Assembly (NCBI GenBank): GCA_964036295.1
Contig: OZ038473.1
Coordinates: forward strand, 2,883,501-2,947,500
Direction: 5' to 3'
Length of the DNA stretch: 64,000 nt
Source: Plumapathes pennacea
Taxonomy: Eukaryota; Cnidaria; Anthozoa; Antipatharia; Myriopathidae
Positions 1 to 64,000 of the stretch are shown here, in pieces (the first letter of the stretch is position 1; every line of letters starts with the position of its first letter). Both the position numbers and the translations under genes were made by a program. The notes beneath the pieces are model-generated. The model saw nothing but the letters and a program-made list of their open reading frames with translations, had not been told where the DNA came from and ran no database searches.

Positions 1-81
1 TCGTTGTGTATGTTGTTTCTGTATTTGTACTCTGTATCTCGCATCACAAGCTTATACTTGCATAATCGTAATTTTTGACAG

Positions 82-3000
82 ATAACGACATGGCAAAATT
101 AAAAGACAACTTTGAAACAAGAATTGAGAAAATGAGGCGTGAAGCCGAGGCTAAGCTTACTGAGATGGAGGCGGAGACGGACATGGCGTTAACTTCAATC
201 GGAAGTCTGTTTGAATCTCAGGTATTTACGATACTTTTGTGGAGATCTTTTGTGGAGAACAAGAATACAGAACAAGAAACACTGTTTTTGCGATTTCCTT
301 GTTTTCCTGCGCAAGATAATCATGTATGATTAACCCCGAGAGCAGTCAAGGAACGTAACGGAAATTTCAGGGTCCTAGTTCAAAATAGTGTACAGTGACA
401 ACACTATGTACCGAATTATTTAAAAAAATGTTTGATAGGGATTGTCCGTAACTGTTCCTTTGTTTCAGAAATCAGATCTGCAAAGAGATGTGGAGCTCTT
501 ACAGACTCGTTTGGAAGAAGAGAAGGGTCGAGCCAGTGATTTCCAAATGCAGTTGGCAGCGGTTGACAATCAGTCAAAAGAGAACTTATACCGAACCAAA
601 AGTATTCTTCTTCTGGAGTTAATATCAGCGCAACTTTACTATGCAATCAGGGACCACTCTGAGGGAGAGGGATTTGACAGTTCTGTTTGCAGTGGCGATT
701 TAAGAGAAGTAACCAAGCTGGAAAGCAAAGACATGATCCTGGAAAACGCGGAGAAATTGTTAGAATTTTTTGCTGGTTATCTAAGACTACAGAGCACGTC
801 GGTTAAGATGGATAGCCCACCTGACCTCTCTGAACTTGAGCGAACACTAGAAGCTCCACAGATGTCTGCGATCTCTCGTTCAGAGGCATCGGAGATTGCA
901 GTGGAAGAGAAAGCTTCATGCACAGAGGACAACGAAGGGTCGATCGAACTCAATAAGACGGACGATGACAAGGTAGTGGAGACTTTCACACGCATCGTAT
1001 CTGATGATGCCGCCATGGAAATATTAGACAGTGTCAGCCTGCGCGGGTCGGCTGAGAAATGCAGTGATACGTCAAGTTATCTTAAGAGGGCAGAGAGTCT
1101 GAAAGATGGGATGCTACGCATTAAAGACAATCTTGACAACGAAGCATTGGATTTCTTGAAGCAGACTTTCAATCTAAAAGACGCAACTGAAGGAGAACCG
1201 TTGGAATCCCGAAGAGAAGCGTACAGCAGAATGAAGGAGTTCCTTGCCTTGAAAGACGAGCTCGCAACAGGTAAGAAGATTCGGAACGCGCCGAATTGTT
1301 TAGTCAACGGCTTCAAATGCAGAATATGCCTACTTGTCGTGTCCTTTGAAACCTCAGAACTGATCTACGCATGGGCAAAAATGCGACCATTCAGATGGAA
1401 GTTGTTAATGAATACTCAAAGTATGTCGTAATGGCCCTTCATTTTCACTTGCTAAAGTGTGGAGGCGAGAGTATATTCACAAAGCTTGACCTTAGAATTG
1501 TTTGTTTTCCCACAGAATCTGCTACTTCAGCATCTACGCTCTCTTCATTGGAACACTCCCTGTGCCATGTTATGTTTGACAAGGCCTTGCAGAACTCCAT
1601 CTTAGTTCTCGAACAGGCTCAGTGGAAAAACCGGTGTGCGGAACTTACGAGAGAAAAAGAGGCTTTGGAAAATGAACTGCGCTCACACCAGAAGCAAGCC
1701 GAGAGCCTGAAAGTCGAGAACAACTCACTGAACAAAGAATTCACCCAGACGGTGACTGTCTTGAAAGTCGTCAAGGAGCAGAAGGAACGACTGGAGAACG
1801 AGTTTTCGTCTGTCTTTCAATTGTACAACATGACGGACGGGTGTTCACAAGAAAACAAGAAGAATGTCAAGGAGAAGTTCTCATCTTTGATGAGAAACAA
1901 CATGAAGTTGAAAGAAGACTTGTCCTCGTCTCAACAGAGTGGCCAGGCCTTAAAAGGAGAACTACAAGAAGTCAAGGTGAGTTAGCAGACTTTTGATTTG
2001 ATAATAAGATTATCGACTAATCTAAATGACATACAACGACACCTCTTTGCTGCGTGACATTATTACAGAATGACTTGACGACACTTTTACTCTCACATGA
2101 AGTGGTTCATATCAGCATGCTTGAGGTCATACACTAGGATGTGTTCACGACATTAATTCCTTATTTGGAGCACGTACAGTACCTTTCAGGCCTGTTACTA
2201 AACCACACATTTGTAGCTTAACTGAAGTGCAGTGTTAAAAAATAGGGCATACTTTAGGAAGGAGTAAGTTGTGTAACTTAGTTGGCATATTCATGTAATC
2301 AGCTTCTGAAATCTACTAAAGAACAACGTGGACAAAAGTAAAACATAGTCATCCAGAGATTTTGTCTTTAGTAGCCATACCTCTAGGATTCATGCGAAGT
2401 TTGTGTAGAAGTCATCCGGCTAAATGAGTGTTTCAGATCGTATAATATGGAAGCAGCTACTGTATTGAATTTAGTTGGAATATATACTCGTGATTTCTGC
2501 TTCATTCGAAACCGACCAGAAATTCGGATCGGGAATAAGGTGGACGTAGATTTAGGAAAGGAACGGAAAGAAAATCATGCAATGGTCAATCAAGGTGGAG
2601 TAGGAAGACGTCGTGAGCCCTTTTGTGGAACAGTGCATGGATTTGAAGAATTTGGTTGTTGGCAATGTTCCGGTGCTGGAGTATAGGCACTCTGTGTACT
2701 TCATCTAAAACTACATCTGAATTACGTTCCTTTGGACGTGTTTGCTCTCAGCAGAATGCTTCTTGTAAGGCTTGGTACATCTTCGTCTTGGCTTGTACAA
2801 ACTGTACTTTTCCTTTGTCTCTCTGGGTGCTTAGAGGAGTTAGTTGACTCCAACTCACGCTCTGAGTCAAAATGTCTTATTTGGGTGTTGCCTTCGTGTG
2901 CTGGGCGTCACTGTGCTCAGAGTTGCTCTAGTTTCATGCGCTTGTTTGTATGTCTGCCACTGCACAACTTAATTACTGAAGCTGAGGGACCACTGTACAC

Positions 3001-3589
3001 AGTGAGGATTAATTTGGGAAACATTTCAATCTCAATCCATTTCATAACTGAACTTTGGCAACAACTGAAGACACTGACGACTTATGTGACCGTTTGATAG
3101 AGGGACATGTGCGACCATCATCAACGAACAACAAACAACGCTAAGGAATCAGACCCCTTTGATCCAGACGACATCGAACTATGCGACATTTTTATAAACT
3201 TTGATCGATGCTTCATCACCGATCAGACACCAAGAGCTACCTAAAATTAGCTTATCAAATTGAGCAAAAAAATCTTACGAACCTCGCGGGTTTTCCTTGC
3301 AGAGCTGCAAGACCAACGTGGGGTAATCGCTGTTTGACCGGCGTGCACTGTGTTCTGTGCTGACTGCACTGGTAGCACCAGCTTGCCTTCCCGGCTTATG
3401 CATGAGCACATCACTGTCTTCTGGACACGAAACTATGAGCCTCTGCCGCATGCACGAGTGTCAAATAAGATTCGCCAGCTCACATAGCTTTTCACCTCGA
3501 GTCGTACCCTTTATGCGCTCGTACCGGCTACATGCGCGGTTACTGTGGAAAGGACTTTTTATATATCTGTCTCTCAGCTTTTTGTAAAA

Positions 3590-3628
<39 letters not shown>

Positions 3629-6600
3629 AAATAGGGAAAATAGAAAATAAAAACGTAGCAAATCTCGTTCACAACTTACGTAGCGTTATCCAGACGTGTT
3701 GTTTTACGGTAGATAATGGACTCACCTTAACCACAGGTACTACACTATAAACACCGTGCTTGTAATTTTCAAATTTTATAATATAGGATTATTTGTTATA
3801 ATTATTTGTTCTTTTTATTTTAGGATTTTAACTGTGTGTAAGGCAAAGAGCGAAGCATTACACACTACTTTCTGAAATTCGTAAAATAAAATCCATTTAT
3901 GCAGTGGAGACAAGTTGTCCCGGGGGCACCTCCTCCCCGAGTTACCCTGAGTGCGCTAACTATTCATACATTTCTTTAGAAATCAAAGCGAGTCGTTTAC
4001 ATGAAAAATCACAACAATTGTCTCTGGGTACGGAAACGCCTCATGTGAATGGCTCACGGCCCAAGGCAACGAAGTTATGTTTGCAGTTTATACCTAATAA
4101 TCCGTTTTTCCTTTTCTTTAAGTGTGAGCTCGAAGAGTTGAAATGTCAAATGAAGAATTCCACAAACCATCAAAGCACAGGGAAACAAGCTGAACAGGTA
4201 TTTGCGAATGTTGCAACACAAACAGATCTAGTCGACAAGGTAGACGGCTCGTCTACCTTCGAAAACCTGTTCTCTGAGCTTCAACGAGAGTTTAACAAGT
4301 TGGGGAAAGCCGCCAATTTAGCTCAGAGCAGTGAAAGCGTTGGAATGCGTGCTCTGAGACAAAATATCAACGGATGTCTGGGAGAAAACTGGTCATTAAC
4401 AGTTTTTGAAAATGAGAAGGTGAGGCGGGAACTTCATGAGCTAAAAAACCGCATCAAACTGGAGAAGGAGAACGCTGATCAACGTCGCCCAAAAGAAGAC
4501 AAAGCTGTAACGGAGATGCAAAAAGACTGTGACGTTCTTTGTACGGGATCAACAATGGCGAAGAACGCGGGCGTGGACACCTTGAGAACATCAGAAACAA
4601 ACAGGAACGGAAGCCTCCAGTTTAAGGTTTATGATCAAGGCGAAATTGTGGCTGATTTTGAGGTAGATCAGAACATCGTTCATTGTCTTTACAGCCAGGT
4701 TATCTCGCCGGGTCGAAGTGGCGAGTCCCCGTTTGGTCAAACGGACGGAGATTTGGTTCTCCCGGAGAGTATGCAATCTGACCTTTGCAATAAGGGGCGC
4801 GACGTGGTCTTGAAGGAAGCGTTCAAAAACCTGGTGAAAGCCCAAGAAGCGAACAAAAGAGACAAGGAAGAGAACGCATATCTGAAGAAAAGATCGAGGT
4901 TTTTCACAGCCTCTCTCGGGCGCTTGAACAGTCTCGTAGAAACGGAAGAGATGACGCAGCAAGAAGGATCTGAAAATGTAGTACTCGAGGATGAAGGAAC
5001 ACAAGACATCGGTTCACCCTTTGAAGAACTGCAGAATGAACTTGAGGTCAAGCAATTGAAAAACATCGAATCTTTCATCAGAGAAAAGAAGCAGATCGCA
5101 AAGATGTCCCGTTCTTGCGGCTGCAGTAACGTAGGGCATGGTTGCTTGAGGAGACAAGAAGGCGATGAGGATGATGAAAGACCAAGTGCAGGGTACGTGA
5201 ATTCAAGTAAACTGGGCGACAAGACTGAAGTCAAGGCGCCATTAGAGAACTTTGGTGAATACCAAAAGGTTCACAAGATTAACAGCACTGATTACGTCAA
5301 CAAGGTTCTTCCTTATCCCCAAGAAAGAAAATGGCATGCGGACACGGAAGACAATAATTTGAATTCTGAGCTGATAAACGCCAAAGAAAAGCTTATGCGG
5401 CTAAGAGCCGAGCTTACTCTCTCTAACACGCAAACCAAGAACTTGGGTTCGCAGCTTTCTTGCCTTCGGGAGGACAGCTCAAAATTAGAGGCGGAACTAT
5501 CGACCATGAGGACATCACCAACGGGTTCAAAATCCAGAGCACCTTCCTCATACGATGAGACATTGCGCTTGGAAATCGAGCTAGCTGAAGCTAAAGAACG
5601 CATTATAGACCTGCAGGAAAAGCTGTTGAGTTTGCACCAACAGAAGGCCAAGCTGCAGAGCCAGTTGTTGAGTGGAAAAGACGAAGTGCAGCGAATGAAT
5701 GCTGAGCTTGATAACTGCAAAGTGCAAATTGGGATGTACAACCAAGAAATGGAAAGGCTGAAGCAAGACTTGGACAATTCTCAAGGGCAAGAGGATTTCT
5801 TTAAAGAAAGCGTCCATGATTACTCTAAAAAATCACATGTAAATGGTGATAATCAGCTCTTGGATGAATGCAGCCAATTAGAGAGACTGACGAGTGATAT
5901 GAATTTGTTGATTCAAGAAAGGGACCAGCTACATCACAAACTTGCTGGCGCAAACGACGAAATTACGCGGCTCGAAAGCGTGGAAGATCTGGTACAGCAG
6001 TTAATTTTAGTCGAGAATGAAAAGATGAACTTGAAGAAACGTCTGAAACACTGTGCAGAAGAGCCAACAAGAACCGAGCGTATTCTAGTACAACGTTACG
6101 AGGACGATGCTAACTCTGGCGAAGTACTGAGCACTGATCTTGCAGAGGAAGTTAAGAGAACGACTTGCGAGAACGCAAGCCTTAAAAGTGAACTGGAAAC
6201 GCTTGTGGGCCACGTTGTGCAACTTGAAGAAGAACTGGGGTCCGTAAAGTTTAAGCTCTCCGTCAACGAAACATCCCAATCTAAAAGTGACAAGAAGGCC
6301 CTTGCTACGGTACTCGCCTCTGTGAAGTTGGAGAGAGCAGAGCTCAAGAAATCTGTTGGAGTACTGTTGAGCGAGAGGGACAACTTAGAAGACGAACTCG
6401 CGGCTCTGAAGATTGAGGGTGTTCGCCTTCAGCGTGAGTTGGCCATGGCAGGCATAGAGAAAGAGGAGATGTTGGACGAGTTGGTGTCTATGCGAAGAGC
6501 CGTCTCTAATAAACGAAAGACCGCGTCACGTTCCCAAATAGTCTTGTCTGGTAACCTTACCGCATCGTCTAATGGCGCCGGAAACTTTGCAAAGCGCATT

Positions 6601-8184
6601 ACCAGAACAGGAGAGGAAAATGCAGTGGCTGTACGGGACAATGCCAAGAGCAAAGTTTCATCACCGCGTCGGGCACCGGTTCGAGCTTATGGAACCATGG
6701 GACGACAGGTAAGTAAACGTGTTTTCCTTAAGGTTCCTTTAACCTTTCACTCCTGAGCTCAGATTACAAATTCTCCTAACTATTCAAAAAGAAAGTATAT
6801 GAGTGATATAGTGAGAATTGATAGGCCAATCAGCTTTCGTCTGAATGAATTATCAAGTGGCAAATTCTCCATACTGTGCAATATATCTCTGATGAGAAAC
6901 TGAAGGAGAAAATTGAAGTTGATCACTCTCAGGAGTGAAAGGGTTAATGAGGAATCTTTGCATAGTCGAAATCGGTTTACAAGCAATTCCATTGCATATC
7001 TCTCAATGATAATTTAGCTTGAGACAATTCCATGAACAGTTTATGTTGTCACTGATAACCTTATACATCATCAATCATCCGGCATTTGCACTCTGCGTTG
7101 GTTGAGGGACAGTTGGAATATAATTCCACGAAGTATGATTCAATGAAGGTTATTTCTTGACAGGATTCTAGGACTGAAAAACTTCCTCTGAAACAGAAGA
7201 ACACGCCTTCCCCACGCCAAACAACACCCACTAGGACTCCTAAAAGAGGTAATGATTTTGTTTTTTCTATACTCGGTTATAAACTTGTTGACCCCTAAGT
7301 TTATGAAGTCTTAAGTCAAACGTGTATAAACGCCTCAAGTGATGGTTTTTACGTGGAAAACATGACGCACTAACAAAGGAAATAACCAGATTACTCATAT
7401 TTGTTTTGTTTCTAGGAGACCTAACACTCGATTTTTCCAAGAAGCTTTCACGACGCAGCCCGAGGTAACAACTAATCACTCGACCAATCAGTAACCTTTA
7501 CATAAACGATCGGTTTAAAGGATTGTTTACCAGACGGAATCAGTGAATGCATTTCACTGAAACCTAGACTACGCGTCTTGACGTCTGGTGTAGAGGGGAG
7601 CGACATCATATCTCTAAAGTTTAAGTTTAAGGCAAATGAAAGCAAAGTCACTTGGAGAACATAGGCAAAGACTGATATTTCATGTTCAAGACTCGACTGC
7701 CCTAGTGTGTATATCAAAGTGGTAACGTAGAAGCTATAGAGTTTATTAATTGGGGGATGTGCATAGGTAAAGTCACTCTGTCCTGTCCTATCCTCAATTC
7801 TAACAATCAGGCGAAATTATATTTGTGGTAAAACGTTAACGTATAATATGTAATAATCTAGCTCCAAATATATATAATGTAACTTTTAAGTATAACTGAT
7901 AAAATGTAATAAGTTGACACGTCCTTAGTGTTTTCTGAATCGTTATCAATTGTTTAAATGATTGGCTGCATGACCACACTGCTCAAGGTTACTGAGCCAT
8001 TACTGCAACTGTTACGTTGCAAAAAGCAACATTAAGGGTAGTGTATGTACACTCGATTATTATCTAACAATACGCTAAAGCTCCTTTTATCATAAAGGTG
8101 AAATGCAAAGCTCAAAATAACTTTCGTACGAACGTTTTTTCCTTGCCTTTTTGCACTGGTTATTCCTCTTCTATCTTCCTCGTC

Positions 8185-8280
<96 letters not shown>

Positions 8281-8676
8281 TGCACGATGACAAACTCGCG
8301 TTATTCGCACAGGTCTGACGTCACTACTGACGAACGTACAAGTAACGAAACACGACTCTCCCCAATCCCACGTGACATCATACCTTTTGACGACGTCACT
8401 ATAACCGCTGACTGTGGTGATAGCGGGCTAGCGCGCCCTCAACCTAACCACGCGCGGGGAATCCCTGAAGGCAAGGAAGGTGAAAAAACTGACAAACAAG
8501 CGGTAATTAATAGCTCAACGCAAGAGCTAGCAGGCAATGCACTTGATACGAGTAGTGGTGATGGTGTTGTTGGAGAAGTTTACGTGAAGACAACTTGGTC
8601 TCTGAGACAGTTGTTTCGGAAAAGCCACGCCAATAACGAAGTGCGTTTCCATGCAACAAGACAGTCACGTTTCTAG
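82..8676 (+). CDS. Large coiled-coil protein, 3' portion (7 exons visible)
   Basis: Exons 82-221, 469-1270, 1516-1976, 4123-6708, 7164-7248, 7416-7464 and 8313-8676 join in frame through GT-AG introns (phases 0,1,0,0,1,2) and give about 1,495 residues without the true N-terminus, which lies upstream. The product is dominated by charged heptad-like sequence (for example EAKERIIDLQEKLLSL in the 4123-6708 exon), so long coiled coils are expected. The 4123-6708 exon ends in a basic Ser/Arg-rich stretch, and the tail beyond 7164 is Pro/Thr/Arg-rich and probably disordered. The family is not recognised; a centrosomal, Golgi or cytoskeletal scaffold would fit the architecture but nothing proves it. 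The last exon follows an ATT microsatellite and is the least certain: if the donor at 7465 is unused, translation stops at 7466-7468. An AATAAA near 8892 could end the transcript. Confidence 0.72.
1977..4122 (+). other. Large intron of the coiled-coil gene
   Basis: This 2.1 kb stretch lies between a GTGAGT donor at 1977 and a pyrimidine-rich TTCTTTAAG acceptor ending at 4122. Short open frames inside it (around 2447-3097 and 3357-3587) show no recognisable protein and have no matching splice signals. An AAAT microsatellite sits near 3587-3630. The frame of the next exon is open for 73 codons upstream of 4123, but the strong acceptor argues that this is read-through. Confidence 0.6.
3587..3630. 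repeat. (AAAT)n microsatellite
   Basis: About eleven AAAT units inside the large intron of the coiled-coil gene. Confidence 0.9.
6739..6947. mobile_element. TTAACCCTTTCACTCC MITE-like element, copy 1
   Basis: The left end TTAACCTTTCACTCCTGAG is the inverted complement of the right end CTCAGGAGTGAAAGGGTTAA. The 209-bp body shares long stretches such as GAGAAACTGAAGGAGAAAAT with seven other copies in the window. It lies 30 bases past a donor site in the coiled-coil gene. There is no coding capacity, so it is a non-autonomous element. Confidence 0.8.
8188..8280. repeat. (ATT)n microsatellite
   Basis: About 30 ATT units, directly upstream (about 33 bases) of the probable last acceptor of the coiled-coil gene. 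Read as protein it gives poly-Ile on one strand and poly-Asn on the other, which is an artefact. Confidence 0.95.
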
Positions 8677-10592
8677 TGGACTATTAGACCTCATCAACAG
8701 AACGCTCACTGTGTCTTGCCACTCAGTAGAGCAACTAATCAATCTTTCCCCAAGAGCAGCAAACGAAATTGTGCAGTCTAGTTTTTGATAAAGGCTAATT
8801 GGCTCGCGAATCGGGCGATAAAGAAATTTCTAGTATTAACACATAAAACACCATTAAAATACTGAATCCTGAATATATATAAATACTTATAAATAAATCC
8901 ATTAAGCCATTAATGAATGTTTTGAGGACTGTTGTATGTTGTACCTGAGCAACTTTGTATATAAACTGAAACAGTAAACGGCGACTATCGATCAAGGTAT
9001 CTTATTTTTAGGACTTTTGCAATGGCCAACTTCTATCAACTTGAAGACTTGCGGCCACTCTAAGTTGGTTGTAAAGCATGGTTTTCTTGTGGAAATGTTT
9101 AAGTTGTGATTCAGTATGGTGTGAACTCAGAAGTACCTGTTAATTTGTACTCCTAATGTTTCTTAAATATAGGATATGGGAAGTGTGGGAGAGGGAACGG
9201 GAAGGAACCTGGGAACAAAGAGGGCTGCGGTGGGAGAGGGGAGGTGGCTTGATTTGGATAGGTTAAAGAGGCTGGACACAAGATTGCTTCCTAATAGCTA
9301 ACCCTTGGTCCTCAATCGGTCTCAATCAGCCTTCACGAACTAACCCTCCATTTATTTATTGCTTGAGTGGGAAACTGTCTTGTTTTATGCTAATAACCAA
9401 TCAAAGCTGTGAAATGTTGCCCCACTAAGGGCCCTCACCCACAGTTCTTTGCGTGCTCACTCACCATCTCAATGGCCCCAAAAATTGAAAGCAATTGGCA
9501 ATTCATTTCCATAAAACCCTTTTAAGAAAATCATATTCATTCATTTGACTTTAAAGTCCTATCCACGTACTTTGCCATCGATTGATCATGTTTATGTCGT
9601 CTTGGCAACTGAACCCACTCTCATATCCCCAGCATGTAAACAAAAACACCACATTGGCTGAGAGAGTCCTGGGTCCCAACACCTGTACTGGAATCACTTA
9701 CAATTATACCACAAGAAACATCCGACAACGCGACTGTGGCCAAAAGCTACACGCGATGAATAATTTAAACTCCACAGTGTGTGTTCTTTTGGATATTAAC
9801 AATTTTGGTTTTAACAGCAGGTTCGGTGAATCCCACTACTTCATACGTTTGGAACGCGAGTTTAAATTTCTTTTGGGTTTTCTGGTGAAGATTGAAGTCA
9901 ATTTTCATATTTATTCCCGTGATTGAACCCAGGTATGTATTATCAGAATCTTTACAGTAACTCCAGTCTTTGGAGCGCCGATCGAAACTTTGACCGCGAT
10001 GTTGGTTTGTAGCCCGAACAAACACCCAATGAATGTTTAAACCATTGGAAATTTCAAGCTTATGGCTTGGTTTTATAGTTGTTGTACATTAACGATATAA
10101 TGAGACGATTTAAAACGACGAAAGTGGGATATTTGGGTCAATTCACAATTAACAATCAGTCTACGAAATCTAGGTTTGACCTAGAGGTCTAGATTTTGCT
10201 GTAGACTGAAGACTGTTGGTCTTTACATTCCTGTGGCCAGTAATCAGGTTGTTTTATAGCGAAAGTAAGAAACTATTCACTACCACACGTGCTCATTATG
10301 CCGTTTGGAAATACCTATGCCATTTTATTTTTAAATTTATGAGTATCCATTTGATGTTTTTCAAATAACGTTGTGCGATGTTCTGCGGCCATAATATACA
10401 GACGTTTAAGTTCAAACGTGACTTCAAAGATACTTGAAGCAATAGTAGCTTTCAACTTTGATCAAGCTCTATTGTTAGCAATTCATGGACATTTTTAGTC
10501 GACAATTTAGCTGTCCACAACTAGTAATCTGCCAACTCGACGTCATGGAGAAGCGGGTACCTGTAACCATAGCGTCAGCAAAGAAAAAACAA
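8677..10592. other. 3' flank and intergenic DNA
   Basis: No gene recognised. It has an AATAAA near 8892, a G-rich patch near 9178-9240, and short open frames at 9582-9926 and 9765-10025 with no protein-like character. A small imperfect palindrome (ATCTAGGTTTGACCTAGA) lies near 10168. Confidence 0.5.
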
Positions 10593-10786
10593 GTAGGACT
10601 CAAAATACAAATTCTCCTAACTAGTCAAGAAGAAAATGTAAGAGTGATGTAGTGAGAATTGATACGCCAATCAGCTTTCATCTGATTGAACTCTCAAGTG
10701 GCAAATCCTCCATACTGTATGATATATTTCTGGTGAGAGACTGAAGGAGAAAATTGAAGTTGATCACTCAGGAGTCAAAGGGTTAA
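10593..10786. mobile_element. TTAACCCTTTCACTCC MITE-like element, copy 2 (5' end lost)
   Basis: The body matches the other copies, and the right end reads GGAGTCAAAGGGTTAA. The left terminal repeat is missing or replaced. It lies about 320 bases upstream of the start codon of the thyroglobulin-domain gene. Confidence 0.7.
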
Positions 10787-11108
10787 AACGATCAGACTGT
10801 TCTCTCAAGACGTGGGTCGATGTCACGTGGTCAATTAGTTAACCAAAACCACAACATCTCTCCGGTAACATCAACAGTCACAATTTATGTTTCCAGTCTG
10901 GTGAGTGCTGTATCTTGTTTTAGTCCTGTTCATTGGTTGGGTTGGTTGAGTGTTGTAGCCCAGTAAGTTTTATGTATAGTGGTGTGGGAGAGCGGTATTC
11001 TGTTTTGTTTTACTTTGCGATCATTGTCACAATATCTCTTTCGGGTAATTAGTTTCTGTAGACTTGTCGTTACTGATCAAAATCTTTTTTATCCTATTAT
11101 CAACAGAT

Positions 11109-12788
11109 ATGGAAGTATTACTTGCTGTTCTCAGCGTTTTTGTGTGCACCTCATTTGGTGAGTTTAATGTGTTTAGTATTTTGCTTTTGCTTTAGTTAAC
11201 AGACCTGACCTAACGTGTTTAACCCTTTCACTCCCAAGTTGAAAATGCAGATTCTCCCAACCTTTTAAGATGAAAATGTATGAGCGATGTAGTGAGAATT
11301 GGTAGTTCAATCTGCTGTAATATGAGCAAGGTATTAAGAGCCAAGTTCTCCTCGCTGTATGATATATTTCTGGTGAGAAACTGAAGGAGAAAATTGAAGT
11401 TGGTCACTCTTGGGAGTGAAAGATTAAAGACTGATTTTGCACCATCATGATTTTTAAACGTAGTTGTACATAGTGTAGTCACTGCGGAAACCGCATGTAC
11501 AGCAGCTCATCGGCATTATCTGTAACACACGTTCACGCGCAGTAAAACTGTCCAACAGTAAGTGGTCCCTGTCTTTCCTTATTTAGCGAATCCCATCGCT
11601 CTTATAAGACAAAGGCGGCAAGAGACGGACTGCCAAATGAGATTCAGAATTAATCAGCCGGACTGGACCAAGCCAGTGTGTAACTACGATGGATCGTACC
11701 GACCTTATCAGTGTGAAGCATACTCTCAGTACAAATGTTGGTGCGTTTACGACAACGGCATGATGATACCCAGTGAGTGTGCCCCTCACTTCAGGTTATG
11801 TATTTTATAGCTACCCTTTGAGGTCCGATCTCTAAACCTATTTATGACTCCAATCTTATTTAACCAGACAGCGCTCAAGACCTGAACGGGGATCCAGCAA
11901 AGGAATTCAAGAAACTTAAATGCGCCGAAAAGAAGGCGAAGGCTCCCCCAATGCCGAATGCTCCTGCAATCGAGACTCCTTTTACGAGTCGGCGCCTGGG
12001 ATGGCACCTCGCTTACAGAAATGCAGCCAATCAGGCAATGATGTGTCCCTACAACGCGTTCAGCCCGTGTACACCAGGCCAAATGTACTACCCATATTCT
12101 AGCTACAATAACTATGATCCATATACATCACAAATGCAACAATATGGATGCCCGCAGCCATGCCCCCAACCATGCCCCTGCCAACAGCCGTCTACACCAC
12201 CGTTTTACCCACCCCCACCCCCTCCTCCCCCGCCGCCACCACCTCCTCCTCAACCCATGCCTGTTATGTCGTATCCATCATACCAACAAATGTCCCCCTA
12301 TCCCGCGCCATGCCCAGTCCCCTGCCCAGCACCTTGCTCCTGTCAACAGGGCGGGTTCCCAAGCGTTCAGACCCAGTCCGTAACGCCCGCACAGGTCCGG
12401 GCGCCAAAGCCGAAGAAAACCCAGGACGAGGTATCCAATGAGGCGCCAATGGTGAACAGTTACAGTGATAGTGACGTGAACGCGTACAACAACTACGGTG
12501 CTGCGAGAGACGGAGTGAGCAGAGCGGAGAGTAAGTGAAGACAACTTTTCACGTTATGTTTTAACTTTATACTTTGCTGTTCTGGGTTGCAAGAACCCAG
12601 TCTTTCTACACTCTAATCTTCACATCTTTTCCTTTCACTTAGGCGGTGATGATTCTGGAAGTGCTAGCGATGACGACATCGATGACGACGATGACGCTGA
12701 TGACGACACTGATGATGATGATGATGATGACGATGATGACGACAATGAGAAGCATGACAAAGATCGACAGCAATCTACCATGAATTAA
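11109..12788 (+). CDS. Secreted thyroglobulin type-1 / Pro-Cys-rich / Asp-rich protein
   Basis: Exons 11109-11157, 11587-11772, 11868-12530 and 12643-12788 join in phase 1 each time and encode 347 residues. Residues 1-17 form a hydrophobic signal peptide. Residues 33-98 make one thyroglobulin type-1 domain: six cysteines (33, 49, 60, 68, 70, 98) and the hallmark CWCV at 68-71, preceded by a Y-x-x-x-QC element. Tg1 domains bind or inhibit cysteine proteases in some proteins and occur in SPARC-like matrix proteins. The middle is Tyr/Gln/Pro-rich with PCP-type Cys-Pro runs and a run of about 13 prolines. The last exon encodes a tail of 48 residues with 26 Asp, including an unbroken run of 11. 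Such tails bind calcium in biomineral matrix proteins. A mineral role is inference. AATAAA occurs at 13029. The gene converges on the GTPase gene. Confidence 0.88.
11219..11427. mobile_element. TTAACCCTTTCACTCC MITE-like element, copy 3
   Basis: A nearly full-length copy: left end TTAACCCTTTCACTCCCAAG, right end TTGGGAGTGAAAGATTAA. It sits inside the first intron of the thyroglobulin-domain gene. Confidence 0.85.
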
Positions 12789-13028
12789 AATAGACCCCTC
12801 ACCAACAAAAGGACAATTCGCACAGAGATCAGCTTGCCTTGTCAGAAGAAACGCAAAGCTTAACAAGAAGAACAACTTACACAAACGGTATAGGGCTACA
12901 AGTGGCGCCATGAGTTTAATTTCTAAAGACAACGCTTTTATTTCCAGAAAGCAGTCTAGCCTGGAATGACATTTCTTTCAATTGGTGGCCTCATTAGAAC
13001 AGTTACAACACAAAAAGGTCAGTTTTGG

Positions 13029-13034
13029 AATAAA
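13029..13034 (+). promoter_or_regulatory. Candidate polyadenylation signal
   Basis: AATAAA lies 241 bases after the stop codon of the thyroglobulin-domain gene and is followed by an A-rich stretch. It is the first canonical signal in the 3' flank. Confidence 0.5.
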
Positions 13035-13318
13035 AAAATGTAAAGGAACTTGTTAGTTGTAAAACAGAGTGTCATGCACCGTACGGTACCTTTGTACTTA
13101 TTGGTTTGTTACACGAAAAACCTGTTGTTGTCATCGATTGAATGTCGAACACGCAGTATCCCGTGTTTGGGTTTTAATACGTCTATGTTACCATTATTGC
13201 AAATACTACTACTACTACCATTTAAACTACAGTATCATGACCATTAAAAACTAACAGTCAGTATTTTCCCTAAACCGTGTATGATGGTATAAATAGCAAC
13301 ATTCTCACGGCTAAGCTG

Positions 13319-13370
13319 TGTTGTTGTTGTTGTTTGTTTGTTTGTTTGTTTGTTTGTTTGTTTGTTTAAC
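13319..13370. repeat. (TTG)n/(TTTG)n microsatellite
   Basis: Short TTG units run into about eight TTTG units between the two convergent genes. Confidence 0.9.
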
Positions 13371-13438
13371 CGGAAACATGCAACAGCTTTAGTGCTTTTG
13401 TATCCTGCGATAAAAGAACATCTTATATAGTTATTAGC

Positions 13439-13637
13439 TTAACCCTTTCACTCCCAAGATTGAAATGCAAATTCTCCCAACGTTTTAAGAGGAAAATGTA
13501 TGGATGATGTAGTGAGAGTTGATAGTTCAATCTGCTGTAATGTGAGCAAGGTATCAAAAGCAATGTTCTCCTTACTGTATGATATATATCTAGTGAGAAA
13601 ACTGAAAGAGAAAATTGAAGTTGATCACTAGGGTTAA
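13439..13637. mobile_element. TTAACCCTTTCACTCC MITE-like element, copy 4
   Basis: Left end TTAACCCTTTCACTCCCAAG is intact; the right end is shortened to ACTAGGGTTAA. It ends 9 bases from the stop codon of the GTPase gene, so it probably lies in that gene's 3' untranslated region. Confidence 0.8.
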
Positions 13638-13645
13638 CAACTATT

Positions 13646-16600
13646 TCAGCACACAGACTTCCTTCTAAAGGACCCAGTTTTTCGGATTAAACCCGCTTTC
13701 ATTTTTGTCAGAGAAGAAGCTTGGTGGATGCGCCTGTCTTGGCTGCTATGCCTGTCGCTTTTGAGATACTTTTTCAAACTGTCGTTCACTATGTCAGACA
13801 CTTCCTTGAAACCGTTAGCAGAGGCGGTGGAGATTTCATAAAAACTACTCCCAAGATCTATCGCCAGTTCGCTACCCTCTGTTTCATCAACTTTCCGAAA
13901 ATGCTCCAAGTCGCGTTTTGTACCCACAAGTGCTATGGGTGACATCCTTTTTTTCCGATCCTTCACAAATCTGCCGATGCGACTTGCCTCCTCGAAGCTT
14001 GCGCGGTCGCTTATCGAATATAGAATGAAGAACACGTCGCCTTCTGCAGAACAGCGTTCCAGTTTGGTGTACGTGTTCTGCCAACACACAAAGAAAACGA
14101 GCATTGTAAACGACAGTCATAATCATTCTTCTTCAAGAGGAGCACAGGTCTTGCGATCAAATGGATTTTTATGCTGTTTTAGCCCGGAACTATCATTCTT
14201 ACAGCGGAAAAATTTGACGCCGGACAAATATAACATCAAGAAACACTATTTCTGATTTATTTCACTTTGCTTCCTTGATTGGACAAGTGTGAGCTGTTAC
14301 CTTTAATCAGGACTTAGCGAACAGTCAAAAAACATAAGGGAAAAATTGAGGGATTTTGGGCTTAAGCCTAGATCAAAATGAACCTGAAGTTTTGTATGTC
14401 TACATATTTTTTTGCTGCACTTTCCATTTGTAGCGCTCAATTAACAGCCTGAGATGGTTTAAGTCACGTGGGAATTTAAGGTCATGTGACCAGATTTGGC
14501 TACGTCTAAGCGCGTAAGGCATCAGTGTTAGCTCTTACCTCCCCGGCTGTGTCCATTAGGTCAACGCGAAGGTCCTCGCTATCAACCTCTAGGTGATGAC
14601 GATAGATCTCCTCTACAATAAATAGTGGTTATTAGGACGACGATGAAAATAAAAAGACTGGAACTTTTACTCGAAACATATAACACTCTATAAAAAGGGT
14701 GGAAAAGAAGAGATAAAAAGAGTGGAAAAGAAGAGATTAAAAAAGAGTGGAAAAGAAGAGATAAAAAGGGTCGAAAAGAAGAGATAAAAAGAGTGGAAAG
14801 GAAGAGATAAAAAGAGTGGAAAAGAAGAGATAAAAAGAGTGGAAAAGAAGATATAAAAAGAGTGGAAAAGAAGAGATAAAAAGGTGGAAAAGAAGAGATA
14901 AAAAGAGTGGAAAAGAAGAGATAAAAATAGTGGAAAAGAAGAGATAAAAATAGTGGAAAAGAAGAGATAACAAGGGTGGAAAAGAAGACTGAAATTTGAA
15001 AGAGGAAGTTAGTCGATTTGTTTGTGACTGTGTTCTGTTCGACAAACAAATCAGCATTGGAGAGCGTTAGTGGGTTCTTCCTCGTTACAAGTGCAATATA
15101 TCTGTTTGCATAACTCGGCATTAAAACGTTCCTTCATATGTGCTTCTTTATTTATTACAGACATAAGAATCATTTAGCTCTGAGTACGAGCATGCCAACA
15201 AAATCCTATCTTCATCAATCGAACTTCGATATATGGCTTACGAATCCGGTTTTAGTTCATGAGTTTAGCCTGATCACTGTCTACATGCGTACGTGACTCC
15301 AAGCATAGAGACCAAAAGTTTATTTTTGGTTTGATAATTACCTGAGTGTTGGTCATACTCTGTGATAAAGCGTCTTGTCAGGAAACGGACAATGAAAGCT
15401 GAAGTAGAAAGACAGGCACACATTCACGTCAAACTCATTTTTCATCGCGATTGTACGTAAGGAATTTACTGGAGGAATGAAATCAATTGTATTTCCTATT
15501 TTTTGGTATAATGTCCAAAATATAAGAGGCAGAGAAATAGACATGCACTTATAGAGGTTAATAATTAACTAAGAATAAACTTTACTAATAATTATTTCTG
15601 GTGGTATATGTGGGATCTTATTGTGCTTAGTAAAACTTGCACCTATTTTCTATTAATTTTGTAGAAATCATGACTTTTTTAATCGCCTATGATTTGACCA
15701 AAACCCACCCAGAATATCCCCATAAGAAGTTATCGTGACGCCAGTTGCGGCTTTTGTTACTGAAAACAGCAGTTGTAAGTTGGATGATTAATCGTGAGTA
15801 GGCACATACCCTTCCAGAAACTGTCTGAATTAGCCGTCGAGCTGTGCAACAGCAGCATTTTTAGTAAACTTGAACTGAGTTATTTTGTCAAAATCCAATT
15901 TATAGCTGAATCAGACAATGCGGGATTTATAATAATCTCATAACGCTGCACTGCCCATTAACAAACCGGACAAAAAACGGTTTACTGACTTCCACCTGGT
16001 AATTAAAGTTGCAGTGTATAATCCCCGGGAATGAAATATTAGTCTGGGATTGTACAGGGGCGACAAGGTCATGAATTAAATATGTCCACTTTTTAACAAC
16101 AGTGTGTGTAGAACAAGTATGGGCATAAATATATGACTCTCTGTTTGAATATTGCTCTAAACATTTCGGTTCCGCTAAGCACGTAGTTGCTCCAAAGTTC
16201 CTCGAGTAACTTCAAACGACCAGACCTCACTAATTTAATTCATTGGTTTCGTTCTTCCTCTGCAGTACAGCAATAAAACATGTTTAAGCTCGTTCACAAT
16301 AGACAGTGTATAAAATCGATCTGCGGAGATGACAGCTAAGTGCCTTCAGCCAAATATGAACAGTCGACTTTCACCCCTTAAATCTGAACCAATTTTTCTA
16401 CAGATTGAATCCGCGCAATTTCGCGATACTAATCTCGGATGAATCCCATATTAATTCGAGTGTAAAGGGGCCTATCTAGAGTGTCTAGATACGAAAGAAT
16501 AGGACTCGTCATTTACGAACAGAAAAGATTCGAAACGACTCAACTTTGCGGTCAAAAACGGCCGAAAAAGGAGAATTGTATAATTGTATATCTTTATTGA

Positions 16601-16798
16601 CTGGTTCATATATATGAAGTGGACCACTGAGCAGCATAATGTAAATACACTAACCTGACTTTCCCGCTCCATCTTTTCCCATGACGTAAGCCCGCACTCC
16701 CTTCAAGTTGGGCTGCTGGCTTGTCTTTCTTTTCCTCATCTTATTGGTCCGATCCACCGACTGTTCGCACCACGAAGTGTCCAAGTAGTTCAATTTCC
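13646..16798 (-). CDS. Ras-family small GTPase, RERG-like (5' end not found)
   Basis: Minus-strand exons 16655-16798, 15342-15398, 14539-14612 and 13646-14077 join in frame (phases 1, 1, 0) and end in a stop. The protein has the P-loop GKDGAGKS, a switch I region beginning AFIVRFLTRRFITEYD, the DTAG of G3, TKRD in place of NKxD for G4, and a basic C-terminal tail. AFIVRFLTRRF and the whole layout match the RERG / Ras-like 11-12 group, whose members often lack a CAAX box, and none is seen here: the chain ends in Cys with nothing after it. The residue equivalent to Ras Gln61 is Glu (DTAGE), so normal GTP hydrolysis is doubtful. The 16655-16798 exon begins mid-codon, so at least one upstream exon is missing; I could not place it. 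An internal Met could start translation but would cut into the N-terminal extension. Confidence 0.85.
14691..14990. repeat. 23-bp purine-rich minisatellite
   Basis: About 13 imperfect units of GAGTGGAAAAGAAGAGATAA plus three A. It lies in the intron between the switch I exon and the DTAGE exon of the GTPase gene, just upstream of the 14539-14612 exon. On the coding strand it reads as a pyrimidine tract with repeated TTTTTATCTC. Confidence 0.9.
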
Positions 16799-19700
16799 CT
16801 GTAAAAGAAGACGTCACGACTTGATATACTCTATATATGCAGACAGAGAATTAAGAGATTAGCAGAGTACGCACTTTTCAGTTCGATTAAGTGTCACTTC
16901 AGTTCATGTACACCTTCTGCCTAATTACCATAGCGAACTTCACCAAGTTCTGATTACATTCAAACACCTTTGCGCTAAGTGCACATTTGCCACTGCTCAG
17001 ACAGACGAAGTAGAGAGTTATGAACTTTGTCTCTTCTGTGATTAACGTCAGTTACTCCCACGCCGCTTGGCAAGTATTGTTGTTCGTGGACTATTTAAAC
17101 AGAAAATGATGCAAATTAACGGTACAGTATTTTAATTTCCTTCTGCATCCGTTCCATTGGTTTTCTGCTCTGTCAATTGATCCCTGTGTAACTTTCCTTG
17201 GTATATATATGCGGTTTCTTTCTCTTTTTAAAGTTTTCTTCTTCAGATTTAGTTTAAGTGTGTACAAAGCAAAGATCAGGATAAACAGTTCGTGTGCATG
17301 TTACTGTGATCATGTCTCATACAGTTTGCCCGGCGGAGAGAGGGTAAAAAATTGCACAAAACCAAAGTGGCAATTGCCACTACTTTTACATACTGTGTTT
17401 CGAGCATTTCACTGCTCTTGTTGTGCGGATGTTCTTTTAATTTTGCGTTCACTCCGTAATTCGTCGGTACTAAGAGCTTAGGTCGGGGGCTGGTGATTGT
17501 TTACTAAAGGATAATAACAAGACTTCATAGACGACTTCAAGGAACCAAAAGCACTACTTGGCACATAAAGAATTTAGACATTCAGACGGAAGAAACTATT
17601 TTAACGCACAGAAACGGACTGTGAAAATGATTATCACGATTATATAATGAGATTGTCTATAATGGGATTTGTCTACGTCTACCAGAAAAGAGCGTAGACT
17701 TACCGAAATGTATCATGTGTGGACTTAGCGAAATATATCATGTGTGCTGGTTGCCATGGTAAGCAAGTCTTTCTTTTTGTATGGTATATGTGCATGTCTT
17801 ACATCCGTTATACGTCATGAGTAATCGGAACGCATAGTACAGCCATTTTACTTGATAAAACCCTGAAAATGTCCAACTCCTGTACCGTCAAAAAAAAAAA
17901 AAAAAAAAAAAATTCTAAAGGTGTGACCACTCAAATCAAAGCTCTGCAGTGTTCACTTCTATCAAACAACTGATTTACTGTCAAGTGAAGGCTAAACTGG
18001 TCGGGAAATTCTCAAGTGTTCACTCGGTTGAACTCTTAACCGTTAAGTACAACTAAAGATGTGACCACTCAAAAAAGAAAGCTCTCGGTTTGAGAACATT
18101 TTTTTTTTTTGTAGCGTGTTTTAAATTTAGTTACATGGATAATCACATAACTCTGTGTTCCAGTCAAAGACTCCGATCCATGTTCTAAAAATGCAATTTA
18201 ACGTTTTACTAACCCTGTTTTACAGCGTCCGTTTAAACTTTAATTTAGCGATAAACCAGGTCTAAGTTAGACTTTGTTTAAAAATCGGCCCTATCAGTTT
18301 GCTGTCGCACGCATCATTAGGCATCCCGACGGAGGATGTCCGATCCACCCATGTCTGTAGTTCAGGCACGCGCTAAAGCATTATCACTTTCAAATACTTT
18401 TGAATCGTAATGATTACTGTAGGCCGATTAGATACACAAATTTTTAAAACCATCCTGGGCTATTAAATTGAAGGCAATAATATTCATTTCACATAATGGT
18501 TAACGCATGTTCCCTTTATGTTCTATTTATCAAATTATTTCATACACACAGTGACACACTCATCATTTAGTCCCTGGAGTGTAAAAACCGGGTGAAAAAT
18601 ATGACCCTTCTTTTTTCAGTCTTCTTTTTTGTTGTTGTTTTTCGTAAATTCACATTTAGGGAACTAAAACTATCAATGCTGATGACACAAATGTTGTCAA
18701 TTGTAAAGGATGGAAAAAAACCCCTAAAATCCCTTGATCTCACATAAGTTAGTCTAAAACCACTTTTTTTTTTGCTATAAACTCAATTTCATTTAAAACT
18801 CTTAACAGACCTTGTTTTAAGATTAAAAGCAAAATATTTTTCTCTAACATCTGTATAATTGTATGCGCTGTAAAACTACTACCTTAGAATTTCAAGTACT
18901 AGAAAACCTCCCAGTTAGCTTGACTGGGTGTGATAATTTTTAAAGCGTTTTAGAATTGTACCAAGGAACCAACAGTTATAAATTTCTGGTCTCAAAAAAT
19001 TATAATTTTAACAATTTTAATTGAAGTGCAGGAGATAAACAGTTATCGACGAATCTAAAGAGTAGTTCACCCCTCATGCAGGTCAAGTGCATACGTAGCA
19101 TTAATTGTATCAAGATGTTTGGCCATCGTGCAAATGAACGTGCAGCGTTGCTAATTATAGCAACCATTACATTTTTCCAATCTGTGGGATTAGTCTTGCA
19201 TTAGTCTTTCAATTCGTGTTCGGAAACACAGGGATTTGGTATTTAGATATCTTTCATGATCAGATTACTTGTTTTAATTCCGCACTCTCTTAATTGAATG
19301 AGTTACCAATGACGTCAGGAAGGAAATCTAAGCGGGTATCTAATGGATTCTTCATGCAGGTGCTTATCAGACAGTGATTTACCGCGTAGACCAAAAGACC
19401 GGGAACAATGTTAGATTTCTTTACTATCGCCTATATTAACACTTATCATCTATAAACGTCTTGAACGGTCGCCATGGGGAGTTCGCCGACTTGTTTTCAT
19501 TGTGCAAACCACTCGAGGGCGGATACACGAGGGGCCTGAAAGAGTCCCCCCTTCTCCCCCTCCAAAAAAATCACGGGTAACAAGGAACGGGAAGGTTCAA
19601 GTCTAAGAATGTAAAATTTGAAAGAGGGTATTATTGAATTTCCTTGCACTTAAATGAGCTCCAAAAAACTATGAAAGGTAAACATGGACCAAGCACTGTA

Positions 19701-22650
19701 AATTAGGTAAATTAATGTACCGCATCCTCCATGCCTGTTAACGACTTTACACTACGTTCTGTTCCCTTACTATGTAAAGTTGAACTTGACCTGAACCTGA
19801 GCCGGTCAAGGGTTTGATGCTTCCTTTCTACAGAAATGTCGCTGCCAGTTTTATACCGGAAGAGGGTATTAGTTTACATTAAGTGGCTCGTAGCTTCGAG
19901 CCGTCAGGTAATAATCTAACTAACCGCAAATCACACTTACTTCTCACAATGCAGAAAAAAATACATCCACTAACAAATGAAAATACACTATTTAGAGTTT
20001 TTTACTTAGTATGAGCAACCTCCTTGCTGGTTTAATTTATTTCTGTCAACCTTAGACAATCATTCCGCAGCATTTTAGTGTTTTTTTCTGTCAAAAGAGT
20101 TGCTAAAATATGTGCTAAATATGATAATAGCCGATAAAGGCGCTTTTACCCCGCACGAACATTGAATGATACTGGATCAAACATGTTCAACAATCAAAGC
20201 AAGGTTCATCCGGAAACTTCTGTTGCTAAACCCAAAGCGTTAAGTCTCTATTACTATTTCCAGTGTACAGCTATGGCTTACCAGTGAAGGGCTTGGCGGT
20301 TTAAACTCAACTGTTTTTGTTAAGAGCAAGCCAATACGAGTTCTCCAGCTTTTAGCTTGAGCGGGTGTCTAACATTACGTTGATACCTGGAACGAAAACA
20401 GACATCAGCAGTGTTTTCTGATAATTAATAAGACAGAAATCTATTATGAGAGACATTAGATGAAGGTAAGATAATATGTGAGACAAATCAGTGATGACGG
20501 GTAACTAAAATGAATTCGTTTTCCCGATCGTTTTCGAGCGTATCTCCTGTCGTTGTGAACAGTTTTCACTCTAGCTGGCCGTTCAGTTGAGCTTTAATGG
20601 GAGAGTCTCACAGATACAAAGGTATTGATCATCAAGTTGATATTAAATGTGGTTCATGTCTCAAAGTGTCTTCTCTCAGCTGTGAGGCCAGATGACCTTT
20701 ACGTGGAGTCCGCCTCCACTCTCGTTTCAGTTTTAAATAAACAACCACTTGTGACTCTTCAAACGTAATGAAAGCAAGCGCAAATTGATCACTGGAAAGA
20801 TAAATGTCGGAGGACTGCAATATAGATGCTGATTTTGTTTTCAAAGAAAATGCTTCGGAGGTAAATTAATATAGTTTGAGGATTGCGTAAATTCCAGTCA
20901 AAACAGGAATATCCGTTAGTCACAGTGGGGAAACCACAGGTTATGGCAGAGTCATTCGCATAAGACACGAATACGGCGAGACATCCCTAAAATAGACTAT
21001 ACAAGAAAGGTGCGCCCGATGGGGGTTCCTCTCATAACTTCGGGTATTAAAACGGGAACAGAAACGGGGGGTGGGAATGGGAATGGAAATGGGAGGGAGA
21101 GCAGGAGTTGGGTACCAAGTTAACCTGCTATGTTACTCGCCGACCTCTGCGCTTCTAGCTCTAGATCCTCCCTTCATTTCACATAATTTCTTGCATGAAA
21201 TGTTGCCTTGTATTGGGGGAGGGGAGGGGGGGAGGGGGGGGAGGGGGTGGGTACTGGCTGTCCAATAGCACGGCATGTAACAATTAACGAGTCGTGAAAG
21301 TGGATTGTCGATCCTTGAATTTCATTAGGGAGACTTAGAGTTTTACGACAAGTAGCCAGGATTGTGTGTCGATCCGTACGATCTGCAACAGACGCAAAAC
21401 TTCCGTCATTCATACAGCATATTAGTCATATTCTCCCATGAAAGTCTGCGTTGTTGAGTTTTCTTGTGGGCGATTCAGCATAGAATGGTAAGGTAGAGTT
21501 TGGCGTTAGTGAGTTTATCTTATGCAATTTTGAGCTATGGGAGCTTGGAGTGGAAAGAAACATACTTTTAGCTATAAATTGACCAAAACCTGACCGATTT
21601 AATCGCGGATTACGCAGAATTTAGAGAGAAATACGCGAATCAATAGTTTGTGTACCTGAGCTATAAGAAAAGGGTACGAGACAGGTGTACTTTGCGGTAT
21701 CTTGTCTGAAATTCGTCCCTTTAAAAGGAATCCCCCTCGACGCGATAGGAACTGGGACGAGGTCAACTGTTATTCGGTTTTAGTCTCTTGCGGTCAATAC
21801 CGTCCGCCATCTTTAATGGATGACAAACGGCTGGCAGGCGTTTGACTGCGATTTAACTGGGACTATTGGCGTCTGATCGATGAAGTTTGGCACTGTCCGT
21901 TTGACTAACAACTGAAGGTACACTGTCTACTAGTTATACGATGTTTGCAGGTATCGTCTTGCCCTGTTGGAGGGTCCAGACAGTGCGCGGAGATTTCGAA
22001 CAATATAATAAAATTATATATATTCCTAAATGTAAACTAAATACAGTGGGTCTTTTGGAGGGAAATGTCTTTATTCGGGTTGTGTTTGAACACACGCATA
22101 CAAAGTGCATTCGTTTGGACGTGCGTGTTTTGCTGTCACAACACCATAAACTTTACCAAAACATCAGAGGATGCGCCAGAATGTAGTGTCTTATTTTATT
22201 TCTCCAGTATGCGTGCTGACCATGAGGATTAAGCCATTTGGAGAAGTGATCCATTAAGCATTTCAAGTATTCTTGGACACACAGGGCACATTGGGGCCTT
22301 GTTTTGACGCATTGGAGGCTGGACCCAAAGAGGTACAGGTTAGTATATTTTTTTAAATAATTTTATGAGTGCGGTGAGTGGCCTTGTTCTCGTTACTCTG
22401 TTTTTTGAATGTTGGTAGGTTTATACAAGTTAAAGCCTGTTTACACTGAACATGCCATATGATGACTGCACATGCTTTGTTTGCATGTTCATTCAGTTCT
22501 CATACTGTACACAGGCTCAATCTCAGGCCATATGTTAAAATTATTAATTAAATTATTAGCCTGGCTGGGCTTGAAGAATATTGTTCGTCTAGCTAGCCAT
22601 GAGCTGCAAGGTAAGACAAGTGTCAGGGAACTCATCCTGAATAGCTTACA
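16799..22650. other. Gene-poor stretch
   Basis: No convincing coding region on either strand; open frames at 17209-17481, 20632-20844, 21071-21268 and 21941-22186 lack recognisable domains. An unseen 5' exon of the GTPase gene may lie here. It contains A and T runs (17889-17911, 18101-18111), two diverged copies of a GTGACCACTCAAA-type repeat (17925 and 18058), and a G-rich tract at 21210-21250. Confidence 0.5.
21210..21250 (+). repeat. G-rich tract with G-quadruplex potential
   Basis: At least five runs of four or more G separated by single A or T on the plus strand. It meets the usual sequence rule for a quadruplex; structure is not shown. Confidence 0.6.
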
Positions 22651-22803
22651 GTGCTCGACATTAAGGTTTTAGGTTGGTTGCCCTTCGGACTGTAGATTGA
22701 ATTCAAGCAATAGAAAGTTTCATAGTTTCTGATTGCCCGGCCTGCCCGACCAAAAGTTTTGGTTGCCCTGGGCAAGCGGGCAACCGTTAATGTCGAGCGC
22801 TGG
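22651..22803. mobile_element. Foldback/MITE with GCTCGACATTAA ends
   Basis: Left end GTGCTCGACATTAAGG and right end GTTAATGTCGAGCGC are inverted copies. Inside, GGTTGCCC and GGGCAACC are also inverted. No coding capacity. Confidence 0.65.
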
Positions 22804-22861
22804 TTTACTTATACATAGTGGATGCTGATTATATGTGAACTATCGTAACTTGTGATTTACT

Positions 22862-23095
22862 GAGCAATAAGCCACTTTCACAATTATGCAGTGTTTGCCA
22901 TGCTGTCAATGTTTTAGCAGGCCACATAATGATATAACTTCCAGTTCAGTGTGAAGAATTGTTTCTTCAGTCATAAGCAGCTATGTAGAAACAAAACCAA
23001 GCTGAGCAAAGAGATTCACTTGACAGACACTCTTTTATACAACTAGTAATATTTTCTAGTGTGCATAATAATTGTGAAAGTGACTTATTCTAGGA
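22862..23095. mobile_element. MITE-like element with AATAAGYCACTTTCACAATTA ends
   Basis: AATAAGCCACTTTCACAATT near 22866 recurs inverted as AATTGTGAAAGTGACTTATT near 23072. The element is about 230 bp and non-coding. Confidence 0.7.
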
Positions 23096-23125
23096 TAGTG
23101 GGAAAGATGGGGGTGGGAGGCTCTT

Positions 23126-23285
23126 GGGGTAGGATCAATCAATCAATGGACAGAACAATGGACCACCTCTTGGATCGAACAGTGGACTAATAGATCCATC
23201 AAACAATGGATTAACCAAGCAATCCATTAATCAAACATTGGACCGATTGATTGAGCAGTCCATGGGTCCGTGGGTCTATTACTCC

Positions 23286-23316
<31 letters not shown>

Positions 23317-24932
23317 TTGGTAAGTCCATTGTTGGATCCATCTATTTATTCTAGATTGGTCAGTCCATTGTTCGATGGGTCAATCAGTTCCTAGATTGGT
23401 CAGTCCATTGTTCAATTGATGGATCAATCGGTCAGCCCATTGTTCGATTGATCGCTTGGTCTATTGACTAGTCAGTCCATTGTTCAATCAATTAATCTAT
23501 TGGTCAGTCCATTGTTTGATCGACCGATTGGTCCATTGTTTGATTGATTGATCAATCTGTCAGTCTGTTGTTTGATTGATCGGTCAGCCCATTGTTCAAT
23601 TGATTGGTCAGCCCATTGTATGATTAATTGGTCAGTCCATTATTTGATTGATTGGTCCATCCAATGTTGGATCGATCAATCAGTTCATTGTTTGATTGAC
23701 CAATCGATCTATTGGTCAGCCCATTGTTCAATCTATCGGTCAGTCCACTGTTCGCTCAATGGATCAGTCCATTGTTCGATTGATCGGTCAGTCCACTGTT
23801 CGATCGATTGCTAGGTCAGCCCATTGTTCAATCAGTTAGTCCATTGTTTGATGGGTTGATCGGTCAGTCCATTGTTCAATCAATCAATCAGTCCATTGAT
23901 CAGTCAGTCCATTGGTTGATCAATCAGTCAGTCCATTGTCGATTGATTGGTCAGTCCATTGTTCAATTGATTGGACAGTCCATTGTTCGACCGATTGATC
24001 AGTCCATTGTTCGATCGATTGATCAGTCAGCCTAATGTTCAATCAATCGGTCAGTCCATTGTTCGATTGGTTGTTCGGTCAATCCTATATTCAATCGATC
24101 AATCAGTTTATTGATCGGTCAGTCCATTGTTCAATCGATTGGTCAGTCCATTGTTCGACCTATCGATCAGTCCATTGTCCAATCGATCGATCGGTCAGTC
24201 CATTTTTTGACCGATTGATCGATCAGTCCATTGTTTGATTGATTGATTGGTCAGCCCATTATTCAATCAATCGATCAGTCCACTGTTTGATCGGTTGATT
24301 GGTCAGTCCAATATTCAGTCGATCAATCAGTTTATTGATCGGTCAGTCCTTTGTTGGATCGATTGATCGATCAGTCCATTGTTTGATTGATCAGTCAGTC
24401 CATTGTTTGATCGATCGGTCAGTCCATTGTTCGGTTGATTGGTCAGTCCATTGTTCGATCAATTGATCTATCAGTCAGCCATTGTTCAATCCATTGATTG
24501 GTCAGTCCAATGTTCGATTGATCGGTCAGCCCATTGTATGATCAGTCAGTTGTTCTATTGTTGTTTGATCAATCCTATTATATTGACTTACGTAGATATA
24601 TGTTGATCATGTTGACTTTTTACCATAGTGAAGCAACAGCTCAGTCAGTAAGAGGCTCAACATCTAAGGACAACACAATGGGTCAGTTGGTGAGTCCATT
24701 GTTCAATTGGTCAGTCCATTGTTTGATCGATCGATCAGTCAGTCCACTGTTTGATTAATTGATTGGTCAGTCCATTGTTCGATCGATCAATCAGTTGGTC
24801 AGTCCATTGTTTGATTGATAGATTGGTTAGTCCTTGTTAGATCGATCAATCTATTAGTCCATTGTTTGATCAACCGATTGATGGGTTAGTCCATTGTCCA
24901 ATCGATCGATCGGTCAGTCTATTGTTCTGTTT
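23126..24932. repeat. 1.8 kb degenerate satellite (GGTCAGTCCATTGTTCGATT-type)
   Basis: A short unit of roughly 20-28 bases, with the core TCAGTCCATTGTT followed by GATCGATT-like spacer, repeats some 60-70 times with spacer length and sequence drift. The spacer is rich in GATC, ATCGAT and GATTGATT, so much of it is self-complementary. One interruption, near 24560-24660, holds unrelated sequence. Open frames in it (rich in IDQSVHC-like repeats) are by-products. Confidence 0.92.
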
Positions 24933-24972
24933 TTCCTGTTTGTTTGTTTGTTTGTTTGTTTGTTTGTTTGTA
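24930..24972. repeat. (GTTT)n microsatellite
   Basis: About nine GTTT units at the end of the satellite. Confidence 0.9.
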
Positions 24973-25069
24973 GTGAGTTCTAACTATTGATAGTCTGTAC
25001 ACTAGGTCACAGAAAGAATGATTTGCGCAGGACTGGAACAAGGGCAGACAGATTCGTGCAAGGGTGACA

Positions 25070-25350
25070 GCGGAGTGCTCTTTGCAAGGGTCCAGAGATG
25101 AAAGTGCGATTCCCACTGTTTTATATCCTGTAGTAACGTTCTTGTATGGAAACCGGCAATAAAATATTGTGACGAAAACACTTCACTGATTTATTGTCTC
25201 AAATAGAGTAACCGTCACCCACACTTTCATCCAGATCGGCTCCTGCTTGCACTCCCGCTAATAATTATATTCAACAACATATTTTTGGAGGCAGGCCTTA
25301 TCACCCACGAAGTGCTCTTTGCGAGAGTCCAGAAATAACAGTGCGGAAGT
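25070..25350 (+). repeat. Dispersed repeat, copy A
   Basis: A segment including GAAAGTGCGATTCCCACTG, ACGTTCTTGTATGGAAACCG and GCAAT-AAAATATTGTGACGAAAACACTT recurs in reverse complement near 36530-36770. The flanking GTGCTCTTTGC motif occurs twice inside it (25075, 25312). Confidence 0.75.
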
Positions 25351-25582
25351 GCGATTTCCACTGTTTTCTTTACGTAATAAAAAAAAAAACAAAAACTTTG
25401 TGCAACAAAAAAAGAGGTAGTTAAAAGTATTTGACCTGCGACCTTTTGCCCTGAGTTGAACGTGTTACCTTAAGTATTGAACTTACGGTCCAGTACTCAA
25501 AATTCCAGTACTCAAAATAGTATAAGAGGAGCGGCAACCGCTCCGGGTTTAGTGCAGCAGCGTGAGTGGTAACTGCTTTTAT

Positions 25583-26115
25583 ACACTAGATTTGCTATTT
25601 GTATAAATATATAAATTTAAACAGTTTGGAACAAATTGAAGCGACAGTTTAGTCGGTAAGACGTTCGTCTTGTACGGTGAAGAGTCCGGGTTCGCGTCTC
25701 GGCTTTTTCTTTTTCCCTTTTTATCATTTATACGCATGCGCTGTGGTGTTCTTTATAACGTCAACTATAGACCGCAGGTCTCGGTTTGTCTTTTTTCCTT
25801 TTTTTTTATCATTCATACGCATGCGCTGTGCCGGAGCGGTAACCGCTCCGAGTCTAGTGCGTGAGCGGGAGCGGTAGCCGCTCCGAGTCTAGTGCGGGAG
25901 CGGGTACGGTAACTGCTTCTGCTTCCGCACTAGACTTGGTAATTGTATAAATATATACATTTGAACAATGTATAGCAAATTGAAGCAATAGCTCAGTTGG
26001 TAAGACGCTCATCTTCTTAGGCGGAGAGTCCGGGTTCGCGTCTCGGCTGTTTCTTTTTCCTTTTTTATCATTCATACGCATGCGCTGTGCTGTTCTTTAT
26101 GACGTCAACTATAGT
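25583..26115 (+). mobile_element. Two tandem tRNA-derived SINE-like units
   Basis: At 25640-25705 and 25983-26048 there are tRNA-like heads with an A-box-like AGCTCAGTTGGTAAG (second copy) and a B-box-like GGGTTCGCGTC. Both are preceded by a matching AT-rich segment and followed by TATACGCATGCGCTGTG and ACGTCAACTATAG. The acceptor-stem halves do not pair, so these are not working tRNA genes. Confidence 0.65.
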
Positions 26116-28000
26116 CCCACATGTGGAAGGCAAAGGCTAGCAATAAGCCCAGATTTTGTTCGCTACTTCGCCAATTTTCAAATCACCGGTTCTTACGCTG
26201 ATAGCTTAGTGATGAGTACTGAAAGCTTGATGCACGAGTTCCGTGGTTTGCCTCTCGAGGGCATCTCGATAGGAAGAACTCCACTGAGGGGGATTCTTGT
26301 CGAAGTTCTTTGGAGGAGACACCCTTAACATGGGGCCTGTCATTGCTCTTGAAGAGAGTACTTGTCAGGACTTCTGGAAGGGGGACCCTGGAAGGGGGAC
26401 TGTCATTGCTCTGTGCTCTGGACAGGACTTGCGGAAGGGGGACTCCAGACGGAACCTGTCATTGCTTTGTTCGAGAACACTGGTCAGGACTCCCGGACGA
26501 AGGGATCCCTAACGGGGAGCTCTGGAACTCTTTGAGGGAAAGAGTAACCCACAAGGGAGGAGTACCACCGGAACTCCAAAACGGAGAACCGGTGGTAGGA
26601 CCGCAGGTCCAACAACACCACCAAAAAAAAGAATAATAAAAATAAAATGAATATTAATTAATAATTTAATTTATTCAAAATGGCGACCTCATTAGCATAC
26701 ATTAGCATATCATTAGCATACATTATAGCTCATCTGGACCGTTTTTTGCCCTTTTTCCCGTTTTCTTGCCCCGTTGCCATGGCAACCATTAATTTCCGGC
26801 CTTCTGATTGGCTAAGAGCCTTCATTAATAATTCTGCATACATTAACCACCAAATTCGACGTTTTGCAAGGCAACTCACTGCCAAGTCTTACAAAATACA
26901 CGTATTTCCCCTCCAATTCATGCCTCTATACTTCAAAATCCATCTTAAAGAGGTACACGCACGTATAACACCAGTTACAGCTACATATTTATTGCAGATA
27001 TCCACTTTTACAGCGTAACGAAACGGACAACATACGTGTGCGGCTGCAACAAATAACAAATTAGGCTTCGGCTGGCTAGTAACAGTTCAAAACATACGAA
27101 TTGACTAATATTACAATTTCCAAGAGTTTACGAACCTCGCGTAATCTTTCACTAGCGGAATATCCTTCACAACAGGGCCGCTTCGTCCTTTCAAACCCAC
27201 TAAAGTGTACTCGACAGTGTTCGCTCGCTCGCAAATATCTCCTTGTCAAATCGTCAGCGTAGTCCTTTTGTGGCGAACACCACGAAGCACGTCCTTCAAA
27301 TCTCATAACTGTTAGTCTTGAATTGTCTTCTGTCAACTGTCAAAGCTTCTCACTGTTCCATGCAATGTCAATGCAATGATATGGGCTTTGCGGGTGCAGT
27401 ATGTAATATATCCGTTGCATCCAGGGTTCAATTCGCTGGTTGGCTATCGCTGAACAAGAGGGCGTTCCGTAGAGAGCAGACATAAATGATTCCTTCACAC
27501 AGCCGCAACTGGTCTTGTTCGGAGCTTTCCTTCAAAGAGACACCGATTATTCTTGCTTACAATGAGACTCTGCATCGTTATTCTGCTCACAAAACCTGGC
27601 CAGAGATTTTTCCTGCATAACGCACCAATTCAGACATCTGCAGAACAACAACAGTTACTCGCAGAGGTTCAACAAGAAAGCACATCGCTCTCAACTCTAA
27701 CATGCACGCCATCAAACAGCGAAGTTCAATATGCAAATCTCGCAATAAACGGACTGAAAGACAATATCAGCATCAGAATAACAATAGCTTCGGAGCGTGG
27801 CTTTAGCACGCCACAGACGGTATGTGTACAAAACAAAAGACGATCCATATCATAAACAACAGCTAGTTCAGACAATAAACAATAGCCGATGGTTTAAGAC
27901 AAAAGACAGCGGGCAGAACAAGAAAAAAATGAGCGCGGATTTTAAATGCGCTATTTGAAGCTAGAAGTCTTTTCTGCGACAAGCGGTACTGTGCATTTTT
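26116..28000. other. Intergenic, no assignable gene
   Basis: 26270-26520 has a low-copy imperfect repeat around GGGGGACY and TGTCATTGCTCT. 26680-26730 repeats CATTAGCATA. The 27553-27855 frame contains an ATG and ends near a GT, but no domain, signal or second exon was recognised; it is not called a gene. Confidence 0.45.
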
Positions 28001-28009
28001 TGCTCAGAC

Positions 28010-28052
28010 GAAGGTCTAGCGCTAGAAACGTCAGCTTTCACGGCGTCCATCT
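28010..28052. repeat. Motif with GTCTAGCGCTAGAAACGTCAGC core
   Basis: The sequence GACGAAGGTCTAGCGCTAG followed by AAACGTCAGCTTTC resembles a short repeat (a 'GAAGGGCTAACGCTCGAAACGTCAGC'-like family) that I recall being widespread in marine invertebrate genomes. Only one copy is in this window, so the repeat call relies on memory. Confidence 0.4.
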
Positions 28053-28263
28053 TTTACACATCGACCCTAAGTTGATCCAAGTTATAAGTACTCTGCATGG
28101 CACAAAACGTTTAAAATTATAGCATATTTATATCTTATATGAAGCAGCGTCGGAGGCCAACTGAAACAAACCTTTGTTTTTTTTTTTGTTTTTGACACCA
28201 GTGCGGCGTTCTCACACCATCCAGATCGAACTCAGATCGACACGTCAAAACATTAGACCGATA

Positions 28264-29356
28264 TGAAAGTAGCAAGTGATTAATTAGACCAGTATGACTT
28301 CAGATAGGTTCCATGCAGGTCCTTCTTTCTGTTGAACGAGAGTCGTTGGGAAACGTACATCAAAACGGTAGCTACCTCATCCCGATCACATGGAAAAACC
28401 TATTAAACCGATCTGACCATTCGTGGCAGTTCAGCTCACAGATTGAGTCAAATTGGTCTTGGGTGATTTTTCGAACCTGCCAAAAACAAAGATTCGTATG
28501 GAGGCTAATCTGACGTCGTACAAGTCTGGGTTTCTGCCGGACATTTTTGCTCGGGATGAAGTGTCCAGCCAGACATTCTGGCTCAGGCAAAAATGTCCCC
28601 CTCTCTAAGTTTATCAAACTTCCATAGCTTTTGAACAGGAGAGATCAATAAACTGTCATTGTTTAACAAAAATAGATTTGCTATTTGTAACAAACTATTT
28701 TTCAAATGTGATATTTTAAAATCTAACAGACTTTACTGTATTTCAGTTTTATAGTAGTGACTTTCTAGTTGGCAGTTACACCCCAAAAAACTGTATGGGT
28801 GCTTTTCATTTTATGACAAATTAAATCCAAATGAAAATTAAATGTGAGATGTGCTCGCTAGATTAGATGCTGTGTCAACAAATGCTGGTGTTAAAAGAAA
28901 CCAGAAATTCTGTGTGCGTTCAGTATGGAAGATTAGTGCTTCAAACTCAGGTACTGGTGAAACATGACTCACTAAACATCTGGATCAGATGATAGTCGAC
29001 AGGCAGGTGGCTGTTGTGTAGTAGCTGTCTTGTATGTAAACTACTGCAAATATTCTGACTCAAAGAAAGTTACTGTTTCTCCAGTGGTCTTAAAAGGTTA
29101 TGAGATCAAAGTGAACTTCCTTTATAATGTTTTCGGTTGTTTATGAGTATCCCTTCTTGTTAGAACCCATTGTAACTATCTAAAACACCTTTCCGAACAG
29201 GGGACATTTTAGACCAGCGAGGACAATTAGGCCTTAAAACTGGAATGTCCGGGGGACATTTTGGCCCGACCCGAAGTGTCCGGCTGAACAGAAATATGGG
29301 GGGGCGTTTCAGATTGGGACACCGGTGGTATGTAACCACTTGCTACTTTCATGTAA
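28264..29356. repeat. Possible 1.1 kb inverted-repeat unit
   Basis: ATGAAAGTAGCAAGTG at 28264 is repeated inverted near 29340-29356. Related GGACATTTTTG / GAAGTGTCC motifs near 28540-28605 recur near 29205-29290, partly inverted. It may be a non-autonomous element or simple rearranged repeats. Confidence 0.4.
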
Positions 29357-30028
29357 ACATACCCCATTCAAATTAGATGGTTGCTCAAAGATTAAACCAT
29401 AGTTGCCATAGGCACTCTGGCATTACTTCCTATCAGGATTATATTAAGAAATCTAGTCTTACATTCAATTTAGTAGTTATATTTCTATTAAATTAACAAT
29501 CTATTCTTAGTATAATATATACTATATATTTTAGTGAGAGTGTTGTTTTTAATTGAATATTTATAATTGTTACTTTTATTCTAGGTTGTTCTTGGTTATT
29601 ATAGGTTTAATATCAAATTTAATAGCAAGTGTGCTTTATTTTTTTTAATTATTTATTTTTATTTTTTGGTTAACGTATATTTAATATTTAGTGCTAGTTT
29701 TATTAAAGATTTAGGGTGACCAATCCAGAGGGAATTTTTAATATTCTTTTATCAGTTTTCCTTGATACATTCAATCGAGCTTTATTGACATGTGTTAACC
29801 CATGCTCCTGGAGAAATAACATGTGCAGCTACCTCCAATTCCTAGGAGTTTTACAGGATGATAAATGCAATTGCAACTTGCAAAAATAAACCAAGTGTGC
29901 AATAATATTACAGATGTGGGGTACCATTCAGTTATTTTAAATTAGAACACATAAATGACCAGTGAAAATATGTAATGAAAAGGACAAAAGATAATTCAAA
30001 AGGCAATGAAAAGTGAAGTTAAAAATTT

Positions 30029-30174
30029 CTGAATGGATTTATTTTGTTTGCAGCATTCATCCCTCTGAACAATATATTTTTAAAAAACTTGAAAAAAAAC
30101 TCTAAAAAATTGCTGAATGGATTTATTTTGTTTGCAGCATTCATCCCTCTGAACAATATATTTTTAAAAAACTT
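30029..30174. repeat. Local direct duplication
   Basis: A 62-base segment starting CTGAATGGATTTATTTTG and ending AAAAAACTTGA is present twice, near-identically, at 30029-30092 and 30113-30174. Confidence 0.85.
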
Positions 30175-30299
30175 GAGTGAAATGGTTCTAATCTTCAGGC
30201 TGATATTCTAAAATCACAGATGGATCTCTATAATTAACCGCTACTACAAGACAACTGAATGGGCCATGCCCAAGATGCCTGTTGACTCTGTTTAAAAAT

Positions 30300-30392
30300 G
30301 AGGTCTAGTACAAAACTTTTCTTTGAAAATTTCTTTTCATTCTCAATGCAAATCAAACTCATTTTCAAAGAAAGGTTTCACACTAGGCCTCA
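30300..30392. repeat. Foldback repeat
   Basis: TGAGGTCTAG...TTCTTTGAAAAT (30300-30330) and ATTTTCAAAGAA...CTAGGCCTCA (30361-30392) are imperfect inverted arms around a 30-base loop. Confidence 0.7.
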
Positions 30393-31146
30393 GTTTGAAA
30401 TAAAGGAAATAGACATCTCAGAAATGGCCTATTGGTTCTGATAGTAATCATGCTAAAATAAGCAACCTGCCCACTATTATATGGTTTTTAGGCGACTGAC
30501 TGCTAAGAACGTCCCTACCTTAAATATGACCAAGCACTGAAGCAGTCTTCAATCCATAGCCAATTCAGTGTAAAACAACTTCCATGATGATCACTCAAAG
30601 TTCTCTCCTGTAAAAGTATATGAAAAATATGGGGTTATTACTTAAGTCAACCACACCAAACTTGAAACAGAAACATACAAGTATCCATAGTGGCCATGCA
30701 TGTCTTTCCCCAAAATGACACACACAAAGAGAAGCATGCACTATTCCTAAGAGGTCAGTGTAAAAAGTACCAGTCACACCGTCTGATACCACTTCAGGAA
30801 GGAGCAACAGTTTGAAAACTGAAAGCATGCAAGGTGATGTTTATGCTAACAATATAAGGAGAGGTAATGTCTACATACAATGAAACATTAGTTTTAGGTA
30901 AACTGTTAGACTTGTGACAGTTCTTAATTTGTACCTTGTATATAATAGTATTTATTATATAGACATGAGTGTTTTACTGGAAAATATACCGTGTGTAAAA
31001 TCCATACGAAACTACATCCGGGACCCGAGTGGCGTATTTTCCATATCTTCACTAGTGAGGATATCATTGGCATCATTTCCCGCTTTTGCACGGTTGTTTG
31101 TGCAATTTCTCGTAAAATACTCGTGTCTAATATAATAAAAAGAAAA

Positions 31147-31285
31147 TTACACAGCGACTTGAAGATATGGATTTTATTTTCTCCTGGTAAAAACAATATT
31201 TTACTCACTCGCGAAGCACTCGTTTGTAAAATATTGTTTTTACCACTCGAAAATAAAATTCATATCTTCACGCCGCCGTGTAATA
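31147..31285. repeat. Long imperfect palindrome
   Basis: Arms 31147-31204 and 31226-31285 are inverted copies: ATTACACAGCG, GAAGATATG and GTAAAAACAATATTTTAC on the left are mirrored on the right. The loop is 21 bases. A related TTTTCCATATCTTC lies just upstream near 31040. Confidence 0.85.
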
Positions 31286-31689
31286 TCCTCTATATATTTA
31301 CATGTAGATAATGGGTACAAGCATTAAGGTACCGGCTATCTGGAATAGTCATTAGGGCTAATCGAGCCAGATAGACTTAGTGCATAACAAAATAATTTTG
31401 TTATAGTGTGTTATAATTTTATTAATAGTGCTGAAGATGTGGACAGATCAAAATAATTCAGTGTTTGATTTAATAGCATATTATGATACATGACAGTTGA
31501 CCTTTTTAATTTGTAACTGCATGAAAAAGAAAAAGTCAGAAGTTAAAAGTGTGCTTGCCAAACCACTGTCTTACTTTTGCGAGGATTATTTTTGCAGTCT
31601 GTCTGCAGTTTGCAGTCTGAGTTTCTAGTGTTTTCTTATAATTTAACCTGATTTTAAAAGTTGAATTTGTTGACCATATAATAAGGAAC

Positions 31690-32370
31690 CAGTTCATTGA
31701 GTGTGTTTATATAGAATATAAACAAGAGTTAGAGAGGGTTTTTACTTTTGCTGCACTGGCTGGTGAGATATGAACGATGTAGGGTTTTTCCCAGGTGGCC
31801 GGAATATGAACAAGAAGTGGCTAACGCTTTCCAGGCACACATACTAATCTTAACATCGACTTTTAAAATAATATTACTTGAGAGTGCAATCATTGCCTAA
31901 ACTAACCAATTAAAAGGCAGAATTTTCACATCAGTTTCACATGATTGAGAGATTTATGATTAAACATGATTGGGTGGGATATAAAATAAGGAGTATAGAG
32001 CAGGCCCTGTTAACATTAAGGGGTCTACTGGTACGGTATCTCTGATTGAGTGGGATATGAACAAAGAGTACTAAAGGGGGCTTTCCTGAATATCATGATT
32101 AAACATGATTGAGTGGTATGTGAACAAGAGTATGTTATAAAAAGTTTCCCTGCACAAACGTCAAGCCAATCTAAACATAAAGAGTGTACACAAGGGATTT
32201 ACTGTTTGATTAAACATGATTTGGTGGGCGACATTAACAAAAATAGGAAGGTTTTTCCTTCACCATTTATTTTTGTTGGTTTTGCCAGACCTAATTCAGT
32301 GGGAAATAAACAAAATTATACAGGGATGATGTCTTTACATGGCATGACAAACGCGACTGAGTGGTTGTAG
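31690..32370. repeat. Degenerate tandem repeat around GATTRAGTGGGATATGAACA
   Basis: Motifs such as TTAAACATGATT, GAGTGGGATATGAACAA and GAACAAGAGT recur at intervals of roughly 100-130 bases with strong drift. No coding signal. Confidence 0.5.
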
Positions 32371-32904
32371 AACTCCAAAGCTTTAATTTGACTGCTGGGG
32401 TTCTTGCGTCTGTATAAATAGCCAAAACAAACCAGGATAACTTAATTTACTGTTAGTATTATCTTGTTCAAATTTAGAGTTCGGGACACGGAGCAATTGA
32501 CGTATGGTCATGACCTTTACGCAGTCAAATGCGGCTAATATTATAACGGGTCCGTACAAAGTACGCTTTAAAACAACTCACCTTCAGTTCTGGAAGAGGA
32601 TTTCGGTGTTTTCATTCATGAGGAACATTCCAGTGTTATCCCATCACGCCATCTGCATCTCATGTGTTCTCAGACTCGTTTCTTCGCTCTAGCAATTGCA
32701 GGCGTGATACTGTATATCCACAAGAAATGTATTAAAACTTACTTCGACTCTCTGGTCATAAACTACGCCAAACATGCATATGTTCGGCGAAATTATAGAT
32801 CTCCTTTTATACGCTTTATGAAAAACACGGCCGCCATTATACGTTGTAATGTTGAGAGAGCCTGGGAATTAGCAAAGTTTGTAAACAACTAATTTTACCG
32901 AGGA

Positions 32905-32907
<3 letters not shown>
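32371..32907. other. Intergenic, nothing assignable
   Basis: Short frames at 32504-32692 and 32662-32892 have no recognisable domain; no splice context was found. The second begins at an ATG, but codon use and length give no support. Confidence 0.4.

Positions 32908-32935
<28 letters not shown>
32908..32935 (+). repeat. 28-base poly-G run
   Basis: An unbroken run of 28 G, preceded by GGAGGA and followed by a G/A-rich stretch. Length may be imprecise because such runs are hard to sequence. Confidence 0.9.
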
Positions 32936-32989
32936 ATGGGAGAAAAAAGAGGGGAGGGGTGAAGGAAGCATCTGTTCTAAAAAATTGCA

Positions 32990-35900
32990 TTGACTCGAGT
33001 TTTAGATTTCCTTACTCCAGCTTTTCTTACCGACCATTTAAATTACCAAAATACTTCATTTTTGTTCCCCTTTTATACCTGAGCAATACAACAATGTCCC
33101 CCACCACACTCAGTATACAAAACATACCTTTCTTTGGTTCAAATCCCGTTCAAGCATGATAATTTTTCAGTTCTGTAAACTTTTTAACTGGTTTAGTGTG
33201 CTGTACATCGGCGAACATAGTATTCACTATTAGTACTATCAATTTGCCTGCGAACGTTACTCTTCAATGCAATTTTTTAAAACCGCCGTAGGCGAAATTA
33301 TAGTCGTAAATGATTTTCGAAAAGTTCGGCGTAAGTGTGGGATGCGTATTACGGACGAACAAACAACATTGCAAGTACATCCCTTCCAACGCTCAATTTA
33401 ACAAAGATACCCATGTTTTACAGTACATAAACGAATCATTCTTCTTTAAAATACCATTCTTTTTTTAAATAAACGTTATACAGTAAACATGCGCACATAC
33501 GGAGGCAATGCGAATCCCATAAGATAGCCAAACGATATTATAATACATATACTACTAATTTTTCGCCTTCGGCGGTTTTTTGCATTGAAAGCTTACACAT
33601 GGAGGTAAAATCACAGCAATGCACGAACTTTAAAACATGAATAAAATTTTTCTTAGTCCAGCCTTTCTTACTGACCATTTAAATTACCAAAGTACTTCAT
33701 TTTTGTTCCCCTTTTATACCTGAGCAATACAAAATGTTCCCACCACACTCAGTAACGTACCTTTCCTTGGTTCGAATCCCGCTAAAGCATAATATTTTTT
33801 TCAATTCCGTAAACTTTTCAACTGCTTTAGTGTGCTGTGTATTTGCGAACATAGTATTCACAATTAGTACTATCATTTTGCCTGCATGCGTTACTCTTCA
33901 ATGCAATTTTTTAAAACCGCCGTAGGCGAAATTATAGTAGTAAATGAATTTCAAAAAGTTCCGTGTAGATGTGGGATGCGTATTACGAACAAACAAACAA
34001 CTTTGCAAGTGCATCCCCTCCAACGCTTAATTTAACAAAGATACCTCTGTTTCACAGTACATAAACGCATCATTCTTCTTTAAAATACCATTCTTTTTGG
34101 AAACAAACGTTATACAATGAACATGCACACATACGGAGGCAACGCGAATCCCATAAGTTAGCCAAACAATATCATAATACATATACTACTAGTTTTTCGC
34201 CTTCGGCGGTTTTTAAAAATTGCATTGAAAGCTTACACATGGAGGTAAAATCACAGGAAGGCACGAACTTTAAAACATGAATAAAATTTTTCTTAGTCCA
34301 GCCTTTCTTACCGACCATTCAAATTACCAAAATGCTTCATTTTTGTTCTCCTTTTATACCTGAGCAATACAAAGTGTCCCCACCACACCCAGTATACAAA
34401 ACATACCTTTCCTTGGTTCAAATCCCGCTGAAGCATAATATTTTTTCAATTCCGTAAACTTTTCAACTGCTTTAGTGTGCTGTATATTTGCGAACATAGT
34501 ATTCACAATTAGTACTATCATTTTGCCTGCATGCGTTAATCTTCAATGCAATTTTTTAAAACCGCCGTAGGCGAAATTATAGTAGTAAATGAATTTCGAA
34601 AAGTTCCGCGTAGATGTGGGATGCGTATTACAGACGAACAAACAACTTTGCAAGTGCATCCCTTCCAACGCTCAATTTAACAAAGATACCTCTGTTTTAC
34701 AGTACATAAACGCATCATTCTTCTTTAAGTCTCTTTCTTTTTTAAATAAACCGGTTATACAGTAGACATGCGCACATACGGAGGCAATACAAATCCCATA
34801 AGTTAGCCAAACGATATCATAATACATATACTACTAGTTTTTCGCCTTCGGCGGTTTTTAAAAATTGCATTGAAAGCTTACACATGGAGGTAAAATCACA
34901 GCAAGGCAAGAACTTTGAAACGTCAATAAAATTTTTCTTAGTCCAGCCTTTTTACTGACCATTTAAATTACCAAAATACTTCATTTTTGTTCCTATTTTA
35001 TACCTGAGCAATACAAATTGTCCCCACCACACCCAGTATACAAAACGCACCTTTCCTTGGTTCGAATCCCGCTGAAGCACGATATTTTTTCAATTCCGTA
35101 AACTTTTCAACTGCTTTAGTAAATGAATTTCGAAAAGTTCCGCGTAGATGTGGGATGCGTATTACAGACGAACAAACAACTTTGCAAGTGCATCCCTTCC
35201 AACGCTCAATTTAACAAAGATACCTCTGTTTTACAGTACATAAATGCATCATTCTTCTTTAAGTCTCTTTCTTTTTTAAATAAACCGGTTATACAGTAAA
35301 CATGCGCACATACGGAGGCAATGCGAATCCCATAAGTTAGCCAAACAATATCATAATACATATACTACTAGTTTTTCGCCTTCGGCGGTTTTTAAAAATT
35401 GCATTGAAAGCTTACAAATGGAGGCAAAATCACAGCAAGACTCGAGTTTTAGAAGGTCAATACAATTTTCCTTTAGTCCAGCCTTTCTTACCGGCCATTT
35501 AAATTACCAAAATACTTGTATTTTCTTCCCCTTTTATACTTGTGCAATACAAAGTGTCCCTCGCCACACCCAGTATACAAAACGTACCTTTCCTTGGTTC
35601 GAATCCCGTTGAAGCATGATATTCTTTCAGTTGTCCGTAAACTTTTCAACTTCTTCATTGTGTGCTGCATATATGCGAACTTAGTATTCACAATTAGCAC
35701 TATCATTTTGCCTGCATGCTTTACTCTTCAATGCAATTTTTTAAAACCGCCCCAGGCGAAATTATAGTAGTAAATGATTTTCGAAGAGTTCCGCGTAGAT
35801 GTGGGATGCGTATTACGGGCGAACAAACAACATTGCCAGTGCATCCCTTCCAACGCTTATTTAACAAAGATACCTATGTTTTACAGTATATAAACGCATC

Positions 35901-36440
35901 ATTCTTCTTTAAAATACCATTCATTTTTGAAATAAACGTTATACAGCAGACATGCGCATTTACGGAGGCAATGCGAATCCCATAAGTTAGCCAAACAGTA
36001 TCGTAATACATTTACTACTAGTTTTTCGCCTTCGGCGGTTTTTAAAAATTGCATTGAAAGCTTACACATGGAGGCAAAATCACAGCAAGGCACGAGCTTT
36101 AGAACATTAATACAAGTTTCCTTAGTTCAGCCTTTCTTACCGATCATTTAAATTACCAAAATAATTCATTTTTGTTCCCCTTTTATACCTGAGCAATACA
36201 AAGTGTCCCCCACCACACCCAGTATACAGAACGTACCTTTTTAGCATGACACCTTTGAAGCATGACATTTTTCAGATAGTAAAGTTTTTAACTGCTTGAT
36301 ATGCTGTATACCTGAAACATAGTATTCACTATTAGTACTATCATAGATCCTTATTGCGGACAAACAAATGACATTGCCAGGGAATGCATTCCAAAGCTCA
36401 ATTGGTTACACTGAACATGCGCACTAACAGAGGCAGTGCG
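32990..36440. repeat. About 643-bp tandem array, 5-6 units
   Basis: The marker CCAGCCTTTCTTAC or its variants recur at about 33012, 33656, 34297, 34942, 35475 and 36118, giving spacings of 644, 641, 645, 533 and 643. The short unit (34942) lacks about 110 bases; the last unit decays. Each full unit carries GGTTCGAATCCCG (like a tRNA B box) and two inverted segments of about 48 bases, one with ACCGCCGTAGGCGAAATTAT and one with TTTTTCGCCTTCGGCGGTTT, enclosing about 300 bases. No protein is encoded. Confidence 0.92.
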
Positions 36441-36529
36441 GATCGCATTATTTCGCCAGAGGTCACAGGTCACAGGTCAGAGGTAAATTTTTTTTGCGCA
36501 AAGCAATTTTTTTATTAAGTAAAAATAGT

Positions 36530-36770
36530 AGAAATCGAACTCGCACTTTCATCTCTAGACCCTCGCAAAAAGCACCTCGCGGGTGATGAAGCCTTTCTTT
36601 AGTCGTTAAATATGTTGATTGTTATTGTTAGCGGGAGTGCGAGCAGGAGCTGGTCTGGGGTCAGAGGGTCTGAGATTAAGGTTACTCTGTTTGAGTCAGT
36701 GAATCAGCAAGTGTTTTCGTCACAAGATTTTATTGCGGTTCCATACAAAAACGTTACTACAGGACATGGT
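36530..36770 (-). repeat. Dispersed repeat, copy B
   Basis: Reverse complement of copy A (25070-25350), for example GAACTCGCACTTTCATCTC and AGTGTTTTCGTCACAA. It lies just beyond the 3' end of the cathepsin gene and could supply its polyadenylation signal (TTTATT near 36728 on the plus strand). Confidence 0.75.
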
Positions 36771-36994
36771 TGTAATGCATATTTGAGTAAATAGGAAGTG
36801 GGCATTGACAAAAAACATTAAAGATAAGAGAATACAGAGTGAGTTTGGTGCGCTATTCATTTTCGTGGGTATTGCTGAATAAAAACTATGAGCAAATTAA
36901 TAACTATAAAAGCAGGCCAGTAAACCCCCAGTATTATACAATCATATAAAAATTGAAGCTCGTAGCACTTCGTTAAAACCTGACGCCGGAGCAA

Positions 36995-44188
<7,194 letters not shown>

Positions 44189-44284
44189 AATCCTTCTACT
44201 TCTGCTTGTTTCCGAAATGTCGTCGTCACATGACTCAGCTGATTTGCCTCGCTCTGATGTGGCACCGCAGAGTGATGGGGAAGC

Positions 44285-45394
44285 GAATTCCCACGTAAGG
44301 ATGGTTACCCTCTCCCGCAGTCTGATTATATTATGTCAGCGGTCGCCCCACTGTATTAATAACTAACCAAACGTGAAGTAGCGGTAATTTTCGCGCTGTT
44401 ATGGTTTCTTTCTAGTTGCCGTTTTCTGTGTTCGTGTTAGGTAGCATCGCTCCAAAATGTAAATAAAAAAAGGATGACTTGTGAATGACTTGTTACCAGC
44501 TTTCCGCAGAGGTTCCCTCGGGGAATGGGGACCAGCAACCCAACCCTCAGGCTCCTTGGGAGAATGGGGACCAGCAACTTTAGACCCTTGGGGGAATGGG
44601 GACCAGCAACCTCAGGCTCCTTGGGAGAATGGGAAACAGCAACTTCAGACCCTCTGTTGGGGGGAATGGGGACCAGCAACCTCAGGCTCCTTGGGAGAAT
44701 GGGGACCAGCAACTTCAGACCCTTGGGGGAATGGGGACGAGCAACCTCAGGCTCCTTGGGAGAATGGGGACCAGCAACTTCAGACTCTTGGGGGAATGGG
44801 GACGAGCAACCTCAGGCTCCTTGGGAGAATGGGGACCAGCAACTTCAGACCCTTGGGGGAATGGGGACTAGCAACCTCAGGCTCCTTGGGAGAATGGGGA
44901 CCAGCAACTTCAGACCCTTGGGGGAATGGGGACCAGCAACTTCAAACCCTTGGGGGAATGGGGACCAGCAACCTCAGGTTGGAACTGTCAACATGTTCTC
45001 GAGGCAAACATTAACGGATGTGAGACAATTATTCGCCGAAGTGGAGGAGAATAGCGGTGGATATTTACCAAGCCGTTTCGGCGAGGAATTGCGTAAGGAT
45101 GGTTACCCCCTCCCGCAGGGTTCCGATTATATTATGTCAGCGGTCGCCCCACTGTATTAATAACTAACCAACCTTGAAGCAGCGGTAATTTTCGCGCTGT
45201 TATGGTTTCTTTCTATTTGCCGTTTTCTGTGATATTTTATACTTTACGTCTTTCTTCGTACACGCTATTTCACTCCGATGTGACGTTTATTTATCACTGC
45301 ACTTCTGTCAGTCAGTTATTCCTGTTGAGGGGCGACCGCTGACATAATAAAATCAGACTGCGTGAGGGTGTAACCATCCTTACGTGGGAATTTG
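44285..45394. mobile_element. 1.1 kb element with about 65-bp terminal inverted repeats
   Basis: The left arm (44285-44350, starting GAATTCCCACGTAAGGATGG) matches the right arm (45328-45394) in reverse complement. The left arm plus about 80 more bases is also repeated directly at 45093-45231. The interior is mostly a minisatellite. The left end lies 97 bases upstream of the cathepsin start codon. Confidence 0.75.
44513..44980. repeat. 32/33-bp minisatellite
   Basis: Alternating units around CTCCTTGGGAGAATGGGGAC and CCCTTGGGGGAATGGGGAC, each ending CAGCAAC, about 14 in all. Several overlapping open frames (GEWGPAT, LGRMGTSN) result on both strands. Confidence 0.93.
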
Positions 45395-46463
45395 TTTCCC
45401 AGAATGATTGGGGTCGAATATATGACGTCATAACAGTTGAATCGGCGATTTATCGAACCATCAAGGGAAAACGAAAATTGGTTCGAGTATTCGGGAGTTC
45501 GAGAAATCGGGGGGTGATATTACAGTGCTAACAGGTCCAAGGGAAACGAGGGTTGCTTCGAAAAATCGGGATTCCACTGTTAATATAATGCAATTGACGT
45601 CACAGCCAGTATGGATTACAAAAAACACACCACGGTAGGATTAAAATGAATTTATTTGTGATATTCAATTTAATCACGCCAAAAAAAATAAAAGAATATA
45701 AAAATAGATTATCTATATCTGACTAAGCACATACTTTACATTTACAAACTGCAAATATATTGAAAGTCTTTGAAGTTCGTTGAAATTACACCTGGCACAC
45801 CTGTGCTTTTATATCATAATATTTCAACCAGAAATATAAATTAATTACAATTTTAAAAAGTCTATCTACTCTGTGGATTACTTTGTTTCAATAAAATATC
45901 CTTATCTAGACCATAAATATGTGTTTTGATATTACTTTTGTCAATTCTACCAATCTATATCAAGATTTCTATATCACTTTTAAAAGTATTAGTCGCGTAT
46001 AAAAATCGCGTTATTTTCTCCCCACGATTATAGAGCGACCGAAAAACGCAGTCCGTGATTCTCCCCTACCCTCCCCCCCCTCACAAAAAATAAATCCCCT
46101 TCCCCCTCCACCAATGAAATTGAACTCTTTGAAATCATTTCCTCCTGCTTTGTAAATCGTCTCTCGTTCGAAAGAAGCCTAATGTAAAAAAAGTTAGGTT
46201 CTATAAAAGTCACGTTCTCCTTTCTGTACAACATATTTCTGGTGAGAAACTGAAGGAGAAAATTGAAGTTGGTCACTCATGTGGGACGTGAAGGCAACGG
46301 TACGTCCCTCTGGACGATAGCGGAGACAGAATTTCGCGGGAAACAAATTCTAAGAATAATTCAAGACTGGACAGGGCTGTTGACAGCGGAGACAATTTCG
46401 CGAGAAACAAATTCTAAGAATTCTAAGAAAAATTCAGGAGCCATTTTGAGAGGCGTCTCTCTG
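45395..46463. other. Intergenic DNA between cathepsin and SLC46-like genes
   Basis: No gene. A one-sided Tigger-like fragment (GGTTCGAGTATTCGGG...TCGGGATTCCACTGT) lies near 45434-45583. A partial copy of the CCCTTTCACTCC family (copy 7) lies near 46205-46290. Confidence 0.5.
46205..46290. mobile_element. TTAACCCTTTCACTCC MITE-like element, copy 7 (fragment)
   Basis: The stretch with TTTCTGGTGAGAAACTGAAGG and GAAGTTGGTCACTC matches the right half of other copies; both ends are degraded. Confidence 0.6.
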
Positions 46464-49400
46464 TTAAGTAATTAAAGGCGAGTTATCATTTCCGTCTTGG
46501 GCTTCCTCTTGCTTTTCTTCTTCATTGTGATTCTTGGTAACTTCTTCGATTTGAATTGACGCAGTAAACTTCACAAAACTGGAAAAGAAAAGAAAAAGAC
46601 AAGAATTATTACTCGTGCCCCAAATCAAGTCTTTGCATAAGAAACGATAACTACAAGAATTCACAAAAAGAAACAATGTTTCAAAGGTTTCTCGGAACAG
46701 TTATCTTCTGGCACAGCTGTTGGAAGTAATAAATTTCTGTTTTCCTCGTCTCGCTCGCCAGTCTTTCGTTCACAATGTTCTTTTCGTCCACTTTGACATA
46801 ATTTTCGTTCATGTTTCGTTGATAATAGGAATAGTAAATGATTAATAATGATTCAGAACATTTGTTTAGTTAAGGATTAAGAACATTGATTGACATCGCT
46901 AAATCACATGAACCACGCGGTCGAATTTCAGTCAGCGACTCACCAGTGAAGAGAAATAACAGTAAAGTTTGCTAACCGGGAAATTTACAGAAACAGCTAA
47001 CCAGAACTAACGACTAGCCACAGAAGTAAGTAAATCAAGAATGTGAAATCATTGTGTGAGAAGTTACAGATATAGGTTACGAAACGATAAACTGTATTGC
47101 CTTGTTTCAGATCGAATAATACAATTAATTACAACACTGATGATTATACGATTTGTGGTGGATTGACTAAGCGCCGAGCCCACGTAACCCCAGTCCTAGA
47201 AGTTCTCTCATCGCCCTGTTTCATCGCGAAACAATTTCATTTTCATTTTTTCCTCGTTTTCATTTATCTTCCTTTCGTTCACACCCCCTCCCCCCCCTTT
47301 TTTTTTTCATCCACCTTTTTGTTCCCCTTGGCTTTTTGTCTAGGTTCTGTTTGTAGCCGCTCTCTCTTCCTAAGAAAGTTTTTTCTATAATTTCTCCTGA
47401 AGGGCTGTCACTTTATCGTGCTCACCTCGACAGCACAAGCGGTATAACGAGCAGACTGGCTCCGAGGAAGAACACAAAACCTTCGGACAGACCAAACTTG
47501 AGGGACACTGGATACAAAGAGCTGAACAAGGCAGCACCGACCAAAGTACATAACGTCTCAATAGAAGCGACAGCAGAGAAAAGCGACCCTGTGGAACGTA
47601 ACAAAGTTGTAACCTTAACCCTTTCTTTCCCAAGCTCAAAATACAGATTCTCTCAACCTTTTAAGAAGAGAACGTAGGAGTGATATAGCGAGAGTTGATA
47701 GTTTAATCAGCTTTCATCTGAGCAAGGTATTATAAGCTCATTGCTGTACGACATGCTTCTGGCGACGGAACAGAAGAGGAAAACATCGGAATTGCTCACT
47801 CTTCCGTCTGAAAAGGTTAAAAAACTGTCCTGTGGACCCAAAATACTCTCTGGTATCATGTAAATGCACTTACGTAGCCTATATTTTTCCGTTTGATAAG
47901 AACGGTTTGCAAATGGAAATCTATCAGCGGAGGAGGCTTAAAAGCAGTCCTGAAAAAAGTGTAGATACTCAAGAATCTAGTTGCGAAAAAATAAAAAGGA
48001 AAAAAAAACTGTTAACAAACTGTTCTGACTTCAATAAACCAGTTTATCAAGGTTGTACGTACATCGAGGCTGACGGATCGCCACAACTTAAAATTAAAGT
48101 TGTGCGCGCAACCCTTTTAAACTGCAGGTGACACACGGCTAGTCGTCCGAAGAGACACTGCGGAAATACGATACTTAAGTACAATAGTTCACCTACCTTG
48201 TTGATCTGGTCCAATGAGTTTGGACATCATTCCTTTAAATGTTGGCATAGAGCAGGAACTGAAGAAGCCAAGAGCAGGACCTGATGGCCGAGAGGAGAGA
48301 TAAATACAAGGTGGTCATGACTTCATTTGTGCCCAGTAAAAAAAATTACTCGCTGCCCGCAAAAGTGGATTTGAGATTTTCGTTCGTCGTGCGACGCCGC
48401 GCGCAACAAAAGTTATGCTGAACAAGTTGCAGAAGTAACATAATACAACACGAGATATTTAGACCATCAAAACCTTCACAGACAAAAGCAAGAAGAGTCA
48501 CGTTTGATGAAAAATCGGTGGGGAGGTTTGCGGGCGCCGAAAACCGACGGCTGGGGCCTGAGCCTAAGTTTAATGCCACTCTGACGTCATGCTGAGGCGT
48601 GCGTCATGCGTCATGTTGAGTGTGAGGGCTCGCGGAGTAACCAGTCAGATAGCGCGTACTATCTCGACTGTACCTTGGGTTGTAATAAAGTAACAAAAAG
48701 CGTACTTACCGATAAAAATTAATTTTGATCGGGAAAATCCGGTAAAGATGAGGTACACAAGCAGGGAAAGCATTCCGATTCTACTGATATTCAATTCTTT
48801 CATGCAAAGCCCGCACAGTTTTATCCCAACAGCAGCACCAAGCCCCATCATGAAGAGACGCAAGGCTGTATAGTAGCCAACCAGCTCGGGCGAAAAACAA
48901 AGCGGACTATGAAGAAGCAAAAGCGTGATGACTCCACTCACGCCCTGGGTATCTATGTTGACGATACCATCACAGATTGTCAGCAGGATTAAGTTTCTTC
49001 TTCTCGCTGGAGGCGCGTCTTTGTACGCTCGCAGCGCTGACCTGGCGTTATCCAGACTAAACAAACTTCCTCTTTGATTGCGGGGCCTAGGGCGTCTGGA
49101 CTCCGGCACTAAGAAAACACCGTACAGTACTGACGCCAGAAGGCAAGCCGAGATGAACAAATAAGGGGCCACGAAACCAAATTTATCGATCCATAGGCCA
49201 CTGGTCAGTTGGCTTACAACTCCTCCCATGAAGACAAGAAGCTCGATTATTCCTGGAAATAAACACAAAACAAGATGCTTTGTCAGGGTGTCATACCTTC
49301 TGCTCCAAATTGGATGACGGACTCGATTTTCACGACGGCAAAGTAGTTTGTATTCCACCATGGTCAGGAAGCATATCTGACCATGGTCACCCATTTTTCA

Positions 49401-51060
49401 GAAACATGACAATCCAAAGGAAGTACCATTACCTAAAAAATGCCCAGACATCAAGCTAAATAGTGGACCCTTACTTGAAAAGTGCCCAAAACACCAAAGG
49501 AGGGACCCTTGCCGTGAAAATGCCCAAAAACGAAAGAGGAGACCATTACCTTAAAAATGGCCAAAATCCAAAGAGGGGACCCTTACCTAAAATGTGCCCA
49601 AAAACCAATGGGGTACACTCACCATAAAAATACCCAAAAACCAATGAGGTACACTTACCATAAAAATGCCCAAAAACCAAAGGATGGACCTTTACCTTAA
49701 AAATGGCCAAAATCCAAACAGGGGACCCTTACCTAAAAATGCCCAAAAACCAAGGGGGGTACCCTTACCTTAATAAATGCAAAATTAATGTAACATACAA
49801 TAGGACACAAATCAAGTTGTTATTTTAGTTTACTCAAAAAAATTCCCCAATATTTGAAACTTGTTCTGGCTTAAAGCTGGATCTGACTTTGGCCTCCAAT
49901 GGCAAGAAATCCCCAAAGGTGACCACCTCCTGTAAGCAACCACTAATGCTAATGAAGGGTATTTGCTTATGTGAGGTTCTACAACTGTAGCTTTCTAAAA
50001 TGTATCCTAATAGCACATAGACTTACCTTAGGGACTTACTTAGGGACTTACCTAAACGGAAAGCTCTTTGGGATTCTTCAGTTGTGTCTGCAATGTACGC
50101 TATGCATGATAGAGTTATGGTGGTAAAATATCCAAACACACCATGAAGAAGACCCCCAACAAACAGAACATACAGAGGCAACTTGAAGTAGATAGTCGCC
50201 AGACACACAATGACCTCCAGGGTGCTTCCAATGCACGGTGAAATTATTCCAGGTCGTCGACCAACTTTATCTGTCCAGCCTCCCATGAAGAGAGCCACAA
50301 AGATTGATGGGATAGATGAGCAGAGCACAATGCCAAGGTGCACATAAGAAGACAATGACTGCACCTGGTGCAAGAAAGTAGAAGATATCTAACAGTTATG
50401 TAAAAGCATCATCATGCCAGCTATTCAGACTATGTGAATAAAAAATGATAATAAAATACTAACTGGACCCTAGTAAACTATGGGGAAGTGTTTTCGCTAT
50501 TTCTAATATAATTGAAGCTCTCTGGACAGACACTGTTGTAAGCAGACAGCTCTAACAGATGCCTCTATGAAACCCTGTTTACTTAAAGAGACCCTTTCAC
50601 CTTGGATGCTTTGCACGCCCATGTTCATATTTGCATTCCAAGCTCGACTTTCCTGAAGCGCCCATGTTACAACTGATCGATCTGATGGTCACTGCTTGCC
50701 GTATTCAATACGCTTTCTGAGTTTGTGCTGATATATTTTGTGATAAAACGTATTGTATTTACACATTCTCAACCAAGCCTGAGCCCTGTTGCAGGTTTGA
50801 CTTGGGGATTGATTTGTCCATTGTTCTTTGTTGCATTAACCACATGTAGTACTTACCTTCTTTTCCAGCTCTTTCATAGTGATATTAAGATTTCCATCAT
50901 CACAGCTTTGATTCTGGCCTGGCTTGTATGGAAAGCCTTCTGCTTCACTCATTCTATAGTAGATGTACTGCTGGATGACTGGAACATGCATCAGTAGGCC
51001 ATAGCAATAGAGGAAAAGCACAGGCTCTACCGTCAGATACTTTCTCCAAGAGACAGCCAT
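46464..51060 (-). CDS. SLC46-type MFS transporter (proton-coupled folate transporter-like)
   Basis: Six exons, highest first: 50857-51060, 50052-50364, 48710-49252, 48197-48280, 47426-47588, 46464-46578; 1,422 bases, 473 residues, usual for SLC46 proteins (about 460). Exon 1 has a basic N-terminus, one membrane helix, and a first loop with Cys53 and two N-glycosylation sequons (N50-Q-S, N59-I-T), as in the folate transporter. The MFS motif A is GGWTDKVGRRP at 96-106, and further helices fill the rest. The last exon is hydrophilic (Glu/Lys/Asp-rich), a cytosolic tail. Family members carry folates or other small solutes with protons across plasma or lysosomal membranes; which SLC46 member this is cannot be told. 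Two copies of CTTAGGGACTTAC near 50032-50051 give two possible donors after exon 2; the one at 50051 keeps frame. Confidence 0.9.
47615..47820. mobile_element. TTAACCCTTTCACTCC MITE-like element, copy 8
   Basis: Left end TTAACCCTTTCTTTCCCAAG; right end CTGAAAAGGTTAA. The body is diverged. It lies in an SLC46-like gene intron, 26 bases beyond the 47426-47588 exon. Confidence 0.75.
49424..49772. repeat. 36-38-bp intronic minisatellite
   Basis: About nine units around ACCCTTACCTAAAAATGCCC followed by AAAAACCAAAGGRGGG. On the sense strand of the SLC46-like gene most units read TTTTTAGGTAAGGGT, close to a 5' splice-site consensus. It lies between exons 2 and 3. Confidence 0.88.
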
Positions 51061-51186
51061 GGCTCATATACTATTGTGTGCTGATGGCACTGAAAGTTCA
51101 AATCAAAAAAAATTACTGTCATAGAACATTTTATACATATTATGCATATATATATACACAATATATATATATATATACATATGTAT

Positions 51187-51362
51187 ACAGTGAAACCTCG
51201 ATATAATGAAGGCCAAGGGACTCGGAAAATGTGTTTGTTATCACAGGGTTTTGTTATAGTGAGGTTCCGCTTCCATACATTGGGCTGCAACAGGCTGAAG
51301 AATATCATTCGTTATTTCAAGGTTTTTGTTGTACTGAGGAGTTATATTGAGGTTTGACTGTA
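51187..51362. mobile_element. Tigger-like MITE
   Basis: TACAGTGAAACCTCGATATAA on the left; TTATATTGAGGTTTGACTGTA on the right, inverted, with TA at both ends. About 175 bp, non-coding, just upstream of the SLC46-like start. The end sequence is typical of pogo/Tigger-derived elements. Confidence 0.75.
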
Positions 51363-52701
51363 GTACATATTTTTTCAAGTATTTCATGTGTCATACAGTC
51401 TGCAATATTTCATTATAGTCTAGGATGGAGGAATTTGTCAGATTTTATTTCCATGGCCCTTTCTGGCACATCTGATCCAGACTGGTTCATGACAGTTTAT
51501 GAAAACATAAAAATAGGTTTGTTTTTGTTTTTTTCTTTTTTCTACTACCCTATTCCAGATCAAAGAGACAAAGTCTATAACCTGTTTCAGAGTAAAATTT
51601 TAAAAAAGACAGTACTGTACTCTATGCCCCCTCCCCTCACACCCCCATCCCCACCCCGGGTCATTTATAATTGTGTCATTTATATTACTTTCGAGCAATC
51701 AGTACGAAAATGCAAAGAAATAAAGTTTCTGTCATCATGCAGTCAAAGATTGAGGTGCTATGCTAAATACAAGGTTCACTTTGAGATGCATTAACCTATT
51801 AATTATTTGGTTGGTCCAATGAGTTGAAATAAAGTTTATGTTATGTTATGTTATGACGAACTCAAGAGTGTATTTACCACAGCTACTCTCATGATTAGAA
51901 ATGGTCCTATATCAAATAGGCCTACCACTGGTCGAAAATATCAGTTGTTTGGCTCACAGTTCGGCTTTTGTGTGTCTTTAATACAAGGGGAAGGTCACAT
52001 AATTACTCGGTGAATGTACGCCACGCCGCGAGATCAACTTACCTCCAAATATTCAGCCTACAAATCAGACATAAACGCCTCGTTTTCCACGTTGAAAACT
52101 TGCACTCATCTGAGACTGCAGTTAGCCTTACTTAGTTCAAACATACGTACGTTCTAGAATTTAGTATGTTTTTACAGGAAGCTCACTTGCAGCGACTTGC
52201 GAAACTGAAATGAACTCGTACCAGCCCTCCCCCACTCACACTACCCTCCCGGCCCGCTGCGTTTCACCCGAAGCGGGAATCTGGGGCGAGTACTATAAAA
52301 TCTCCGCTGGCCTCCTGACGCGAACAACTTCTATTCATGACTCGGTTTTCCACCTTACTTAGAAGTAAACAAAACAAAAAAGAAAACGTATGATCCATGA
52401 ATCTATGTCTATATCTCTCCGCCGTTATGTCTGAACTGACACTTGCAGTGATGGACTGGTTTTGCGGATTAACAATTTAGATTCAGATTTATGCTTATTT
52501 CACATAGATGTTCACCTTTTCAACCGTCAATTTACCTTAGACATGAAGTACAGCGCCAGGTATCTCAAACTTTATTCAGACTATAACCGGCTGATGAAAT
52601 CAAAGTATCAATCTTCCACGCTCAGTGATATCACTCAGTCATACACTTCCTTTTCTGCGGTTGTAGAAAATTGAATATGATAGTAAAACATTTCAACTCT
52701 A
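51363..52701. other. Intergenic, no gene seen
   Basis: Open frames at 51354-51794 and 52462-52674 show nothing recognisable. TTATG repeats near 51838-51855. A GC-richer patch at 52220-52330 could belong to the SLC46-like gene's upstream region. TTTATT near 52572 would be a minus-strand AATAAA for the beta-helix gene. Confidence 0.45.
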
Positions 52702-53110
52702 AAGCCCTGGCCAAACGAGATGCAAGTCGAAGCAAGTCGATGCAAGTTTTCAAGCGGTTTCGTTTGGCCACCCACTTGCACGGACTTACACCGACTTGCA
52801 TCGAATTTGAACATGTTCAAATTTTCATGCAAGTCGACGCAAGTCGACGCAAGTTTTTCACCTAAAACAGCAAAGAACGCGTTAGCAAAGGCAGGTCTAG
52901 GCCGAAACAATCAAATGTAAAAGCGTACTCATTAAGTTCCAGCTCAGGCAAGACCTCTGACTCGGATGCTGACTCAGAACCGTAAAAAAGGAAAAAGTTT
53001 TTACAAAACTTGCATGAGCTTGCATCGACTTGCGTCTCGTTTGCCCAACCGATGCAAATTTACTGTCATGTCGAGCTTGCATCGACTTGCGTCTCGTTTG
53101 GCCAGGGCTT
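52702..53110. mobile_element. 409-bp TIR element (AAGCCCTGGCCAAACGAG)
   Basis: Left end AAGCCCTGGCCAAACGAGAT and right end GTCTCGTTTGGCCAGGGCTT are inverted. The interior repeats ATGCAAGTCGA / TCGACTTGC many times in both orientations. Non-autonomous DNA transposon by structure. The right end lies 18 bases downstream of the beta-helix gene's stop codon. Confidence 0.9.
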
Positions 53111-53128
53111 AAAAAAACAAATGTGTCT

Positions 53129-55538
53129 CTAGCTGTGAAGCGTACTGAAACACCACACGTCGCCCTTGAAAACTTGCCCGTCCTCCAACTGAGCATCCAC
53201 GCGCCAGTAATACTTCATGGCGGGCTCCACTGCATGTGAAGGCAAATAACACACGTTATCTTCCCCACCAAGATCGGCCACGTGTTCAGGTGAAGATGGC
53301 GTCGCCTCCGCGACTTGCTCTGGGTCCGTGCCAAAGTAAACATGATGCTTCTGCGCGCCATATCCATTCAGCCACATCACGGCCCCCCTGTCTGGTTTGA
53401 CAGTCGCACTACAATCAGGGGGAACAGGAGTGCTTGCCTTGTACAGCTGTCGTCCCGGTATCCAGTACTTCGTGGGGGTCGGAGAGTAAGGTCCGACCGC
53501 GTACTTCATGTAGCTTGAATTTAGGCGGGGTCGAAAGTCCATATTGTCTGCATCGATGACTTGATGTCTCACGTCTCCTAGCACGTTGTCCTTGACAATT
53601 TTGCCAGCTAGTGGGTAGAGTTTCCCGCCATGCTTCCCACCGTTCCCGAAGTCAGCTCCATTGTACTCAACTACTGTCTTATTGTTTATGGGGACGGGGT
53701 TTTCACGTACGTAACGCAACACACACAAGGTACAACCGTTATTCTGGTGGTCTCCCCCTTTGCCGCTCTTTTTGTCAAAAGCCAAGTTGTTCAACACCGT
53801 ATGCGCGTCACCTTTGACCATGATACCGGAACAATTCCAGACGACGTTTCCTCGAATCGTCCCGTTGCGCCCAACTTTCGGCGGCTGTCCGTCAAATCTC
53901 AGACCATATTTGGGACTGGAATGCACCCAATTGTGTTCCAGTAGTGCGTTGGTCTGCGCAGCCGTTTGTGTTTGAACAGAACTGCCGTCGTTTTGAATCA
54001 GCCCCCAGCACTGGTGTTGAAAGTGGTTAAGTCGTACCGTTGCCCTTAGTCCTGGTCTATACCCTGCGCTTGCGCCGTTGAAGCGCAATGTATTCCGTGC
54101 AAACACGTCTCCAACACCATGTGAGATAATAGTACCCAGTCCCCCAGAAGCTCTCTTCATATTTGCAGCGGTCCAGTCATTGTACTCAAAAAAGTTATTT
54201 GTCAGGTTAACTTTCACGCCTGCGTACTCGAGAGCAGATCCGTCTGTGCCGTAGAAAGTGTTGTTAAAGAATGTTAAAGTTCCCATAATGCTTTGACCGT
54301 TGTCATGGGTGACTGCGTTCACTGTCGTCCAGCGTGCAGGGTCCGTGTCGCCGAGCATGCGCCGTGAGTAGGAGGGAAAACTGAAGTTCAGAGAGCGGAA
54401 CGTCAACCTGTCAATCAGATTTTCAGGCGAGATAGAAGACGCCCAGAGTGTAGTGGCAAAGAACGTCAGATTCTCAAAAACGACATCGCTGCAGCCAGTG
54501 ACGTTAAAAGCGTAATCTTGCACTTTGCCTCTGACGTCATGACCAACTGGACTGTCCCCTTCACGTGTCCAAACATAGAGAGTGGAACTGGTGACGTCAT
54601 AGAACCATTCCTCTGGCTGGTCAAGAAACTCGAGTTTATCTTCAAGAAAATATTGGTTGCGGTTTGCCCTGAAGTGGATGTCTCCAAACGTGTTTTTATA
54701 AGTGAATGAGCCGCTTCCAGGTCGGTGCTCTTCGACGACTGCAGTAAAAGTGTCAAAACTTCCGATATTCAGTATCGCCATTGCTCCTGTCGCATTAAGC
54801 CCACTACCCGCGAGGTTTTTCGAGCCATCGTCGACCATCTGTGATGGAGTAGAGGTGCGCGCAGACTTGGCCCAATAACTGTTATTAAACACCGTTTTGT
54901 CGCTCCACAGGGCGTTCGGCCAACGCGCGTTTGTCATCATGACGTCATCCACAAACAGCTGTGAGATCGGCTCGGTAACAGTGGCTTTGAAAATGTTGCC
55001 ATGGTGACGAGTCCATTTGCTCAGGGACAATGAGACTGTGCCGTCGATGGTTGGCAGTCTGTCTCCCACACCTGGTAACAACAGAAACATTGAAACACTC
55101 ATTGAAACATTGAAAACATTGAAACACAGTGGAATTATGTCCTTATTTAGCGACTCCAGCTGTGCAGAGGTAATGTTGCAATAAGGCTTGTTGACACGTG
55201 CCCTCCTATCTCGCCCCCATGCATTAAGAGTTACATCTCGTGAACTTTGATGTTCTCATAAAAAATTAGTGGCTAGACAACCCAAATAGCAGCTTACCTC
55301 GAATGACAATCGGCTTGTCCGGACTACCGTGTTTGTTCGAGATCTTCACAGTCTCGTGGTAGCGACCAGACGCGACGTGACACTCATCGCCCGGGTTTGT
55401 CAGAGCGTCTACACAAGCTTGAATCGTATCAAACTCGCCGTGACGTTCTCTTGTCCGTTCTGCGTCAGGGACAACGTAGTAAATGGTCGAAGAAACGACT
55501 TGAATTTGAAGCAAAATAATCAGAAAATCGCCCTTCAT
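53129..55538 (-). CDS. Secreted right-handed beta-helix protein
   Basis: Two exons, 55298-55538 and 53129-55071, joined in phase 1, give 727 residues. The start at 55538 is followed by a hydrophobic signal peptide (MKGDFLIILLQIQVVSS). Residues near 20-80 (YYVVPDAE..., ACVDALTNPGDECHVASGRY, PIVIRG) match the opening of pectate-lyase/chondroitinase-B-like beta-helix proteins, where a short repeat spans the first coils. The middle has the spaced N-V-x-F and N-N-x-F turns of parallel beta-helices. The C-terminus (659-706, YFGTDPEQV ... YYWRVDA) resembles a small beta-sandwich domain common in planctomycete and other bacterial secreted enzymes. A role in binding or cutting polysaccharide is likely; the substrate is unknown. 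The giant repeat-protein gene lies upstream on the same strand, its stop 551 bases away. Confidence 0.85.
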
Positions 55539-56089
55539 CTTCTTCTGACAGTCTTGTGACCGCACAAACAGCAGGAGATGCTCAGCAGGAAATAACGGTG
55601 GGGTTGATACCAACGGAAATGACAGCCGTGCAAGACTGAGAACGAGTTTAGGCCCGACCGCTTCACGATATCCAGCCGAGAATCGGGCGACGTCGGAAAA
55701 TCCAAGATTGTAGTCGGCTGTATTGTTCGGAAGGGGAAAACTCGGTGTGGCGGCGTGTTCGAGGTACCAAATCGCTGTATCCTCTTTTAAAAATCAATTT
55801 ATTTCAAGCTAGTAAGGTCTCAATGTTGCGCTCTGGTAAAACTAGGCGTGCGAGTTAGATGTCCATCAAGTAAAACGAACCAACAATGATAAAGTAAAAC
55901 GTCACTACTTGGCGACACTACCAACTAACCCAAACAATAACAGTTTACGAATAGGCAGAAGATGCTAAATGTCAAAATGTAACGCCTATCAATAAACTGG
56001 CGTGCGCTCCACAACTGACTGTGAAAATAATAAAAGTCTACTCTCCACGACCGCACTGGACAAAGACACCCAAATGTTTACCTAACAGT
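55539..56089. other. Short intergenic gap
   Basis: Upstream of the beta-helix gene and downstream of the giant repeat-protein gene, both on the minus strand. No gene. TTTATT at 55799-55804 is a minus-strand AATAAA 286 bases beyond the giant gene's stop and may end that transcript. Confidence 0.5.
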
Positions 56090-59000
56090 TTAATAACGAA
56101 TGCAAGAGTCGCATTCAAATTCACAACAGCAATTAATGCTTCTCCGAAAGTTGGGTGGTTCATACTGGTATGGACGACTCCTTCTGTTCGGGGTACCATG
56201 CCTGCTCCTTGGCTGTGTTGTGCTGCTGGAACCTGCAGGCTTTGCACCCGAAAGTGCTGCAACACGTGTTGTGGTCTTCGTATTTTTCCCGGTAAAAGCG
56301 TTGGCTCCACACTGCTTAGCGCTCGAAGAAGTCGTACGTGATTTGCTGGTGAGGCGAGCTTGAGAATCCGTCTTCTGTGAACTTTTGCCTCCTTTAACTT
56401 TCGCACTAGTTCCATTGGTCCTCCTCTGTAGAGCTCCTTTAGTGAGGCTCAACTCCTTGACCTCTACGTCCTTAAGTGACTCGTCGATGCAAGGTAAAAG
56501 TGCTTTGTTTGCACTAGTTCCATTGATTCCCTTCTGCAGATCTTTCTCAGTGAGCACCTCCTTGGCCTCTACGTCCTTGAGTGACTCGTCGATGCAGGAC
56601 AAAGGTGTCTTGTTTCCTAATCCATCCGCACTTGCGCTTTCCACCACATTGTTGCTTTGCGTCTTAGCACAACCAATCGACAGCTCCGTGCAAGCCCCTG
56701 GTGATGCATCATTTACTTTCAAAGCTGCATCTTCAACACTGCTATCACGCTGGTCCCCTCGCTTTTCATTATCCACGACTGCAGTGCTGGCCGTTATGAG
56801 ATAGCTTTCGTTTGGTTTTGATTCGTCTTGAGTCTCGTCAACTTCCGTTCGGCCGGATCCGTTTTGCATCATCGATGCCATAATGCCGGGCTGCTCGGTG
56901 ACATCAACATATTTCAAACGTCGCTTGGCTTTCGAGGTGGCCAATTTGGTTGGGCTGAATTTAGGGCGCCGTCTCGGAGCTGGCGGGGAGTCTTCAGTCG
57001 AGTTGTCGTACCACATTACGTCCACAATTTGCTTGGCATCCTGATGGTTTTCTGAGCTGACACATTCTTGGTCACTTGGTTTCGCATCTTTTGAAGCAAC
57101 AGCATCTTCAGTTTGTCTGTTGCTGGCACTCTCCACGGCTTCACAGTTACTCGTCCCTTGAAACGTCTCTTCAACATCCTCCTCAATCTGTATGTATACA
57201 GAAGATTCACCTTGCGGGACCAGTGCTGCAATGTTTCTTGAAATCTGGGGTTGTTCGTGAGGCTTTGCGGTTGAAATAACGTCCCTTTCATTACTACCAC
57301 TAAATACTGCGCCCTGAGACGGTATTTCCTTGAGGGTTTCGTCCCGGGCGCATCCTTCATCCGGTACAAATGGGATCTTCTCGTCGAGACAAAACTGACT
57401 CTCCACGTCAACATTTCGCCAATTCTCATGCGTGGCTGACAGCTGTGGTGATCCATCCTGACTTTTCTTCGACTTCCATCCCGACAAACAGTTGCTGACT
57501 CTGTCCCTCAGAGAATCAAACAACTGCCTGGGAGTGCTCGCTGGCTTCACAGGAGAGACGTGCACAGTATAACCATCAGATGAGCGGGATTCTCCACTGG
57601 TGTTTAGACTGGCAAGTTTGTCTGCACTTAGAAGAGGTACTTTTTCAGGCAGTGGCGCTGCAGCATTCCAAGTTCCAGTCTTTACAGGCGTTATATTAGG
57701 TTTCTGAAAGTTACAGGCCAGGCTAGACTGCGACGGATTGCCACCACAATTAAACTGCGTGACACCAAACACCGCACCTACAGCTTGCGTTATACTCGCA
57801 AAGTTGGACTGCGTGCCAGAGTTGTTAAACACAAAGGCTTCTGGATGTGTCAAATCCTTGTCAAGATCTGCTTGTTGGAAAGTAGGCAGACCCCATATTG
57901 CAGAACCCCTCAAATGCGCTGCCTGTGTGACGGTTGAGGGTAGAGTAGCATTCGTAGGAGCTGTCGGGTATACCATAGGAAACTGCTGGTGTGAGTTGTC
58001 CTGCACAGGAACTTGATAGCGTGGCGTTTGCTGTACAGGCGCTTGAAAGTTCGGCGTTTGCTGTGCAGGGGCTTGAAAGTGCGACATTTGCTGCATACGA
58101 GCTTGAAAGTGTGACGTCCGCTGCACAGGAGCTTGAAAGTGCGGCGTTTGCTGTACAGGAGCTTGAAAGTGCGGCGTTTGCGGCACACGAGCTTGAAAGT
58201 GCGGCGTTTGTTGCACAGGAGCTTGAAAGTGCGGCGTTTGCTGTACAGGAGCTTGAAAGTGCGGCGTTTGTTGCACAGGAGCTTGAAAGTGCGGCGTTTG
58301 CGGCACACGAGCTTGAAAGTATGACGTTCGCTGCACAGGAGTTTGAAAGTGTGACGTTTGTTGCACAGGAGCTTGAGGGTGTGCCGTTTGCTGCGCAGGA
58401 GCTCGATAACGTGGCATATGTTGCTGGACGTTCGTGGAGCCTGTCCATTTTGGAGTGGTAGGCTGCATGGAGGAACGATCAAAAATTGGCCTGGGAGGGA
58501 TAACGTTTGCTGCTCGTCCGTTTCTATCCGACTGCTCGTTGACAGAAGAACTGTCTCGAGGCACAAACGACGGCATTCTGAAAGGGATAGCTTGTGGATT
58601 TAAAGCACTTGGTCGAATAAAGGACGATCCATTTGCTCTTGATTCCTGAGACATCTCGTCTTTGTCATCGCTATCTACCTCGACTCTGTGAACTATCAGC
58701 TGTGCGTTGAGCGTTCCTGGTCTTTCAGAGGAAGGGTTCTTCTTTGACGTATCCTCCACGGGACTTGGCGGTAGCTTGGGGGATTGTGGAGTAAAAGGCG
58801 ACTGCCGATGCATCTCGTTGTCTGCCTCAACTCTGTGAACTGTCGACTGCGCGTTTGGATTCTCAAACCCTTTTGAGCAACGCTGTTCCTTCGACGTATC
58901 CTTCAAAGGGGTTGGAGAAGGTTTAGGAGGCTGTCTGGACGAAGCACTTAGTCGAACGCAAGCGGGCACTTTGTTTGTCTTTGTTTCCTGACGCATCTTG

Positions 59001-62000
59001 TTACCTTCCTTGACTGGGTTAACTGTCGACTTTGCATTGCCATTCTCTGATCGATCGGCTAAGGGTCGGCTTTTATTTGTAACACCCTTCACGGAAGTTG
59101 ACGGCGTCTTAGGGCACTCTGGGGACTTAGGCGGTTGAATAGTCTCCGTCGAGGAAATTGGTCGTACTTTGGAAGTACATAATGGCTGCAGAGCGGCGAT
59201 CCACTGAGCCAAACGGCTCTTTACGTCATTTATTTCGTCCATAATAGCATGTAGTTGGTCAGCTGATTTCTTCTTCTTTTTCCCTACATGTTGCTTAATC
59301 TTCCTCCCGTTCTGGATCATCTTACCATTGCTGTACGCCTCTGAGAAAGCGGAACAGCATTGGGCCACCTTTGCCCAAATTTCACGTAAATGTTCAACTT
59401 TCGCAAAAGAGAAATTGCACGGTCCTTTCTCCGCTGAGTTCGCAGACTCTGAACGAGGATCTGCCATGTCAAGGGCGTCACAAAAAACTGACATCTGATG
59501 TAAGACGACTGAGAAACTGTTCTTTATCCTATGATAGTCGCTGCTTAGACCCTTCCCAGCCATAAACATGTACGGTGCCTCATTCACAATCTCGGCAAGA
59601 TCAACCACATTCTTGTGCATATCTGTCACCCACTTAAGGACGAGCCTGGCATTGTCTTGCTGAAGTGACTCTGTCCACTCGTTTTCAGAGGTGCTTGTTG
59701 AAGAGCATCTTGCGCTGTCAAGGACTTCACACTTGGTTGAAACGGTCTGGGATGTATCGACTGCTTTTCCTTTAACTTGGGGTGCTGTAACTCCCTTGGT
59801 GGTAACTCCACCGCCACTGTTGCACAATTGACTAGTTCGAGGTGCTGTTTCTCTCTTTCTAGCAGCTTCACCATCACTGCTTCCCGCTTGGCAAGTGTTT
59901 GATTGCTGTTTAGTAGCCTGGTTTGCTGTTTCAGCCCTACTAGAAGCTCCACCGCCACTGCTTCCCGTTTGACACGTGTTAGAAGCACTTTTCGTAGCCT
60001 GGTTTGCTGTTCCATCTTCACTAGCAGCTCCACTGTCACTGATTCCCGCTTGACAAGCGTTAGAGAGTCTTTCTGTAGCCTGGTTTGCTGTTTCACTCTT
60101 ACTGGCAGCTCCACCACCACTGATTCCCGCTTGACAAGGGTTAGAGAGTCTTTCTGTAGCCTGGTTTGTTGTTTCATCCTTACCAGCAGCTTCAGTGCCA
60201 CAGCTTCCTGCTTGACAAGTGTTTGATTGCGGTTTCGTAGCCTGGGTTGCTGTTTCTCCCTTAGTAACAGCTCCACCATCACTGCTTCCTGCTTGACAAG
60301 TGTTAGAGGCTCGTTTCGTAGCTTGGTTTGTTGTTTCTCCCTTAGTAGAAGCTCCACCATCACTGCTTCCCGTTTGACAAGTGTTAGATGGTATTTTCGT
60401 AGCCTGGTTTGCTGTTTCTCCTTTAGTAGAAGCTTCGCCATCACTGCCTCCTGTTTGACAAGTGTCAGACGCTCTTTTTGTAACCTGATTTGCTGCTCCA
60501 TCCTTAGCAGCTCCACCGCCACTGCTTTCTGCTTGACAAGTGTTAGAGTGTCTTTTCGTAACCTGGTTTGCTGTTTCTCCCTTGCTAGCAGCTTCAGTGC
60601 AACTGCTTCCTGCTTGACAAGTGTTAGAGGCTCTTTTCGTAGCTTGGTTTGTTGTTTCTCCCTTAGTAGAAGCTCCACCATCACTGCTTCCCGTTTGACA
60701 AGTGTTAGATGGTATTTTCGTAGCCTGGTTTGCTGTTTCTCCTTTAGTAGAAGCTTCGCCATCACTGCCTCCTGTTTGACAAGTGTCAGACGCTCTTTTT
60801 GTAACCTGGTTTGCTGCTCCATCCTTAGCAGCTCCACCGCCACTGCTTTCTGCTTGACAAGTGTTAGAGTGTCTTTTCGTAACCTGGTTTGCTGTTTCTC
60901 CCTTGCTAGCAGCTTCAGTGCAACTGCTTCCTGCTTGACAAGTGTTAGAGGCTCTTTTCGTAGCTTGGTTTGTTCCCGCTCGCGAAGTGTTTGATTGCTG
61001 TTTCGTATCCTGGTTTGCTGCTATAACCTTACTACCAGCTCCACTGCCACTGCTTCCCGCTTGACAAGTAGTAGAGGGCCTTTCTGTAGCCTGGTTTGTT
61101 GTTCCATCCTTATTAGCAAGTACACCACCACTGATTCCTGCTTGACAAGTGTTTGATTGCGGTTTCGTAGCCTGGTTTGTTGTTCCATCCTTATTAGCAG
61201 GTACACCACCACTGATTCCTGCTTGACAAATGTTTGATTGCTGTCTCGTAGCCTGGTTTGCTGTTTCTCCCTTAGTACAAGGTTCACCATCACTACTTCG
61301 TGCTTGACTAGTGTTTGATTGCTGTCTCGTAGCCTGGTTTGCTGTTTCTCCCTTAGTACAAGGTTCACCACCACGGTGTACTGCTTGGCAATTGCTGGAA
61401 GGCATTTTTGTAGTCTGTTTTGCATTTTCTCCTTTATTAACAGGTCCACCACCACTTCTTGCCCTAGTGTTGCATGGTCTCTTCGCAGAAGACTTTCTCG
61501 GAGTATTCTTTCCTTTTCCTCCCTTACTGGAGCGTGCTCTACCACTGGATAATCCTACTGCAGGGACTTGCTCAGCTATGTTCCCCTTTCTAGAAGTCTT
61601 GCCGACATGACTGTCATGATGTTTCTTGGTGGAGACATTTGCTTGAAGCTGACACTCTGCTGCGATCTTTTGCTCGGATTTTGGCCTTCCTGGTCGAACA
61701 GGAGGGAACATTTTCTGTCCTGGACGCTGAAAAGACGAAGTTGGTAGTTTGGCGGAAGACATGACCACTTCTGCAAAGGTCCTCACTCGAGCCTCTCCTA
61801 CCGCCACCGTCGCGTCTGCAGCGGGCCAGAACGGTGCCTCCTCCTCAGTGGAGTTCCCCAAAGGACATCTTCGTGCCTCTTCGTCCATCTGGGTTCTTCC
61901 TCCTTCACTCGTGCTCTCAGTGTGGTCACAGCCGACTGACTCCTGAAGAGACCGCGTCCCACACCATGACTCATCTTTATCCTTCAGAACGGTGCTGTCG

Positions 62001-63683
62001 ACACCTTTATGTATGGAGTTGTTACTGCATGTCGCGGAATTGCTTGGAAAAGAACCACCACTTTTTGTGTCGCTGGTGGCACTGGCAGCACTTGCTAACA
62101 CAGCCGAACCGGCAGATGTTTCTGTTGTGGAATCGTTACTGCACAGATTACGTTTTCTCGTTCTAGACAACACTTCAGCTGGGGTCATGGGAGTGCCTGA
62201 CAGATAACCACCAGTACTTACTCTATCGTCCTTTGCCTCTTTATTCTTCTCACCAGTCTTCATTTCGTCACGCGGAAAACATGCCAGATTTAACATGGGT
62301 GCGTACCGTCTTGAAGATTCATACTTACTCGCTTTCTCGTCGTTCTGTGCATCACTTAGACCTGGGGGCCAAAGAGAAGAATGACTGCTGTTCCCTCTAT
62401 TTAGCGAAGCAGGTGTACTTTGGGTTTCGCGCCAGTCACGGGTGTGACCGCCACGTGAACTGCCACGTGGACTCAGAGTTTCGCGCCAGTCATGGGTGTG
62501 GCTGCTACGTGGACTCAGAGTTGCGTGCCAGTCACGGGTGAAGAAACCACGTTGCTTAGATTGCACTCCTTTAATGTCGCTCCCGGTCGGACTTCTGCTT
62601 TGATGTCTGGGTGAGGTGTAAGCTGCTGCACATACACCAGCTTTGTTTTCCTCCTCTACAACAAACAAACAAACAAACATATCAGTAAAACAAAATAAGA
62701 GGATGCTAAAGCCCACAGCCATCATAATTTACGTACTCAATAACTTACAGATCAGATATAGATTGCATACAGTACAGTATCTCATATGTCTGCACCTTAT
62801 CTCGGATGAGCAGTTAATAGTCCAGTAAAATATGAAATAACAACTTTGTAAACGAATATCAGCTTCATTGTTAACCTTTTTATAGCCTATTAAAGCTGGC
62901 ACGTCGGGTGTGAACCATGTATCAGTCACTTTGATGCGTCTAATCATGCTTGATATAGTAACAGTGTGTTACAGAGAACTAAATGAAACTCAGCAGGGAC
63001 CAAATCTGCTGCCGCTTTAAAGAGATGTCCGCCTCAGAGAAGTGTCCACTTAGTTGACTGTATACAGTTCCACTACACTTTTTTCAACCATGGGGCTTTA
63101 TAGAAATTTAAGTGTTATTTAGTAGTTGTACTTTCAGCAGTGAAAATATCAGTGGCTTCAATAGTGCCAGTAGTGCATAAAAATTACAGATGTTATAGTA
63201 AGGGTCTGATACAGTATCCATGTTTCCATGGCAACAGAAACACGTTTTGCGACAAATAAAAATTCATAACTCATTGCACAAAACTATGCATGTCAACTCT
63301 GCACATACAATATTATTTTTCAGATTAAAAAAATTAAATCAATTATTGATAATTATTTGCAGAGAAATCCTTGCTAAGAGCTTGCATTACCAAGGATTTC
63401 CTAGAAAATACTCATTTGCAACAACATTTTATATCATAGTTAGACTAGATTGGACAAGGTTAGGAATATGCCAACTAGTAAATTATTATTATAGTCTAGA
63501 AGAACTAACATAATGGTACATGAAGTTCTATTTCTCAATCGGCCCCTTTACAACAAATAACGTATCACCTTTGGCAGCAGTCGTCTTCCTGTTTGTGGAG
63601 TGAAGCAACTCAGTGTCTTCACCACAGTCCTCTTCAGCTGTATGATACACCTCACTATCAGATGATTCATTAGAATCTGCCAT
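56090..63683 (-). CDS. Giant low-complexity repeat protein (2,226 residues)
   Basis: Exons 63569-63683 and 56090-62655 join in phase 1 and encode 2,226 residues. Exon 1 gives an acidic start (MADSNESSDSEVYHTAEED). Near residue 60-110 an RDWRETLSPRG-type motif occurs about four times. Residues about 455-995 hold about 20 units of a 27-residue repeat, NQATKRASNTCQAGSS plus a variable GEASTKGETA part, one Cys per unit. Residues about 1027-1200 are the only globular-looking part, a probably helical domain with a KKKKK patch. Residues about 1443-1587 carry a 10-residue repeat (APVQQTPHFQ), about 14 units. Near 2053-2123 a CIDESLKDVE block is duplicated. The tail is Ser/Thr/Lys-rich and ends with a cysteine cluster. 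No membrane segment and no signal peptide are seen. The family is not recognised. The low-complexity content makes a disordered scaffold possible, nothing more. Confidence 0.82.
58010..58440 (-). repeat. 30-bp coding repeat array in the giant protein
   Basis: About 14 units of GCTTGAAAGTGCGGCGTTTG (plus strand) followed by CTGTACAGGA, each encoding APVQQTPHFQ-like decapeptides. Because the period is a multiple of 3, other frames are also open, giving apparent antisense ORFs. Confidence 0.92.
59790..61400 (-). repeat. 81-bp coding repeat array with a 321-bp duplication
   Basis: About 20 units of about 81 bases. Within it a 321-bp, four-unit block starting at 60303 is repeated at 60624 with only a few differences and begins again at 60945, which marks a recent tandem copy. 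Confidence 0.9.
62659..62682. repeat. (AAAC)n microsatellite
   Basis: About five CAAA units directly before the acceptor of the giant gene's large exon; on the coding strand it forms the T/G-rich tract next to the acceptor. Confidence 0.85.
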
Positions 63684-63889
63684 GATGTCAATACTGTCAA
63701 AAGAAACATAATTAATGCAGTTACTCAATATGTTTCGGCACATAATGTGATCAGTACATTTAAATGTCAGTCACTGAAACTATAGTAATCATAAATCCTT
63801 GAATATGAACCCTCCATGTGTTGTTATTAGAGAACTATGCGAATGGCTTACGTTATGCTGTTGTTGTGCATTACAAATACATTGACTGG

Positions 63890-63965
63890 CCACTCAAATA
63901 AATGCCCCTTGCTTATCCTAAATTTGAAATAAGCGCCTGGGGTGCTAAGTCAAGGATTTACAGTA
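63890..63965. repeat. Fragment of a repeat with AAGCGCCTGGGGTGC
   Basis: AATAAGCGCCTGGGGTGCTA then CAAGGATTTACAGT resembles the segment at 37425-37510, so the two are probably copies of one dispersed element. It lies upstream of the giant gene. Confidence 0.5.
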
Positions 63966-64000
63966 TTTGGTAAATGTTATGTACTGTAACACAACACATT

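What the first reader, a model, noticed from the sequence alone, without database searches (positions are those of the whole stretch)
11109..12788. Thyroglobulin type-1 domain joined to a poly-Asp tail in one small secreted protein
A signal peptide, a complete six-cysteine Tg1 domain, a Pro/Cys-rich low-complexity middle and a tail of 26 Asp in 48 residues occur in one 347-residue protein. The tail has its own exon. Known SPARC-family proteins join Tg1 or related domains with acidic parts, but this order with a PCP-rich middle is not one I recognise. In a coral it would be a good candidate for a calcium-binding matrix or mineral protein that could also act on cysteine proteases.
Basis: partly seen in the sequence, partly recalled or inferred. 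Interest (0 to 1): 0.72.

Follow-up and report, generated by a model that had tools for sequence, protein, structure and literature searches.

The report
Patchwork secreted protein in black coral

Summary
A four-exon gene at 11109-12788 (+) encodes 347 residues: signal peptide, furin-like RQRR site, Tg1-like domain (Pfam E 8.2e-10), Pro/Cys-rich middle, and a tail with 26 Asp in 48 residues on its own exon. The sixth Tg1 cysteine is oddly placed: 27 residues after the fifth, against 14-22 in 40 of 40 Tg1 cores compared from the same genome.

The mineral interpretation fails on the organism. The window's assembly has a 17,711-base mitochondrial contig with black-coral gene order, probably Myriopathes ulex. 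Black corals build chitin and scleroprotein, not carbonate.

That layout resembles the nematocyst-wall protein CPP-1, although the defining six-cysteine CRD is absent. The tail opens with two Ser-Gly pairs in acidic context, as in proteoglycans.

No second copy was found in the assembly. My best reading is a disulfide-cross-linked secreted matrix protein, most likely of cnidocysts, with a protease-binding head and a polyanionic tail. Expression and orthologues in other animals could not be tested.

The parts
11109..11157 (+). Exon 1: start codon and most of the signal peptide (MEVLLAVLSVFVCTSF...)
   Evidence: GTGAGT donor rank 5 of 375; signal peptide judged by eye
11587..11772 (+). Exon 2: end of signal peptide, short propeptide, Tg1 core (CNYDGSYRPYQC...CWCV), phase 1-1
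11607..11618 (+). RQRR, furin-type cleavage site (residues 24-27), upstream of the Tg1 domain
   Evidence: match at residue 24; cleavage inferred
11631..11923 (+). Tg1-like domain, residues 32-97, interrupted by intron 2 (11773-11867)
   Evidence: Pfam PF00086 E 8.2e-10; PDB hits to thyroglobulin and the p41 fragment 1icf; C6 spacing atypical
11868..12530 (+). Exon 3: end of Tg1, then Pro/Tyr/Gln/Cys-rich middle (48 Pro, 16 Tyr, 11 Cys in 221 residues), phase 1-1
12149..12181 (+). Cys/Pro module 1, CPQPCPQPCPC (C-x3-C-x3-C-x-C), residues 173-183
   Evidence: overlaps a 12-base tandem repeat, 2.6 copies
12209..12250 (+). Run of 14 prolines, residues 193-206
   Evidence: overlaps a tandem repeat
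12311..12343 (+). Cys/Pro module 2, CPVPCPAPCSC, residues 227-237
   Evidence: 0 of 20,000 shuffles of residues 101-299 give two such modules (pattern chosen after seeing the sequence)
12643..12788 (+). Exon 4: Asp-rich tail (26 D in 48 residues) starting SGDDSGSASDDD (its first codon spans the intron), and stop codon
13029..13034 (+). Candidate polyadenylation signal AATAAA

Best explanation
A black-coral gene, with no second copy found in its assembly, for a secreted, self-cross-linking structural protein. Seen in the sequence: a signal peptide followed by a furin-type site; a Tg1-like head; a polyproline stretch bracketed by two identically spaced Cys/Pro modules; and a polyanionic tail that opens with two acidic-context Ser-Gly pairs. 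Inferred: cleavage at RQRR frees the head; the proline run forms a stiff rod; the flanking cysteines join molecules by disulfides, as the CRDs of minicollagens and CPP-1 do in nematocyst walls; the Asp tail (perhaps carrying glycosaminoglycan) binds cations or gives charge and hydration; the Tg1 head holds or inhibits a papain-like protease or binds another matrix protein. The most likely site is the developing cnidocyst, followed by another secreted matrix such as mesoglea, mucus or the organic skeleton.
For: Exon structure, domain content and motifs. The bracketed rod matches the described layout of CPP-1, a 'rigid' polyproline domain flanked by two CRD units in the Hydra capsule wall (PMC6910907, passages). 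Nematostella minicollagens likewise have signal peptide, propeptide ending in a basic (KR) site, polyproline and Cys modules (PMC3145756, passages). Two C-x3-C-x3-C-x-C modules in 0 of 20,000 shuffles, and one or more in 11 of 20,000 (post hoc pattern). All introns phase 1, which suits modular assembly of extracellular domains (exon lengths). The Tg1 core finds the p41 invariant-chain fragment (1icf, E 2.4e-6), a cathepsin inhibitor (recalled), after three thyroglobulins among 18 sequences. The host order is one with cnidocytes (recalled) and a chitin-scleroprotein skeleton.
Against: The defining six-cysteine CRD (CX3CX3CX3CX3CC) is absent. The first Cys module lies on a 12-base tandem repeat, and the proline run and Asp tail on others, so regular spacing may come from slippage or duplication, which residue shuffling does not model. 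A Tg1 domain is not known to me in any cnidocyst wall protein. Two held papers join nematocyst, thyroglobulin and minicollagen: one has thyroglobulin and minicollagen only in its reference list, the other mentions Tg repeats among adult protease inhibitors. No expression or proteome data. No orthologue in reach, so conservation of the middle and tail is unknown.
Confidence: 0.4

Rival explanations
1. A testican-like soluble secreted proteoglycan and protease regulator: Tg1 inhibits cysteine proteases and the SG-rich acidic tail carries glycosaminoglycan chains; the middle is only a spacer.
For: Tg1 plus acidic C-terminus with Ser-Gly pairs (ESGDDSGS), the order seen in testicans (recalled). 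Tg1 repeats are common in the Actinia fragacea proteome and counted among Nematostella protease inhibitors (PMC11857728 and PMC12549020, passages). A cathepsin F-like gene (cystatin and I29 frames) has its read part about 24 kb away.
Against: No SPARC EC or follistatin domain in the protein, while the genome has at least two separate loci where EC and Tg1 matches lie together (C1 and C9). In the 9.9 and 8.5 kb fetched there, no frame of 25 or more residues has 14 or more D/E in 30, though those genes may run on outside. A plain spacer would not need two matched Cys modules. The distance to cathepsin F may be chance.
Confidence: 0.25
2. An organic-skeleton protein of the black coral: the Tyr-, Pro- and Cys-rich chain is cross-linked (DOPA, halogenated tyrosine, disulfides) into the chitin-antipathin composite.
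For: Black-coral skeleton is described with a halogen-containing scleroprotein, chitin, diphenols and DOPA compounds (PMC7344944, passages). The protein has 22 Tyr, many clustered (YYPYSSYNNYDPYTSQMQQYG), and can be disulfide-linked.
Against: No second copy and a small inhibitor-type domain are unusual for a bulk scleroprotein; only 2 His, whereas antipathin is histidine-rich (recalled, not checked). No proteome searched.
Confidence: 0.12
3. One reading: a calcium-carbonate mineral matrix protein.
For: Asp-rich tail like the acidic proteins SAARP and CARP of stony corals (named in PMC7853314, passages).
Against: The animal is a black coral with a scleroprotein-chitin skeleton. No held paper joins thyroglobulin with calicoblast or calicoblastic; one joins it with skeletal organic matrix, naming Tg1 repeats in a legend on octocoral agrin-like proteins.
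Confidence: 0.03
4. Gene-model artefact: the main transcript keeps intron 3 and ends at ESK* (12538), so the Asp exon is rarely or never joined.
For: The in-frame stop within the first 8 nt of intron 3 would give a tidy 301-residue product; no transcript is available.
Against: GTAAGT donor (rank 13 of 375), the best acceptor of 393 in the region, matching phase 1, and an AATAAA only after exon 4.
Confidence: 0.08

Closest known systems
CPP-1 and minicollagens of cnidarian nematocyst walls (PMC6910907, PMC3145756, PMC4863159; passages)
   Same: Polyproline stretch with short Cys/Pro modules on both sides and C-x3-C-x3-C spacing; like minicollagens, signal peptide and basic-site propeptide
   Different: Modules have four cysteines ending C-x-C, not the six-cysteine CX3CX3CX3CX3CC; they are internal, not terminal; no Gly-X-Y collagen; extra Tg1 head and Asp tail
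Testican/SPARC/SMOC family (recalled; domains tested)
   Same: Tg1 domain in a secreted protein, acidic C-terminus with Ser-Gly pairs
   Different: No EC calcium-binding domain, no follistatin domain; polyproline and Cys modules added
Thyropins such as equistatin and the p41 invariant-chain fragment (1icf)
   Same: Tg1 core with CNxDGSY..QC..CWCV; p41 among the nearest solved sequences
   Different: Single divergent Tg1 with an extended C5-C6 stretch, joined to matrix-type regions
Secreted Asp-rich proteins of stony-coral skeletons (SAARP, CARP)
   Same: Secreted protein with a strongly Asp-rich stretch
   Different: Occurs in a black coral; Tg1 and Cys/Pro rod not described for those (recalled)

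Membership tests
Thyroglobulin type-1 domain (PF00086) | Match above curated cut-off with QC and CWCV core | tested here: met
   38.4 bits against a cut-off of 20.6, E 8.2e-10, residues 39-82; C2-C3 spacing 10, as in 40 of 40 cores of the same genome
Thyroglobulin type-1 domain (PF00086) | Sixth cysteine at usual spacing (full three-disulfide domain) | tested here: inconclusive
   C97 is 27 residues after C5; range 14-22 in 40 of 40 compared cores, all without an intron there; Pfam match ends at 60 of 67
Thyropin (cysteine-protease-inhibiting Tg1) | Inhibits papain-like proteases | not testable with these tools
   Sequence similarity to p41 fragment only
Testican/SPARC/SMOC | SPARC EC calcium-binding domain (PF10591) | tested here: not met
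   Not among the 2 Pfam families listed up to E 1 for the protein; 11 EC matches elsewhere in the genome, none on C12
Testican/SPARC/SMOC | Follistatin/Kazal domain | tested here: not met
   Only Thyroglobulin_1 and a sub-cut-off match over the acidic end (NOA36, 18.4 of 32.6 bits)
Testican/SPARC/SMOC | Acidic tail with glycosaminoglycan attachment | tested here: inconclusive
   Two SG pairs in acidic context at residues 300 and 304; attachment not testable here
Minicollagen/CPP-1 | Six-cysteine CRD CX3CX3CX3CX3CC | tested here: not met
   No match; C-x3-C-x3-C-x-C twice instead
Minicollagen/CPP-1 | Polyproline with a Cys module on each side | tested here: met
   Residues 173-183, 193-206, 227-237
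Minicollagen/CPP-1 | Propeptide ending in a basic cleavage site (stated for minicollagens) | tested here: met
   RQRR at residues 24-27; cleavage itself not tested
Stony-coral skeletal organic matrix protein | Found in or secreted into a carbonate skeleton | tested here: not met
   Host has Antipatharia mt gene order and black-coral skeleton is scleroprotein and chitin; no proteome searched

The most novel reading that the evidence does not exclude
A previously undescribed class of cnidarian structural protein that combines a protease-binding Tg1 head, a CPP-1-like disulfide rod with a new four-cysteine module, and a polyanionic (possibly glycosaminoglycan-bearing) tail. It would be used either in the cnidocyst or in the chitin-antipathin skeleton of black corals, where a built-in thyropin would protect the matrix from cathepsins.
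Probability: 0.25. Interest if true: 0.6.

Novelty: new variant of a known kind. Interest (0 to 1): 0.32.

Why it matters
It corrects a tempting but wrong link: an Asp-rich secreted coral protein here cannot serve a limestone skeleton, because the animal makes none. It is also a warning against naming mineral proteins from acidity alone. If the paired Cys/Pro modules do cross-link, the protein adds a new module and a new domain mix to the small set of disulfide-built cnidarian materials, or gives a gene-level candidate for the black-coral organic skeleton.

Tried and rejected
Stony-coral host: rejected by mt gene order. Sea anemone host: rejected because cob lies next to rns, as in black corals; in anemones cox2 does (PMC6890759, passages). 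GFP family as a taxon marker: no match, but the tool warned that its controls rang nowhere, so not used as proof. Paralogues: outside the gene itself, 12 matches at E 6.9e-5 or worse: 10 to Tg1 exons and two to the Pro-rich middle, those two with in-frame stops (57 candidates scored). Relatives in genome contigs (30 pattern matches) and viral contigs (14): none confirmed; phages: none, as expected for an animal gene. NCBIfam: nothing real. Rfam in 9-15 kb: nothing. Solitary Tg1 frame on C5, beside an Ig-like frame, looked at as a possible relative: different architecture by eye. Three collagen loci fetched to look for minicollagens turned out to be collagen frames followed by an Ig-like stretch (by eye), so the Cys modules could not be compared with this animal's own minicollagens. 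Of 22 papers joining 'thyroglobulin type' and 'cnidarian' I saw passages of 5; the other 17 only as a listing. PMC6626399 (passages) reports Tg1 proteins in a depleted set of the Exaiptasia pedal disc; it bears on nothing here. No structure was predicted: a spliced protein is not contiguous in the window, and a one-exon fold would add little.

Species: black coral is firm. Myriopathes ulex rests on equal mt length only (17,711 in PMC10980879 and PMC12129002, passages); no sequence was compared. The two papers disagree on whether it has the cox1 endonuclease gene; this contig has such a frame by eye. Mt protein genes were named by eye; rRNAs and tRNAs by Rfam and ARAGORN.

Full report
What is there. 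Splicing 11109-11157, 11587-11772, 11868-12530 and 12643-12788 gives a 347-residue protein with GT-AG borders and no frame break. The borders score well against all GT and AG sites of the surrounding 6 kb: donors rank 5, 8 and 13 of 375, acceptors 3, 15 and 1 of 393 (the consensus was recalled, not trained). All introns are phase 1. The tail has 26 Asp in 48 residues and is the only place in six frames of the window with 16 or more in 48. It is an imperfect GAT/GAC repeat (15 and 11 codons), so its exact length may be due to slippage.

Head. Pfam finds one family over its cut-off, Thyroglobulin_1, E 8.2e-10, residues 39-82. Among solved structures the query finds three thyroglobulins and then the p41 invariant-chain fragment, 18 sequences in all. 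The sixth cysteine is unusual: 27 residues after the fifth, against 14-22 in 40 of 40 Tg1 cores found by one regular expression in 20 of the 52 genome loci held. Five of the 25 loci considered were left out as being this gene itself or proline-region matches; the other 27 were not given to the script. The expression reads only cores without an intron, so genes split as this one is would be missed. Between signal peptide and Tg1 lies RQRR, a furin-type site, so a ten-residue propeptide is likely.

Middle. It is more ordered than that: CPQPCPQPCPC, then 14 prolines, then CPVPCPAPCSC. Shuffling residues 101-299 gave two C-x3-C-x3-C-x-C modules in 0 of 20,000 trials and one or more in 11. The pattern was chosen after seeing the sequence, and the first module lies on a 12-base tandem repeat, so the figure shows order, not selection. 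CPP-1 of Hydra nematocyst walls is described as a rigid polyproline domain flanked by two CRD units (PMC6910907, passages). Minicollagens have signal peptide, propeptide with basic site, polyproline and CRDs of pattern CX3CX3CX3CX3CC (PMC3145756, passages; PMC4863159, passages). That six-cysteine pattern is not present here, so this is not a member of either family, though it may work like them.

Tail. It opens ESGDDSGSASDDD. Ser-Gly pairs next to acidic residues are the usual xylosylation context of proteoglycans (recalled), and testicans end in such an acidic tail after Tg1 (recalled). The protein lacks the EC and follistatin domains of that family. The genome has 11 EC matches, with EC and Tg1 together at C1 and C9, so SPARC-family-like genes exist separately.

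Whose genome. The window lies in a 290-Mb assembly of 24 contigs. Contig 24, 17,711 bases, is a mitochondrial genome. In ascending order along the contig, with genes on its minus strand, it runs rns, nad2, trnW (called anticodon-tca by the scanner), nad5-3', nad3, nad1, nad5-5', atp6, atp8, nad6, nad4, cox2, nad4L, cox1 with an endonuclease-like frame, cox3, rnl, trnM, cob (protein genes named by eye). This is the order of the published black-coral table (PMC10980879, passages). A nad5 intron with only nad1 and nad3 is stated for Actiniaria, Antipatharia and Zoantharia, whereas those of Scleractinia hold eight or more genes (PMC10261974, passages). Myriopathes ulex has the same length of 17,711 bases. 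So the host is a black coral. Its skeleton is described as mainly halogen-containing scleroprotein with chitin (PMC7344944, passages). A carbonate role is thus very unlikely.

Uniqueness. The protein search of the assembly finds this gene at full strength. Outside it there are 12 matches at E 6.9e-5 or worse: 10 to Tg1 exons and two to the Pro-rich middle. Of 100 listed Tg1 matches (a lower bound by the tool's own note), clustered within 20 kb, ours is one of three singletons among 12 clusters. No relative was found in the prokaryote, viral or phage collections, which says nothing about other animals; no animal collection was available.

Literature. Full-text searches of the held open-access library joined 'thyroglobulin' with 'skeletal organic matrix' (1 paper; the only mention names Tg1 repeats in a legend on octocoral agrin-like proteins), with 'calicoblastic' and 'calicoblast' (0 and 0), and with nematocyst plus minicollagen (2 papers; in passages neither describes this protein). 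'Thyroglobulin type-1' with coral and skeletal organic matrix gave 0. 'Thyroglobulin type' with cnidarian gave 22, of which I saw passages of 5. These searches cover only open-licence papers.

Most likely working. I favour a secreted, disulfide-joined matrix protein, most likely of cnidocysts, with probability 0.4. Seen: the modules and their order. Inferred: processing, cross-linking, site, and what head and tail bind. A testican-like inhibitor (0.25), an organic-skeleton protein (0.12) and a tail-less gene model (0.08) remain open; the mineral reading is at 0.03. The combination is new to me but made of known kinds of parts, hence 'new variant of a known kind' and moderate interest.

Noticed in passing
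window 44335-37040, minus strand: Cathepsin F-like gene: Cystatin match in the frame 43976-44335, Inhibitor_I29 in the frame 41216-41614, papain-type active-site exon near 40180 by eye. A cysteine protease of the kind Tg1 domains inhibit, its read part about 24 kb from the Tg1 gene; possibly chance.
   Followed up: partly
G000 C3:9053898-9114945, C3:17864284-17882106, C8:2115393-2129817: Large tandem arrays of Tg1 exons: 48, 25 and 8 of the 100 listed matches. The black coral has a large Tg1 repertoire.
   Followed up: partly
G000 C10:6.03-6.12 Mb, C1:9.32-9.39 Mb, C2:12.19-12.26 Mb: Clusters of collagen-matching open frames of about 180-310 residues spaced by several kb; one frame from each cluster read (3 in all), each Gly-X-Y followed by an Ig-like stretch by eye.
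   Followed up: partly
window 6740, 10603, 11220, 13440, 37842, 38235, 46202, 47616: Dispersed repeat of about 190 bases beginning TAACCCTTTCACTCCCAAG: 8 places in the window, the query copy at 13440 included, the other 7 at 75-88% identity; one copy sits in intron 1 of the Tg1 gene.
   Followed up: no
window 14628-13646, minus strand: Ras-family small GTPase gene (Ras match in 14116-13649; a further exon at 14628-14506 by eye), convergent with the Tg1 gene.
   Followed up: no
L025 5186-5938 (mt contig): Endonuclease-like frame inside the cox1 intron by eye; PMC10980879 says Myriopathes ulex has one, PMC12129002 says it lacks one.
   Followed up: no
window 62728-56090, minus strand: A single open frame of 2212 residues with many similar repeats by eye (TKGETANQATK..SNTCQAG and QAPVQQTPHF); Pfam gives two matches to repeat-type families, one below its cut-off and one just at it (CTD, 25.4 bits).
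   Followed up: no
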